Of a DNA stretch of 52,371 nt, positions 1-52,371 are shown in pieces. Both the position numbers and the translations under genes were made by a program. The DNA comes from Deltaproteobacteria bacterium (lineage in GTDB: Bacteria; Myxococcota_A; Polyangia; Polyangiales; B10-G4). The notes below the pieces were generated by a model. It was not told the DNA's origin, made no database searches, and saw nothing but the letters and a program-made list of their open reading frames with translations. The stretch covers positions 1 through 52,371 of the forward strand of contig QMMC01000002.1 of the NCBI GenBank assembly GCA_003647065.1. The letters run 5' to 3'. Position 1 is the first letter of the stretch, and each line of letters starts with the position of its first letter.

Positions 1-80
1 GGCGAAGAAAACCAATGCGAGTGAATAGACCGGCGCAACCGTGAAGCACGTCGACACATCCTTCCCCGCACTCGACCGTC

Positions 81-113
81 CTCTCATCTCATCTCGTTTC
101 ATCTCATCTCACC
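81..113. repeat. short CATCT/TCTCA pentamer-like repeat
   Basis: The stretch is built from CTCATCTCAT-like units interrupted once by CGTTTC. It lies just beyond the stop codon of the minus-strand gene remnant. No hairpin or coding potential is seen in positions 1-124; the pyrimidine-rich composition is the only visible feature. Confidence 0.5.
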
Positions 114-124
114 TTTCTGCGAGC

Positions 125-340
125 TCACATGCAGCGAGCGCCTTCTTCGGCCATGACGCATTCGGTATAGCCGTAGGCGGTGCAATCGTAGGTTGACGGA
201 GTGCCGCCCTCACAGACCTCGAGTGTCCTCCCGTTAGCAGGCGGGAAGCGTCGCACAAACGTCGCTACTTCGGCAAAACGCCCGCTCGAATTCCGGAGGA
301 ACTGTCCAACGTGCTCGGCCGTCTTCTGCGCGTGGAGGTG
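125..340 (-). pseudogene. 3' remnant of a Cys-rich protein gene (tentative)
   Basis: The last ~35 codons of a minus-strand frame read like the end of a myxobacterial Cys-rich secreted protein: Leu-Glu-Val-Cys-Glu-Gly-Gly, then Tyr-Asp-Cys, Thr-Glu-Cys and Ala-Arg-Cys before the TGA at 125-127. Four evenly spaced Cys in such a short stretch are unlikely in a random antisense frame. Further upstream the frame runs into the kinase gene on the opposite strand and loses this character, so the 5' part of the gene is absent. Inferred to be a truncated relic. It could also be a chance reading frame, so the call is weak. Confidence 0.3.
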
Positions 341-436
341 CGGTGGCCCGTTCAGCGACCCCTCCGGACGTGACCGGCGACCGCCGCGGTTCTCCCGCAG
401 TGCCATCCAGATCCGAGTACACTGCCGCCTCCGCCA

Positions 437-3400
437 GTGGCCCCCAGCGCCCCACACTACGAAATCGACACTATCCTCGGCGAAGGCGGGATGGGTCGCG
501 TGTACCGGGCGGTGCATCACCCTTCGAGGCTGCCGGTCGCGATCAAGATGCTGCGCCAGGAGCTCGCCAGCCCCCAGGCTCGCCGGCTGCTGCTTCGCGA
601 GGCCGCCGCGGCGGCGCGCCTCGACCACCCGCGGATTGTGAAGCTCCTCGACCTGACCCACGACGAGGACGGTCGGCCCGTACTGGTAATGGAGCTCGTC
701 ATGGGGCACGACCTGAGCGTCTGGATCGACGATTGGCCTGGCTTCCCCCGCGTCCTCGGGGCGCTGTGTGACACCCTCGAGGGCCTCGCGGTCGCTCACG
801 GCGCCGGCATCGTCCACCGCGACCTCAAGCCCGGGAACCTGCTGGTCGAGGGCGATCGCGTGAAGGTCACAGACTTCGGCGTCGCGGTGGTTCTCGATCC
901 CCTCCGGACGGACAGCACGAAGAAGTTTGTAGTGGGCACGCCGGTCTACATGGCACCGGAGCAGCTCGACCCGCGTCTAGACATCGGGCCGTGGACAGAC
1001 ATCTACGCCTTCGGTGTGCTCCTTTACGAGCTCCTCCACGCGGAGCCGCCGCACATCGCCGAAGGCCTAAGCGACCTGCTCTCCCAGAAGCGCTCACCCT
1101 TCGTCCCGAAGCATCCTCTGCGGCCGGGCCTCCGGGTCCCGCGGGGCATGTTCGCCCTGATCGAAGCGCTCCTCGATCCGGAACCGCGGCGCCGCATGCG
1201 CTTTGCTTCCGAGGTCCGTGACGCCCTCGTGTCTCTCGCCGAAGAGGTGGAAGACGAGCTGACCGCCGAACCGCGGAGCAAACCGTCGTGGCGGACGCCA
1301 CGTGCATCGAACATGGCGGGCACCATCGCCCAACCGCCAGAAGAGACCACGGCGGCGGAGGGTGCGACGCTCTCCGCGGACTTGGCAGACACGATCTTGG
1401 ACTCCGCGCCCGCGCCACCGAGGGCTCGGCCGAGCAACCGCTCCACTCTGCCCGCCCCACTGTCTCCTGGAACTGGGACCCGGGTCATCCAGCTGCGTCG
1501 GCTCCCCCTCGTGGGACGGCTCGCTGAACGCGCAATCATCGAAGAGAACCTCGACCAGGTCGTGGGCCGTGGCGGCGTCCGCCTCGTCGGGATCGTCGGC
1601 GCAAGCGGTGCAGGCAAGAGCGCGCTCGCCCGCTGGGGCCTCGACTTCGTGGAGCGCCACGGCCAAATGGAGGGTGTCGCCGCCGGCTACGACATCACGG
1701 GGACCGCGCCCACCGGTGGGCTCAAACACGCTACGCGACGGCTCCTCGGCCCGCCGGTGCCGGCCAGTGACGAGCCACCGTGGGCATGGCTCCGAGGTCC
1801 AGGCGGTGAGCTACCCTTCGACGAAGCCGAGATGACGGCGTTCGTGTCGAAGGAAGCTGGCGAAGCTCTCGCATCCGATCACACCGCATCCCTCGCCGAA
1901 GCCGCGATCGAAGCCGTGAGCCGCATTCGCCCCGTCTATCTCTGGCTCGACGACGTGGGGTGGTCTCGCGACGGCGCGCTTTCCCTCGTCGAGCGCCTGC
2001 TGGCACGAGGCGACGAGCTCGATGTGGCGATCGTAGTGACGCTCAGGTCTGGAACGGCTGGCCACGGCGCCCTGCGAGAGCGGCTCGCGTCGCTTTTCGC
2101 GAAGCCCGGAGCGACGCTCGTCACGTTGGGAGCGCTTGGAGACACTGAGAAACGGACGCTCCTCGACGAGGTCCTACAACTCGCGCCGGGACTCGCCGAC
2201 GCATTCGCGCCCCAACTCGACGACCTGCCGCTGATGCTCCTGACGCGTGTCTACGCGTGGATCGAGAACGAACACGTCGTCTCCACCGAGGACGGGTACC
2301 GGCCGAACGAGGGCATCTCCTCCGCGGAGCTCTTCTCTGATCGTGCCGTCGAGGACACCCTCACGGAACGCCTCGACGCCTTCTTCACAGCATTCGGAGA
2401 CGACCGGACCATGGCGCGACGCGTCCTGATCGTGGCAGCGCTCCTTGGCGCGTCATTCGAGGAGGACGTCCTCGTCGCCGCATGCAGCGGCGTCGTGGGG
2501 CCAGAGCAGGTCCACGTAGTGGTCGACCGAGCCGTCCTGACCGGCCTCCTCCGGAGCGAGAGCGGGGGCGGCGACCTACGGTTCGACCACGGTCTGTTGA
2601 AAGAGATCCTCGAGTCGATGGCCCAGAGCGATCCGGACCCGCGGCGTCTTCTCCGCGGGGCGGCCGACGCGCTGCGCGTGACCTACGAGATGGCGCATGC
2701 AGCCGTTGGGGAGCGCGTTGCGTCGCTTCTCTGGATGAGTGGGGACGTCGAGGATGCCGTAGAGGCCCTCGTCGCCGTCGCCGAGGTCCACAACCGAACC
2801 GGCGACCTGGATGAATCCGCGAAGGCCCTCGAGTTGGCCCGGCAGTGGCTCGACTCGGCGGAGATCGCCGATGGCACCATTTTGCGTGGCCGGATCGCGC
2901 TCGTGGATGCCGATCGCGCGTACTTCGCCATCGACTACCCGACGGCCGAGCGCGTCCTGGGCGAAGCACGCGCCATCTTCGAAGCGCATGGCGAGACCGA
3001 ACTCCTCGCCGCCGCCATGAATCTCGAGTCGGGCCTCCACTTCTACCAGAACCGCTTTCGCGAAGCGGAGCGCATCGCACGGGAAATGGAGACGGTCACG
3101 GCACCCGGAAGCGTCTGGCGGCATCGCGCGATTCACCGGCAGCTTCAGATCGCATCTCTCGTCGGCGACGACGTGCTCGCGACGCGCCTCGTCCGGGAAG
3201 CGCTACGACACGCGCGCCTCTCCGGCGGCCGATTTCGGTATCGTACGGCCCACATCACGGCGGCGGAGTGCGAGCTCTCGGTCGGCCGTGTCGGTGATGC
3301 GCGCCTCCGGCTCGCCGCGCTCCGCGAGGAAGTGAGCGGAATCGACGACACCTTTTCGGCGGCTGAGGTGGGAGATGTCTGGTTCTGGCTCCTCGCTATC

Positions 3401-3772
3401 GACGGGATGTGGGAGGAGCTCGCGCCGCGCGTCGCGCAGCGACTCGCCTTGCTCGAGAGCAACGCCGACACTTGGCGCATCACGATGGCCCGCACGTATT
3501 GCGCGCTCGCGGCCGCTGGACTGCGCGACGACGAGGCGCGGGTCGCAGCACTGGTCGATGCCCATATCGAGGCCGGATGTCAGGTCCCCAACGACGAGCC
3601 CACCACGCGCTACGCGACCCGGCGACTCGCCGTCGAGCTCCGAGCGGCCGGCCATGAGGCCCTCGCCGCACGTGTCGATGCCGCGTTCGAAGCCCGGATG
3701 TCGACGCTCGAAGCGGCCTTCGGCGACGGCACGACGATCTTCGATCCGGCGAACGTGCTCGACGCGTATTGA
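437..3772 (+). CDS. Ser/Thr protein kinase fused to AAA-ATPase and TPR-like region
   Basis: Large cytosolic signalling protein of 1111 aa from a GTG start. Residues ~8-265 form a complete Hanks-type kinase domain: the Gly-rich loop GEGGMG, catalytic lysine in VAIK (K37), HRDLKPGN (D129), DFG (D146) and MAPEQ. A Pro/Ser/Thr-rich linker follows. An AAA_16-type NTPase has Walker A GASGAGKS near residue 388 and a Walker B-like VYLWLDD near 500. The C-terminal ~450 residues are Ala/Leu/Glu-rich helical repeats of TPR type. The layout matches the kinase-AAA-TPR regulators common in myxobacteria, thought to couple phosphorylation to a STAND-like switch. No TM segment is seen. A TACACT -10-like box at 418-423 lies 13 nt before the start and no clear Shine-Dalgarno is visible. 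Substrate unknown. Confidence 0.93.
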   Translation: MAPSAPHYEIDTILGEGGMGRVYRAVHHPSRLPVAIKMLRQELASPQARRLLLREAAAAARLDHPRIVKLLDLTHDEDGRPVLVMELVMGHDLSVWIDDWPGFPRVLGALCDTLEGLAVAHGAGIVHRDLKPGNLLVEGDRVKVTDFGVAVVLDPLRTDSTKKFVVGTPVYMAPEQLDPRLDIGPWTDIYAFGVLLYELLHAEPPHIAEGLSDLLSQKRSPFVPKHPLRPGLRVPRGMFALIEALLDPEPRRRMRFASEVRDALVSLAEEVEDELTAEPRSKPSWRTPRASNMAGTIAQPPEETTAAEGATLSADLADTILDSAPAPPRARPSNRSTLPAPLSPGTGTRVIQLRRLPLVGRLAERAIIEENLDQVVGRGGVRLVGIVGASGAGKSALARWGLDFVERHGQMEGVAAGYDITGTAPTGGLKHATRRLLGPPVPASDEPPWAWLRGPGGELPFDEAEMTAFVSKEAGEALASDHTASLAEAAIEAVSRIRPVYLWLDDVGWSRDGALSLVERLLARGDELDVAIVVTLRSGTAGHGALRERLASLFAKPGATLVTLGALGDTEKRTLLDEVLQLAPGLADAFAPQLDDLPLMLLTRVYAWIENEHVVSTEDGYRPNEGISSAELFSDRAVEDTLTERLDAFFTAFGDDRTMARRVLIVAALLGASFEEDVLVAACSGVVGPEQVHVVVDRAVLTGLLRSESGGGDLRFDHGLLKEILESMAQSDPDPRRLLRGAADALRVTYEMAHAAVGERVASLLWMSGDVEDAVEALVAVAEVHNRTGDLDESAKALELARQWLDSAEIADGTILRGRIALVDADRAYFAIDYPTAERVLGEARAIFEAHGETELLAAAMNLESGLHFYQNRFREAERIAREMETVTAPGSVWRHRAIHRQLQIASLVGDDVLATRLVREALRHARLSGGRFRYRTAHITAAECELSVGRVGDARLRLAALREEVSGIDDTFSAAEVGDVWFWLLAIDGMWEELAPRVAQRLALLESNADTWRITMARTYCALAAAGLRDDEARVAALVDAHIEAGCQVPNDEPTTRYATRRLAVELRAAGHEALAARVDAAFEARMSTLEAAFGDGTTIFDPANVLDAY

Positions 3773-3862
3773 GCGCCCCGCACGCCGCTTGTTTGTGGAA
3801 ATTGGGCTCAAAACGGCGCGGGGGCGGGCGAATTTGGGCGCACATCGGCGCGGTTCCTTCCG

Positions 3863-3918
3863 CGGAAACGGCGACGGGAACGGTCACGAGAACGGCTACG
3901 GCTACAGCTCCGGCTACC
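3863..3918. repeat. degenerate hexamer repeat (GGNNAC type)
   Basis: A run of imperfect hexamers related to GGGAAC/GGCTAC lies in the gap between the kinase gene and the next lipoprotein gene. The gap has no convincing coding sequence. The unit resembles the GGGAAC array at the right end of the window. Confidence 0.5.
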
Positions 3919-4016
3919 CGGACAGCCCACCAGGATTGATCGCGTCGTGACCGGCCGCCTGGACGCGGGTGCACTTGTGCGATGCCGACCGGTTGGCGGT
4001 ATCATCAGCTCGCTCG

Positions 4017-4865
4017 ATGGGAAAGCAGCACCACGGCTGGCGCGCGCCGCTTCTCCTCGTGGTCACCGCTGTGCTGGGGTGTGGTGGACAACCTGCTCCC
4101 CAACGACAAGCGGCCACGTCTCCCGTCGCGCGAGTCCCCACGCCCGGCGGCGCAGCGACGGAAGCCGAACCGACGACGACGACAGCGCCCACTGGGCTCG
4201 AGTCGTTGCTCGACGCCTGCAGATGGTGGGATGCCGCAGAGGCCCGCCGCCAGCCGACGGTGTACTGCACGACCGAAGACGACCCGGTGCCGACCACGAA
4301 CGGAGGATTCCCGGCGCTCGCCCGCGATGGCACCCACGTGGCCGTCATACAGGTCGGGTATGACTGCTGCTCGGATTTCGGAACCGTCAGCGCGGAGGTC
4401 CGAGACCTCTCCAACACGGTCGTGGCCGAGTGGTCGCTCTCCGATCGAGACGCAGACGGCGTGGAAGGCATCTCGGGACAGCAGGCGGAGGCGCGCATCT
4501 CAGAGCTCAACGCGCTGCTCTTCGCCGACGGGTTTCGGCCACTCGCGGTCGTGGCGGAGAGCGAAGAGAACCTGACGCAGCCGCTCTCGCTGGCGAATGG
4601 GCTGAGCGCGCGTCTCGAGAACCTGAGCTTCGAAGTCAGGCGTGGGACCGACGTCGTGGCCAGCCTGGCGTTTTCATCCTACGAACGGGACAGCGATTGC
4701 TGCGATGGCGGTCTCGGGCGAGGCGGCCGTTGTCATCTCCCCCCAGCATTGGTCGGCGTGTGGCAGGGCGAGCGGGCCATCGTCGTGTCTGTCGGCCTCG
4801 TTCATCAGCGCGACGGGTGCGACGCCAGCCCCTCGTTCCACGTGCTGTCGTTGCCCGCGGATTGA
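4017..4865 (+). CDS. putative lipoprotein of unknown function
   Basis: 282 aa from ATG 4017. A short basic N-terminus (MGKQHHGWR) is followed by a hydrophobic stretch and a lipobox ending LGC, so the mature protein should be lipid-anchored. A Pro/Thr-rich linker follows, then a globular region with scattered Cys (DCC, DSDCCDGG) and a C-terminal stretch WQGERAIVVSVG. No family recognised. A longer frame with a GTG at 3969 exists, but the ATG at 4017 places the signal peptide correctly. A TATCAT -10-like box at 4000-4005 sits 11 nt before the ATG and no Shine-Dalgarno is seen. The next gene is convergent, so it is probably monocistronic. Confidence 0.8.
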   Translation: MGKQHHGWRAPLLLVVTAVLGCGGQPAPQRQAATSPVARVPTPGGAATEAEPTTTTAPTGLESLLDACRWWDAAEARRQPTVYCTTEDDPVPTTNGGFPALARDGTHVAVIQVGYDCCSDFGTVSAEVRDLSNTVVAEWSLSDRDADGVEGISGQQAEARISELNALLFADGFRPLAVVAESEENLTQPLSLANGLSARLENLSFEVRRGTDVVASLAFSSYERDSDCCDGGLGRGGRCHLPPALVGVWQGERAIVVSVGLVHQRDGCDASPSFHVLSLPAD

Positions 4866-4911
4866 GACTCGGCGCACCGGAACTGGCGGCGCACCGCTTC
4901 ACAGCCCCCGT

Positions 4912-6417
4912 TTAGAGAGAGAAGAACGAACGAATCTTGCTCAGGAGCAGGTTGCTCTCGGTGCGCTCTTCGTGAGTCGTGGTGGCGCTCCCGGTTCGCT
5001 GGTCGGCGAGTTGGGCTTTGCGCCGGGCGAGGACCTCGGCCAGGTGTTCGGCGACCTTGGGATCCTCGGCCAGCACTTCCCGCATCGCCGCCGAGCCGAT
5101 CACGAAGAGCTTCGAAGGCTCCCGGGCGACGATGGTCGCGGTGCGCTTCTCGCCCGTCATGAGCGACATCTCTCCGAAGAAGCTGCCCTCGCCCAACCGG
5201 GCTACCTCGGTCTTGCCGACGAGGACCGCCACCCCACCCTCGTAGACGATGAAGAGCTCGTCGCCGTCGGTGCCCTCCTCGATGATGCGTCCGCCCTTCG
5301 CGTAGAGCACCACACGGGTTCGGTCGGCGAGGCGCGCCATCGCGTCATCGGGCAGGCCCGCGAGGATCTCGATGCCCTCGAGGGCGCGCCGCCGGGCGCT
5401 CACGAACTCGGCCTGCTTCGTCGCCTCGACCGCCAGCATGTCCCGGGAGCGCACGTCGCGGATGGGAAACGGGATGGACAGCCCGGCGCGCTGGAACGCG
5501 TACCAGATCCGAGACCGCACCGCCGAGTCGATCTTGGCGCGCCTCGCGAAGTCACGAATATAATAGCGAAGCTGGTACTCGATGCCGCTGTCGGCGTAGG
5601 TCGCGAGGACGACGTCCGGGGCTGGCTTGGCCAAGACGTCGGGGGTCGTTTGCACCGCCTCGTGCAAGGCCTTGACGACCATATGGGGGACCGCCTCGTA
5701 CTCCGCTTGCACGGTGACCGTCCGCCGGCTCACCCGGGTCGGCTGGGTGAAATTTTGGATAGGCGCCTTGGCCAGCGGGCCATTGGGCACGATCACCTCG
5801 ACCTGGTCGTCGGTCATCACCTTCGTGGCGCGCCAGTTGATCTCCGTGACCCTCCCGGTGAGGTTGTCGTCGAAGTCGAACTTGATCCAGTCGCCGACCT
5901 CGAAGGGGCGCTGGGCTTGAATCGCGAGGCCCGCGAAGAGGTTGCCCAAGGTCTCTTGCATCGACAAGCCCACCACCGCCGTGAGCAGGGCAGAGGTCGT
6001 GAGCAGCGAACTCGGCTCGACGCCGATGACGGGCAAGGTGAGGAAGGCGACGCCGAAGTAGACGACGACCTGAATGATGTCGCGGAAGATCTTGGGAAGG
6101 GGCCGGGCGAGGCGCCGCCCGATGAGCCAGTCGACGATCACGAGGAAGCCCGCGCGGCCGATGCAGGCGAGCAGCAGGAGCAGCGCCAGGGCAGCGATGG
6201 CCCGGTCGAAGCCCCGGGGCAGCGCGACGAAGGACCGGAAGATGACCAGCGTCAGATTGCCCACGAGCAGGAAGAACGGCACGCGAACTCGAGCGCGCTC
6301 GCCATCGGACAAGACGAAACGGAGCACGACGATCAGGATCAACGCGACGAGAATCCCGATGCCGCCTAGGGACGCATACGCGCCTTCCTGAACCGCGAGC
6401 CTAAACCAGTCACCCAT
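4912..6417 (-). CDS. MscS-family mechanosensitive channel with cyclic-nucleotide-binding domain
   Basis: 501-aa inner-membrane protein. The first ~150 residues hold several TM segments (for example GGIGILVALILIVVLRFVL and AALALLLLLACIG). The pore-helix and beta-domain region of the MscS family follows: LLTTSALLTAVVGLSMQETLGNLFAG, then FEVGDWIKF and VTEINWRATKV. Residues ~345-460 are a Crp-like cNMP-binding domain with GGRIIEEGTDGDELFIVYEG and GEGSFFGEMSLMTGEKRTATI, the second matching the phosphate-binding cassette. The family releases turgor on osmotic downshock; the cNMP domain suggests ligand gating, as in bCNG channels. It converges with the upstream lipoprotein gene. Confidence 0.93.
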   Translation of the reverse strand: MGDWFRLAVQEGAYASLGGIGILVALILIVVLRFVLSDGERARVRVPFFLLVGNLTLVIFRSFVALPRGFDRAIAALALLLLLACIGRAGFLVIVDWLIGRRLARPLPKIFRDIIQVVVYFGVAFLTLPVIGVEPSSLLTTSALLTAVVGLSMQETLGNLFAGLAIQAQRPFEVGDWIKFDFDDNLTGRVTEINWRATKVMTDDQVEVIVPNGPLAKAPIQNFTQPTRVSRRTVTVQAEYEAVPHMVVKALHEAVQTTPDVLAKPAPDVVLATYADSGIEYQLRYYIRDFARRAKIDSAVRSRIWYAFQRAGLSIPFPIRDVRSRDMLAVEATKQAEFVSARRRALEGIEILAGLPDDAMARLADRTRVVLYAKGGRIIEEGTDGDELFIVYEGGVAVLVGKTEVARLGEGSFFGEMSLMTGEKRTATIVAREPSKLFVIGSAAMREVLAEDPKVAEHLAEVLARRKAQLADQRTGSATTTHEERTESNLLLSKIRSFFSL

Positions 6418-6449
6418 CGCGTCGTCTGGTTATCAGAGTCTCGGCCAGA

Positions 6450-6817
6450 TCAGAAGGAACCGAGGGCGTCTTGGATCACTTTTCGAGCGCCATCGGCGTC
6501 AAAGGGCTTGCGTAGAAACCCGGCTCCAACCGAATTGATCTGCGCTTCTTCGTCCGGGCTCGCGAAACCCGAGACGATGATCACCGCCGTCGGCGGAGAG
6601 AGAGAGAGAGGGCTTGTCGGGCCACGTCGAGACCGCTGGCCCCTGGCATGCGGAGATCCGTGAGCACGAGGTCGTAGCGGCGGTCAGCGAGGGAAGCGAT
6701 CCCTCTGAGACCATCCTCGACGGCGGTGACCTCGAGATCGAGCCAATCGCAAATGCGCACCATGGCAGTGCGCACGAGCGGGTCGTCCTCGACGACGAGA
6801 ACCCGAGGTGACGTCAT
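6450..6817 (-). pseudogene. response regulator receiver protein, frameshifted at a CT repeat
   Basis: The ATG at 6817 overlaps the TGA of the histidine kinase gene (ATGA). The N-terminal half is a canonical receiver domain: VLVVEDD, phospho-acceptor in VLTDLRMPG (D54) and GLDVARQAL. The frame then enters (CT)7 on the coding strand (6597-6610) and ends after a few arginines at a TGA. In the other frame beyond the tract the rest of a normal receiver domain is readable: AVIIVSGF, GAGFLRKPFD (the conserved Lys-Pro) and KVIQDALGSF to the TGA at 6450-6452. Six CT units would give one uninterrupted domain of ~121 aa. It may be phase variable, a true pseudogene, or a sequencing error. No output domain, so CheY-like. 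Confidence 0.85.
6597..6610. repeat. (AG)7 / (CT)7 dinucleotide tract inside the response regulator
   Basis: Seven perfect AG units on the plus strand, CT on the coding strand. The number of units sets whether the receiver-domain frame is open: six or nine keep it, seven breaks it. The tract encodes the Leu-Ser-Leu-Ser stretch after the alpha-3 region of the domain. Confidence 0.95.
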
Positions 6818-7770
6818 CCGAGCCCCTCGGCTATCGGAAGGTTGACGATGAAAGACGCGCCACCGGACTCGGGGGCCTCGTGCGCGAGTTTGCCGCCGTG
6901 GTTTTTCACGATGTCCATGGCGACGCTCAGGCCGAGACCGGTCCCCTGACCCACGGGCTTGGTCGTGATGAAGGGGTCGAAGAGTCGCTCCGAAACATCC
7001 GGCGGAACCCCCGGTCCGGAGTCGGTGACCCGATAGATGATGCGGCCCTCGGCGGTCGAGATGGTCAAGACCACCTCGCGCCCCCGGGCGTCGGGCATCA
7101 TGACGGCGTCGGCGGCGTTTCCGAGCAGATTGATGAATACTTGCCGGAGTTGGTCGACGCTCGCCTGAATGCGCGGAAGGCCGTCTTCGATGTTCCACGT
7201 GAGCTCGATGCCGCGCTCCGCAAAGGAACGGCTCAAGAGGACCGTCGCCCCTTCGAGGGGCAGCAGCGCCGAGGATACCGTCTTCTGCACATCGGCGGCG
7301 CGACCGTAGGTGCGGACCGAATCGACGATCCTGCCCATCTGGCGAGCCGCCTCGACGATCATCGCCAATCCCTCCTCGAGCTTCTGAGGGCTCCGGTCGG
7401 GATCGGCCCGGAGCAGATCGGCGAGGGCCATGATCACGGTGAGGGGCTGATTCATCTCGTGAGCAACACCTGCAGCGAGCAACCCGAGGGCGGCGAGTTT
7501 CTCCGCCTCGACGAGGCGCGCGTGGGCACGGTCGCGCTCGACGCGCTCCGTCTCGAGATCCGCGAGGAGAACCCGTACTTCCTCGGCGGTCGAGTTCACC
7601 AAGAACGACAAGACGTCCCACCGATCGCCAGACCCGTCCCGGGGACTGGGGTCGTCGAAGGTGCCCCGCGCTATCCCGAGGAGGGCGTGAGTCAGAGCGG
7701 CGATGCGCTCGCCATCGTCCTCGGGAAGGTCCTCGGGAGTGTCCTCGCAAGGGTCCGGGGCGTCACTCAT
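6814..7770 (-). CDS. cytosolic histidine kinase
   Basis: 318 aa from ATG 7770 (MSDAPD). The upstream gene ends 8 nt inside this one, which supports this start over a longer frame. An acidic N-terminus and a coiled-coil-like helix (LETERVERDRAHARLVEAEKL) lead into HisKA with the H-box AAGVAHEMNQPL (H104). HATPase_c motifs follow: N-box NLLGNAADAV, G1 DSGPGVP, F-box LFDPFITTKP and G2 GTGLGLSV. There is no TM segment and no PAS domain, so the sensing input is unclear; it may come from the coupled upstream protein. It overlaps the receiver gene by ATGA, so the two are probably co-translated and form one phosphorelay. Confidence 0.92.
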   Translation of the reverse strand: MSDAPDPCEDTPEDLPEDDGERIAALTHALLGIARGTFDDPSPRDGSGDRWDVLSFLVNSTAEEVRVLLADLETERVERDRAHARLVEAEKLAALGLLAAGVAHEMNQPLTVIMALADLLRADPDRSPQKLEEGLAMIVEAARQMGRIVDSVRTYGRAADVQKTVSSALLPLEGATVLLSRSFAERGIELTWNIEDGLPRIQASVDQLRQVFINLLGNAADAVMMPDARGREVVLTISTAEGRIIYRVTDSGPGVPPDVSERLFDPFITTKPVGQGTGLGLSVAMDIVKNHGGKLAHEAPESGGASFIVNLPIAEGLG

Positions 7771-8215
7771 CGGGCGCCTCCCCTCGGGCGGCGAGGAGCC
7801 CATTCCCTCGTACGACCGCTTCGGTGAAGGAGTCCACCATCTTGGCGGGGACCGGCGGACGCGCCACGCCGATGATGAACGATCCGATCGCGCGGCCGAG
7901 CAGGGAGCGGCTGACGATGACGACACCGACGACCAGGTCCGTATCCAACCCCGTCCGCCACACCTCACGAGACTGCCCGTCGTCCGATCCCATGCGGTCG
8001 GCAGCCAGGACCAGGACGATGGGGCGCCCGATCTCCCGAGCGATGCGATGGGCCTCGGCGAGGCTTCGGCGGGCCCCCTCCCCGGTCTGCCGGTACCCCG
8101 GGAGTGGCCGGGCCAGGATCACCCTCTCGGCGAGTTCGTAGAACCCCCCGGCGCCGGTCCCACCGAGATGGGGCAGCACGTCGATGTCGATGTCAGCGTC
8201 GATGTCCGTACCCAC
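7763..8215 (-). CDS. small protein of unknown function, first gene of the kinase operon
   Basis: 150 aa from GTG 8215. The start is Asp-rich (GTDIDADIDIDV), followed by alternating helix and strand segments (EEGARRSLAEAHRIAREIG-like helix, RPIVLVLAADR strand, DLVVGVVIVSRSLLGRAIGSFIIG). This alpha/beta pattern is reminiscent of SpoIIAA/STAS-like proteins, but no diagnostic motif is visible, so the family is not assigned. A partner or input module for the adjacent kinase is an inference from the 8-nt overlap. A TAGTCT -10-like box lies 7 nt before the GTG. Confidence 0.72.
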   Translation of the reverse strand: MGTDIDADIDIDVLPHLGGTGAGGFYELAERVILARPLPGYRQTGEGARRSLAEAHRIAREIGRPIVLVLAADRMGSDDGQSREVWRTGLDTDLVVGVVIVSRSLLGRAIGSFIIGVARPPVPAKMVDSFTEAVVRGNGLLAARGEAPDE

Positions 8216-8222
8216 CGACGGC

Positions 8223-8253
8223 AGACTACCAAATAGTGACGGTCGGTGCTCAA
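8223..8253 (-). promoter_or_regulatory. probable promoter of the histidine-kinase operon
   Basis: On the minus strand TAGTCT (8228-8223) ends 7 nt before the GTG at 8215, with TTGAGC 19 nt upstream (or GAGCAC 17 nt upstream). The predicted transcription start would fall at or within a base or two of the start codon. No Shine-Dalgarno is seen. Confidence 0.45.
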
Positions 8254-10259
8254 TCCCCAGGCACGAAACTCTCTTCGAAGAGCCCCTCGAAGGGATCGCG
8301 CGTGGTCCGGGTGCTTCCGTCGAGGCTGTTTGCGTCGGCTTGGGTCAGATCGATCACGGGGGCAAAGGCTGCTTCGTGGAACGCATCACAGAGGCGGGCC
8401 GCAAATGCATCCTCGTCTTCTGCGGTCTCCCGGACCGCTTCGGCGCAGCCGAGGACTCCCCCGCTCGGGCCCTCGAGGCAGACCTCCCCGGTCGTTCCGT
8501 CGGCTTCGACGCGGACCGTGAGCCCCGCGCTCCCCTCGTCGAAGCGCGGCGACCAACCGAGGCCCGCCCGGACCTGGGCACCGACCGGACCGGCGCCCCC
8601 GACGAATCGCACCGGCACGACGAAGCCGAGGCGGCGAAAGACCCCCGGGTCGATGCCGAAGGCCGCCTCGTAGTCCTCGAGGCTCGCGGACAAATCGCCC
8701 TCCAGGCGGGCGGCTTCGGCGGCGACGGCGTGGACCCGGGCGCGCAACAGTGCCTCGGCCGGGTTCAGCTCCGAGAGGGCCCGGGACGCGATCCGTCGCG
8801 CCTCCTCTTCGTCGCCGGCGGCGAGGGCGGCTTCCGCGGCAAAGGCATCGTAGTAGGCGTCGGCCCCGTCGCGCTCGTCCCGACTCCGGGCGCGGCGAAC
8901 CGCTTCGGTCACGATGCCCGGACCCACGACCTCCACGAACTCCCCCACGAGCCACGGCTGAATGATCGCCCCCTGGGCGCTGCCGATGCGGAACGAACCG
9001 ATGAGGCGCTCGTCGTCGGCGATTGCCCGGGCCGCCTTACGCCCGCTCATCCACGACTGACCCCGGAGCCAGAGCGCCTCGGCCCACCGACCGGGGTTTT
9101 CCCAGAAGGGGCGCGCCGCGGCCTCTTCCATGAGGGCCTCGGCGGCGAGGAAGTGGGCTCGGCGGTCGAGGAGGGCTGCGATGGCGAGGTCCTGGTCGGG
9201 GTCCCGGCTGTTGTGGGCCCGGCGGTCCGGGGCGACGAGGGCCTTCCCGGTGATGCGCCGGGCGTCCTCGTCGCGGCCAACGACGAGGAAGAAGCTAGAC
9301 AACGCCCGGCGCCCTTCGTTGCGGTCCGAGTCTCTGACGTGAGGAGGCCGCTTCTGCCGGTAGAGTGGCGCCTGCTTCAGCGCGTTCAGGGCCTCCGGGA
9401 AGCGTGCCTCACGGGTATAGAGTTCGGCGAGTTCGATCCACGGGTTTCCATACCAAGCGACCCCAGCGCGGGTCGCCTCGAGGCCGATTCGCTCGGCCTC
9501 GTCCAGCTTGAAGAGGCTGCGCGCGGCCTCGGAGTAGTTGGTGAGGTCGACCGCGTTGGGCCCCCCCGGCTTCGCCCGGCCGTACTCGAGGGCCTGGCGA
9601 CACGCCTCGTAACTCGCCCCGTCATTGCCTGCTTCGAACTCGACGGCACAGAGAGCGTTCAGGGCGATCTCGACCTGTCGCGGCGATCCTTCGGCGAGGC
9701 CCTCCTGGGCCGCGAGGCGGGCGTCGGCATGGAGGCCCATCTTCATGAGCGGCCACGCGCGGTCGGCGAGCATGTCGGGGTCGTAGAGTTCGTTGTAGCG
9801 CTCGATGTAGACCACCTTTTCGGCGTGGTGCTCGAGGTCGCCGTGGGTGGCTGCGAGCTCGGTGAGCAAACGCGAATGCCAACGCCACGGAGCCGGGGTC
9901 ACGGGCTCCGCTCCGTGAACTGCTTCGAACTCGCGGAGAGCAATCTCGTAGTGAAAGAGCGCCCGGGGGAAGTTCGCCTCGGCGTAGTGTTCGACGGCGC
10001 CGAGGACTAGGTGGCCCACGAAGCTGCGCGGGTCGTCGGCCACGATCTCCGCCGCCAACTCCCGGGCCTTGATGTTCCGGCCCCGCTGCACCATGTGCCA
10101 GGCCCGGAGTTCATCGTCGGCGGCCTCCTCACCAGGGTTCGCCGCGAGCAGAGCCGCGTCGAGCTCGTCGACGCCCGGCTGTGCGTGGACCAGGGCCGCA
10201 AGGGCCGAAAGGACGGCGACGAGGGCGGTGATCGCAGCGGTGCGGCGCAGTCGGGTCAC
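8250..10259 (-). CDS. secreted TPR-type repeat protein
   Basis: 669 aa from a GTG. The N-terminus has a Sec signal peptide (MTRLRRTAAITALVAVLSAL, then AALVHAQP with a likely cleavage after AHA/HAQ). The rest is Ala/Glu/Leu-rich helix-turn-helix repeats typical of TPR/SEL1-like solenoids. It is the last gene of the MoxR/DUF58/transglutaminase operon, 7 nt after the MoxR-like gene. MoxR operons elsewhere often carry TPR proteins (BatB/BatE-like), so an envelope-assembly scaffold in the periplasm is the likely role. No catalytic motif is seen. Confidence 0.85.
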   Translation of the reverse strand: MTRLRRTAAITALVAVLSALAALVHAQPGVDELDAALLAANPGEEAADDELRAWHMVQRGRNIKARELAAEIVADDPRSFVGHLVLGAVEHYAEANFPRALFHYEIALREFEAVHGAEPVTPAPWRWHSRLLTELAATHGDLEHHAEKVVYIERYNELYDPDMLADRAWPLMKMGLHADARLAAQEGLAEGSPRQVEIALNALCAVEFEAGNDGASYEACRQALEYGRAKPGGPNAVDLTNYSEAARSLFKLDEAERIGLEATRAGVAWYGNPWIELAELYTREARFPEALNALKQAPLYRQKRPPHVRDSDRNEGRRALSSFFLVVGRDEDARRITGKALVAPDRRAHNSRDPDQDLAIAALLDRRAHFLAAEALMEEAAARPFWENPGRWAEALWLRGQSWMSGRKAARAIADDERLIGSFRIGSAQGAIIQPWLVGEFVEVVGPGIVTEAVRRARSRDERDGADAYYDAFAAEAALAAGDEEEARRIASRALSELNPAEALLRARVHAVAAEAARLEGDLSASLEDYEAAFGIDPGVFRRLGFVVPVRFVGGAGPVGAQVRAGLGWSPRFDEGSAGLTVRVEADGTTGEVCLEGPSGGVLGCAEAVRETAEDEDAFAARLCDAFHEAAFAPVIDLTQADANSLDGSTRTTRDPFEGLFEESFVPGD

Positions 10260-10266
10260 TTGGATT

Positions 10267-11325
10267 TCACTTCGTAGAGCTCTTCTTCAGGCTGACCTGG
10301 GCGAGGGCTTCAATCGGGCCGCGTGCGCAGTCACGGACCACCGCCGCCGCATCGTCGATGCCCGCAGCGCACTCGATGCGGTGCTCGAAGATGTGGGGGG
10401 CGAGGGCCTCGAGGTCATCCGGGGAGACATAGTCGCGCCCCTCGATCACCGCCCGGGCCTGGAGCGCCGGTAGGCTGAGGACGAGGGAACGGGTGCTCGC
10501 CCCCTGGAGAACCCGCTCATCGCTCCGGAGGGCGTTGGCGAGGTCGACGAGAGCCTGCTTGAAGAGAGGGTCGATGCGCACGTCATGACGAATCGCCCGA
10601 CGCGCCTTGATGACCTCCGACCGGGAGACACCGGGGAGCTCCGCTGCGCGTACGAGGCTCGGCGTCGGATACTGGTCGAGGACCTCGAGCTCCGCCTCGG
10701 GGGCGATGTGCCTCATCACCAGCTTGAAGAGAAAGCGGTCGAGCTGCGGCGTGGGCAGGGGATAGGTGCCGGCGAGGTCGAGGGGGTTCTGGGTCGCGAT
10801 GACGAAGAAGAGGTCATCGAGGGCGTGGGTCGTATCGTCGGCGGTGACCTGCTTTTCCCCCATGGCCTCGAGCATCGCGGCCTGGACCTTCGGCGACGTG
10901 CGGTTGATCTCGTCGGCGAGGACCACGTGAGCGAAGATCGGGCCGCGGCGGAAGGTGAACCCGTTGGTCTCGACATCGAAGACGTTGGTCCCGGTGATGT
11001 CGCTGGGTAAGAGGTCCGGGGTGAACTGAATCCGGCGGAAGGGCGCGATGCCTTCGATGCCCGAGTCCTCCCGGACCGACTCACCGAGGGCTCGGGCCAG
11101 GGTCGTCTTGCCCGACCCCGGGAAGTCCTCGAGGAGGACGTGGCCGTCGGCGAGCATCGCCGTCAGCACCAGGTCGATGGTCTCGTCCCGGCCGCGGATC
11201 GCGGCCCGGAGGCGTGCCCGGAGACGGTCGACCACCCGGCGGGCGACCTCGAGGCCCGTGTCGCCGCCTGCCTCTGCACTCTCATTCGATTCCGTCATGC
11301 TCACGCTCTCCATGTGGTCTCTCAT
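10267..11325 (-). CDS. MoxR-family AAA+ ATPase
   Basis: 352 aa from ATG 11325, which overlaps the upstream stop as ATGA; an internal ATG at 11298 with GGAG 9 nt upstream is an equally good start (343 aa). Motifs in order: HVLLEDFPGSGKTTLA (Walker A), FTPDLLPSDITG, FAHVVLADEINR (Walker B), MEAMGEKQV, FFVIATQNP (sensor 1) and LPTPQLDRFLFKL. These are diagnostic of MoxR/RavA-type AAA+ chaperones. It sits with a DUF58 protein and a transglutaminase, the standard MoxR gene set, in which the ATPase is thought to help mature a VWA or DUF58 partner at the membrane. Confidence 0.95.
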   Translation of the reverse strand: MRDHMESVSMTESNESAEAGGDTGLEVARRVVDRLRARLRAAIRGRDETIDLVLTAMLADGHVLLEDFPGSGKTTLARALGESVREDSGIEGIAPFRRIQFTPDLLPSDITGTNVFDVETNGFTFRRGPIFAHVVLADEINRTSPKVQAAMLEAMGEKQVTADDTTHALDDLFFVIATQNPLDLAGTYPLPTPQLDRFLFKLVMRHIAPEAELEVLDQYPTPSLVRAAELPGVSRSEVIKARRAIRHDVRIDPLFKQALVDLANALRSDERVLQGASTRSLVLSLPALQARAVIEGRDYVSPDDLEALAPHIFEHRIECAAGIDDAAAVVRDCARGPIEALAQVSLKKSSTK

Positions 11326-13559
11326 CGCGAAAAGAGCCAGGTCCAAGGGCTCAAGATTGCCAATACTCGTCGGCGCCGGGGCACCGCGGCTCGGAGCTCC
11401 CGTCGCACGTCGCGGAAGAGGGCCCGGGGATCGGCGGCCCCGACTTCTCCCGCATCGGTCGATGCACCAAAGTGGGCGGCGACGTGGCCCCCGGTCAACG
11501 GCCCGAAGCTCGGCACCAGGCCTTCGACGCGACGGGCAAAGGCTTCTCGGGATTCGCCGTAGTCGCGGCGGATGCCCACGGCGCTGAGGCTGTCGAGGGC
11601 CGCCCGGTAGACGACTCGGGACGCCGCGTCCCCCGCGAAGAGGGCGGCACTCCGGCGCCAGAGGCGACCGAGAACGACGAATACGAAAGCAACCAACGCG
11701 AGGACCCCGAGGCCGCGCCCCACCCACAGGAGGGCGTCGCGTACGGCACCCCCGAGGTCGATGGCCGCTTCACCGTCGATGGGCAGCGGCTGCTGGCCCC
11801 GGACGAGCTCTGCGAGGAGCCGCTGGAGGTCCGGGTCCGGCGGGCCCGGCGGCGCCGAGAGCACAGTCTGAGGCGCGACGTCCATCACGACCCAGCCCAC
11901 CCCGTCGACGTACACCTCGGGCCACGCGTGGCTCGCTTGCCCGCTCACCAGGATGGCCGAGCCGCCTTGCCGCGACGCCTCGTCGACCGCGTAGCCGGTC
12001 GCGACCCGGGCGGGGATGCCGAGGGTTCGCATGAGGTAGGTCGCGGCATGCGAGAAGTGCACGCAGTACCCCGTCAGATCTCCGAAGAGAAAGCTACCGG
12101 TGGGGTCATCGGCGTCGGCGTGGCGGCTCCGGAGGCTGTAGGTGCCCTCTTCGCTGAGGTATTGGGTGACGCTGAGGGCTCGGGCCACGGGGTCGTCCCG
12201 GAGGTCTTCAGGGAGGCCTATGATGATGCGCTCGGCGAGCTCTCGGTAGCGGGGGTCCGGCGGGGCTTCGGTGTAGTGGCGGAGCACTTCGTCGCTCCAC
12301 ATGGCGTCTCCGACGGGCAAGCCCAGCATCGAGATGTGGTCGGCGATGAGCACCGCGCTCCTCGCCCGATACAGACGCTTGAAGCGCCGCGGATTGGGGT
12401 TGGGCTCGGGGCGGAGCTCGACCGGGGCCTCGAGGGCGAAGGGCCGGTTGTGGGTCGCGAGGAGGGCGACGGTGGTCTCGATGGAGCCGCGGAAGAAGCT
12501 CTCATCGGGGGCATCGGTGATCGGCGTGGGTGACGTCGGAAAGCCGCGGGCGATGTCGCGATCCACATCTGCCCGGGTTGCCGCGACGAGGCGGCGTCCG
12601 TTGTATTGGCTGAAGGCTCCCTGGCGGAGATAGTAGACGCCGGTCGGCGACGAGTAATCGTCGTGCAGCAAGACGACCCCGACCGGGACGCGATTCTGGG
12701 CGTTGTCGTAGTTGTCTCGAAACTCGAGCTGCTCGTTGTTTCGGCGCCCGGCCTGCTCCTGGCGTCGCTGCTCCTCGGACCCGTCGTCACCGCGTAGACC
12801 GAGACCGCCGCCGGTCTCCGGGACCGTCGCCTCGGGCATCAGACCGACGACGAAGAGGCCGAAGACCAGAAGGAGGGCGACCGCGCCGAGGTGAAAGACG
12901 CCGCGGACGATGTTGCGCTCGCTCAGAAGCAGCAAGATGACGACCGCCGCCGCCACGCCACCGATGATCATCAGGGCGATCGTCGGATCGCTGCCTCCGG
13001 AGATGATCGGGTCGGCGATCTCGAAGGGCCGGTTGATCGCCCCGTCCTGGTGGGCAACGACGAGCTGGCCAAAGGCGAGGGCGATGAAGGCAACCTCGAT
13101 CGCCGACAGAGCCGCTCGGCGCAAGGTCACGGCGCGCAGCGTCGTAGACAATACGAACGCCGCGAGGCTGAACTCGAGGGCATCGCCGACTCGCAGGGCC
13201 TGACCGGGACCGAGGGCCTGGGCCGCGATATCGGTCCGCCCCCAGAGGCCGCCGATGAAGAAGACCGCAAAAAGGCCCGCCACCCCGAAGCCGAGGATAG
13301 CCCCGAGGCGCAGCTTGCTCGCGGCGACGAAGCGCGCCGACAGGGCCCCGAGGGCCGAGCCGACCGCAGCAGCGACCACGGCCTCGGGCACGGTGAGGGG
13401 CCACGAGAACACCGCCGCGGTGACGCCGTGGACGATCATCCGGGCACCGGTCGCGAGCCACGGCTCACGGGCCGCCGCGAAGCCGAGGGCCCGACCGGAC
13501 GGTTGGCCGGGAACTCGACCGGGAGACCGGGTCTTCTTGCTCTCCTTGCGCGCGCTCAC
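11322..13559 (-). CDS. membrane-anchored transglutaminase-like protein (TgpA type)
   Basis: 745 aa from GTG 13559, which overlaps the DUF58 stop as GTGA; the long frame upstream of this is antisense noise. The first ~260 residues hold about six TM helices (AAVVILLLLSERNI, LGAVALLLVFGLFVVGL and others). A periplasmic region follows, then a transglutaminase core with a full triad: Cys499 in GYCVHFSHA, His544 in ASHAWPEVY and Asp560 in WVVMDVAP. A second TM segment (GVLALVAFVFVVLGRLW) near residue 630 precedes a basic cytosolic tail, DUF4129-like in position. The family cleaves or cross-links periplasmic proteins. Co-transcribed with the MoxR and DUF58 genes. Confidence 0.94.
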   Translation of the reverse strand: MSARKESKKTRSPGRVPGQPSGRALGFAAAREPWLATGARMIVHGVTAAVFSWPLTVPEAVVAAAVGSALGALSARFVAASKLRLGAILGFGVAGLFAVFFIGGLWGRTDIAAQALGPGQALRVGDALEFSLAAFVLSTTLRAVTLRRAALSAIEVAFIALAFGQLVVAHQDGAINRPFEIADPIISGGSDPTIALMIIGGVAAAVVILLLLSERNIVRGVFHLGAVALLLVFGLFVVGLMPEATVPETGGGLGLRGDDGSEEQRRQEQAGRRNNEQLEFRDNYDNAQNRVPVGVVLLHDDYSSPTGVYYLRQGAFSQYNGRRLVAATRADVDRDIARGFPTSPTPITDAPDESFFRGSIETTVALLATHNRPFALEAPVELRPEPNPNPRRFKRLYRARSAVLIADHISMLGLPVGDAMWSDEVLRHYTEAPPDPRYRELAERIIIGLPEDLRDDPVARALSVTQYLSEEGTYSLRSRHADADDPTGSFLFGDLTGYCVHFSHAATYLMRTLGIPARVATGYAVDEASRQGGSAILVSGQASHAWPEVYVDGVGWVVMDVAPQTVLSAPPGPPDPDLQRLLAELVRGQQPLPIDGEAAIDLGGAVRDALLWVGRGLGVLALVAFVFVVLGRLWRRSAALFAGDAASRVVYRAALDSLSAVGIRRDYGESREAFARRVEGLVPSFGPLTGGHVAAHFGASTDAGEVGAADPRALFRDVRRELRAAVPRRRRVLAILSPWTWLFSR

Positions 13560-14920
13560 GCCGGAGCCCTCCGGGACTTGCCCGGCATGAGCGAGGGGAC
13601 CGACTTCTTGGCGCGCCGCGACCGGCTCACGTGGGCGCCGCCGAGGCGCCGGCCGGTCGGGCGGTCGTAGACGACGACATCGACGCGCGCATGGCCGAGG
13701 GCCCGAAGGGTGCTGTTGAGGACTTCGGCCGACGAGCCTTCCACCGGTCCGGCCCGGGTGAGCAATCGGGCGAGGGGCCCGCGGTCCGGGGCCGGGACGA
13801 GACCGTCGACGCCGATGACGACGCGCAGCCCTCCGGGACGGCGGGCGGCGAGCTGGTGGACGGCGTCGATCCAAGGGCCTTTGGTCAGCGGCGCGAAGAC
13901 CACCAGAGCCGCGGGCCCCGAGCGCTCGGCACGGGCGACGAAGGCAGCGAGGCCCGCGCCCTGCCCTTCCCCGGAGGCACCCCCGGAACCGTCGACGGCA
14001 GAGCCCACGATGAGAGAGACGGCGTCGGCGACATTGTCGGCGTCAGTCGCCGCTCCATCCGCCCCAAAGACCCAATCCCGACCGAGGGCGCCGCGCTCGA
14101 CGGCCACCCGAGCCGCGCCGGCGCTCGCTTCGTCCTCGGGCCCGGCGACGAAGTACGCGGCGGTCCGACGCGCCGTCGACAGGGCACGCTCGGGGACCCG
14201 GACGACGAGTTTCCGGGTGCGCGCAAAGACCTTCCAATGGATGAAACGAGCCGGGTCCCCCGGAGCGTAGCGGCGGAGGTCCGTGCGGTCACCGTCATCG
14301 ATGCCCATCGGGTGGGGCGCGTCATCGCCCCCGGCGAAGGCGGTCAGGGGTTCCATGCGGCCGAGACGCCCCGGATGCGGGCGCACCTCGATGGCGACCG
14401 GGTCGTCGACGCGAAACGCGACGCGAGCGAGGCGGAAAACATCCTCGACGACGACCCGCCGCCGTACACCACGATGGCGACCCCGGCGCGAAGCCCGGAT
14501 CCGCTCCTCGCGACGGAAGAGCTTCCGGACCGGGTCGACCGTGAACTCCTCGGGGTACTCCCACTCCCAGCGCACGGCCACGAGGGGCAGGTAGCCGAAG
14601 GTCGGCAATACCCACCCGGTCGGGGTGAGGCGCCCCGTCTCCAGGGTGAGCTCGGTCGCCGCGACCAGGCGACGCGCCCGAAAACGCAGGGCGATGGCAA
14701 AAAGCATCACCGAGACGACGGAAATCGCGACCAATCCGAGGCCCGCGGAGCAGGCCACGAGGAGGACCACGTCCATACGCTGCTTGCCGAGGTACTCGAG
14801 CCCGACCCAGAAAACCCCAGCGGCGAGGACCCCGAGGGCCGTCACCGGGATCGGGTCGACGACCCGCCGCGCCCCCCGGCGGACTTTCTGGGCTATGGCT
14901 ATCAGGGCGGAGCGGCGCAT
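13556..14920 (-). CDS. DUF58 domain membrane protein
   Basis: 454 aa from ATG 14920 (MRRSALIAIAQ). Two TM helices near the N-terminus (TALGVLAAGVFWVGLEYL and VLLVACSAGLGLVAISVVS) precede the cytosolic part. The DUF58 signature is clear: DRTDLRRYAPGDPARFIHWK followed by RTRKLVVRVPE near residue 235. The C-terminal half resembles a VWA-like fold. First gene of the four-gene MoxR operon; its TGA overlaps the next GTG. The usual role is a MoxR client in envelope integrity. The tail is strongly basic (SRSRRAKKSVPS). Confidence 0.92.
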   Translation of the reverse strand: MRRSALIAIAQKVRRGARRVVDPIPVTALGVLAAGVFWVGLEYLGKQRMDVVLLVACSAGLGLVAISVVSVMLFAIALRFRARRLVAATELTLETGRLTPTGWVLPTFGYLPLVAVRWEWEYPEEFTVDPVRKLFRREERIRASRRGRHRGVRRRVVVEDVFRLARVAFRVDDPVAIEVRPHPGRLGRMEPLTAFAGGDDAPHPMGIDDGDRTDLRRYAPGDPARFIHWKVFARTRKLVVRVPERALSTARRTAAYFVAGPEDEASAGAARVAVERGALGRDWVFGADGAATDADNVADAVSLIVGSAVDGSGGASGEGQGAGLAAFVARAERSGPAALVVFAPLTKGPWIDAVHQLAARRPGGLRVVIGVDGLVPAPDRGPLARLLTRAGPVEGSSAEVLNSTLRALGHARVDVVVYDRPTGRRLGGAHVSRSRRAKKSVPSLMPGKSRRAPA

Positions 14921-14956
14921 GGGGGCGTGAGGGTGACACCCTTTGTAGGCGATTGT

Positions 14957-14984
14957 TTGCACAACCCGCCGGTTCTCGTAGCAT
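14957..14984 (+). promoter_or_regulatory. probable sigma-70-type promoter for the ZU5-like lipoprotein
   Basis: TTGCAC (14957-14962), a 16-bp spacer and TAGCAT (14979-14984). The start codon is 19 nt further on with a strong AGGAGG ribosome-binding site between, so unlike many promoters in this window it makes a short conventional leader. Confidence 0.6.
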
Positions 14985-15002
14985 TCCTATAGAGGAGGGA
15001 AC

Positions 15003-15623
15003 GTGCCCTCCAAATCGCCACTGGGGGGCTCGATGACCTGGAAAACGACCTTGGGGCTTATCGCGGTGGCGCTCGCCACAGCCGCTTGCGGCGGAGGCAC
15101 CGCACAGACCTCATCGACGGGGGCCGGAGCCGGTCCGATCGCCGATCCCGGACCGGTGAATTCGGGCCCGGTGATCCAGTCCGGGGACCGAATGGTGGCC
15201 GCCGAAATCGGCAGCGCCGGCGGGACCCTGTCGCTCACCAACGGCTCCCGCGTCGAGATCCCGAGGGGAGCCCTCAGCGAGACCATCGAAGTGCACCTCT
15301 CGGTCGGCACCCAGACCCAGGCGTTCAACAACCGCGACTACGAGAAGCCCCTCGGCCCGACCATCCACCTGCAGCCGACCATGCAGACCTCCGCGCCGGT
15401 CGTCATCTCGATCCCCGTCGCGAACATCCCTCGGGAGTTCACCGGCGGTGAGCTCACCCTCGCCGTCGAGGTCCCCGCCGCCGGCCAGCGCGCCGGCGTC
15501 ATGGGCGCCACCCAGACCACCTGGTCCCACGTCGAAGCCCGCACCGAGAACGGCCGCTTCGTCGCGGATCTCCCGGACGTCCCGGGCATGCGACTCCAAT
15601 TCCTGGTAGCCGAGCCCGAGTAG
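15003..15623 (+). CDS. lipoprotein with ZU5-like domain
   Basis: 206 aa from a GTG preceded by AGGAGG with good spacing. An internal ATG at 15033 (MTWKTT) would also give a normal signal peptide. Lipobox ATAAC, then a Ser/Thr/Gly linker. The core AAEIGSAGGTLSLTNGSRVEIPRGALSETIEVHLSV resembles the start of ZU5 domains (Gly-Gly, IPxGAL), a fold found in surface and polycystin-type proteins. The mature protein is probably envelope-anchored and non-enzymatic. Followed by a hairpin between it and the convergent HTH gene. Confidence 0.82.
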   Translation: MPSKSPLGGSMTWKTTLGLIAVALATAACGGGTAQTSSTGAGAGPIADPGPVNSGPVIQSGDRMVAAEIGSAGGTLSLTNGSRVEIPRGALSETIEVHLSVGTQTQAFNNRDYEKPLGPTIHLQPTMQTSAPVVISIPVANIPREFTGGELTLAVEVPAAGQRAGVMGATQTTWSHVEARTENGRFVADLPDVPGMRLQFLVAEPE

Positions 15624-15624
15624 T

Positions 15625-15657
15625 CGAAGTCTCGGGCGGCGAGACCCGCCGACTTCG
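15625..15657. terminator. hairpin between convergent genes
   Basis: CGAAGTC (15625-15631) and GACTTCG (15651-15657) form a 7-bp perfect stem, and CGGG/CCCG can pair inside it. It begins 2 nt after the lipoprotein stop. There is no U-tract, so it may be a weak or Rho-assisted bidirectional terminator. Confidence 0.45.
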
Positions 15658-15718
15658 TGGTGACGTCGGCACCGTCGCCGTTCGGTCGACTGGTCCCTCG
15701 AGCAGAAGGCTTCGTCGC

Positions 15719-16009
15719 TCAGGCCGCCGACACGAGGTTCTCGCGCACCATCCTCGGGTGTCGCGCGGCGATGCGCAGCAGAGCGAGGGCGGGGCCCTCA
15801 GGCCACCGTCTTCCCTGCTCCCAATTGCGGAGCGTATGCACGCTTATCCCGAGTGCTTCGGCAAAGCGCATCTGGGTCAGGCCAACAAACTTCCTGAGAG
15901 CGACAACGTCGTCGCCGGACTCGATTTCGCCGCGAATCAGCCGCTTGCGTACGCTCGCCTTGATCGCTCGGCTGAAGTCCACATCGGTCAATTCGGAAAT
16001 ATCGCTCAT
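15719..16009 (-). CDS. HTH protein, NadS/HigA-like antitoxin without a visible toxin
   Basis: 96 aa from ATG 16009 (MSDISELTD). It contains an Xre-type helix-turn-helix at residues ~42-75: ALRKFVGLTQMRFAEALGIS followed by VHTLRNWEQGRRWPEGPALALL. The arrangement (N-terminal acidic region, HTH, then a run of Leu/Arg) matches the NadS/HigA-type antitoxins that pair with RelE/HigB toxins. No toxin-sized gene adjoins: 16010-16084 is non-coding and the next gene is the VWA protein. It is therefore an orphan or a stand-alone regulator. A direct repeat upstream could be its operator. Confidence 0.85.
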   Translation of the reverse strand: MSDISELTDVDFSRAIKASVRKRLIRGEIESGDDVVALRKFVGLTQMRFAEALGISVHTLRNWEQGRRWPEGPALALLRIAARHPRMVRENLVSAA

Positions 16010-16028
16010 CGTTCGTCTTCCATGGTGC

Positions 16029-16053
16029 GTCAATGGCGGAGTAAGTCAATGGC
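16029..16053. promoter_or_regulatory. direct repeat, possible operator of the HTH gene
   Basis: GTCAATGGC occurs at 16029-16037 and again at 16045-16053, a 16-bp period. It lies 20-45 nt upstream of the HTH start codon. Both halves contain TTGAC on the minus strand, so it may also hold -35 elements. Autoregulation by the HTH protein is inferred. Confidence 0.4.
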
Positions 16054-16084
16054 TTACCACGAGGCGATACGGACCGCCCTCCGC

Positions 16085-17461
16085 TCACCGCCGCCGGCCC
16101 AGTCTCATCCCGGCCACCGCGAGGAGGCCGAGAGTGAACGCGATGGCGTGACGCGGTGACGGGCCCCGGCTGCCGGCGGCGACGGTGCAACAGCCGCCGG
16201 ACTCCGACACGGGTTCCGGCTGGGCGAGGAGGCGGCAAGCGCCGTCCACGCAGGCTTCGCCTGGTTCGCAGAGCGCGCCCTCGTCGGTAGTGCCGTCGCA
16301 GTCGTCGTCCCATCCGTCACAGGTCTCGGTGACCGCCGGGCCGATCGCGCCTTCGCAGGTTCCCCAGAGGCCGTCGACGCAGGCCTGCATTCCCTGGACG
16401 CACACCCCGGCGTAGAGGCCGCAGGTTCGGGTGTCGCCGAGGATGCATGCGCAGCCGGGGTCGACCTCGCCATCGCAGTCGTCGTCGATGCCGTTGCACA
16501 CTTCGGTCGCGCCGGGGTTGACCAAGCCATCACCGTCGTCGCAGTCGACGATGTCGCGGTCGAGGGGCGTGCCGGGGACCGTCGGGTCGCTGCCGCAGGT
16601 GGTGTAGAGGTCGACGTCGAGGTCGAAGTCCTCGTCGACCGCATCGTCGCAGTCGTTGTCGTACCCGTCGCAAGTCTCCTCGGTGACGAAGCGGGCGATG
16701 GCGCCCATGGCGACGCGCAGCCCCGCGAGGTCGTCGGCTTGGTGGTAGCAGCGCGCGGCGCTGGTGGCGTCGTCGCTGTCCACGTCGCAACCGGTGACGG
16801 CCGTGCCCCCCGCCACCGCGGAGCGGTTGAGGGTGAGGGCGTCGACGCCCCGACCGAAGCCGATGACGTGCACGTACACCCCGAGGTCCCGCAGAGCCAT
16901 GATCGACGCGACGGGCCAGAATCGCTGTTCGCGAATGCACAGGCCAGAGGTGATGCAGCACTGCCGGCCGTCGGTGACCAGGATGATGTGGCGATCGCGG
17001 CTGGTATCGGTGAGGGCGCCTTCGGCCACCAGGAGATCGAGGGTCTGGCTGGTCGGCGTCCAGTTGCCACCGTGGGGAGGATCGTCGACGGGGAACGCGT
17101 CCATCACCTCGGCCGCCGAATGGGAGTCGACGTCGAGGACGACGCCGCCGGGATCGCAGGAGTCCGCCCCGTCGACCGCTGGAAAGAGCGCGACGCCGAA
17201 GTCGACCGTGGCGGCGAAGCCCGTCGCCAGCTCGTCGACCGCGCGCCGGGCGGCGCCCCACTTGCTGTGTCCGCTCGGCAGGAGGCCCGTTCGCGACGCC
17301 GACATCGACGACGACCGGTCGACGACCACCAGAATGCGCGGCGCTTCACATCGGGCCTGGGCCGCGGCCTGCGAGGGCGCGCTTGGAAAAGACGCCGTCA
17401 CGCCCAACAAGACCAGAAGATGGAAGAGGGAGGAAAAGGCTGTCGCTGAGGGGGATCGCAT
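16085..17461 (-). CDS. secreted VWA protein with MopE-like motifs and MYXO-CTERM-like tail
   Basis: 458 aa; ATG 17461 has GGAG 7 nt upstream. A signal peptide is followed by a von Willebrand A domain with a complete MIDAS: DRSSS near residue 47, a Thr in NWTPTSQT and the Asp in ILVTDGRQ. After ~270 residues come MopE-type motifs: ETCDGYDNDCDDAVDEDFD, EVCNGIDDDCDGEVDPGC and ETCDGWDDDCDGTTDEG, each Asp-rich and Ca/Cu-binding in style. The end has GGCC, a hydrophobic helix and RRR, which resembles MYXO-CTERM sorting signals. Likely a cell-surface adhesin or binding protein. Not in an operon. Confidence 0.9.
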   Translation of the reverse strand: MRSPSATAFSSLFHLLVLLGVTASFPSAPSQAAAQARCEAPRILVVVDRSSSMSASRTGLLPSGHSKWGAARRAVDELATGFAATVDFGVALFPAVDGADSCDPGGVVLDVDSHSAAEVMDAFPVDDPPHGGNWTPTSQTLDLLVAEGALTDTSRDRHIILVTDGRQCCITSGLCIREQRFWPVASIMALRDLGVYVHVIGFGRGVDALTLNRSAVAGGTAVTGCDVDSDDATSAARCYHQADDLAGLRVAMGAIARFVTEETCDGYDNDCDDAVDEDFDLDVDLYTTCGSDPTVPGTPLDRDIVDCDDGDGLVNPGATEVCNGIDDDCDGEVDPGCACILGDTRTCGLYAGVCVQGMQACVDGLWGTCEGAIGPAVTETCDGWDDDCDGTTDEGALCEPGEACVDGACRLLAQPEPVSESGGCCTVAAGSRGPSPRHAIAFTLGLLAVAGMRLGRRR

Positions 17462-17757
17462 GACGAGACTCCATTCGATGAGCCCGGCGAGGCCCCACTA
17501 CGGGCCCCTTGCCGGTGATGACACCACCGGCCACTGGAACGGAATTCGCGCCAGATCGTGGGGTCGGTGGTCCCGGTATCGGCCGTTCCCGTATCCAGTT
17601 GCGGATTTTCTCGACGGGCCCTCGAGTCCGTATCCACCCGGTTCTGACGGGACCGTTGCTGATTCACCGAGCGGCGGCGAGGCCTCGATGCCGCACCGTG
17701 TGGAAGGCAAAATCGTCCATTGCCACCGGGCACGGCCCTTGCGTTGAGGTATGCTCG

Positions 17758-19131
17758 ATGGAGTTGTCGATGTACCTGGCAAGACACTTACTGGCCGCGC
17801 TCCTGATGCTCACGCCGCTCCTCGGCGGATGCCTGAGCCAGGTCGGTGAAGTCGACGGGGAGGAAGTTGGAGCTACCCGGTCGAACTTGACCGCGACCCA
17901 GCGGCGCACCCGAGCCGGAGACATCCGCGATGCGGCCGCCGCCCGGGGCATGACCGAGGGCTGGCTGCTCGCAGGCATCGCCGACGCCGAAACTCAGATG
18001 AGCCACTGCTGGTCCGAGCTGACCTGGGCCTGCCAGGGCCCGACCTCACCGGACTGTGGCGGCGGGCCGATCGTCGCCGGGGCCGGCGACGGCGCGTGCT
18101 CGCTGATGCAGGGCGGCCTCGGCATGTTTCAGTTCGATGCGGGCACCTTCGACGACACCCTGGCCCGGGAGGGAAGCCGGATCCTGACCATCGCGGGCAA
18201 TGCCGACGCGGCGGTCGACTTCGTCGTCGACATGGTGATTCGTTCGACCTACATCTCCGGGGTATCGACGAACGCCGAGGCCGTCGCCTGGATGAACGGC
18301 GTCGCGACAGACAACTCGCGCCTCGAGCCCTGGGCCCAGACCGTCACCCGCTACTACAACGGCTGCCGCGAAACCTCGTCATGTTGGTCGGAGCGGCTCC
18401 CGCGCTACCGAAGCTACGCGGTGAACGTGCACGACGAGATGGGCACGACCTTCTGGGATGTCGGCGGCACTCCCCCGCCGCCTCCCGACGCGGGCACCGG
18501 CACTGACTCGGGCACGCCGCCGCCCACGACGTCCACCTACGGCGCCGAGTTCGTCGGCCAGTCCTTCCCCCGTGCGGGGTCGCCCTTCGAACTGGCCCCG
18601 GGCGAGGAGCGGCTCGGCTACTTCGAGTTCCGGAACGTCGGCACCACGAGCTGGACCCCGGGCTTCACCTTCCTCGGCACGGTCGATCCCCGGGACGGCG
18701 CGAGCGACTTCTACGGCCCGGACTGGACCGCCCCCCACCGCGCCGCGTCGGTCCCACGCTCGGTAACTCCGGGCAACACGGGGCTCTTCGAGTTCACCCT
18801 CCGGGCCCCCACCGTCGCGGGTCAGTATCGCCAGTCGTTCAACCTGGTCGAGGAGGGACAGGGCTGGTTCGCCGACCTCGGCACCAGCCCCCGAGACGGG
18901 GATCTCACCATCATCGTCGACGTCATCGAAGGCCTGACCCCGGGCACGGGCGCAGGAACGGACGGCGGCACCGACCCCATCATCGACCCACCGGGCGCAG
19001 ACGGGGGCATCGGACACCCCGGTGACGGGCGCCTGAGCAGCGGCTGCAGCACGACCAACGCCCCGCCGCCCACGAGCTACGGCCTTGGTCTACTGGTCAC
19101 AGCTGCGTTGTTCCGCCGTCGGCGCCGCTGA
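17758..19131 (+). CDS. lysozyme-like lipoprotein with Nbr1-like Ig domain and MYXO-CTERM-like tail
   Basis: 457 aa; ATG 17758 has GAGG 8 nt upstream, ATG 17770 is the alternative. Signal peptide and lipobox LGGC. Residues ~45-225 resemble a lysozyme-like fold (MTEGWLLAGIADAETQMSHCW, GLGMFQFDAGTFDDTLAREG, VTRYYNGCRE), a family that cuts peptidoglycan; the glutamate of ADAETQM is the likely acid. A Pro/Thr linker leads to an Ig-like domain of Nbr1/CARDB type (FVGQSFPRAGSPFELAPGEE). The C-terminus is GCSTTNAPPP, a hydrophobic stretch and RRRRR, a MYXO-CTERM-like signal. Lipobox and C-terminal sorting signal in one protein is unusual. Confidence 0.86.
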   Translation: MELSMYLARHLLAALLMLTPLLGGCLSQVGEVDGEEVGATRSNLTATQRRTRAGDIRDAAAARGMTEGWLLAGIADAETQMSHCWSELTWACQGPTSPDCGGGPIVAGAGDGACSLMQGGLGMFQFDAGTFDDTLAREGSRILTIAGNADAAVDFVVDMVIRSTYISGVSTNAEAVAWMNGVATDNSRLEPWAQTVTRYYNGCRETSSCWSERLPRYRSYAVNVHDEMGTTFWDVGGTPPPPPDAGTGTDSGTPPPTTSTYGAEFVGQSFPRAGSPFELAPGEERLGYFEFRNVGTTSWTPGFTFLGTVDPRDGASDFYGPDWTAPHRAASVPRSVTPGNTGLFEFTLRAPTVAGQYRQSFNLVEEGQGWFADLGTSPRDGDLTIIVDVIEGLTPGTGAGTDGGTDPIIDPPGADGGIGHPGDGRLSSGCSTTNAPPPTSYGLGLLVTAALFRRRRR

Positions 19132-19162
19132 GCCCCCGGGCCCCATTCCTCCCGCCTTGACA

Positions 19163-19183
19163 CCCCCCCGGGGGGGGGGGGGG
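19163..19183. repeat. C7G14 homopolymer palindrome
   Basis: Seven C followed directly by fourteen G, just downstream of the lysozyme-like gene and 24 nt upstream of a start codon. It could fold as a hairpin with almost no loop or form a G-quadruplex. Length may be imprecise in sequencing. Confidence 0.85.
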
Positions 19184-19206
19184 AGCTTGGCCGGAAGGGG
19201 GATGAA

Positions 19207-19494
19207 ATGACGATTAGACTGGAAATCGGCGTACTCGCCGTCTCGGCTTGTCTCAGCGCTGTCGTCCGGCGCTTCTCATCCACGATGATGAATTGTTCGG
19301 GGAGGCCGCCCTTCGAAGAGGGGAGCACGTACATCGCGGCACTGGTGAACTCGGCGGGAACACCAGGCGCCTATGAACTCGCTCAAACCGCCGGTGCTCT
19401 CGTGCCTCAGGTCTCCCCTGGCGTATTCGCCATGCAAGGGCGAAACGAGACTACGTGGCGAGAAGTGCGCCGAGCCGCGGGAGGGATGCCATGA
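19207..19494 (+). CDS. small protein of unknown function, coupled to the metalloprotease
   Basis: 95 aa. The ATG is preceded by GGAAGGGGG at good spacing and its TGA overlaps the ATG of the next gene as ATGA, both signs of a real gene. The N-terminus (MTIRLEIGVLAVSACLSAVV) is signal-like. The rest has no recognised motif. It could be a propeptide-like or chaperone partner of the metalloprotease, which is inference only, or a non-coding leader whose stop happens to overlap. Confidence 0.5.
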   Translation: MTIRLEIGVLAVSACLSAVVRRFSSTMMNCSGRPPFEEGSTYIAALVNSAGTPGAYELAQTAGALVPQVSPGVFAMQGRNETTWREVRRAAGGMP

Positions 19495-21146
19495 AAGCGA
19501 TACGACTGATTTCGATCGCGCTTATCGTGAGCTTCGTGGGGTGGCCCAGTTCCGTGTTCGCGTACTGCACGCAATACAACGGGTATACGCTCCAGAACTG
19601 GGTTGGCTACAACAGCATTCCGGTCTTCGTCGACAAGAGCCTCGCCGGACGGCTCTCACGCCTCGATGGTTCGTTCTGGACCGACACCGAGCTGAGGAGA
19701 GAGGTCTACTGGGCAACACGTCACATCAGTACCTATTCAGGCGCGGATCTACCCCATCTGTACTACGCGGGCCTCTCGCCTGATTGCGGCGGGACGGGTT
19801 CCCCCAATGTCATTGGTCCATGTAACATTCCGAACGCAATCAACCTCACCTACGGCCTTCGTGGAGCCCCTGCCGCGACGGCCGTGGCCGTGGCCGCCTA
19901 CGACGGAATGGTGATCTCGTTCAATGAGCAGCAGAACTACTGGAATACAGCGACATCTGGAGGCGGGACCTTCCTGGGTGCTCTCACCCACGAGCTCCAT
20001 CATACGCTTGGGTTTTCGCATCCATCGAGTTGCGGTCAGAGCTGTGCCTATGGAGAAGCCCCCTGCTCGGCCGTATCGGGCGGCTACGGCGTAGCCGCCG
20101 AGCTACAGCACCTCTACCTTCAAGATCTCCTGGGTCTCCGATCCATGTACGGACCGGCCACCCGGACATCCGAGGACCACCATGAAGAGTACAACCACAA
20201 TGTCGGTACGAGCTGGTGGGATGTGCCGGATCCGCTTCCGTCCTTCCTTCCTTTGGCGGAGGCCTCGGGCGCACCGAGCGCCGCCGGAATGCTCGTGGGT
20301 GGGAGGAGCCCGACCACGCTCCATCCTGTGGTCCACCACTGGGACTGGGCGAGCTTTCTTTGGACGACCTGGGATCCGGATCCGTTCCTGTGGGGACCTC
20401 ACGTTGGTCGAGTCGGCGCCGCGTGGAACCACGACAGCGGCCATGGCATCGTAGGGTGGCAATATGGCGAAACGGTGTGGGTGGCCACCAAAACGCTGAG
20501 TCAAACGCTGTACAGCAGCCCGAGCGGATTCGCGACGACGACTCTCGGTTCGACGACGAGGCGGCCCGGCGTGTCCGTGACCTACCAAGACATCGATGAC
20601 GTATCCATATTCGCGACTCGCAGCAACAGTGGGCAGATTGAGCTTCACTGGGTACACCCGACGTCGGGATACGCGGGCCCCTTCCCGGTATGGGATAGCG
20701 CGACCGGGGCGCCGATGAATGCCTACGACACGCCCAGCGTCGACTGTGGCGACGAGCCCGGATTCTATTACAATTGCCTGCTGGCATGGGCGGCGGATGA
20801 CAATCTCCATACGCTTCGCTGGATGCATTTTGGTATCCACCCGGACGGCTCCGGCAACCTGCAGATCGAGGCGGACGTGGTTCGGGCGGACAACCTGATG
20901 CTCGAGGCGGCACCGCGGGTCATTTTCCGCGGTCCAGCTTCCGGTCCATCGGCCTGGATGCTCGCGTTCACCCAGAAGGCGGGCAGCCTCGCGTCAGACT
21001 ACGTGTTCACCATGCACAAGGGCATACATTGGACCTCGCTTTGGGATCCTCAGACCCTGATGTCGCACGGGCCCTATAACGATACGCACGTCGCGTCCGC
21101 CCTGGGCTCGGCCAACCTGGATGTCGAACTCCTGGTGACGAACTGA
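19491..21146 (+). CDS. secreted matrixin-type zinc metalloprotease
   Basis: 551 aa from ATG 19491. Signal peptide ending SVFAYC. Residues 167-177 are HELHHTLGFSH, the zinc site HExxHxxGxxH of metzincins with catalytic Glu168. A downstream LYLQDLLGLRSMYG is the matrixin-like segment that carries the Met-turn region. The ~340 C-terminal residues (VHHWDWASFLW, WDSATGAPM, WMHFGIHPDGSGN) look like a beta-rich, possibly propeller-like domain. Codon endings are more often A/T than in flanking genes, suggesting transfer. Operon with the small genes before (ATGA overlap) and after (1 nt apart). Substrate unknown. Confidence 0.88.
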   Translation: MKAIRLISIALIVSFVGWPSSVFAYCTQYNGYTLQNWVGYNSIPVFVDKSLAGRLSRLDGSFWTDTELRREVYWATRHISTYSGADLPHLYYAGLSPDCGGTGSPNVIGPCNIPNAINLTYGLRGAPAATAVAVAAYDGMVISFNEQQNYWNTATSGGGTFLGALTHELHHTLGFSHPSSCGQSCAYGEAPCSAVSGGYGVAAELQHLYLQDLLGLRSMYGPATRTSEDHHEEYNHNVGTSWWDVPDPLPSFLPLAEASGAPSAAGMLVGGRSPTTLHPVVHHWDWASFLWTTWDPDPFLWGPHVGRVGAAWNHDSGHGIVGWQYGETVWVATKTLSQTLYSSPSGFATTTLGSTTRRPGVSVTYQDIDDVSIFATRSNSGQIELHWVHPTSGYAGPFPVWDSATGAPMNAYDTPSVDCGDEPGFYYNCLLAWAADDNLHTLRWMHFGIHPDGSGNLQIEADVVRADNLMLEAAPRVIFRGPASGPSAWMLAFTQKAGSLASDYVFTMHKGIHWTSLWDPQTLMSHGPYNDTHVASALGSANLDVELLVTN

Positions 21147-21147
21147 T

Positions 21148-21510
21148 ATGCGTTTGCGCTGGGCATGCTGGGTGTCCGTGGCGAGCCTGGTGACGATCAC
21201 CGCCTGTGCGGACAGCCATGACGGCATCCGCCCGGCGGGGTCCTACGATCCGCCGTGCGGCGAGGGAAGCATCGAGTGGACCGACGAGCAGTGCTTTCGC
21301 AACGATGCGAGTCGAGAGGAACGCTGCATGCCGCGCGGCGACGGGCTCTGCTACGAGCACTGCGAGGAGGATGCGGACTGCACGGATTCGGGGAGGCCTC
21401 ATTGCGCCGAACTCAAGCTCGATCGCGGCGGTGTTGGCGCGTGCATCGACCCGATCGGTGAAATCGTTTGGGTCTGCCGAGACATGCCATATCGCGTATG
21501 TGAACTCTGA
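21148..21510 (+). CDS. small Cys-rich lipoprotein
   Basis: 120 aa starting one base after the metalloprotease stop. Lipobox ITAC follows a hydrophobic stretch. The mature part has many Cys (PPCGEGS, EQCFRND, RCMPRG, GLCYEHCEEDADC, HCAELK, ACIDP, VCRD, RVCEL), likely disulfide-bonded. The CEEDADC motif is common in myxobacterial surface proteins. Same operon and same less GC-rich composition as the protease; it could be its anchor or inhibitor, unproven. Confidence 0.78.
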   Translation: MRLRWACWVSVASLVTITACADSHDGIRPAGSYDPPCGEGSIEWTDEQCFRNDASREERCMPRGDGLCYEHCEEDADCTDSGRPHCAELKLDRGGVGACIDPIGEIVWVCRDMPYRVCEL

Positions 21511-21847
21511 ATCCCAGCGAACGACAGAACACAGCCGAGCCAGGACTCTTGAACATTGGGGGCCCCGAGTCTCGACTTTGGCGGATTCGAAGAGGGGTTG
21601 AGACCAACGAAGCGTGGGCGGCGAGGCAGCCTTGGGCGAGCGTACGGGGCCGCTTCACCAGCCCCGGCCAACGCTCGCAGCTGAAAAGCCGCGGTATTCC
21701 AGGGTCGGCCCCTCCCGCGCGGCCGGCCAACGCGGTTCGTTCTTCACCAAACTCGAGGTGAGCCGGCGCCCGCGGTAGTGGCTGGCCAAGTCCGCCCAAA
21801 CTGCGCGCCTCGACCCAAGTCGCGACGGAGGGTAGGCTCCCGCCGCG
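21511..21847. other. intergenic region between metalloprotease cassette and ABC operon
   Basis: 337 bases with no convincing gene on either strand. The only feature seen is a promoter for the ABC operon at 21810-21838. Composition rises to the window's usual high GC toward the right. Confidence 0.6.
21810..21838 (+). promoter_or_regulatory. probable promoter of the ABC/PP2C operon
   Basis: TCGACC (21810-21815), 17-bp spacer, TAGGCT (21833-21838), then 9 nt to the ATG at 21848. The transcript would begin only a few bases before the start codon. No Shine-Dalgarno. Confidence 0.5.
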
Positions 21848-22714
21848 ATGGCGATCCGGGATCTCGGCTACCGGCCCTACGAGGGCGAACGCCTACCGGC
21901 GTCACACAACACGGTGGTTCTCCTCCGCCACGGCCTGACCCGGGCGTGGGGGTCCTGGCTGGTGAAGATCGCGGCCTTCACCGCCTGGGCACCTGCCCTC
22001 ATCGCGATGTTCTACCTCGGGACGATGACCTGGATCATGCAGCAGCAGGCGGGGCAGATGCCTGGCCAGGAACTGCCACCCCCCCCCGGGGCCGACTTCG
22101 TGAAGGCGCTCTTCGCGTGGCAGTTCTGGGGCTTCCTCTCGCTGATCGGGGTCGGAGCAGGGGCTGGGGCAATCGCCGAGGACATCACCTTCAAGGCGTT
22201 CTCCTTCTACTTCGCCAAGCCGGTGACGCCTCCGCAGTACCTCGCCGGACGCATCGCCGCCGTCGCCATCTGGTGCTTCGCCCTCACCTTCCTGCCGAGC
22301 TTCCTGGTCGTGGGCATGCTCGCCGGCATCTCGCCCGAAGAGATGCGCGTCGAGCAAGCGGGCCTCATCCTCCCAGCCCTGCTGCACTCGGTCTTGATCA
22401 GCGTGGTCGTCGCGACCGGGTCGGTCGGCATGAGTTCGCTCTCCGGGAGCCGCGCCCTGACCATGAGCGCCTGGCTCATCGTCCTGGTCATCCCGCAGAT
22501 CCTGGCGTTGATCGTCGACACGATCGCGGACTGGCCCTGGCTCTACCTGGTCTCGATCTACGAGCTGCTCTCCATCGTCGGGGACGCGCTCTTCCGCATC
22601 GAACCCGCCAACGACCTCCGTTGGTACTACGCGCTGCCACTGCTCGGGCTCGTCGTCGCCGGGGCGCTGGCCATGGCATGGCGGCGGGTCCGCGGCGTCG
22701 AGGTGATCGCGTGA
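21848..22714 (+). CDS. ABC-2 type transporter permease
   Basis: 288 aa with about six TM helices (for example WGFLSLIGVGAGAGAIAEDITF, FALTFLPSFLVVGMLAGIS, SAWLIVLVIPQILALIVDTI). A segment LSIVGDALFR and a basic end (WRRVRGVEV) lie on the cytosolic side. The phrase AIAEDITFKAFSFYFAKPV is typical of ABC-2 permeases of the NosY type. Its TGA overlaps the GTG of the ATPase gene. Together with the second permease it should form a heterodimeric exporter; the substrate is not evident. Confidence 0.88.
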   Translation: MAIRDLGYRPYEGERLPASHNTVVLLRHGLTRAWGSWLVKIAAFTAWAPALIAMFYLGTMTWIMQQQAGQMPGQELPPPPGADFVKALFAWQFWGFLSLIGVGAGAGAIAEDITFKAFSFYFAKPVTPPQYLAGRIAAVAIWCFALTFLPSFLVVGMLAGISPEEMRVEQAGLILPALLHSVLISVVVATGSVGMSSLSGSRALTMSAWLIVLVIPQILALIVDTIADWPWLYLVSIYELLSIVGDALFRIEPANDLRWYYALPLLGLVVAGALAMAWRRVRGVEVIA

Positions 22715-23757
22715 GCGACGAGATCGGCATCCGAGCGATTCGCCTGTCGAAGTGGTACGGCAAGGTCACGGCGCTCCAAGACGTGTCCCTGCACCTCGAG
22801 CCCGGGCTCTGGGGTCTCCTCGGCCCCAATGGCTCGGGTAAGACGACCTTCCTCCGGTGCATCGCCGGGCAATTGAAGCCGAGCCTCGGGGAGGTGCGGG
22901 TCTGCGGGGAGCGGCCCTTTGCCAACCCCCGAGCCCTCCGGCGCATCGGGCTCTGCCCCGAAGCCGACGCTCTCTACGACGACCTGACGGGCCTCGAGTT
23001 CGTGACCTCCCTGGCCCGCCTCTCCGGCTACGACGCCGACGAAGCGCTGAAACGTGCCAAAGAGGCTCTCGAGAGCTTCGGCCTCGAGGACGCGATGAAC
23101 CGCAAGATCGGCGGTTACAGCCGCGGCATGCGGCAGCGGGCGAAGCTCGCCCAGTCGGTCGTGCACGACCCCGACGTGCTGCTCCTCGACGAGCCCCTCA
23201 CCGGGACCGATCCAACGTCACGGGCGGTCATCCTCGAACAGCTCAAGAAGCGCGCCGACGAGGGGGCCGTCGTGCTCTTCTCGACCCACGTCCTCCATGA
23301 GATCGAGGGCCTCACGGACCAAGTCCTGCTCATCGCGCGGGGTCAGGTCGTCGCCCAGGGCAAGGTGCACGAGATTCGGGACCTCCTCGAAGAGCACCCG
23401 CACCACGTCCGGGTGCAAACGGACCAGCCAAGGGCCCTGGCCGCCGCCTTGATGGCCGTCGAGGGGGTCGTCGGGGTGAGCTTCCTCGCGAACAACACGG
23501 TGGAGTTCATGACCCGCGACCCCGACGCGACCTATACGACCCTCGCCAACGAGGCCGTCGCCAAGGGCTTCTCCATCGAGAGCATCACCAGCCCCGACGC
23601 GAGCCTCGAGGCCCTCTTCCACTACCTGGTCGAGCGCAGCAACCGCGGCGCGGGGACCGGTGCCGACGCGGGCAGCGGGAGCGTCATGAGCCCCGACTAC
23701 CAGCCGGGGCTCTCCCCCGGCCAGCAAGCCAAATCGCCGGCGGGAGCTTCGTCGTGA
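22711..23757 (+). CDS. ABC transporter ATP-binding protein
   Basis: 348 aa from GTG 22711 (MSDEIGIRAI). Walker A GPNGSGKTT, Q-loop region ALYDDLTGLEF, signature YSRGMRQRAK (Ser-Arg-Gly in place of Ser-Gly-Gly), Walker B VLLLDEPLTGTDP and H-loop FSTHVLHE. A DUF4162-like C-terminal extension follows, then a Gly/Ser/Pro-rich tail. Overlaps both neighbours by 4 nt, so it is tightly coupled to the two permeases. An exporter of the NosFY/GldA group is likely. Confidence 0.93.
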   Translation: MSDEIGIRAIRLSKWYGKVTALQDVSLHLEPGLWGLLGPNGSGKTTFLRCIAGQLKPSLGEVRVCGERPFANPRALRRIGLCPEADALYDDLTGLEFVTSLARLSGYDADEALKRAKEALESFGLEDAMNRKIGGYSRGMRQRAKLAQSVVHDPDVLLLDEPLTGTDPTSRAVILEQLKKRADEGAVVLFSTHVLHEIEGLTDQVLLIARGQVVAQGKVHEIRDLLEEHPHHVRVQTDQPRALAAALMAVEGVVGVSFLANNTVEFMTRDPDATYTTLANEAVAKGFSIESITSPDASLEALFHYLVERSNRGAGTGADAGSGSVMSPDYQPGLSPGQQAKSPAGASS

Positions 23758-24542
23758 GCCCTCCCCCCCTCCCCGGCTTCGGCGCGTCGGTCGCGGCTAT
23801 CTTCCAGCTCTCGGTCCGCCGGATCCTCCGCGGAAAGAAGCTCCGGGTGGGCGGGGCGGCGGTCGGCATGGTCATCTTCGCCATCATCGCGGCGCGCTAC
23901 GCCCAGGGCAGCGACGACCCGTCCGAGCTCGTCGGCCTCGGCATCGGCCTCGGCTTCTTCGATTTTCTCGTCTACCTCCTGCCCTTCCTGCTGACCGCCG
24001 GCGCGATCGCCGAAGAGGTCGAAGGGCGCACCTTCCAATACCTCGCCTCGCGGCCGGTCAGTCGCTTCGCGATGGCCCTCGGCAAGTATCTCGCGGGGAC
24101 CACGCTCAGCGTCGCCCTCCTCGTCGGCGGCCTCCTGCTCCTGCACCTGGGCTGTTACCTGACCACGCCGACGCCGATGATCGACGAGCTCCCCGCGACC
24201 CTCCGGGCCGCCGGAGTGCTCACCATGCTCACCTTCCTCTACGGGGCGATCTGCATGTTCTGGGGCGCCGTGGCGACGGAAGCCGCGGGCATCGTCAGCG
24301 CCCTCTACCTCGCGGTCATGGAGCTGGGCTTCGGCAAGCTGCCCTTCTTCATCCGCTTCATCTCGCTGAACTTCCTCGGGGCCGAGCTCGCGGGCTTGCC
24401 CCGCCGGGGCCTCTTGCCGGACACCGTGCCGGAGCTGGTCGTCTGGGCCGGTGCGGCGGCCATCCCCGTCGTGACGATCACCTTCCTCGCCTTCGTGGCG
24501 ATGGTGGTCAGCTCGAGCGAATATCGCTTCGGGCGCGCGTGA
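23754..24542 (+). CDS. ABC-2 type transporter permease, second subunit
   Basis: 262 aa from a GTG overlapping the ATPase stop. Six TM segments, among them VGMVIFAIIAARYA, FFDFLVYLLPFLLTAGAIAEE and VALLVGGLLLLHLGCYL. EEVEGRTFQYLASRPVSR is the typical ABC-2 segment after the second helix. Only weakly similar to the first permease, so a heterodimer is likely. Its stop overlaps the PP2C-like gene. Confidence 0.87.
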   Translation: MSPPPLPGFGASVAAIFQLSVRRILRGKKLRVGGAAVGMVIFAIIAARYAQGSDDPSELVGLGIGLGFFDFLVYLLPFLLTAGAIAEEVEGRTFQYLASRPVSRFAMALGKYLAGTTLSVALLVGGLLLLHLGCYLTTPTPMIDELPATLRAAGVLTMLTFLYGAICMFWGAVATEAAGIVSALYLAVMELGFGKLPFFIRFISLNFLGAELAGLPRRGLLPDTVPELVVWAGAAAIPVVTITFLAFVAMVVSSSEYRFGRA

Positions 24543-25177
24543 AGGTCGACGCTCACATCAGCCGGGTGAGCGCGAAGGTCCGAGACGGCGCCCTCCATCG
24601 CCACGACGGTGGGCGCTACGGCGGGGGCAGCGCCTTCGCCGTAGCCTTCGGCCTCGGCCTCCCACGGACGTGGCGCATCTCGACCGACTCGGTGCTCTCG
24701 GGTTTCGAGCAGGGCCTCGCGGCGAGCCCTCGCCGGGGCGGAGACCGGCTCAAGGATGCCTACACGGCGTGCCGGGAGAGCCTTTCCGCCAGCGCCGAAG
24801 CGCTCATCGAGCGGGCAATCCCCGACGCGGCCTTCGTCGCGGTCCTCGTCGACGCCGGGCAGCTCCATGTCACGGCGACCGGCCCCGTGAGGGTGTACCT
24901 GCACCGTCGGGGAAAAGCACGGCGCCTGACGGATCGCAACGAAGACCCCCGGGGCATGCTCGGCGGCTCTTCGATGACCATCAATCTCGCCCTCGAGCCC
25001 GCCGACATCGTGCTCCTGGGTTCTGCATCCGCCTTCAGCGCGAAGGCCATCGACAAGCTCGCCAGCGTGCTCGAAGCCGACCACGATGCGCCGCCGGCGG
25101 TAATCGCGTCCCTGCTCACCGAGCCCGCGGCCCAGGCCGGGGCCGGGGCTGCGGCCGTCGTGTTCCGCGTGCGCTAA
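24539..25177 (+). CDS. PP2C-like protein lacking metal-binding residues (predicted pseudophosphatase)
   Basis: 212 aa from a GTG overlapping the permease stop. The order of segments follows a bacterial PP2C (PPM): an FVAVLVDAGQLHVTATGP strand pair, RVYLHRRGKARRLTDRNEDP, then LALEPADIVLLGSASAFSAKAI. Where active PPM enzymes have Gly-Asp-Ser-Arg and Ser-Asp-Gly-Leu, this has GPVR (~residue 116) and GSAS (~residue 160), and no N-terminal Asp-Gly-Met/His-Gly motif is seen. It should not bind the two metals, so a binding or regulatory role toward the exporter is more likely. It could also be a different fold; the similarity is by pattern only. Confidence 0.7.
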   Translation: MKVDAHISRVSAKVRDGALHRHDGGRYGGGSAFAVAFGLGLPRTWRISTDSVLSGFEQGLAASPRRGGDRLKDAYTACRESLSASAEALIERAIPDAAFVAVLVDAGQLHVTATGPVRVYLHRRGKARRLTDRNEDPRGMLGGSSMTINLALEPADIVLLGSASAFSAKAIDKLASVLEADHDAPPAVIASLLTEPAAQAGAGAAAVVFRVR

Positions 25178-25229
25178 GTCAAGGCTGGGGTACGGAGTTT
25201 CGAGGGCTCGGGCGGCAAACAAATGCCGG

Positions 25230-25258
25230 TTGCCCGACCCGGTCCCCGCTCCTAGACT
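25230..25258 (+). promoter_or_regulatory. probable promoter of the beta-barrel protein gene
   Basis: TTGCCC (25230-25235), exact 17-bp spacer and TAGACT (25253-25258). The ATG at 25266 follows after 7 nt, at the expected transcription start, so the mRNA is probably leaderless. Confidence 0.65.
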
Positions 25259-25265
25259 CGGCGCC

Positions 25266-25955
25266 ATGCGAGCCCATTTCGTCCTTTTCCTAACCGTGAT
25301 CGCCGCCCTCTTCACGCTCCCCGCCGCCGAGGCCGCGGCCCAGCGGGTGGTCTACCAGCAGCCCGCCGAACAACCCCAGATGGGCCCGGTCACGGTGAGC
25401 AACGCGCCGCCAAGCCAGCGCGATCCCGACCGCATCCGCACGTGGGGCCAGGTCGACTTCGGCTCGCCGATCTTCTACGACGTAGACTCGGACGTCGTCC
25501 GCCCCGGCTTCAACTTCGACCTCCGCGGCGGCATACTGAAGAACTTCTTCGGCGGCTTCATGCACGCGGGCGCGTCCTGGAACAACATCGACCTCGAGCA
25601 CGTGCCGGGCTGGGCCGGCTACGGCAACGACTCCCTCAAGCGCCTCTACTTCGGCTTCGGCGGACGGCTGATGTACGCCGAGGGCAAGGTCAAGCCGTAC
25701 GTCGACCTGGCCATCGACTTCAACTTCTGGAACTTCCGCGAGACCTCCTACGGCTGCGGCTATTGGTACTGCTCCACCTACGACCACTACCGCTTCGCCC
25801 TCGGTTGGAGCAGCCGGGCGGGGATTCAGATCGCCATCAACGAGATGATCGCCATCGACCTCGGCGTGAGCTTCGAGATGAGCTATGCGGGCGACTTCTT
25901 CGACCGGACGGTCTATTGGATGACGCCGTCGGCCGGCATCTCGATGTTCCGCTGA
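25266..25955 (+). CDS. outer-membrane beta-barrel protein
   Basis: 229 aa from ATG 25266. Signal peptide (MRAHFVLFLTVIAALFTLPA, then AEAAAQ). A short linker leads to alternating aromatic and small residues in strand-like runs: GFNFDLRGGILKNFFGGFMHAGAS, YFGFGGRLMYAEGKVKPYVDLAIDFNFWNF, YRFALGWSSRAGIQIAI and MTPSAGISMFR ending on the terminal Phe-Arg strand. Eight strands would fit the length, as in small OmpA/OmpW-like barrels. CGYWYC suggests a disulfide in an outer loop. Function unknown; monocistronic by its promoter and the gap after it. Confidence 0.82.
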   Translation: MRAHFVLFLTVIAALFTLPAAEAAAQRVVYQQPAEQPQMGPVTVSNAPPSQRDPDRIRTWGQVDFGSPIFYDVDSDVVRPGFNFDLRGGILKNFFGGFMHAGASWNNIDLEHVPGWAGYGNDSLKRLYFGFGGRLMYAEGKVKPYVDLAIDFNFWNFRETSYGCGYWYCSTYDHYRFALGWSSRAGIQIAINEMIAIDLGVSFEMSYAGDFFDRTVYWMTPSAGISMFR

Positions 25956-26042
25956 AGGCGGGGGCGTCGTGCTCGGGCCCGTGGTGAACGCCAATGGGCA
26001 GCTCTCGAACTGAAGCGCAGCTCACAGTCGCCGGGGTAGCCC

Positions 26043-26071
26043 TGGAACCGCCCTACCCTCGCTGCTAGCCT
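26043..26071 (+). promoter_or_regulatory. probable promoter of the first Cys-rich paralog
   Basis: TGGAAC (26043-26048), 17-bp spacer, TAGCCT (26066-26071), ATG 26080 after 8 nt. Same architecture as the promoter at 25230. The second paralog has TAGGCT (27798-27803) at the same distance from its ATG. Confidence 0.45.
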
Positions 26072-26079
26072 TCATTTCG

Positions 26080-27780
26080 ATGTCTTATCAACGCTCGGCC
26101 GCGCCGCTCGCCGCCCTGGCCGCTCTTTCGCTCACCGTCTTGGTCGTCCTGGGCATCACCAGTTGCTCCGAGAGCGGCTTCGAGGTGGTCGTCGAGCTGC
26201 GGACCGATCTGGTCCCCGACATCGAGTTCGACCGGGTGCGCACAGAGCTCGTCACGGGCGTTGGCCTCGGCAGCGATTCGAGCGGCCGCCTGAGCGAGGT
26301 CGCGGCGACCCCGACGGGCGACTACTTCACCGGATTCCGCGTTGCCGAGTTCTCGGGAGTGGCCCCCGGAAGCTACCTCATCCGCGTACAGGTGATCGCC
26401 GGCGCGGGCATCGCGGCGGAGCGCTTCGTCGCGGTCGACCTGACCGCCAACACCGCCGCCCAGGTCGTCGTCACCCGCTCCTGCCGGGGTGTCACCTGCC
26501 CCGAAGAGGGAGACGCAGCCGGCGCGATCTCGTGCGTCGGCGGGCTCTGCGTGCTGCCCGAGTGCACCACGGGGCGTGAAGAGGCGTGCCCTCCCCGCGA
26601 ATGCGCGCGCCCGGGCGACTGCCCGGCGTCGACCACCGCCTGCTCAGAGGCGACCTGCATCGATGGGCTCTGCATCGCGACCCTCGATGACGCCGTGTGC
26701 AGCGCCGAGGAGCGCTGCCACCCCGAACTGGGGTGCGTGGATACGACGGTCTGCGTGCCGCTATCGGAGATCTGCAACGGCGCCGATGACGACTGCGACG
26801 ACTCGGCCGATGAAGACTTCGACCTGTCCTCGGACATCGATCATTGCGGCGCATGTGGCAACGCATGCGGCACCGCCAACGGCGCCGCACGCTGTGACGG
26901 CGGTACCTGCCGGGTCAACTGCAACCCGGGTTTCGCCGATTGCAACGGCATCTCCGGCGACGGCTGCGAGGTCGACATCTCAGCGGCAACCGACTGCGGC
27001 GGCTGCGGCGCAGCCTGTACAGCACCGACGCCGCTCTGCGAGTCGACTGGCGACGACTCCTTCGCCTGCGCTGCGGACTGCGCCGCCGGGACGACGCTCT
27101 GCGGCTCCAGCTGCGTCGACACGTCCGACACCGCGACTCATTGCGGCTCCTGCGGCAACCGCTGCGACAACGTCGCCGGCACCTCGAACGGCGCGACCCC
27201 GGTGTGCACCGCCTCGTCGTGCAGCTTCGCGTGCAACGTCGACCGGGCAGACTGCAACGCGGTATCGGCGGACGGCTGCGAGGTCCGAGTGAACGAGGAC
27301 GCCAACAACTGCGGCGCCTGCGGCACCCGATGCTCCGTGACCAACGGGACAGCGGGGTGCGGCGACCGCACCTGCGTCATCGCCAGCTGCAACGCGGGCT
27401 GGGCGGATTGCGACGGCAACTACGACAATGGTTGCGAGACCAGTACGCGAACCCTCAGCAACTGCGGCTCCTGCGGAACCTCCTGCTCTCTGCCCAACTC
27501 GACCTCGACCTGCGCGAGTGGCACCTGCCGCGTCGCCAGCTGCAACGCCGGCTGGGGCAACTGCGGGCTCGTTAGCGGGGACGGATGCTCGACGCCGCTC
27601 AATACGCTGACCAACTGCGGCAGCTGCGGAACGGCCTGTTCATTCAATCATGCGATGTCGACGTGCGGCGGTGGGACGTGTTCCATGGGGACGTGTGAGA
27701 CGGGGTGGCTCGACTGCAACGACATGGCCTTCGATGGATGCGAAACGGGACGATTCATGCCTTGTCCCGTGGAGATGTGA
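26080..27780 (+). CDS. Cys-rich surface lipoprotein, tandem paralog 1
   Basis: 566 aa. Lipobox region ITSC, then a ~110-residue N-terminal domain beginning SGFEVVVELRTDLVPDIEFD. The rest is Cys-rich: one MopE-like motif EICNGADDDCDDSADEDFD near residue 230, then repeats of ~45 aa of the type NCGACGxxC, CNxGxADCNxxxxDGCE. The repeat Cys are regular enough to be disulfide-bonded. Starts and ends without an obvious membrane anchor other than the lipid. The N-terminal domain is shared with the next gene, so the pair arose by tandem duplication. Probably a surface adhesin or binding protein. Confidence 0.87.
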   Translation: MSYQRSAAPLAALAALSLTVLVVLGITSCSESGFEVVVELRTDLVPDIEFDRVRTELVTGVGLGSDSSGRLSEVAATPTGDYFTGFRVAEFSGVAPGSYLIRVQVIAGAGIAAERFVAVDLTANTAAQVVVTRSCRGVTCPEEGDAAGAISCVGGLCVLPECTTGREEACPPRECARPGDCPASTTACSEATCIDGLCIATLDDAVCSAEERCHPELGCVDTTVCVPLSEICNGADDDCDDSADEDFDLSSDIDHCGACGNACGTANGAARCDGGTCRVNCNPGFADCNGISGDGCEVDISAATDCGGCGAACTAPTPLCESTGDDSFACAADCAAGTTLCGSSCVDTSDTATHCGSCGNRCDNVAGTSNGATPVCTASSCSFACNVDRADCNAVSADGCEVRVNEDANNCGACGTRCSVTNGTAGCGDRTCVIASCNAGWADCDGNYDNGCETSTRTLSNCGSCGTSCSLPNSTSTCASGTCRVASCNAGWGNCGLVSGDGCSTPLNTLTNCGSCGTACSFNHAMSTCGGGTCSMGTCETGWLDCNDMAFDGCETGRFMPCPVEM

Positions 27781-27811
27781 GCGCGGGCCGCGAATGATAG
27801 GCTGACGTTCG

Positions 27812-29515
27812 ATGTCTCATTTTCGGGCGCTCCAGACACTGAACACGGCCGCACTCGGCGTGGTGCTCACCCTTTCGACCACGAGCTGCAGCGACAGCGG
27901 ACTCGAAGTGGTCGTGGAGTTGCGGACGGATCTAGTGCCCGAGATCGAGTTCGACAGCATCGAGACCGAATTGGTGCCGGCAGGGGAGATGGCCCCGGGA
28001 CCGGGGAGCAGCGCTCGGAGGACCGAAACTCCAGCAACGCGCTCCGGGGACTATTTTGTCGGATTTCGAATCGCAGAGTTCTCCGATGTCGTCCCGGGCA
28101 CGTACCTCATCGCGGTCACAGCGCTCCTCGAGTCCGAGGCAGTGGCCCAGCGCGTGATTCGCGTCGACATCCTGGCGAACTCGGCCACGCGGGTCATCCT
28201 CACTCGAGGGTGCCGCGGCGCGGCCTGTCCGGGCGCGGGCGACGACTCCGATGCCACCTCGTGCGTGGGCGGACTCTGCGCGAGTCCGGAATGCGTGACC
28301 GGGCGTGAACCCGCTTGCCCCGCCCGGGAATGCGGAAGCGCGGGGGACTGCTCTGCCCCCGCGGCGTGCGCCTCAGCAGCCTGCGTGAACGGTCTCTGCC
28401 TCGTAGACCTCGACGATACGCAGTGCCCCGCCGGGGAGCGGTGCCATCCAGACCCGATGTTGGGCTGCGTGGACGCCACGATGTGCGTTCCCCTCGAGGA
28501 GATCTGCAACCGCGCGGACGACGATTGTGACGGCATCGCCGACGAGGACTTCGACATCCTCACCGACTTCAACCACTGCGGAGCTTGCGGTTCTTCATGT
28601 GATTCAGTTACGGCAGATGGCTGCCGCGGTGGGACGTGCGAGTGCTCCTCCAACCGGGGTTCCCCCTGCCTCGAAGGGCGCTGTTGTTCCACGGGGTGCG
28701 AGCCGCTCGATAGCGTCACTGGCTGTGGAGCCTGCGGATTCGAGTGCAATGCGGACCGCCCCGCGCATCAGCCGTCCGCCGACCGATGCGACGGTGGGGG
28801 GTGCCGGTGTGGCGGCGGCGCGGCCTGTGCCGAGGGCTCGATGTGCTGCGCCGGAACCTGCGTATCGTTCGACGATCCGAGCCATTGCGGCACCTGCGGC
28901 AGCGCTTGCTTCAACGCCCCAGGCAGCCCCGCATCGCAAATTTGCGCCGAGTCCGGCCCCGGAAGCTATGACTGTCTCTGCAGCGCCCCCGGCCGGAGCG
29001 ATTGTGACGGTGTTAGCAGCAATGGCTGCGAAACGGACACGGGGTCATCCGGCAGCGTCAACAACTGCGGCGGCTGCGGCGCCCGCTGCCTCGTGACCAA
29101 CGGCACCCCCGCATGCAACAGCGGAGTTTGTGCTATCGCGTCCTGCAATAGCCGTTACGCCGACTGCCTCGGGGGCTACTCGAATGGCTGCGAAACACGG
29201 CTCGCCTCGCTCACCGACTGCGGCGGCTGTGGCATCACTTGCAGCCTCAACAACGCGACCGCGACGTGCGCGGCCGGCTCCTGCGCCGTCGCCAGCTGTG
29301 ACGCTGGCTGGGCAGACTGCTCGGGTGGTTCCGCGGATGGCTGCGAGACGCCGATCAATACGCTCACCAACTGCGGCGGCTGTGGCATCACTTGCAGCCG
29401 CTACGGCGCGACCGCGACTTGCAGCAGCGGTTCCTGCCGAATCTTGTCGTGCAACAGCGGAAATGGGAACTGCAACGGCCGCGACAGCGACGGCTGCGAG
29501 TGCGCGACCGGTTGA
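27812..29515 (+). CDS. Cys-rich surface lipoprotein, tandem paralog 2
   Basis: 567 aa. Lipobox TTSC, then SGLEVVVELRTDLVPEIEFDS, almost the same as paralog 1, and a matching EICNRADDDCDGIADEDFD. The middle differs: a block with CECSSNRGSPCLEGRCCSTGCEP and CRCGGGAACAEGSMCCAGTC resembling small disulfide domains. The end returns to NCGGCG/CNxGxADCxGGxxDGCE repeats, several nearly identical to each other (GGCGITCS). The duplicate N-terminal halves with diverged repeat halves suggest selection for different ligands. Convergent with the MopE-type gene. Confidence 0.86.
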   Translation: MSHFRALQTLNTAALGVVLTLSTTSCSDSGLEVVVELRTDLVPEIEFDSIETELVPAGEMAPGPGSSARRTETPATRSGDYFVGFRIAEFSDVVPGTYLIAVTALLESEAVAQRVIRVDILANSATRVILTRGCRGAACPGAGDDSDATSCVGGLCASPECVTGREPACPARECGSAGDCSAPAACASAACVNGLCLVDLDDTQCPAGERCHPDPMLGCVDATMCVPLEEICNRADDDCDGIADEDFDILTDFNHCGACGSSCDSVTADGCRGGTCECSSNRGSPCLEGRCCSTGCEPLDSVTGCGACGFECNADRPAHQPSADRCDGGGCRCGGGAACAEGSMCCAGTCVSFDDPSHCGTCGSACFNAPGSPASQICAESGPGSYDCLCSAPGRSDCDGVSSNGCETDTGSSGSVNNCGGCGARCLVTNGTPACNSGVCAIASCNSRYADCLGGYSNGCETRLASLTDCGGCGITCSLNNATATCAAGSCAVASCDAGWADCSGGSADGCETPINTLTNCGGCGITCSRYGATATCSSGSCRILSCNSGNGNCNGRDSDGCECATG

Positions 29516-29551
29516 TCCCGCCGGTGCGAAGACCTGCCGAGTAGCGGGATC
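29514..29551. terminator. hairpin between convergent genes
   Basis: GATCCCGC (29514-29521) and GCGGGATC (29544-29551) form a perfect 8-bp stem with a 22-nt loop. It begins at the stop codon of the plus-strand lipoprotein gene and ends 22 nt before the stop of the minus-strand gene. No U-tract. Confidence 0.5.
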
Positions 29552-29573
29552 GAAGGACCAAGCCCCCTCGTGA

Positions 29574-32500
29574 TCACGGCGCGGGGAGTGACGTAGTCGC
29601 CGGCACGCACTGGCCGGCCAGGGGGCCCGAGGTCACGCAGGTGAGCCCGGGCTGCACCATGTCGCAGAGAGCCTGCCCCCCGAGGAAGTCGCAGCGCGGG
29701 CCGCAGACGCTGTAGAGCTCGGTCCAGCACACCTGCTCGAAGCTACCGACCCCGGCGCAGGTGCTGTTGTCGAAGCAGCGGCAGGTGAAGATGTCGACGA
29801 GGCCGTCGCCGTCATCGTCCCGGCCGTTGCAGCACTCCCCCGTCGGTCCGAAGGGTGAGCAATCGCTGTCGTCGCAGTCGACGGGGCCGTCGCAGTCGTC
29901 ATCGGCCCCGTTGGTGCACGCCGCCACGCCGAGCTCACGGTCGGTGCACATCAGGCAAAGCGGGCTGCTGACGCAGTCCGAGTCGGCGCAATCGGTCGCT
30001 CCGTCACCGTCGTCATCGATACCGTTGCCGCAGTCCTCGGCGCCTCCCGGGCAGAAGGGGGTGCCGCTGCAATCCCGGTCGGCGCAGTCGAAGAGCCCGT
30101 CGCAGTCGTTGTCGGCGCCATCGAAGCACACCTCCGGGGAGGGGAAGCAGCACGAGGGGTCGCCGGCGCAGGAGCTGTCAAGGCAGTCGACGGCGAAGTC
30201 ACAGTCGTTGTCGATGCCGTCGAAGCACACCTCGACCGAAGGCACGCAGCAGGCGGGGTCGCCGAGGCAGTCCGAGTCCCGGCAATCGACGCGTCCATCG
30301 CAATCGTCGTCACCGCCGTCGGAGCAGCGAATCTCGAAGGGCTCGCAGGTCACGCACGAAGGGTCGCCGAGGCACCACGGGTCATCGCAATCGACGAGGC
30401 CGTTGCAATCCTCGTCGAAGCCCGTCGCGCAAACCTCGAAGGGCAGGCAGAAGGAGCAGAGCGGGTCCAAGGCGCAGTCCGGGTCCGCGCAGTCGAGGAT
30501 CCCATCGCAGTCGTCATCGCGCCCGTTGCGGCACTGCTCGGGGGAGCAGTCACCGGTGCAGCTGGGGTCGAAGGAGCAGAACGGGTCGTCACAGTCGGCG
30601 AGGCCGTTGCAGTCGTCGTCGATGCCGTCGTTGCATATCTCGAAGGGCAGGCAGACCGAACAGATTGGGTTGCCGACACAATCGCTGTCGGCGCAGTCCG
30701 TCTGGCCATCGCAGTCGTTGTCGGTCCCGTCCCGGCAGATTTCGATGCTCGAGCACGCCCCGCAGACCGGATTGACGAAACAGTCCGAGTCCATGCAGTC
30801 CACGGCGCCGTCGCAATCGTCGTCGACGCCGTTGGAGCAGGTCTCGGGCCCGCACATCGCGCACGCGGGGTCGAACTGGCAGTCTCGGTCGGAGCAGTCG
30901 GTGCGGGTATCGCAGTCGTCGTCGATGCCATTGCCGCAAACCTCCGGAACACAAATGCGGCAGCTCGGGTCGAGGGAACAATCCGCGTCCGCGCAGTCGA
31001 CCTGTCGGTCGCAGTCGTTGTCGACGCCGTCGAAGCAGACCTCGGGGGTGCAGAACATGCAGCTCGGCGTGCCAAAGCAGTCCGGATCAGAGCAGTCCGG
31101 TTGGCCGTCGCAGTCGTTGTCGACGCCATCGGCGCACCTCTCCGGGATGGGGATGCAGACCCCGCAGGCCGGATGGACAAAGCAGTCCGCGTCGCTGCAA
31201 TCCATCTGGCCATCACAATCATCGTCGAAGCTATTGGTGCAGTCCTCGGGGGAGCATACGACGCAGAGCGGGTCACGGGAGCAGCTGTCCGTATCGCTGC
31301 AATCGATGCGGCCATCGCAGTCGTCATCGACGCCGTTGGCGCAGTTCTCCGGCGAAGGGCGGCAGCAGACGGGGGCGGTGGCGCAGTTGGGGTCGCCGCA
31401 GTCGACGCGCCCGTCACAGTCGTTGTCGAGGCCGTCGGTGCAGACCTCGGCCGAGGGCACGCAGCACGAGGGGTCCGAGCCGCACTCGGGGTCGTCGCAG
31501 TCGGTCAGTCCGTCGCAGTCATCGTCGAAGCCGTTACCGCAGGACGCCTCGAAGGGCAGGCAGGGGACGATGCAGTCCGGGTCCAGGGCGCAGTCCGGGT
31601 CCCTGCAGTCGATGAGCCGATCGCAGTCGTTGTCGAACCCATCGGAGCAGGATTCGGGCAGGCAGAACATGCAGAAGGGGTCCCGGGCGCAGTCCGGGTC
31701 CGAACAATCGACGAGGCCGTCGCAGTCGTCATCACGGCCGCTGCCGCAGAGCTCGGGCACGCAGAGCACGCAGCCGGGGTCGAACCCGCAGTCTGGGTCG
31801 GCGCAGTCGACGAGCCCGTCACAGTCCTCATCGATGCGGTCGTCGCAAGAAAACTCGATGGGCGTACACATCGAACACTCGGGGGACCCGGCGCAGAGGG
31901 GGTCGACGCAGTCCGCGAGGCCATCGCAGTTGTTGTCGATGATGTCGCCGCAGAGCTCTCGGGCCCGGGGATTGACCATGGGGTTGCGATCGTTGCAGTC
32001 GAGGCCGCCGCATTCGGGCGGGCCGAAGCCGTCGCGGTCGCGGTCGAGGGGCGCGGAGATGCAGCTGCGGCTCGTCTCGTCGCAGCGGTCCATCGAACAC
32101 TCGGAGGTGGCCCCACAGAAGAACGGCTCCCCGGGGAAGCAGCCGCGGAGGAGGTCACAGCCCTCGGCGCCGTTGCAGAAGAGCCCATCGTCGCAGCGAA
32201 GGTCTACCGCGGTGATGGAGCAGCCGCCTACGGCCTCGCTGCACTCGTCGACGGTGCAGGTGATGCCGTCGTTGCAGTCGAGGGGCGTCCCGGGCATGCA
32301 GAAGCCGTCGAGGCATTCTTCGGCGCCGTTGCAGACGAAGCGGTCATCGCAGTCGAGGTTGGTACGACACTCGCGGCCCTCGCAGCCGAGGACCGGGTCG
32401 CACATGGTGCCGGGAGGGCAAAGGTCTGGCGCGGGCACGAACTGGCAGGAGCGGTCGGCCTCGACGCAGCGGTCTTCGGTGCAGTCGACGCCGTCGTCGC

Positions 32501-32744
32501 AGAAGGGCGCCATGCCGTCGACGCAGATTCCGTCCCGGCAGGCCTCGACTCCGTCGCAGAAGAGACCGTCGTCGCAGTCGGCGTCGACCGAGCAGCCGCG
32601 CACGATGGCATCCGGGGCGTCGACCCCGGAATCTGTCGGGGGAGCCCCGTCGGAGAAATCATCGAGGGCGCTACGGCCGCAGGCGGCGAGCGTCGCGGCG
32701 GCCGCAAGGAGCACCGCGACGGAGGCATAACGACGTGATTTCAT
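29574..32744 (-). CDS. long MopE-type Cys/Asp-repeat lipoprotein
   Basis: 1056 aa from ATG 32744 (MKSRRYASVAV); a TTG 12 nt earlier is less likely. Lipobox LAAC. Residues ~50-280 have Cys-rich units of the type DCDDGLFCDGVEAC and CNDGITCTVDEC. About 22 repeats of ~33 aa then follow, each close to C-x-(D/N)-G-x-D-(D/N)-D-C-D-G-x-x-D-C-x-D-x-D-C-x-x-D-P-x-C. The Asp/Asn pattern matches the MopE putative metal-binding motif and resembles thrombospondin type-3 calcium loops. The last two units lose a Cys (DDDGDG). Likely an extended, calcium-stiffened surface rod. A TAGAAT -10-like box lies 11 nt before the ATG. Confidence 0.92.
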   Translation of the reverse strand: MKSRRYASVAVLLAAAATLAACGRSALDDFSDGAPPTDSGVDAPDAIVRGCSVDADCDDGLFCDGVEACRDGICVDGMAPFCDDGVDCTEDRCVEADRSCQFVPAPDLCPPGTMCDPVLGCEGRECRTNLDCDDRFVCNGAEECLDGFCMPGTPLDCNDGITCTVDECSEAVGGCSITAVDLRCDDGLFCNGAEGCDLLRGCFPGEPFFCGATSECSMDRCDETSRSCISAPLDRDRDGFGPPECGGLDCNDRNPMVNPRARELCGDIIDNNCDGLADCVDPLCAGSPECSMCTPIEFSCDDRIDEDCDGLVDCADPDCGFDPGCVLCVPELCGSGRDDDCDGLVDCSDPDCARDPFCMFCLPESCSDGFDNDCDRLIDCRDPDCALDPDCIVPCLPFEASCGNGFDDDCDGLTDCDDPECGSDPSCCVPSAEVCTDGLDNDCDGRVDCGDPNCATAPVCCRPSPENCANGVDDDCDGRIDCSDTDSCSRDPLCVVCSPEDCTNSFDDDCDGQMDCSDADCFVHPACGVCIPIPERCADGVDNDCDGQPDCSDPDCFGTPSCMFCTPEVCFDGVDNDCDRQVDCADADCSLDPSCRICVPEVCGNGIDDDCDTRTDCSDRDCQFDPACAMCGPETCSNGVDDDCDGAVDCMDSDCFVNPVCGACSSIEICRDGTDNDCDGQTDCADSDCVGNPICSVCLPFEICNDGIDDDCNGLADCDDPFCSFDPSCTGDCSPEQCRNGRDDDCDGILDCADPDCALDPLCSFCLPFEVCATGFDEDCNGLVDCDDPWCLGDPSCVTCEPFEIRCSDGGDDDCDGRVDCRDSDCLGDPACCVPSVEVCFDGIDNDCDFAVDCLDSSCAGDPSCCFPSPEVCFDGADNDCDGLFDCADRDCSGTPFCPGGAEDCGNGIDDDGDGATDCADSDCVSSPLCLMCTDRELGVAACTNGADDDCDGPVDCDDSDCSPFGPTGECCNGRDDDGDGLVDIFTCRCFDNSTCAGVGSFEQVCWTELYSVCGPRCDFLGGQALCDMVQPGLTCVTSGPLAGQCVPATTSLPAP

Positions 32745-32964
32745 GGGATTCACCAATTCTAACAGCCGCCTTCGAGGGGATCACGTAGCTGACGTGCGGG
32801 AGTCCCTGGAAGAGTCGTTCCAAGCCTTTGTCGCGCGAAATGTGACGGAAATTCAGCCCCCCACCGTGCCGGGGTGTGCCTTCCTCTCTATGTGAGCGCG
32901 CCGGCTCGTCACACAACCCTCGGAATATCGCGGAACCATGGGGGTTATGGCCCGCGCCCGTCTC

Positions 32965-32993
32965 TTGACGCGGTGGGCGTCCCGACTTACACC
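32965..32993 (+). promoter_or_regulatory. sigma-70-type promoter of the Gld-like ABC operon
   Basis: TTGACG (32965-32970), exact 17-bp spacer, TACACC (32988-32993). The leader to ATG 33054 is ~54 nt with AAAGG 7 nt before the start, i.e. a conventional leader. The remaining gap 32745-32964 holds the divergent promoter region of the MopE-type gene and nothing else recognised. Confidence 0.65.
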
Positions 32994-33053
32994 CCGGCCC
33001 TTGCCGGTCCCGGGGGGCCACCCCGGACCCGGCGGAAGCTCGAAAGGCTTTGC

Positions 33054-34388
33054 ATGAGCGATGTGATGATCGAAGCCCGCTCGCTGACGAAGCGCTACGG
33101 CGACTTCAAGGCCCTCGATAACGTGAGTTTCGAGGTCAAGCGGGGTGAAGTCCTTGGATTCCTGGGCCCGAACGGCGCTGGGAAGACAACCACCATGAAG
33201 ATTCTCACCTGCTTCATCGCCCCCACGGAGGGGACGGCGAAGGTCAACGGGTGTGACGTCTTCACGGACTCCCTCGGGGTGCGGTCCTCCCTCGGCTACC
33301 TCGCCGAGGCGAACCCGCTCTACACCGAGATGCTGGTCCTGGAATTCCTCCAGTGGGTCACGCGCATGCGCGGCCTCGAGGGGAACGACGCTCGGAAGCG
33401 CCTCAAGATGGTGGTCGAGCAGACCGACATCGGGGACGTCATCGGTCAGGGCATCGCGACCCTCTCGAAGGGCTTCCGCCAGCGCGTCGGCCTCGCCGCG
33501 ACGCTGATGCACGAGCCGCCGATCCTCATCCTCGACGAGCCGATGAGCGGCCTCGACCCGAACCAGACGGTCGAGATTCGCGAGCTCATCCGGGAAATCG
33601 GCAAGGAGCGCACGGTCATCTTGTCGACGCACTCGATGTCCGAGGCCGAGAAGACCTGCGACCGCCTGCTGATCATCACCAAGGGCAAGATCGTCGCCGA
33701 CGACACCCCCGAGGGCTTGCGCCGGGCTGCCGGAAATACGCGATACTATGCGACCTTCGCCAAGGGCGGCGACATCACCGACACCAAGACGCGCCTCGGC
33801 AACGTGACCGGAGTGGCGCGCATCGAAGAAGTCCCAGCCGCGAACAGCGGTGAAATCCGCCTCGCCATCGTCGCCAAGGACAAGCACGCTGACCTGCGGG
33901 AGGAGCTCATCAAGTCCGCCGTCGACGCCGGCTCGGTGCTCCTAGACCTCTCGGGGGAGGTCAATGCCCTCGAGCGGCGATTCGCCGAGCTGACCCTCGG
34001 TAAGGATGCCGTCGACGACAACGGTAAGGCCAAGAAGCGCGCTCGGGCCTCCGCGAAGAAGGCCGAAGTGAAGAAGGCCGAAGTGAAGAAGGCCGAAGCC
34101 AAGAAGGCCGGAAAAGAAGCGGAAGAGGCCGAACCGGAAGAAGAGGACGAGGAGAACTCCGAAGACTCCGAAGATTCGAAGGGCTCCGAAGATTCGAAGG
34201 GCTCCGGCTCCGAGACGAGCGACGACGCTGACGACAGCGACGACGCTGACGACAGCGAAGACGACTCCGGCGACTCCGACGAAGACGACCGCGAAGACGA
34301 CCGCGAAGACGACCGCGAAGACGACAACGACGCGTCCGACGAGGACGCTGATGAAGACGAAGACAAGAACGAGGACGGCGAGAAGTGA
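33054..34388 (+). CDS. GldA-like ABC ATPase with long acidic tail
   Basis: 444 aa from ATG 33054. ABC domain: Walker A GPNGAGKTT, signature LSKGFRQRVGLA (Lys in place of the first Gly), Walker B ILILDEPMSGLDP and H-loop LSTHSMSEAE; then a DUF4162-like region to ~residue 320. The last ~120 residues are a low-complexity extension: Lys-Lys-Ala-Glu-Val repeats followed by almost pure Asp/Glu/Ser, coded by in-frame tandem repeats. This is not part of normal GldA/NosF-type ATPases (~310 aa). Its stop overlaps the permease ATG. Drives the GldA/F/G-type transporter encoded downstream, known for gliding and for surface export in other phyla. Confidence 0.93.
   Translation: MSDVMIEARSLTKRYGDFKALDNVSFEVKRGEVLGFLGPNGAGKTTTMKILTCFIAPTEGTAKVNGCDVFTDSLGVRSSLGYLAEANPLYTEMLVLEFLQWVTRMRGLEGNDARKRLKMVVEQTDIGDVIGQGIATLSKGFRQRVGLAATLMHEPPILILDEPMSGLDPNQTVEIRELIREIGKERTVILSTHSMSEAEKTCDRLLIITKGKIVADDTPEGLRRAAGNTRYYATFAKGGDITDTKTRLGNVTGVARIEEVPAANSGEIRLAIVAKDKHADLREELIKSAVDAGSVLLDLSGEVNALERRFAELTLGKDAVDDNGKAKKRARASAKKAEVKKAEVKKAEAKKAGKEAEEAEPEEEDEENSEDSEDSKGSEDSKGSGSETSDDADDSDDADDSEDDSGDSDEDDREDDREDDREDDNDASDEDADEDEDKNEDGEK
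34055..34108 (+). repeat. in-frame 15-bp tandem repeat coding KKAEV units
   Basis: Three near-identical copies of AAGAAGGCCGAAGTG-type units in the tail of the ABC ATPase gene. The unit length is a multiple of three, so copy changes would alter length but not frame. Confidence 0.8.
34281..34325 (+). repeat. in-frame 12-bp tandem repeat in the acidic tail
   Basis: GAAGACGACCGC occurs three times in perfect tandem with a partial fourth copy, encoding Glu-Asp-Asp-Arg. An 18-bp TCCGAAGATTCGAAGGGC repeat (two copies, ~34169-34206) lies just before it. These make the tail expandable in steps that keep the frame. Confidence 0.85.
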
Positions 34389-35101
34389 AAAACACACTCG
34401 GCATCGCCCGCCGGCAGTTCGTGAGCTACTTCAACGGAGCTCCGGCATACATCGTGATTTCTGTGGTCCTTCTGATCACGGGCTTCTTCTTCTGGCAGCA
34501 GTTCTTCCTCGCGAAGGTCAGCAGCGTCCGCGGCATGTGGATGTGGCTCACTTGGTCCATGGTCATCGGCGCTCCGGCGCTGACCATGGGCCTCGTCGCC
34601 GACGACCGACGCACGGGCACCATCGAGCTCTTGCTGACCATGCCGGTCAAAGACGGCGAGGTGATCCTCGGCAAGTTCCTGGGCGTCCTCGGGCTCTACG
34701 CCGTGCTGCTCTTGCTGACGTTCACCTACCCGCTCAGCGTCTCCGCCCTCGGCCCCCTCGACTTCGGCCAGGTCGCCGCAGGCTACGTAGGCATGTTCCT
34801 CCTCGGTGGGGCCCTGCTCGCCCTGGGCCTCTTGACCTCGAGCCTGACCTCGAACCAGATGGTCGCCTTCTTCTCCGGGTTCATTCTATGTTTCATCTTC
34901 GTCATCATGGACAAGGTCCTGCCCCTCATCGGCAGCGAGGGGATGTGGCCGTCGATCATCGAGTGGCTCTCCTTCGACTACCACCGGCAGTCCATGGCCC
35001 GCGGGGTCATCGACATGCGTGACGTGACCTTCTTCCTCGCGGCGACGGGCATCCCCCTCCTCATCGCATTTCGGGCTCTCGAGAGCCGCCGGTGGAGGTG
35101 A
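34385..35101 (+). CDS. GldF-like ABC-2 permease
   Basis: 238 aa. GTG start overlapping the ATPase stop (GTGA). Six TM helices, including YIVISVVLLITGFFFWQ, WSMVIGAPALTMGLVADD, VLGLYAVLLLLTFTYPLSV and MVAFFSGFILCFIFVIMDKVL. RRTGTIELLLTMPVKDGEVILGKFLG is the typical segment of this permease family after helix 2. The SFDYHRQSMARGVIDMRDV loop before the last helix is conserved in GldF-type proteins of ABC operons. Forms the membrane part with the GldG-like protein. Confidence 0.9.
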   Translation: MKNTLGIARRQFVSYFNGAPAYIVISVVLLITGFFFWQQFFLAKVSSVRGMWMWLTWSMVIGAPALTMGLVADDRRTGTIELLLTMPVKDGEVILGKFLGVLGLYAVLLLLTFTYPLSVSALGPLDFGQVAAGYVGMFLLGGALLALGLLTSSLTSNQMVAFFSGFILCFIFVIMDKVLPLIGSEGMWPSIIEWLSFDYHRQSMARGVIDMRDVTFFLAATGIPLLIAFRALESRRWR

Positions 35102-35107
35102 GCTGAT

Positions 35108-36904
35108 ATGGCCAACCAACGCACCAAAGCAGCCTCCGAGTCCATCGCGTTCCTGGTGATCAGCGCCGGGGTCCTGATCGGCTTCAACGCCATCTTCGCC
35201 ATCCTGCCGCCCCTGCGCCTCGACTGGACCGAAGACGAACTCTACACGCTCTCCCAGGGCACCAAGCGCCTGGCCTCGAGCATCACCGACCGCCTCGAGA
35301 TCGTCGCCTACTTCAGCGAAGACCTGCCCCCACCGTTCAACGCAACGGAGCGGGACGTCCGGGACATTCTCTCGGAGTATCAGTCCGCCGCCGGCAGCAA
35401 CCTGGTCGTCACCTTCATCAGCCCCGACACCGAGGCCGAAAAGGAAGAAGCTCAGGAAGCGGGCATCAACCCCGTGACCCACCAGCGGGTCACCTCCGAC
35501 GGCGCCCAAGTCGTCGAGGGCTACCGCGGCATCGTCATGCGCTACCTCGACCGCACCGAGGTGATCCCGGTCGTGCAAGATACGTCCGGCCTCGAGTACC
35601 TGCTCACGACGAATCTCAGTCTGCTGCTCAACGAGAAGCACACCATCGCCGTGCTCACGGGCCACGAAGGGGCGACCCTCCAGGAGGGGCTCCAGACGCT
35701 CCAGGCCTGCGCCCCCCTCTACGAGTTCCGCGAGGTTTCGGCCGAGTCGGAGATCGACCCGGAGATCGAGGCCCTCTTGGTGGTCGGTCCGCAGACGCCC
35801 CTCAGCGACGCGGAGCTGCGCAACATCGACAGCTTCGTCATGGCCGGGGGCTCCCTCGGCGTCTTCGGGGGCAGCGTGGCGCTGACCGTCGAGAACCAGC
35901 AGCCCAGCTTCTCGACCGTGGATACGGGCGTCAATACGCTGCTCCGGCCCTACGGCGTGGTGATGGAGTCCGAGATGCTCCTCGATACGCAGTGCCGCCG
36001 GATGCAGACGCCCCAGGGGCCTCGGTCCTCGCCGCCCTTCGTGCTCGTGGACCTCACCCTCCGCCAAAGCACCGACTGCAGCAACAACGACGACTGCCTC
36101 GATACGGCCGGGCCCGGCTTTCAGTGCGATAAGGGCACCTGCCAGCACCCCGTGACCTTCCGCCTCGAGGAGACCTGGGCGCCCTTCGGGGCGGCCCTCG
36201 AAGTCACCGAAGGAGCGAGCGAGCGGGCCGCGGTCATCGCCGTGTCGACCGAAAACTCGTGGACCCAGGAGGTCAGCTCCATCAACGCAGGCGCGGACTT
36301 CACGCCGCGATCCGAGGGCGAGAAGCCCCTCATGGTCGCCATTCAGGGCGAGATCCCCAGTGCCTTCGAAGAGGGCCAAACGAGCAACGACCAGGCGCGA
36401 GTCCTGGTCACCGGGTCGGCCTTGATGGTCCGCGACGAGATCCTCGGCCAGGTCCAGCAGATGGCGCGGCAGCAGTGCCCGATGATCGGGCCCTTCGCCT
36501 CGGCGCTGAACGCCATCGACTGGCTCGCCCAGGACGCCGACCTCATCGCCGTCCGCGCCAAGGACGTCTCGGACCCGTCGCTTCGGGTGCCCGAGAACGT
36601 CGAATCCGCCGAAGAAGAGGCCGAAGAGGCGATCCGACAGGCCCGCGAGGCCGGTCAGGACGCCGTCAACGCCCTCGTCCAGGGCGACCAAGCGGGCCTC
36701 GACAATGCGGTCGGAAGCCAAAACGACGCCATCGGCGCCCGCGAAGCCGCGCTCGAACGAGCCCTCCTCGCCCGCGAGGAGTGGGACGCGAAGATGCAGC
36801 AGTACCGGTGGGGCAACATGCTCGGCGTGCCCTTCCTCTTTGCGCTCTTCGGGGTCGTGCGTTGGCGCATGCGCCTCTCGCGCCGCAAGAACATCAGCAT
36901 CTGA
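35108..36904 (+). CDS. GldG-like ABC transporter accessory protein with Cys-rich insert
   Basis: 598 aa. N-terminal TM (SIAFLVISAGVLIGFNAIFAILP), then the GldG_N-type periplasmic domain (LDWTEDELYTLSQGTKRL, LEIVAYFSEDLPPPF) and the ABC_transp_aux region (IAVLTGHEGATLQEGLQTL, FVMAGGSLGVFGGSV). Near residue 320 a short insert has DCSNNDDC, FQCDKGTC, four Cys that look like a small disulfide loop of the type found in the surface lipoproteins of this window. A C-terminal helical Glu/Ala-rich stretch and a second TM (MLGVPFLFALFGVVRWRMRLSRR) close the protein. Six nt after the permease. Confidence 0.88.
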   Translation: MANQRTKAASESIAFLVISAGVLIGFNAIFAILPPLRLDWTEDELYTLSQGTKRLASSITDRLEIVAYFSEDLPPPFNATERDVRDILSEYQSAAGSNLVVTFISPDTEAEKEEAQEAGINPVTHQRVTSDGAQVVEGYRGIVMRYLDRTEVIPVVQDTSGLEYLLTTNLSLLLNEKHTIAVLTGHEGATLQEGLQTLQACAPLYEFREVSAESEIDPEIEALLVVGPQTPLSDAELRNIDSFVMAGGSLGVFGGSVALTVENQQPSFSTVDTGVNTLLRPYGVVMESEMLLDTQCRRMQTPQGPRSSPPFVLVDLTLRQSTDCSNNDDCLDTAGPGFQCDKGTCQHPVTFRLEETWAPFGAALEVTEGASERAAVIAVSTENSWTQEVSSINAGADFTPRSEGEKPLMVAIQGEIPSAFEEGQTSNDQARVLVTGSALMVRDEILGQVQQMARQQCPMIGPFASALNAIDWLAQDADLIAVRAKDVSDPSLRVPENVESAEEEAEEAIRQAREAGQDAVNALVQGDQAGLDNAVGSQNDAIGAREAALERALLAREEWDAKMQQYRWGNMLGVPFLFALFGVVRWRMRLSRRKNISI

Positions 36905-36912
36905 GGTAAGCG

Positions 36913-38154
36913 ATGGATTGGCAGAAGAATCGGGTCGCCATCGGAGCCCTCGTGCTGGTGGGCATCATGGCCGTCGCCGCGTGGGCGATGCAGAAGCAGG
37001 ACGAAAACCGCGGCGGTGGGTCCGTCACCACGGGTGACGGCGACGGCGACGGGGGCGCGGCGGATTCGATCCTCCCGAACCTCGACAAGGCCGAGATCGA
37101 CGAGATCGAGATCCATCGCCCCGACGCGCCGACGGTCCGACTGACCCGGGTGTCCGAGGACGAGTGGCGGGTCGCCGAGCCCGTGGATGCGCCGGCAGAC
37201 ATGACGACCGTCAATACGGCCCTCGACAAGCTCGACGGGATGGTGATGGTGCGCATCGCCGCCTCGAACAGCGCCAACCACGAGCGCCTCGAGGTCACGG
37301 AAGACACCGGCATTCGAGTCATCGCCCGGAGTTCGGGCAACGAGCTCGCGAACTTGCTCTTCGGCTCCTACAGCGGCGGCACGACCATGGTCCGCGCCGA
37401 GGGTGAAGACCGGGTCGCCGCGGCCGAAGGCTCGCTCAAGTTCGCCTTCAACAAGGACGTGAAGGACTGGCGCAATCGCCGCGTCGTCGACGTGTCCCCG
37501 GCCGACGTGGTCGCGGTCGCCTTCCAGAACGGCGAGAGCACGTGGCGCTTCGAACGCGGCGAGGACGCCCAGTGGGTGCAGTCCGAAGGCGAAGACGAGA
37601 TCGAGCGCTTCGGCCCGACCCGCGTCCAGTCCACGGTCTCGAGCCTGGCGCGCATGAGGGCATCGGACTTCGCACCGACCGACACCACCGCCGAGAGCGC
37701 CGGCCTCGGCGAAGACGCCAAGGTCATCACCTTGACGGTCCGTGAGGCGAGCGAAGACGAAGAGGACGGCGAAGACGAAGAAGACGAAGAAGACGGCGAA
37801 GAGCCGGCGGCGCCGGTCCCGACCTACGAGATCGTGCTCAACCTCGGCAGCCAGCACAGTGAAGAAGCGAACGACTTCTACCTGACCCGGGAGGGCGACG
37901 CCGTGGTCTTCCTGGTCTCGAGCTACCTCGCCGAGCGCATGGACGCGAACGTCGAATCCTTCCAGACCCCCGAGGCAGGCGACGAACCCGCCGCCGCCGC
38001 ACACCCCGGCATGCCCCCGGGAATGCCGCCCGGCATGGGCGGCCCCGGCGGCCCTGGTGGCCCTGGTGGCCCTGGAGGCGGACAGCTCCCGCCCGAAATC
38101 ATGCAGCAGATTCAGCGGCAGATTCAGCAGCAGCAGGCCGCCGGCGGGCAGTAA
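36913..38154 (+). CDS. DUF4340 protein, last gene of the Gld-like operon
   Basis: 413 aa with GAGG 6 nt before the ATG. A single N-terminal TM (VAIGALVLVGIMAVAAWAM) leaves the rest outside. DUF4340 features: IEIHRPDAPTVRLTRVSEDEWRVAEPVDAPAD, LFGSYSGGTTMVRAEG and a ...DVKDWRNRRVVDVSPADVVAV segment repeated later. An acidic stretch (~residues 280-300), then a collagen-like Gly-Pro-Gly run (GGPGGPGG) and a Gln-rich end (QQIQRQIQQQQ). DUF4340 genes follow GldG-like genes in many proteobacterial ABC operons, so it is part of the same envelope complex. Confidence 0.9.
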   Translation: MDWQKNRVAIGALVLVGIMAVAAWAMQKQDENRGGGSVTTGDGDGDGGAADSILPNLDKAEIDEIEIHRPDAPTVRLTRVSEDEWRVAEPVDAPADMTTVNTALDKLDGMVMVRIAASNSANHERLEVTEDTGIRVIARSSGNELANLLFGSYSGGTTMVRAEGEDRVAAAEGSLKFAFNKDVKDWRNRRVVDVSPADVVAVAFQNGESTWRFERGEDAQWVQSEGEDEIERFGPTRVQSTVSSLARMRASDFAPTDTTAESAGLGEDAKVITLTVREASEDEEDGEDEEDEEDGEEPAAPVPTYEIVLNLGSQHSEEANDFYLTREGDAVVFLVSSYLAERMDANVESFQTPEAGDEPAAAAHPGMPPGMPPGMGGPGGPGGPGGPGGGQLPPEIMQQIQRQIQQQQAAGGQ

Positions 38155-38186
38155 ACAGTATCGCCTGGCCCGTCAGGGCCCGAACA

Positions 38187-38206
38187 GCCCTTCCATCAGG
38201 GAGGGC
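38187..38206. terminator. hairpin between convergent genes
   Basis: GCCCTTCC (38187-38194), ATCA loop, GGGAGGGC (38199-38206), an 8-bp stem with one G-T pair. A second small one, GGCCC-GTCA-GGGCC, lies at 38167-38180. Placed at the stop of the minus-strand gene, so it may end both transcripts. Confidence 0.5.
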
Positions 38207-39689
38207 AGGCTCGGTTGCAGACGATGCTCCCGTCGGTGCACGTCGCGTCTCCACCGCCGCATGTCGAGTACTGGCACGTCGCCGACGGCACGTCGCAGCG
38301 TAGGCGGCATTTGGCGTCGGCGTGGCAATTGACGGTGCAGTTCGTCGCGCCGCGACAGTCTACATCACAGCTCGTATTGCGGTCCTTGCACTCGACGGTG
38401 ATGGTCTCACCGGACTGCATGCGGAAGTCGCAGTCGGCGCCGCTCTTGCAAAGCCCCGTGAACACCGCCGGGCTGCTCCCGAGCACGGTGCATTGGGTGT
38501 TGCGTTGCTCGCAGGTGATTAGACAATCCCTCGAGTCCGAGCAGAGGTAGCCGCAGTGGGCCCCGCCCGCGCACCCACAGTCCGCCGTGGACGGGTTACA
38601 GCCGTCGTTGCAGGGCCCGGCGAAGCAATCAATATGACAGAGCCCCCCGTTGCAGACCCCCGCGCAGGACGTCCCGCACGCGCCGCAGTTGTCCTCGTCT
38701 TCGTCTGGTCTTGATTCGCAGCCGTCCGTCGCCGATCCATTGCAATCGTTGAAGCCCGGGTCGCAAGAGTCGACGAGACAAGACGACGTCGAGCACTCCG
38801 GCGTTCCGTTGGGTGCTTCGCACGCGACGCCGCAAGCCCCGCAATCGGTCAGGGTATCGACGGCCATCTCGCAGCCGTTGGCCTCCATGCCATCGCAGTC
38901 ACCGAAGCCGATTTCACACGCGAAGTTGCACTCGCCGGCGCCGCAGCCGGCGACGGCGTGGTCCCGGGAGCAATCCACGCCGCAAGCGCCGCAGTCCGCC
39001 GGTGAATCCAGAGGTGCCTCGCACCCATTTCCGAGCACGCCATCGCAGTCATCGAAGCCCGCGTCGCAGCTCACGGCGCAGGCCCGTTCTACACAGGCCG
39101 GCTCAGCGTTCATCGGCGCCGAACAGGCCATATCGCAATCCCCGCAGTTCGCCGGGTCGTCCTCGGTGTTCACGCAGCGCGTTTCGCCGCAGAGGGTTGT
39201 TCCCGTAGCGCAGGTCGCGACGCACGTCGACGAACCCCCGAGGGTCTGACAGAGAGAACGCGTCACGCCGCACGCGGTGGTGCAGGAGCCGCAGCGCGCC
39301 GGCTCGGTCGTCGACGCTTCGCAGCCGTTCGACCGATCGCCATCGCAGTCGTCGAAGCCGGCATCGCAGTCGAGCCCGCAGACCCCCATGGTGCACATGG
39401 CGGCCGCGTTGGCCGGATCCACGCCGCAAGAAGTGCCGCACCGGCCACAGTTCTCGGGGTCCGCCATGATGTCGAACCCCTCGTCGATCATGCCATCGCA
39501 GTCGTCGTCAGCGGCATTGCAGCTCTCGGCCCTCGGGACGCATGCGTCGGGCCCGCGTACGCCCGTATCGCCCCCGTCGCCCCCGGAGTCCGCGGGCCCA
39601 GCGGCATCGGATCGGGGGAGCAAGGCACCGGTCTCGAGGGAGCACGCGGTGAGGAGCACGGCGATGGGCAGCCAGATGAAGCGAAGCAC
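38196..39689 (-). CDS. Cys-rich surface lipoprotein
   Basis: 497 aa from GTG 39689 (LRFIWLPIAVLLTACS); an ATG at 39743 would add 18 residues with no gain. A TACACT -10-like box ends 9 nt before the GTG, which favours this start. Lipobox LTAC. After an Asp/Gly linker comes one MopE-like motif (ESCNAADDDCDGMIDEGFD) and then ~8 repeats of the NCGxCG, CDxGFDDCDGxxxNGCE type, as in the paralog pair at 26080-29515. The last ~110 residues are different: short Cys-x3-Cys turns (CDVDCRGATNCTVNC) similar to the small lipoprotein at 44807. Likely surface-exposed, disulfide-rich. Confidence 0.87.
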   Translation of the reverse strand: MLRFIWLPIAVLLTACSLETGALLPRSDAAGPADSGGDGGDTGVRGPDACVPRAESCNAADDDCDGMIDEGFDIMADPENCGRCGTSCGVDPANAAAMCTMGVCGLDCDAGFDDCDGDRSNGCEASTTEPARCGSCTTACGVTRSLCQTLGGSSTCVATCATGTTLCGETRCVNTEDDPANCGDCDMACSAPMNAEPACVERACAVSCDAGFDDCDGVLGNGCEAPLDSPADCGACGVDCSRDHAVAGCGAGECNFACEIGFGDCDGMEANGCEMAVDTLTDCGACGVACEAPNGTPECSTSSCLVDSCDPGFNDCNGSATDGCESRPDEDEDNCGACGTSCAGVCNGGLCHIDCFAGPCNDGCNPSTADCGCAGGAHCGYLCSDSRDCLITCEQRNTQCTVLGSSPAVFTGLCKSGADCDFRMQSGETITVECKDRNTSCDVDCRGATNCTVNCHADAKCRLRCDVPSATCQYSTCGGGDATCTDGSIVCNRACPP

Positions 39690-40005
39690 GGTCTCCAAAG
39701 TGTACCCGAATGCCGACACCGGCAGATTCCCGCCGCTCGCCATGGTGTTCGGCCAGGCGACCCAGTGGCTCTCGGGTAGGCTCATGAAATGCGCCGGGGC
39801 CCGGCCGTGGGGTCCTCGGCCCCACCCGTCTGGCGACGGCGCCGCGGCCCAAGGGGGCCCGAAGTCCACCGGATCGGGCCCTCGAACTCCCCATGAGTAC
39901 GGGAAAGAGCCCCAAGTCGGTGATGGCACATCGTTTGCGGTTGAATCCGGTGCCGCCCCCAACCGGGAACCCCCGGCCCCAGCCGCAGTCTCACCAAGGA
40001 AATCC
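39690..40005. other. divergent intergenic region
   Basis: 316 bases between two divergent lipoprotein/secreted genes. The -10-like box of the minus-strand gene lies at 39699-39704. For the plus-strand gene only AAGGA at 39996-40000 is evident. No small gene or RNA is recognised. Confidence 0.6.
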
Positions 40006-41352
40006 ATGTTGCTCGTACGACGCCTCTGCGCCTTCGCGATCACCGCCGCCGCCGCCACCACGTTGTCGGCCTGCGCCGCCCCCGGCGCCGACTACACCGA
40101 CAATGAAGGGGACGACCCTTACAAGTACGAGCAGCTCGAACTCTCGCGGAACGGCCGCTACACCCCCCCGGCCGACATCAAAGCGGCAGGCGAAGCCCAG
40201 CGGGGCACGTACCAATCCGCTGGCTCCTGGAATGGCGGTCGCAACTGCAGCGGGACCTTCACCGCCGGCGCTCGGGAACTCGGGCAGTATCTGGTCGAGA
40301 ATTTCGCGGCCACTTCATTCGAGGGCTACAGCTGCCGGCGCAACACCGCCGACCGTTCGCGCATGTCGATGCACGCCACAGGCCGGGCAATCGACGTCAT
40401 GATCCCCCTCGACGGGGGCCAGGCAGACAACGGCCTCGGGGACCCGATCGCCAACTATCTCATTCGCAACGCGACCGAGATCGGCGTGCAGTTCTTCATC
40501 TGGGACCGCACCAAGTGGAACATCCGGTACAGCGGTCGGAAGGATAAGAGCTACGGCGGCCCCCACCCCCACCACGACCATCTGCACATCGAGTTGAGTG
40601 CGGCTGGCAGTCGGCGGAGCACCCCTTGGTTCAACCGCGACTCGGGCACCAGCGACGTCACGCCGGTCGCTGATTCGCCAGCGGACAGCGGCGACACGCC
40701 GGCGGACAGCGGCGGCACCGCCGAGCCGACGCCGGACTTCGCCAGCGGCTGCACCGAGACGTGCCCCTACAGCGGCGACGGGGACTGCGACGACGGCGGC
40801 GACGGATCGGCCTACTCGGTGTGCGAGCTGGGAACCGACTGCCGCGACTGCGGGACCCGAAGCTCATCAGGCACAGCGACGCCCCCGAGCACCGACCCGG
40901 CCCCCTCGGAGCCCACCACGAGCTGCTCCGATTCATGCACCTACGCCCGAGACGGCGAGTGCGATGACGGTGGCCCCGGGGCGGCCTACACGGACTGCGC
41001 CCTCGGCACGGACTGCTCGGACTGCGGACCCCGAGGTGGCTCGTCGACCGAGCCTGTCGCCGCTTGCGGTGACGGGTGGTGCGACGCCGGCGAGACCTGC
41101 GGCACGTGCCCCGCGGATTGCGGAGTGTGCCCGGCGGAGGGGTGCGCCATCCCTGGTCACGGGACGAACGCCGAAGACGGCGGAAGCTGTTCCACCCTGG
41201 AATCCTGGCGCTGCGTATACAGCGCCCGGTATGGCTCGACCGTCTCTCAGGTGTGCCGGAGCGGCGGGTGGCTCAACTTCCACACGTCGCCCCGGGGCTG
41301 CGACACCTGCTGCGGCAGTTACTCCAGCGACTGTCGCCAAGCCGGGTCCTGA
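40006..41352 (+). CDS. M15-like peptidase lipoprotein with Cys-rich tail
   Basis: 448 aa from ATG 40006 with AAGGA upstream. Lipobox LSAC. Residues ~75-200 carry the zinc peptidase signature of the ARB_07466/VanY-like group: SMHATGRAIDVMIPLDGG and HHDHLHIEL, the three metal ligands being the His, Asp and final His. This family trims peptidoglycan peptides. After a Asp/Thr/Pro linker (SPADSGDTPADSGG) come two ~37-aa repeats (CPYSGDGDCDDGGDGS and CTYARDGECDDGGPGA, each ending DCxDCG), a CGDGWCDAGETCGTC unit and a last Cys-rich domain. The tail probably sits on the cell surface. Confidence 0.88.
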   Translation: MLLVRRLCAFAITAAAATTLSACAAPGADYTDNEGDDPYKYEQLELSRNGRYTPPADIKAAGEAQRGTYQSAGSWNGGRNCSGTFTAGARELGQYLVENFAATSFEGYSCRRNTADRSRMSMHATGRAIDVMIPLDGGQADNGLGDPIANYLIRNATEIGVQFFIWDRTKWNIRYSGRKDKSYGGPHPHHDHLHIELSAAGSRRSTPWFNRDSGTSDVTPVADSPADSGDTPADSGGTAEPTPDFASGCTETCPYSGDGDCDDGGDGSAYSVCELGTDCRDCGTRSSSGTATPPSTDPAPSEPTTSCSDSCTYARDGECDDGGPGAAYTDCALGTDCSDCGPRGGSSTEPVAACGDGWCDAGETCGTCPADCGVCPAEGCAIPGHGTNAEDGGSCSTLESWRCVYSARYGSTVSQVCRSGGWLNFHTSPRGCDTCCGSYSSDCRQAGS

Positions 41353-41368
41353 CGAAGGCCCGGCCCGC

Positions 41369-42319
41369 TCAGTCCAGGATGGCGACGAGCTCTACGTCGA
41401 AGACCAGCATGCCCGCCGGGGCGCCGGGGCGGCCCTGGTAGGCGAGGTTCTCGGGGATCCAGAAGCGGCGCTGCTCGCCGGCGACCATGAGCTGCAGCCC
41501 CTCGGTCCAACCGGCGATGACCCGGTTGAGGGGGAAGACCGCGGGCTCGCCGCGGGTGCGGGAGCTGTCGAACATGTTCCCGTCCGTCGTCCACCCGGTG
41601 TAATGCACGCGCACCCGGCTCGTCTCGGCGGGGTGGGCGTCACCGGTCCCAGCCTCGATGACCTTGGACGCGAGGCCGCTGTCGGTGCGCTCCGCGTCCG
41701 CGGGGGCAGCCGCGACGTCGGTGGGGGCCGTCGGCGACCGGAGGATGCTCACCAACTCGATGTCGAAGACCAGCATGCCCGCGGGTGCGCCGGGGCGACC
41801 CTGGTAGGCGAGGGCCTCGGGGATCCACGCCCGCACCTTCTCGCCTTCGGCCATCAGCTTGAGCACCTCGGTCCAGCCAGCGATGACCCCGGTCACGCCG
41901 AAGGTGGCCGGCTGACCGCGGGCGATGGAACTGTCGAACATGTTTCCGTCGGTCGTCCAGCCGGTGTAGTGCACGCTCACCCGGTCCGCATCTGCGGGCT
42001 TGTTGTCGCTACTGCCGGGGCGGAGGACCTTGTAGGCGAGGCCTGACTCGGTGCGGGTCGCGTCAGCCGGAGCCTCGGCGACGTCGCTCGGTGCGGGGAT
42101 CGCGTTCGGCGCCGGCGGCCGGGCGCCGGCCTTCGTCGGAGTCCGGGCGGCCGCTGCGTTGTCCGCCGTGGGGGTGTCCCTGGACCCTGTCTCTTCATCG
42201 GAAGAGGCCGCCTCGTCCGTATTCGAGAAATCCGGCTCCTGGGCCCGGTCGCAACCGAGGGCCAGAAGGGAGGAGACGAGGATGAGGGCGGCGCTCCGCG
42301 CCAGCGTTTCGGCGGTCAT
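41369..42319 (-). CDS. lipoprotein with two FKBP-type peptidyl-prolyl isomerase domains
   Basis: 316 aa from ATG 42319. Lipobox LALGC. A Thr/Ala/Pro linker is followed by two similar FKBP domains (~residues 105-195 and 220-315), each with VHYTGWTTDGNMFDSS, VIAGWTE and YQGRPGAPAGMLVFD. The Tyr, Asp and Trp of the active-site pocket are present in both. They should speed prolyl isomerisation of exported proteins in the periplasm. The promoter and first ~11 codons are almost identical to those of the gene upstream (43056), so the N-termini were copied. Convergent with the peptidase gene. Confidence 0.93.
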   Translation of the reverse strand: MTAETLARSAALILVSSLLALGCDRAQEPDFSNTDEAASSDEETGSRDTPTADNAAAARTPTKAGARPPAPNAIPAPSDVAEAPADATRTESGLAYKVLRPGSSDNKPADADRVSVHYTGWTTDGNMFDSSIARGQPATFGVTGVIAGWTEVLKLMAEGEKVRAWIPEALAYQGRPGAPAGMLVFDIELVSILRSPTAPTDVAAAPADAERTDSGLASKVIEAGTGDAHPAETSRVRVHYTGWTTDGNMFDSSRTRGEPAVFPLNRVIAGWTEGLQLMVAGEQRRFWIPENLAYQGRPGAPAGMLVFDVELVAILD

Positions 42320-42366
42320 GGGAGCGGGTCGTAGTCCAATGTGGGGGCCGTTTCAACCGGCTCGCC
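42284..42366. repeat. promoter/signal-peptide duplication, copy 1
   Basis: 83 bp matching 43021-43103 with 4 mismatches. It holds the -35/-10 elements, the ATG and the first ~12 codons of the FKBP lipoprotein gene. The similarity fades gradually into the rest of the signal peptide. Offset between copies is 737 bp, same orientation. Confidence 0.92.
42328..42356 (-). promoter_or_regulatory. promoter of the FKBP lipoprotein gene
   Basis: Minus strand: TTGAAA (42356-42351), exact 17-bp spacer, TACGAC (42333-42328), then 8 nt to the ATG at 42319. Transcription should begin at about the start codon. Confidence 0.6.
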
Positions 42367-42474
42367 GACTGAAATGGAAGCCATGACGCGGTAGGCGTCG
42401 GATGGCCGAGGATCTATCGACCGCCGGTGGTCGTCGTCGGGGCCTCGGCGCCCCCCTGGAGGGGCCCCACGCGC

Positions 42475-43056
42475 TCATTCGAGTTCCCGTTCGATGCGAA
42501 TATCGGGGGCGCGCACGACATCGCCCGCGGCGTCGGTACCGACCGTGAGTTCGAAAACGGACGTGATTCCATCATCATCGAGGTCTCCGTGGGCTCGGAA
42601 GGTATAGAGCGCCTCGTTCGGCCCGTGGCCGCAGCTGGCCGGAGGGGCAACGATCTCATACCGGAAATAGACGGGACCGGTGACGGGAAAGCCAATCTCG
42701 CGGAAAGGGGCATCAAGGGCACCTAGCGCCTGAAGCTCGGAGCCGGGCACGTTGGTGGTAATGGCAGGGCCAACTGTGCAGTTGCTCTCGTAGGAGCCGC
42801 CTGCTCGCGAGCGTTCTTGCATGTAATATCCGGTCGCACCCACGAAGAGCATCCCAAGGTTCGAGTGGGCCTCGAGAGTCTTCAAGCGCCGCACGTGGTC
42901 AGCCGGCGAGGCTGCGGCCTCCGAGGTCTCGTGACCCGCAGGCTCCGACGACGGCGGGTCGGAGGCCTCATGCTCATCGGCCCGATCGCAGCCGAGAGCC
43001 GATAGAGAGAAAACGAAGAGGAGGGCGGCGCTCCACGCCAGCGTTTCGGCGGTCAT
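42475..43056 (-). CDS. lipoprotein with a type IV pilin-like C-terminal domain
   Basis: 193 aa. The N-terminus (MTAETLAWSAAL, lipobox SALGCDRAD) is a copy of the FKBP lipoprotein's. After a Ser/Glu/Pro linker the rest is homologous to the C-terminal ~140 residues of the pilin-like protein at 45378: SNLGMLFVGATGYYMQER, NCTVGPAITTNVP, YEIVAPPASCGHGPNEALYTFRAHGDLDDDGI and a final ELE. The pilin N-terminal helix itself is gone. The pilin head is thus lipid-tethered rather than fibre-forming. It may act as a cap, decoy or minor partner of the pilin; all inference. Confidence 0.87.
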   Translation of the reverse strand: MTAETLAWSAALLFVFSLSALGCDRADEHEASDPPSSEPAGHETSEAAASPADHVRRLKTLEAHSNLGMLFVGATGYYMQERSRAGGSYESNCTVGPAITTNVPGSELQALGALDAPFREIGFPVTGPVYFRYEIVAPPASCGHGPNEALYTFRAHGDLDDDGITSVFELTVGTDAAGDVVRAPDIRIERELE

Positions 43057-43103
43057 GGGAGCGGCTCGTAGTCCAATGTGGGTGCAGTTTCAACCGGCTC
43101 GCC
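43021..43103. repeat. promoter/signal-peptide duplication, copy 2
   Basis: Second copy of the 83-bp segment described at 42284. It carries the ATG (43056) and the promoter of the pilin-head lipoprotein gene. Confidence 0.92.
43065..43093 (-). promoter_or_regulatory. promoter of the pilin-head lipoprotein gene
   Basis: Minus strand: TTGAAA (43093-43088), 17-bp spacer, TACGAG (43070-43065), 8 nt to ATG 43056. The -35 is identical to the FKBP gene's and the -10 differs by one base, so the two genes may be co-regulated. Confidence 0.55.
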
Positions 43104-43126
43104 ACGGGGGCCGAGATAGACGCCGC

Positions 43127-44653
43127 CTACCCGCAGAGATTGTCGCGGGGGACGCACTGCTTCGGGATGTAGAACTGGTCCTCGATGTCGGTGAGGCGGG
43201 CGCAGCGCGCGCCCTCGCCGCAGGCGGCGTCGGTGGTGCAGCCGACGCCGCACCTTCCCTCGCCACCGATGCCGAGGCAGAGGTTGCCGCCAGCGCCGCA
43301 GTCGGCGTCCGTGGTGCACGGCTGACAGGCGATGCCTTCGGATGCATGGGGGTTGAGCTGCGGGTCGCCGTCGATGCCGTGCACGCCGTAGTGCACGCTG
43401 CGGAAGGCTTCGGTATTGAGGCCGCGCAGCATGCTCAGCCAGCTGATGGGGTAGTGCCGGCCGGCGTCATCCGTGATGGTCAACCAGGTCACGAACTCGT
43501 GCAGGGTCTGATATCCCACCGAGAACGGGGTGGTGTTCACGGTCGTGACGATGTCGACGTTGTCGAAGGTCTTGTTGGGGTTCGCCATCAAGTCGTCGAC
43601 GTAGCTGCGGTAGGTCTGGCAGCCGTCGAGAACGAAAATCTGATAGCTGTCGCGCATCTCGAGGGTGGCGAAATCACGTGCCGGGATTTCGTGGCGCGGC
43701 TGGTAGTCGAGGATGAAGCCGGCCCCGGGGCCCGCGTGGCCCGAGTAGATCACGACGTCACGGGCCCGGAAGCTCTCACGAATGGCGTCGCTCAGCTTGG
43801 ACTCCTCGTCGGCGGTGACCATGTCCGAGTGGTAGACGTAGACCCGAACCTCGACCTCCCGGCTTTCGACGAAGATCGTCTTGGTGAACGGAGGCGAGTC
43901 GATGGCGAGGGACTCGAAGTCCGACACCGCCTGGTTTTCGAAGCCGCGTTCGTTCAGGAGGTATTCGACGAGCCACTTCGCGGTCTCGAGGTCGAAGCGA
44001 CCTTCGTTGTAGTCGCCGCCGAAGTGAATGCCGATGTCGTAGATGCCATCGGCGAAGAGCTCGTCGTACTTCGGGAAAGCGTCACGGCTCTCGCTGCCCG
44101 CGATCTCGACCTCGACCGTCTCACCGGTGGGCTCGGACCAATCTTGGACGGTCACCGAGAAGGTACGCCGGCTCGCCGTGCCGGGAGCCAGCTGGCTCAT
44201 GAGGTAGTGGCTGCCCACCAGGCCGATTCGAAAGGTGAACCGAGCCTCGGTTCCGACGACTTCGGTCCCCTCGGTCTCGGCGGCGTTCTTCTGGAAGTAG
44301 GTGAACCAGCTGACGTCGTCCCCGGTCTCGCCGCCGTTGGATTCCCCGACGACCGACGTCACGTGAGCCCGAATTGCACGGCTCACGGTGTTGAGGCGTC
44401 CCTGAACGGCCCGGTCGAGGGCTGCGTTCTGCTCATCCTCGGACAGGTCCGCGTAGTCCTCGGGGAGGGCTGCGTGGGCGATGCCGCTGAGTTCGAACTC
44501 CCGGGCGTTGGAGGAGATGTAGTTGTCGGCCTTGCCGTCCTCGGCCGGGATGACTTCGTGGGGGCCCGCTCCCGCTTCGATGGAAGCGTTGGGGCCAGAG
44601 ACCGCGCACCCGGTGAGGGCGAGCAAGAGGGCGTTCATGACGAGGCGAGACAT
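43127..44653 (-). CDS. caspase/gingipain-like cysteine protease lipoprotein (predicted)
   Basis: 508 aa from ATG 44653 (MSRLVMNALLLALTGC), lipobox LTGC. The central part has the clan CD dyad: His in DVVIYSGHAGPG (~residue 305) and Cys in QIFVLDGCQTYRS (~residue 344), spaced as in caspases, gingipains and clostripain-like enzymes. Upstream, SWFTYFQKN...GTEARFTFRIGLVGSHYLMS may be a beta-sandwich prodomain. The C-terminus has a Cys-rich stretch (CQPCTTDADCGAGGNLCLG, CTTDAACGEGARC) like those of other surface proteins here. Substrate unknown; a pilin-like neighbour is a possible target. A TAGGCA -10-like box ends 8 nt before the ATG. Assignment rests on the two motifs. Confidence 0.78.
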   Translation of the reverse strand: MSRLVMNALLLALTGCAVSGPNASIEAGAGPHEVIPAEDGKADNYISSNAREFELSGIAHAALPEDYADLSEDEQNAALDRAVQGRLNTVSRAIRAHVTSVVGESNGGETGDDVSWFTYFQKNAAETEGTEVVGTEARFTFRIGLVGSHYLMSQLAPGTASRRTFSVTVQDWSEPTGETVEVEIAGSESRDAFPKYDELFADGIYDIGIHFGGDYNEGRFDLETAKWLVEYLLNERGFENQAVSDFESLAIDSPPFTKTIFVESREVEVRVYVYHSDMVTADEESKLSDAIRESFRARDVVIYSGHAGPGAGFILDYQPRHEIPARDFATLEMRDSYQIFVLDGCQTYRSYVDDLMANPNKTFDNVDIVTTVNTTPFSVGYQTLHEFVTWLTITDDAGRHYPISWLSMLRGLNTEAFRSVHYGVHGIDGDPQLNPHASEGIACQPCTTDADCGAGGNLCLGIGGEGRCGVGCTTDAACGEGARCARLTDIEDQFYIPKQCVPRDNLCG

Positions 44654-44806
44654 GGTGCGCTTGCCTAACGCAACAGACATGCCAGAAAGCGCCCCCAGAA
44701 AGCGCAGCGATTCCTTAGCCTTGCCGGTGGTGGTGGTGGCCACCGGTCTCGCCGCGGCCGCCGCGCGAGCCGGGGAGCCTTGCCGCTGCGCCCTAAGCCT
44801 TCGGCC

Positions 44807-45322
44807 CTACTCGCAGGCGCCGGGGCCGTCCATCAGCGCCCCGTCCGCCCCGCAGCGGTAACGGCAGATGGTCGAGTCACCCTCGCACCCTACGGAGCAG
44901 CTGCCGAGGCAGGTGACGGTGCACTCGCCGCGGTCGATGCACGAGACGCTCGACCCGGCGCCTACCTCGATGGTGCAGTTCGCCGCGCGGCAGAGGACCA
45001 TCGAGTCATCGCCAGCGTAGAGCACGCAGGTGGTGCCCTCGACGCAGGTGAGGTCGCTGTTGTTGCCGCCGGCGGCGCCGCAGTCGGAGTCTTCCTTGCA
45101 CTCGAAGGCGCAGCTGTCGCCGCACTGGAGCGCGCACTGGGAACTCGTGTCACAGGCGCAGTCGTTCGCGTCGACGCAGGGGCAAGCGTCCCCGGGACAG
45201 GTCGGATAGTCCGGCAAGACGGGGCCCGACTCGCTCGAGCATGCGGCAAGCCCAAAGACCACAAGAGACGCAAGGGCGATGGACAGGCCGAGGGCCGGGG
45301 TGAAAGACGTGACCTTGATCAT
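44807..45322 (-). CDS. small Cys-rich lipoprotein downstream of the pilin-like gene
   Basis: 171 aa. ATG 45322 has AGGA 8 nt upstream. Lipobox LAAC after a hydrophobic run. The mature part is ~14% Cys (CPCVDANDCACDTSSQCALQC, CTVTCLGSCSVGC, CRYRCG) and resembles the end of the lipoprotein at 38196. Its start lies in a duplicated stop/start junction: a 20-codon mini-ORF (ATG 45381, TGA 45319-45321) ends in ATGA at this ATG, and starts in ATGA at the pilin stop. It is therefore probably translated by coupling. Confidence 0.82.
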   Translation of the reverse strand: MIKVTSFTPALGLSIALASLVVFGLAACSSESGPVLPDYPTCPGDACPCVDANDCACDTSSQCALQCGDSCAFECKEDSDCGAAGGNNSDLTCVEGTTCVLYAGDDSMVLCRAANCTIEVGAGSSVSCIDRGECTVTCLGSCSVGCEGDSTICRYRCGADGALMDGPGACE

Positions 45323-45381
45323 TCGAGTTCCTGTTCGATGTAAAGAGCGGGGGCGGGAGTAAGAGACGTACGCTGGATCAT
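45319..45381 (-). CDS. 20-codon mini-ORF in a duplicated stop/start junction
   Basis: Reads MIQRTSLTPAP...EQELE. Its first ten codons mimic the start of the following lipoprotein (MIKVTSFTPA) and its last four repeat the pilin-like protein's ending (QELE). Start and stop overlap the neighbouring stop and start by ATGA. Probably a by-product of a 59-bp tandem duplication, which may still couple translation. The identical core GATCATTCGAGTTCCTGT is at 45317-45334 and 45376-45393. Confidence 0.55.
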   Translation of the reverse strand: MIQRTSLTPAPALYIEQELE

Positions 45382-46001
45382 TCGAGTTCCTGTCCGACGT
45401 AGAAACCCGGGGTACGGAAGACCTCGCCCATTTCGTTGGTGCCGACGGAGAGTTCGAGGAGCGAGGTCACCCCATCGCCGTCGAGGTCACCATGGGCCCG
45501 GAAGCTATAGAGCGCTTCGTTTGGCCCATGGCCACAGCGGGCCGGGCCGGCGACGATTTCGTATTGGAAGAAGACCGGCTCGAAGGGCGCGAAGCCGAGT
45601 TCGCTGAATGCGGCGTCGAGGGGGCCGAGCACCTGTTTCTGGTCGGTCGGTACGTTCGGGGTGACGGCCGGCCCGACCGTGCAATGGGTCTGGGTCGTCC
45701 CGTCCGGACCCATGCGCTCCTGTTCGTAATAGCTCGCCGCGCCGGCGAAGAGCGTCCTGAGGTTCGAGGTCGCCTCGGCGGTATTGGACCGGCGCACGTA
45801 GTTGATGAACGCGGGGATGGCGATGGCAGCCAGCACGCCGGTGCAGGGCACACAGCCGACGACGAGGACCAGCACCAGGATCAGCAGGCCGACCTTCTTC
45901 TTGGGGGCAGGAGACGGAGGAGACGCCGGAGTCGGCGGAGTCGGCGGAGTCGGCGGAGACGCCGGAGTCGGCGGACCGCCGTAGGCTGGAGCACTGGCCA
46001 T
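45378..46001 (-). CDS. type IV pilin-like protein with Pro-rich N-terminal extension
   Basis: 207 aa from ATG 46001. The helix VGLLILVLVLVVGCVPCTGVLAAIAIPAFINYVRRSNTAEA contains the hallmark AAIAIPAFINYVRRS of pilins. It is followed by SNLRTLFAGAASYYEQER and a C-terminal domain with a CTVGP...C pair typical of myxobacterial pilin-like proteins. In place of the short leader with Gly-Phe-x3-Glu there is a ~35-residue Pro-rich stretch (PPTPPTPPTPASPPSP) and PKKK, so the usual prepilin peptidase site is missing. It may stay as a bitopic membrane protein. A 9-bp repeat (GGAGTCGGC) codes the Pro-rich part. Confidence 0.85.
   Translation of the reverse strand: MASAPAYGGPPTPASPPTPPTPPTPASPPSPAPKKKVGLLILVLVLVVGCVPCTGVLAAIAIPAFINYVRRSNTAEATSNLRTLFAGAASYYEQERMGPDGTTQTHCTVGPAVTPNVPTDQKQVLGPLDAAFSELGFAPFEPVFFQYEIVAGPARCGHGPNEALYSFRAHGDLDGDGVTSLLELSVGTNEMGEVFRTPGFYVGQELE
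45905..45975 (-). repeat. 9-bp-type tandem repeat encoding the Pro-rich extension
   Basis: Several copies of GGAGTCGGC, with GGAGACGCC variants, in frame, giving Pro-Thr-Pro and Ala-Ser-Pro units in the pilin-like protein. Copy number changes would alter the linker length. Confidence 0.75.
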
Positions 46002-46090
46002 GGCCGAAACGCTCTCACGGTGACTGGCGTCGCGGCAAGTGAATGGCACAGAAGTGGACCCCGCCGGGCTTGCCTCCCTAGCCTGGGGTG

Positions 46091-46759
46091 GTGAAGCACC
46101 AAGCGCCCCGATTCCGGCTGCAGAACCCATTGCTGACAGCCCTCTTGCTGCTCTCGTCCTCGGTGATGCTCGGCGCCTGCGGCGGCGCGACACCGGACGC
46201 CAACGAGCCGCTCCGGGGCGCCGGGGCGCAGCACGAACTCTCCACCGACGATCCCATCGCCCAGGCCCTCGCCGCCCGCCTGACGATCTGGGTCTCCCGG
46301 GACGGTGAGCCGACCTACGCGCGGCATTGTCGCAACGCCCCCGGAGGCTGCGAAGCGCGCATCGCGACGCTCGCCGAGCTGCTCGAAGATGCCGCCGACC
46401 GCCACGGCCTCGACCCCTGGCTCTTCGCCGCCGTCGCCGTGCGCGAGTCGATGTTGAACCCGGCCGCCATCGGCGCCCAGGGCGAGGCGGGCATCGTCCA
46501 GCTGCACCCCCGCGGCGCCGGCCACGACATGCGCTACGTCCAAGACGCGTCCTACCGCGAAGCGTGCCAGAGCCGCGTCGACGCCTGCCAGGGGCCGGTC
46601 GTCGAGCGCGGCGCCCAACACCTCGCCGATGCGATCGAAGGCTGCGGCGGCACCCGCGCCGGCCTCGGCAAGTACGCGTCCGGGCGCTGCGGAGCGGCGG
46701 CGACCTACGTCGAGCGAATGATGGCCGAGCGCGACCGCCTCGAGTCGTCCCAGCGCTGA
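46091..46759 (+). CDS. SLT-type lytic transglycosylase lipoprotein
   Basis: 222 aa from GTG 46091 (a GTG three bases earlier is in frame). Lipobox LGAC. Residues ~85-200 match an SLT/lysozyme-like domain: HGLDPWLFAAVAVRESMLNP, the Glu of RES being the catalytic acid (residue 119), and GEAGIVQLHPRG where most have Gly-x-Met-Gln. It cleaves the glycan strand of peptidoglycan, here outside the inner membrane. Cys pairs (CRNAPGGC, CQSRVDAC) suggest disulfides. TAGCCT at 46079-46084 ends 6 nt before the GTG, the leaderless arrangement seen in other genes here. Confidence 0.86.
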   Translation: MKHQAPRFRLQNPLLTALLLLSSSVMLGACGGATPDANEPLRGAGAQHELSTDDPIAQALAARLTIWVSRDGEPTYARHCRNAPGGCEARIATLAELLEDAADRHGLDPWLFAAVAVRESMLNPAAIGAQGEAGIVQLHPRGAGHDMRYVQDASYREACQSRVDACQGPVVERGAQHLADAIEGCGGTRAGLGKYASGRCGAAATYVERMMAERDRLESSQR

Positions 46760-46775
46760 GCGCTAAGAGGCCCGT

Positions 46776-47867
46776 TCAGAGGCCCAAGACGCCCTCGACC
46801 CGCTCCATCATCTTCACTCGTCGCTGGGTAATCGGGCTCGAGCCGTCGAGCAGAGCGTCGGTCTCTTCGAGGACCTGCTCGAGGGTGAACCGCGACACGT
46901 GGGGGTCCTTGGTCGCTGTGCCGCCTTCAACCGGTGCCTGCCACGCGACCATCTCGTCGCTCGCCCCCTCGAGGAGGGCGCCGAGGGCCTGCATGGAGAG
47001 GCGCCCGGCCATGGCCCGGTCTTGGTAGCTCGGTGAGCCGCCGCGAACGAGATGGCCGAGGACCGTCGCGCGGATGTCGACCCCGAGGCGCTCCCCGAGG
47101 CGCTCGTCGAGGGTCCGGGCGAGGAGGGTCGCGGGCACCTTCACCCCCTCGCTCTTGATGATGAGCACTCGTTTCTTGTCGCGACCCGGCGCGAAGCCGC
47201 GGACGATCGCGTCCTCGACGCTCTTCATGACGTCTTCTTCGCTGCGCCCCTGCTCCCGAAAGAGCACGGCGTCGGCGCCGACGGCGATGGCGCTCGCCAT
47301 GGCGAGGTACCCGCACTCACGCCCCATGACCTCGACGACGAAGGCGCGCCGGTGGGCTCGGGCGGTATCGCTGATGCGATCGCAGGCCTCGACGATGGTG
47401 TTCAGGGCCGTGTCGACGCCGATGGCCAGGCCCGTGCAGCCGATGTCGTTGTCGATCGACGCCGGCATCCCCATGACCTGAAGCTTGGGGTGCTCCTTCG
47501 ACAGCAGGTGGGCCCCCGTGAGCGAGCCGTTCCCCCCGATCACCACCAACGCACCGACGCCCGCCTCGGCGAGGCGCTTCGCCGCCTCGGCCCTGCCCTC
47601 CTCGGTACGGAACCGCGCGGAGCGGGCCGAGCCGAGGACGGTACCCCCGAGGCTGCCTATGAGGTCGAGGCCCTTCGCCGCCGCGAAGCCGTTCACGTTG
47701 CTGCGGTTCAGATCACGGAACGACCCGTCCATGAGGCCGTCGTAGCCGCGCTCGACGCCGAGGATCTCGACGCCGGCGGCGGCGCCCAACTTGGCGATCG
47801 CTCGAATCGCCATGTTCATGCCCGGGGCATCCCCCCCGGACGTCAGTACCGCTACGCGTTTGCCCAT
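46776..47867 (-). CDS. pfkA: 6-phosphofructokinase
   Basis: 363 aa from ATG 47867. Motifs: TSGGDAPGMN (ATP site), GGNGSLTG at 111-118, ASIDND at 136-141 with both catalytic Asp, VEVMGRECGYLA and LGHLVRGGSPSYQDR. Phosphorylates fructose 6-phosphate in glycolysis. Small residues at the positions of E. coli Gly104 and Gly124 (here Gly114 and Ala136) favour ATP over PPi. The Asp of the normal Gly-Gly-Asp-Gly-Ser is Asn113, which is unusual. A TACCCT -10-like box ends 6 nt before the ATG. The only central-metabolism gene in the window. Confidence 0.95.
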   Translation of the reverse strand: MGKRVAVLTSGGDAPGMNMAIRAIAKLGAAAGVEILGVERGYDGLMDGSFRDLNRSNVNGFAAAKGLDLIGSLGGTVLGSARSARFRTEEGRAEAAKRLAEAGVGALVVIGGNGSLTGAHLLSKEHPKLQVMGMPASIDNDIGCTGLAIGVDTALNTIVEACDRISDTARAHRRAFVVEVMGRECGYLAMASAIAVGADAVLFREQGRSEEDVMKSVEDAIVRGFAPGRDKKRVLIIKSEGVKVPATLLARTLDERLGERLGVDIRATVLGHLVRGGSPSYQDRAMAGRLSMQALGALLEGASDEMVAWQAPVEGGTATKDPHVSRFTLEQVLEETDALLDGSSPITQRRVKMMERVEGVLGL

Positions 47868-47921
47868 GGCGGGAGGGTAAACCAGCGGGGCACCGCCCGA
47901 CGACCCCCCTTTGCCTAGGCG

Positions 47922-50483
47922 TCAGGGGACCACGGTCGAGCAATCGGCGCTGCAGCGGTCACCGCTGACGTTGTTACCGTCGTCGCAGACCTCGCCGCCG
48001 TCGAGGATGCCGTCCCCGCAGGAAGGCACGGTGCAGTCCGTGCGACACATGGACGGGGTGTTGGCGAAGGTGATTTGCACCTGGGTGCTCATGTCGAGGG
48101 AAGTGAAGATGCTGCCTTCGTTGACCCAACGGAAGTTGGTCATGCCGAAGCGGAAGGTCGGGTCGAGGGTGACCGTGTAGTTGCCCGGGACCGGCACGTC
48201 GCTGACGATGGCACCGTCGGTATTGGCCCGGAACCACCAGTCGCCACGGTATCCCGTGGAACCGACCGGGAAGAACTCCATCGGCGTATCGTCGGCGAGC
48301 GCAACGGACGTGCCCGCCGGAAAGCCAGCGATGTCGAAGACGATCTCGGCGGTGGGCTGGAAGACCCCGGTCGTGTCCTGGTCGATGCCGTGCACGATGA
48401 AGAGACTCATCACGCCGGTATTGAGGTCGCGGTAAAGGAAGATGTTCGAGAGCCCCGCCTCCTCCCAGCCGGTGTGCGCGCTGGCGCTGACGAGCCCATA
48501 GAAGAACGTCGCCGGGGTGAAGCGCTCGACCGGGGCGACAGCGACGCTGACGCCGCCGGCCTGGGTCACGAGGATCGCCGGTCGGTCGTCGTTCGAGGTA
48601 CCGAGGTCACAGACCTCGCCAATGCCCGTCTCGAGGATACCGTTTCCGCAGACGTCGACCTCGACCGCACAGGAAGATGAGCAGCCGTCCCCCGACGTCG
48701 TATTGCCGTCGTCGCAGGCTTCGGAGCACTCCCGGCGCCCGTTGCCGCAGGCCTCGAGCTGGCACATCGCAGAGCATCCGTCGCAGTCCGTGACGCCGCC
48801 GTCATCGCATTGCTCACCCGGGTCCCTGCGGCCGTCACCACAGCGCGGCGGGGGCGGCTCGATGGCGCAGCTCGAGGAACACCCGTCGCCGTTGACCCGG
48901 TTTCCGTCGTCGCACGACTCCAAGCACTCGAGGCGCCCGTTGCCGCATGCCTCACGCAGACAGACCGACGAACACCCGTCGCAGCTGCGGACGTTGCGAT
49001 CGTCGCACTCTTCCCCGGGGTCGAGGCGGCCATCCCCGCACTCGGGCGGCGGGGGCTCGATGGCGCAGGAGGAGGAGCATCCGTCGCCGTTGACGACATT
49101 GCCGTCGTCGCACATTTCCATGCACTCCACCCGGCCGTTGCCGCAGAGCTCGATGAGGCACCGGGTCCCGGAGCAGCCGTCGCAGTCCCGGTTGTTTCCG
49201 TCATCACACTCCTCGCCGGGGTCGGTGAAACCATCACCACACATGGGGATTTCGATGGTGCACATGTCGGAACACCCATCTCGGGGAGTGGTGTTGCCGT
49301 CGTCGCACTGCTCGGCGCATTCGAGCACGGAGTTGCCGCAACCCTCGGTCTGGCAGGTATTGGAGCACCCGTCGCAGCTCGTCGCGTTGCCGTCGTCGCA
49401 GGCCTCGCCGGGGTCCCGGGTCCCATCGCCGCACCGGGGCGTTTCGATGGTGCACATCGGGGAGCACCCGTCTCCGGGGAGGGGGTTGCCGTCGTCGCAC
49501 TCCTCGACGCAGTCGAGGCTGCCGTTGCCGCAGACCTCGGGCATGCACGAGGGTGAGCACCCATCACAGGGCAGGCGATTTCCGTCGTCGCAGCGCTCAC
49601 CGCGGTCCAAGACGCCGTTGCCACAGACGCGGCTCTCGAACTGGCAGCGGTCGGAACAACCGTCGCCGGAGGTGGTGTTGCCGTCGTCGCAGGCCTCCGC
49701 GCAATCGAGGGCGCCGTTGCCGCAGATTTCGATGGTGCAGAATGGCGAGCACCCGTCGCAGGAAACGGCGCCGCCGTCGTCGCACTCTTCACCGGGTTCG
49801 CGGATTCCGTCCCCGCAGCGCCCCGCTTCGACCTCACACGTAGCCGAGCAACCATCGCCGGGGCGATTGTTGCCGTCGTCGCATTCTTCGCCACACTCGT
49901 GGAGGCCGTTGCCGCAGGCCTCGACGGTGCACATCGGAGAGCACCCGTCGCATTCGACGCGGCCGCCGTCGTCGCATCCTTCGCCGGGGTCGAGCCGGCC
50001 GTTGCCGCAGGAGGCGAGCTCTACCTGGCAGCGGGCAGAACACCCGTCGCCGGGGCGTGTATTGCCGTCGTCACATTCTTCACGGCATTCGATCACGCGG
50101 TTCCCGCAGGCCTCCCGGGTGCAGCGCTCCGAGCAACCGTCACAAGAGTTGGCGTTGCCGTCGTCACACTCTTCGCCGAGCTGGATGACCCCGTCGCCGC
50201 AGCCCATGGTGACCACCTCGGCCCGGCAGGTGCTGGAGCACCCATCCCCGTCGATGAGGTTGCCATCGTCGCACTCCTCGCCAACGTCGATGACGCGATT
50301 GCCGCACCGCGGCATGGATGAATCGACCCTGCTGTCGACACCGCTATCCATGCGGCGAGTGATGCCGGTGTCCGTGGACCCGTCGACTCCACCATCGGCA
50401 CCAGGAGTCAGCCGGAGGGTGCTGCGACCGCAGCCAGCCACCAAGAGGAAGGAGGAAATTGCGAGGAGTACGACCGGGCGCAT
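47922..50483 (-). CDS. DUF4215 repeat lipoprotein
   Basis: 853 aa from ATG 50483 (MRPVVLLAISS); an ATG at 50495 is the alternative. Lipobox VAGC. After an Asp/Thr/Ser linker come 17 full DUF4215-type repeats of ~31-35 aa (CGNGxxExxEECDDGNxxxGDGCSxxC). A ~170-residue non-repeat domain follows (TPATFFYGLVSASAHTGWEE ... TFRFGMTNFRWVNEG), then one final repeat. The repeats strictly alternate between two Cys arrangements (see findings). Such proteins are common in myxobacteria and are thought to be surface adhesins or substrate binders. TATGCT ends 7 nt before the ATG. Confidence 0.92.
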   Translation of the reverse strand: MRPVVLLAISSFLLVAGCGRSTLRLTPGADGGVDGSTDTGITRRMDSGVDSRVDSSMPRCGNRVIDVGEECDDGNLIDGDGCSSTCRAEVVTMGCGDGVIQLGEECDDGNANSCDGCSERCTREACGNRVIECREECDDGNTRPGDGCSARCQVELASCGNGRLDPGEGCDDGGRVECDGCSPMCTVEACGNGLHECGEECDDGNNRPGDGCSATCEVEAGRCGDGIREPGEECDDGGAVSCDGCSPFCTIEICGNGALDCAEACDDGNTTSGDGCSDRCQFESRVCGNGVLDRGERCDDGNRLPCDGCSPSCMPEVCGNGSLDCVEECDDGNPLPGDGCSPMCTIETPRCGDGTRDPGEACDDGNATSCDGCSNTCQTEGCGNSVLECAEQCDDGNTTPRDGCSDMCTIEIPMCGDGFTDPGEECDDGNNRDCDGCSGTRCLIELCGNGRVECMEMCDDGNVVNGDGCSSSCAIEPPPPECGDGRLDPGEECDDRNVRSCDGCSSVCLREACGNGRLECLESCDDGNRVNGDGCSSSCAIEPPPPRCGDGRRDPGEQCDDGGVTDCDGCSAMCQLEACGNGRRECSEACDDGNTTSGDGCSSSCAVEVDVCGNGILETGIGEVCDLGTSNDDRPAILVTQAGGVSVAVAPVERFTPATFFYGLVSASAHTGWEEAGLSNIFLYRDLNTGVMSLFIVHGIDQDTTGVFQPTAEIVFDIAGFPAGTSVALADDTPMEFFPVGSTGYRGDWWFRANTDGAIVSDVPVPGNYTVTLDPTFRFGMTNFRWVNEGSIFTSLDMSTQVQITFANTPSMCRTDCTVPSCGDGILDGGEVCDDGNNVSGDRCSADCSTVVP

Positions 50484-50540
50484 GAGGTTCAGCATAGCGG
50501 ATAGAACGAGGCGGGGCGTCTTAGTGGCGATCCAGACGTA

Positions 50541-50569
50541 GTGAAACGAGGGGCTTTTCGGGGTACACT
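50541..50569 (+). promoter_or_regulatory. probable promoter of the amidohydrolase gene
   Basis: GTGAAA (50541-50546), 17-bp spacer, TACACT (50564-50569), 15 nt to ATG 50585. No Shine-Dalgarno. The TTG at 50579 is in frame but would not give a better signal peptide. Confidence 0.45.
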
Positions 50570-50584
50570 TCCCCTGCTTTGCAT

Positions 50585-52186
50585 ATGTCGCTATTGGTCT
50601 CCCTCTTTTCCGTAGCCCTCGTTTTTGCGGGGTGCTCATCCCCACGGACGAGCCCAACCCCCGACAGCGGGGTGCCCGTGGACGGCGGAGGTGACGCCGG
50701 AGACAGCGGTACGCCGACCGACGGAGGCATGGATTCCACGACCCCGCCCGGGGACAGCGGCTCCATGACCGGCGACGGAGGCATCGTGCAGCTCGGCGAG
50801 GGCCTCGTGCTCCGGGGCGTCGTCCTGACCCCCTCGGGCCCCCTCGACCCGGGCGAGGTCTACGTCGTCGACAATACGATCCGCTGCGTCGCCGCCGACT
50901 GCTCGGGCGAGACCGGCGCCGCCGACGCCACCATCATCGAGACCGGCGGGGTGATCTCCCCGGGCCTCATCGACGGCCACAACCACCTGCCCTACAACTT
51001 CCTCGACGAGTGGGTCCCGGACCCGCTGACCCTCTACGACAATCGCTACCTATGGTCCGACGTGCCCTCCTACGAGGCCCACGTCGAGCCCTACAGCGCC
51101 CACCGCTCGACGGGCACGCACTACTGCCCCGCCGCCAAGTGGGGCGAGCTCCGCGCTCTGGTCCACGGGACCACGACCATCCAGGGCCAGTCGTTCCAGC
51201 AGAGCTGCGTCAACCGCCTGGTGCGCAACGCCGACCACTTCCATGGCCTCGGCCACGACCACATGCGCACCAGCATCGCGTCCCCGCGGGACATCACGGA
51301 TTCTCAGGCGACGAGCTTCGTCGCCAGCTTCACCGACCCCGACGAGCCCGTCACCCGCCTCGCCGTGCACATGGGTGAGGGCGTCATGGGCTCGAACCTC
51401 GAACTCGAGTTCGGCTCCTTCGCCGGCCGCGATACGCGCACCAACCGCCACGCCGGCACGTCGCTGCTCGAGGCCATGGACGGCAGCTACCGCGGCACGG
51501 GCATGCTCATCCACGCCGTCGCCCTCAACGACACCGAGCTCATCGAGGTCGCCGACACCGACTCCAAGATCGTGTGGTCCCCCTCGAGCAACATGGTGCT
51601 CTACGGCCAGACCGCCGACATCGGGCGCATCCTCGAGCTCGGCATCACCGTCGGCCTCGGCCCCGACTGGACCGTCTCCGGCGAGGACGAAATGCTCAGC
51701 GAGATGCGCTTCGCCTTGGACTGGGCCCGAGCCGAAGGCGTCGCCGCAGTGACCCCCGAGGCCCTGGTGCGCATGGCCACGGGAGACGGCGCCGAGGTCG
51801 TCGGGCTGCCGACCATCGGCACCCTCGAAGTGGGGCAGGTCGCCGACATCACCGTCTTTGCGCGCATCGGCGCCGACCCGTATCTCGCCGTCGTCGAGAG
51901 CCGCGCCCAAGACGTCGCCTTGGTGCTCATCGACGGCCAGGCTTATTACGGCGACCTCGCCTACGAGATGGCGACCTCGGTCAACGGCGAGTGCGACATG
52001 ATCGACGCCTGCGGCACGGCCAAGTTCGTGTGCGTGAAGAACACCCCCGGCGCCGACAGCCGCGCCGACGAGAGCCTCGAAGACATCCGCGTCCAGCTGG
52101 TGAACATCCTCGAAGGCACCGGGTATCCCGCCGACGAGCAGTACGGCCGGGGCGACGAGCTCCTCGAGCTGATCAGCTGCGACTGA
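50585..52186 (+). CDS. amidohydrolase-family lipoprotein
   Basis: 533 aa from ATG 50585. Lipobox VFAGC, then an Asp/Gly/Thr/Pro linker of ~50 residues. Metal-dependent hydrolase motifs follow: VISPGLIDGHNHLP (His132 and His134 as ligands), VHGTTTIQG, LAVHMGEG, MLIHAVALN, GPDWT (Asp ligand) and the C-terminal GTLEVGQVADITVF. This is the imidazolonepropionase/cytosine deaminase-like branch, which hydrolyses C-N bonds of ring amides or purine-like substrates; the substrate cannot be told. Extra Cys at the end (CDMIDACGTAKFVC) are unusual for the family. Export of such an enzyme fits a nutrient-scavenging lifestyle. Confidence 0.9.
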   Translation: MSLLVSLFSVALVFAGCSSPRTSPTPDSGVPVDGGGDAGDSGTPTDGGMDSTTPPGDSGSMTGDGGIVQLGEGLVLRGVVLTPSGPLDPGEVYVVDNTIRCVAADCSGETGAADATIIETGGVISPGLIDGHNHLPYNFLDEWVPDPLTLYDNRYLWSDVPSYEAHVEPYSAHRSTGTHYCPAAKWGELRALVHGTTTIQGQSFQQSCVNRLVRNADHFHGLGHDHMRTSIASPRDITDSQATSFVASFTDPDEPVTRLAVHMGEGVMGSNLELEFGSFAGRDTRTNRHAGTSLLEAMDGSYRGTGMLIHAVALNDTELIEVADTDSKIVWSPSSNMVLYGQTADIGRILELGITVGLGPDWTVSGEDEMLSEMRFALDWARAEGVAAVTPEALVRMATGDGAEVVGLPTIGTLEVGQVADITVFARIGADPYLAVVESRAQDVALVLIDGQAYYGDLAYEMATSVNGECDMIDACGTAKFVCVKNTPGADSRADESLEDIRVQLVNILEGTGYPADEQYGRGDELLELISCD

Positions 52187-52194
52187 GGGGGAGC

Positions 52195-52250
52195 GGCGGA
52201 ATCCCCGCCGCCGCGTCGCCGAGGCGGAATCCCCGCCGCCGCGTCGCCGA
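52195..52250. repeat. 28-bp direct repeat, two copies, with hairpin potential
   Basis: GGCGGAATCCCCGCCGCCGC plus GTCGCCGA occurs at 52195-52222 and 52223-52250. Each copy can fold (GGCGG / CCGCC), so it may also end the amidohydrolase transcript, whose stop is 9 nt upstream. Confidence 0.85.
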
Positions 52251-52253
52251 GGC

Positions 52254-52371
52254 GGGAGCGGGAGCGGGAGCGGGAACGGGAGCGGGAGCGGGAACGGGAA
52301 CGGGAACGGGAACGGGAACGGGAACGGGAACGGGAACGGGAACGGGAACGGGAACGGGAACGGGAACGGGA
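52254..52371. repeat. GGGA(A/G)C hexamer tandem array at the window edge
   Basis: About 20 tandem hexamers, first a mixture of GGGAGC and GGGAAC and then only GGGAAC, running to the last base. The array continues beyond the window, so its true length is unknown. No gene. Confidence 0.97.

Follow-up and report, generated by a model that had tools for sequence, protein, structure and literature searches.

The 193-residue protein P0001 is encoded by a true chimeric gene, in which the 5' end of an FKBP lipoprotein gene has been joined to a type IV pilin head. Its product would be exported and lipidated, and we consider it somewhat more probably than otherwise to be a membrane-tethered binding module that acts outside the pilus. 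The window analysed is a complete contig of 52,371 bp from a myxobacterial metagenome-assembled genome (86% complete, 594 contigs), and the features discussed here are collected in Table 1.

Table 1. Features of the chimeric gene, its putative sources and its neighbours in the window
Feature	Position	Strand	Evidence or remark
Chimeric lipoprotein-pilin-head gene (P0001)	42475..43056	-	Intact ORF, 193 aa
P0001 signal peptide, residues 1-22 (MTAETLAWSAALLFVFSLSALG), lipobox A-L-G-C	42991..43056	-	Lipobox pattern and Cys position pass
P0001 Cys23, predicted lipidated Cys+1; Asp at +2, Arg at +3	42988..42990	-	Sequence, lipobox screen
P0001 acidic flexible linker, residues 24-52	42901..42987	-	Model: low-confidence coil to about residue 50
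P0001 pilin head, residues 53-193, alpha-1C helix and beta-sheet domain	42478..42900	-	Profile match, E 1.9e-57
5' block in common with the FKBP gene	42972..43103	-	47 bp upstream of the start (44/47 identical) and 85 bp coding (~28 codons)
Donor copy of the 5' block, FKBP lipoprotein gene start	42235..42366	-	DNA match to 43103..42972
Double-FKBP-domain lipoprotein, leader donor	41369..42319	-	316 aa; FKBP_C E 2.8e-44, two stretches
Remnant of a further pilin-head 3' terminus, immediately 3' of the pilin-like gene	45319..45355	-	DNA match, 37 bp
Non-prepilin pilin-like protein	45378..46001	-	207 aa; N-terminal helix weakly matches Myxococcus PilA profile, E 2.2e-8

A sequence-only reading of the same DNA had proposed that an FKBP-type leader was joined to the head of a nearby pilin-like protein, and homology at the DNA level now bears this out for both parts. 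The stretch 43103..42972 aligned over 132 bp, at 87% identity (E 1e-41), with 42366..42235 at the beginning of the FKBP lipoprotein gene, and the alignment of the head with the pilin-like gene spanned 425 bp, with 68% identity (E 1e-40). At the protein level, residues 53-193 of P0001 and the pilin-like protein, whose gene lies 3 kb away, were 58% identical (E 5.5e-51). Judged from these alignments, chance is ruled out for both the leader block and the head. Within the 5' block, identity was 94% over the upstream 47 bp and 75% at the third codon positions of the coding part, while in the head the second codon positions were 80% and the third positions 52% identical to those of the pilin-like gene. 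From these values, the simplest history would be an old duplication of the head and its later joining to the FKBP 5' end; regulatory conservation instead of recent joining is an alternative explanation for the high identity of the upstream block. Since the copied block reaches into the sequence ahead of the FKBP gene, expression signals were probably taken along with the leader. No sigma-70-like promoter was found in this common upstream block. The 37-bp remnant behind the pilin-like gene matched the chimera at 32 of 37 positions and the tail of the pilin-like gene at 29 of 37, a small difference, and is possibly the scar of a second head copy that has since been lost.

As double-FKBP proteins were matched in 32 of 38 genomes (48-68% identity), most of them with a lipobox, the leader is ancestrally that of the FKBP gene. 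An NCBIfam match of the FKBP protein to BamJ was read as FKBP similarity, since BamJ was met only for Bacteroidota in the literature searched. P0001 itself gave no Pfam or NCBIfam match; it has no FKBP domain and is thus not an FKBP lipoprotein. When heads were screened for a lipobox with its Cys at position 15-35 after a hydrophobic stretch, P0001 passed and none of 215 prepilin heads (0/215) did so. A lipid anchor on Cys23 is thereby likely, as the sequence-only reading had suggested in calling the protein a lipid-anchored pilin head. The n-region, MTAETLAW, is not that of a typical SPII lipoprotein, for it contains neither Lys nor Arg (none in the first seven residues); the only positive charge of the donor leader, R8, has become W8 in P0001 through a C-to-T change. 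Export or lipidation of P0001 may thus be poor. In E. coli, Asp at +2 retains a lipoprotein at the inner membrane, and by this rule Asp+2 would keep P0001 there. In Myxococcus xanthus, Lys+2 directs lipoproteins to the inner membrane and Ala+7 to the matrix (PMC3222651); with Asp+2 and His+7, P0001 carries neither signal. Export, lipidation and location of P0001 are inferred.

The head belongs to a family of 252 distinct relatives read out of genomes across the phylum. Since 215 of them bear a class III prepilin signal, it is a type IV pilin head, and its pilin ancestry stands against the possibility, raised by the sequence-only reading, that it is a domain widespread outside pilins; at least 3 of the other 37 are merely cut by a contig or locus end. 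In the structure model of P0001 (pLDDT mostly 94-98), alpha-1C (residues 51-79) was predicted as a helix at high confidence and was followed by a beta-rich domain. The earlier claim that the pilin polymerisation helix was lost therefore needs correcting: the hydrophobic assembly half, alpha-1N, is gone together with the prepilin cleavage site, but the C-terminal half of alpha-1 is kept. Neither Glu5 nor Gly(-1) is present, and a class III motif looked for in the sequence upstream of the head was absent. By head homology and alpha-1C, P0001 thus has the marks of a type IV pilin, and by its signal it does not; with no pilin stick at its N-terminus, it is not a modular pilin with a grafted domain either.

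Conservation of the head was assessed at 48 positions, each at least 70% conserved among 68 class III heads. P0001 keeps 37 of them, including both Cys and the DLDxD motif, compared with 39 for the pilin-like protein of the window and an average of 42.5 among class III members; family-conserved residues altered in P0001 include K to L and DP to GP. The dN/dS between the heads of P0001 and the pilin-like protein was 0.28/1.12 = 0.25 (NG86), a ratio that includes time before the fusion. The head of P0001 is folded and was under purifying selection, over a period that likewise spans time before the fusion. Profile A2 matched Myxococcus xanthus PilA (PDB 8tj2) over alpha-1C only (E 5e-5). No entry was matched when Pfam and NCBIfam were searched with the head, and a PDB sequence search with a single head as query gave no match. 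Foldseek comparison of two models with the PDB gave no confident pilin match; the best match of the P0001 model was C. difficile PilW, at a probability of 0.35, which is not confident.

On the minus strand, P0001 is the fourth gene of a run: the pilin-like gene at 46001..45378, then genes for a Cys-rich lipoprotein at 45322..44807 and for a 538-aa protein at 44743..43127, P0001 itself, and the double-FKBP lipoprotein gene at 42319..41369, with intergenic gaps of 55 to 155 bp. The 538-aa product (43127-44743) is lipoprotein-like, has a C-terminal Cys-rich repeat and no Pfam match, and its motifs SGHAG and VLDGCQTY resemble the His-Gly and Cys pair of clan CD (caspase/gingipain-like) peptidases. 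Elsewhere on this strand, 47922-50657 encodes a 911-aa secreted protein with 17 Cys-rich DUF4215 repeats. The pilin-like gene likely starts at ATG 46001, giving 207 aa, rather than at an upstream GTG. Its product consists of a Pro-rich tail that ends in Lys (36 residues, with KKK), a hydrophobic segment with VPCTG and then the pilin head; having neither Gly(-1) nor Glu5, the protein is, on its sequence, not a prepilin. Several proteins without a prepilin site, namely this one and L005, L006/L007, L045, L118 and L151, have in common a [VI]PCxG motif that lies within the membrane segment, directly ahead of the pilin helix. Lipobox readings of the window protein (VVGC, about 50 residues in) and of L151 (AAAC) were both rejected as parts of this conserved membrane motif. 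L004 comprises two tandem non-prepilin copies in which the motif is absent. In the tree, P0001, the pilin-like protein, L004 and L005 clustered together (SH-aLRT 92), and P0001 and the pilin-like protein formed one side of a weakly supported branch (88/34). The sequence-only reading had also proposed a check for co-occurrence of the lipoprotein form with the Pro-rich pilin-like gene: among the heads read from other genomes with [VI]PCxG-type heads or L004, no lipoprotein form was seen. Gene order near the non-prepilin heads L033-L035 and L045 had no neighbourhood in common with the window.

Lipobox leaders were found on pilin heads in other Myxococcota, as the same reading had suggested searching for. 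Besides P0001, the screen of the 252 heads gave clear matches to L212 (248 aa), L215 (253 aa) and L216 (673 aa), which are lipoproteins of family f49, from another myxobacterial class, with a C-terminal pilin head and a short alpha-1N remnant. The starts of L212 and L215 were confirmed by a rise of third-position GC from about 0.5 to 0.95 at their start codons, and the L215 model contains a helical hairpin, a 43-residue alpha-1 and a beta domain. Forcing the four lipoproteins into one clade lowered the log-likelihood by 83 (p-AU 3.9e-7), so lipoprotein-anchored heads have at least two independent origins. In G404 and G364, the gene of the lipid-anchored head overlaps the stop of a secreted-protein gene by 4 bp, and in L211 and L216 the head is fused to relatives of that secreted protein (E 4e-71 to 4e-21). 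The overlap and the fusions tie pilin heads genetically to the secreted protein, a functional link with a non-pilus protein that shows their use in a non-pilus context; this link derives from the f49 lineage and not from the P0001 locus. The secreted protein itself (L211, L216, L212 and L215) has about 450 aa and represents an unstudied family. In L209, L210, L213, L214 and L218 another domain precedes the head (weakly DUF3352-like in L213), and these proteins are membrane-anchored where the N-terminus is visible; about 30 further heads stand on other non-prepilin N-termini. Use of pilin heads on non-filament anchors is thus a repeated occurrence. In L060 and L061, alpha-1 and the beta domain of the head are separated by a long insertion rich in Gly and Asn (GGGGNGNGN...).

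We propose that an older duplicate of the pilin-head region came to stand behind the 5' end of the neighbouring FKBP lipoprotein gene, with its upstream region, leader and lipobox. P0001 would then be exported by Sec and lipidated at Cys23, and the acidic linker would hold the folded head so that it faces the periplasm or the cell surface. There it would most likely act outside the filament as a tethered binding module, a role that re-anchored heads elsewhere in the phylum seem to share, although the binding role is our guess. Pili are probably present in the organism, as its genome encodes PilB, PilT, GspE-like and TadA-type ATPases. The main assembly interface of pilins is alpha-1N. Lipoprotein (class II) and class III signals have separate processing enzymes, which work on opposite faces of the membrane (PMC4471445); with this separation, and with alpha-1N and the prepilin site missing, P0001 cannot be a normal filament subunit.

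That the tethered head instead binds PilA or the pilin-like neighbour, and so acts on the pilin pool by capping, competition or sensing, is unlikely in our judgement. The retained fold and most of the conserved head positions would suit such a regulator, as would PilB and PilT in the genome and a pilin-like paralogue close by on the same strand. However, that paralogue is no prepilin, the 86%-complete assembly yielded no canonical PilA bearing this head, and the P0001 locus is not a pilus locus; moreover, the lipoprotein was not seen in other genomes with the pilin-like type, and the main assembly contact is missing. A similarly low probability is given to a decaying or non-functional fusion, i.e. 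a product of recent recombination surviving by chance. P0001 is known from one metagenome-assembled genome only, R8W strips the leader of its sole n-region charge, and several family-conserved head residues are changed (K to L, DP to GP), all of which speak for this reading, but the ORF is intact, the dN/dS of about 0.25 (pre-fusion time included) is low, both Cys and DLDxD are retained, and a like architecture is maintained in another lineage.

A head that still becomes part of the filament, by pairing with a separately encoded short alpha-1N pilin, has a precedent in Geobacter, where PilA-N (61 aa) and PilA-C (104 aa) make up PilA as a heterodimer (PMC11046646, PMC10191384). We regard this as very improbable for P0001, since the Geobacter pair is adjacent and no short alpha-1N gene adjoins P0001, no short class III ORF was found in the window or among the only four class III (N_methyl) ORFs detected in the 86%-complete assembly (frames of 234-507 aa, of minor pilin or pseudopilin type), and a lipid anchor would hold the head back. 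Least credible of all is a false joining of two genes, for which a metagenome assembly in 594 contigs might give occasion: neither half is still identical to its source (87% and 68% identity after divergence), leaving no identical repeat to cause such a join, and the ORF is unbroken across the junction. The membrane-tethered binding module remains our preferred reading.

For Myxococcota as a whole, we tentatively suggest, with less confidence than for P0001 itself, a recurrent and undescribed class of envelope proteins in which pilin heads have been cut from the polymerisation helix and re-anchored by lipid, a single TM segment or fused secreted domains. They may work outside filaments, perhaps as pilus-matrix receptors or as assembly regulators, and P0001 would be the most extreme member, with alpha-1N wholly replaced. 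Should these proteins prove functional, the pilin head is a portable binding module, and some of what is labelled "pilin" in myxobacterial genomes is unrelated to filaments. Proteins of the P0001 type also offer a simple test of how the head acts when polymerisation is impossible.

Described variations of pilins comprise the stick/head split of Geobacter and the addition of domains onto the pilin stick (PMC10191384). No description of pilin heads moved onto lipoprotein leaders was found in the open-access literature searched, which agrees with the earlier statement that the arrangement was not known from described pilus systems, but it is not unique to P0001, as it recurs in L212, L215 and L216. 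Independent re-anchoring of pilin heads, more than once, by lineages of the phylum thus seems to be undescribed so far. Compared with the type IVa major pilins of Myxococcota (PilA; NCBIfam NF041775, PDB 8tj2), P0001 has the same alpha-1C, beta-rich globular domain and paired Cys, and carries a lipoprotein leader in place of the class III signal, Glu5 and alpha-1N. It has the upstream region, signal peptide, lipobox and linker start in common with the double-FKBP lipoprotein of its locus, but the FKBP domain is absent. L212 and L215 likewise combine a lipobox leader with a C-terminal pilin head ending in ELE; they differ in their independent origin, their overlap with a secreted-protein gene, and a TPR-like hairpin and alpha-1N remnant (AAVAIPAF) between lipobox and head. 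Like Geobacter PilA-C, P0001 is a head made without the stick helix, but it is a single chimeric gene product with lipobox and linker, for which a partner short pilin was not found. With modular minor pilins (PMC10191384) it has in common a cut-and-paste evolution of pilin modules, but P0001 goes the opposite way, with a foreign anchor receiving the pilin head, so the usual account of pilin evolution is turned around and the head is reused without the stick.
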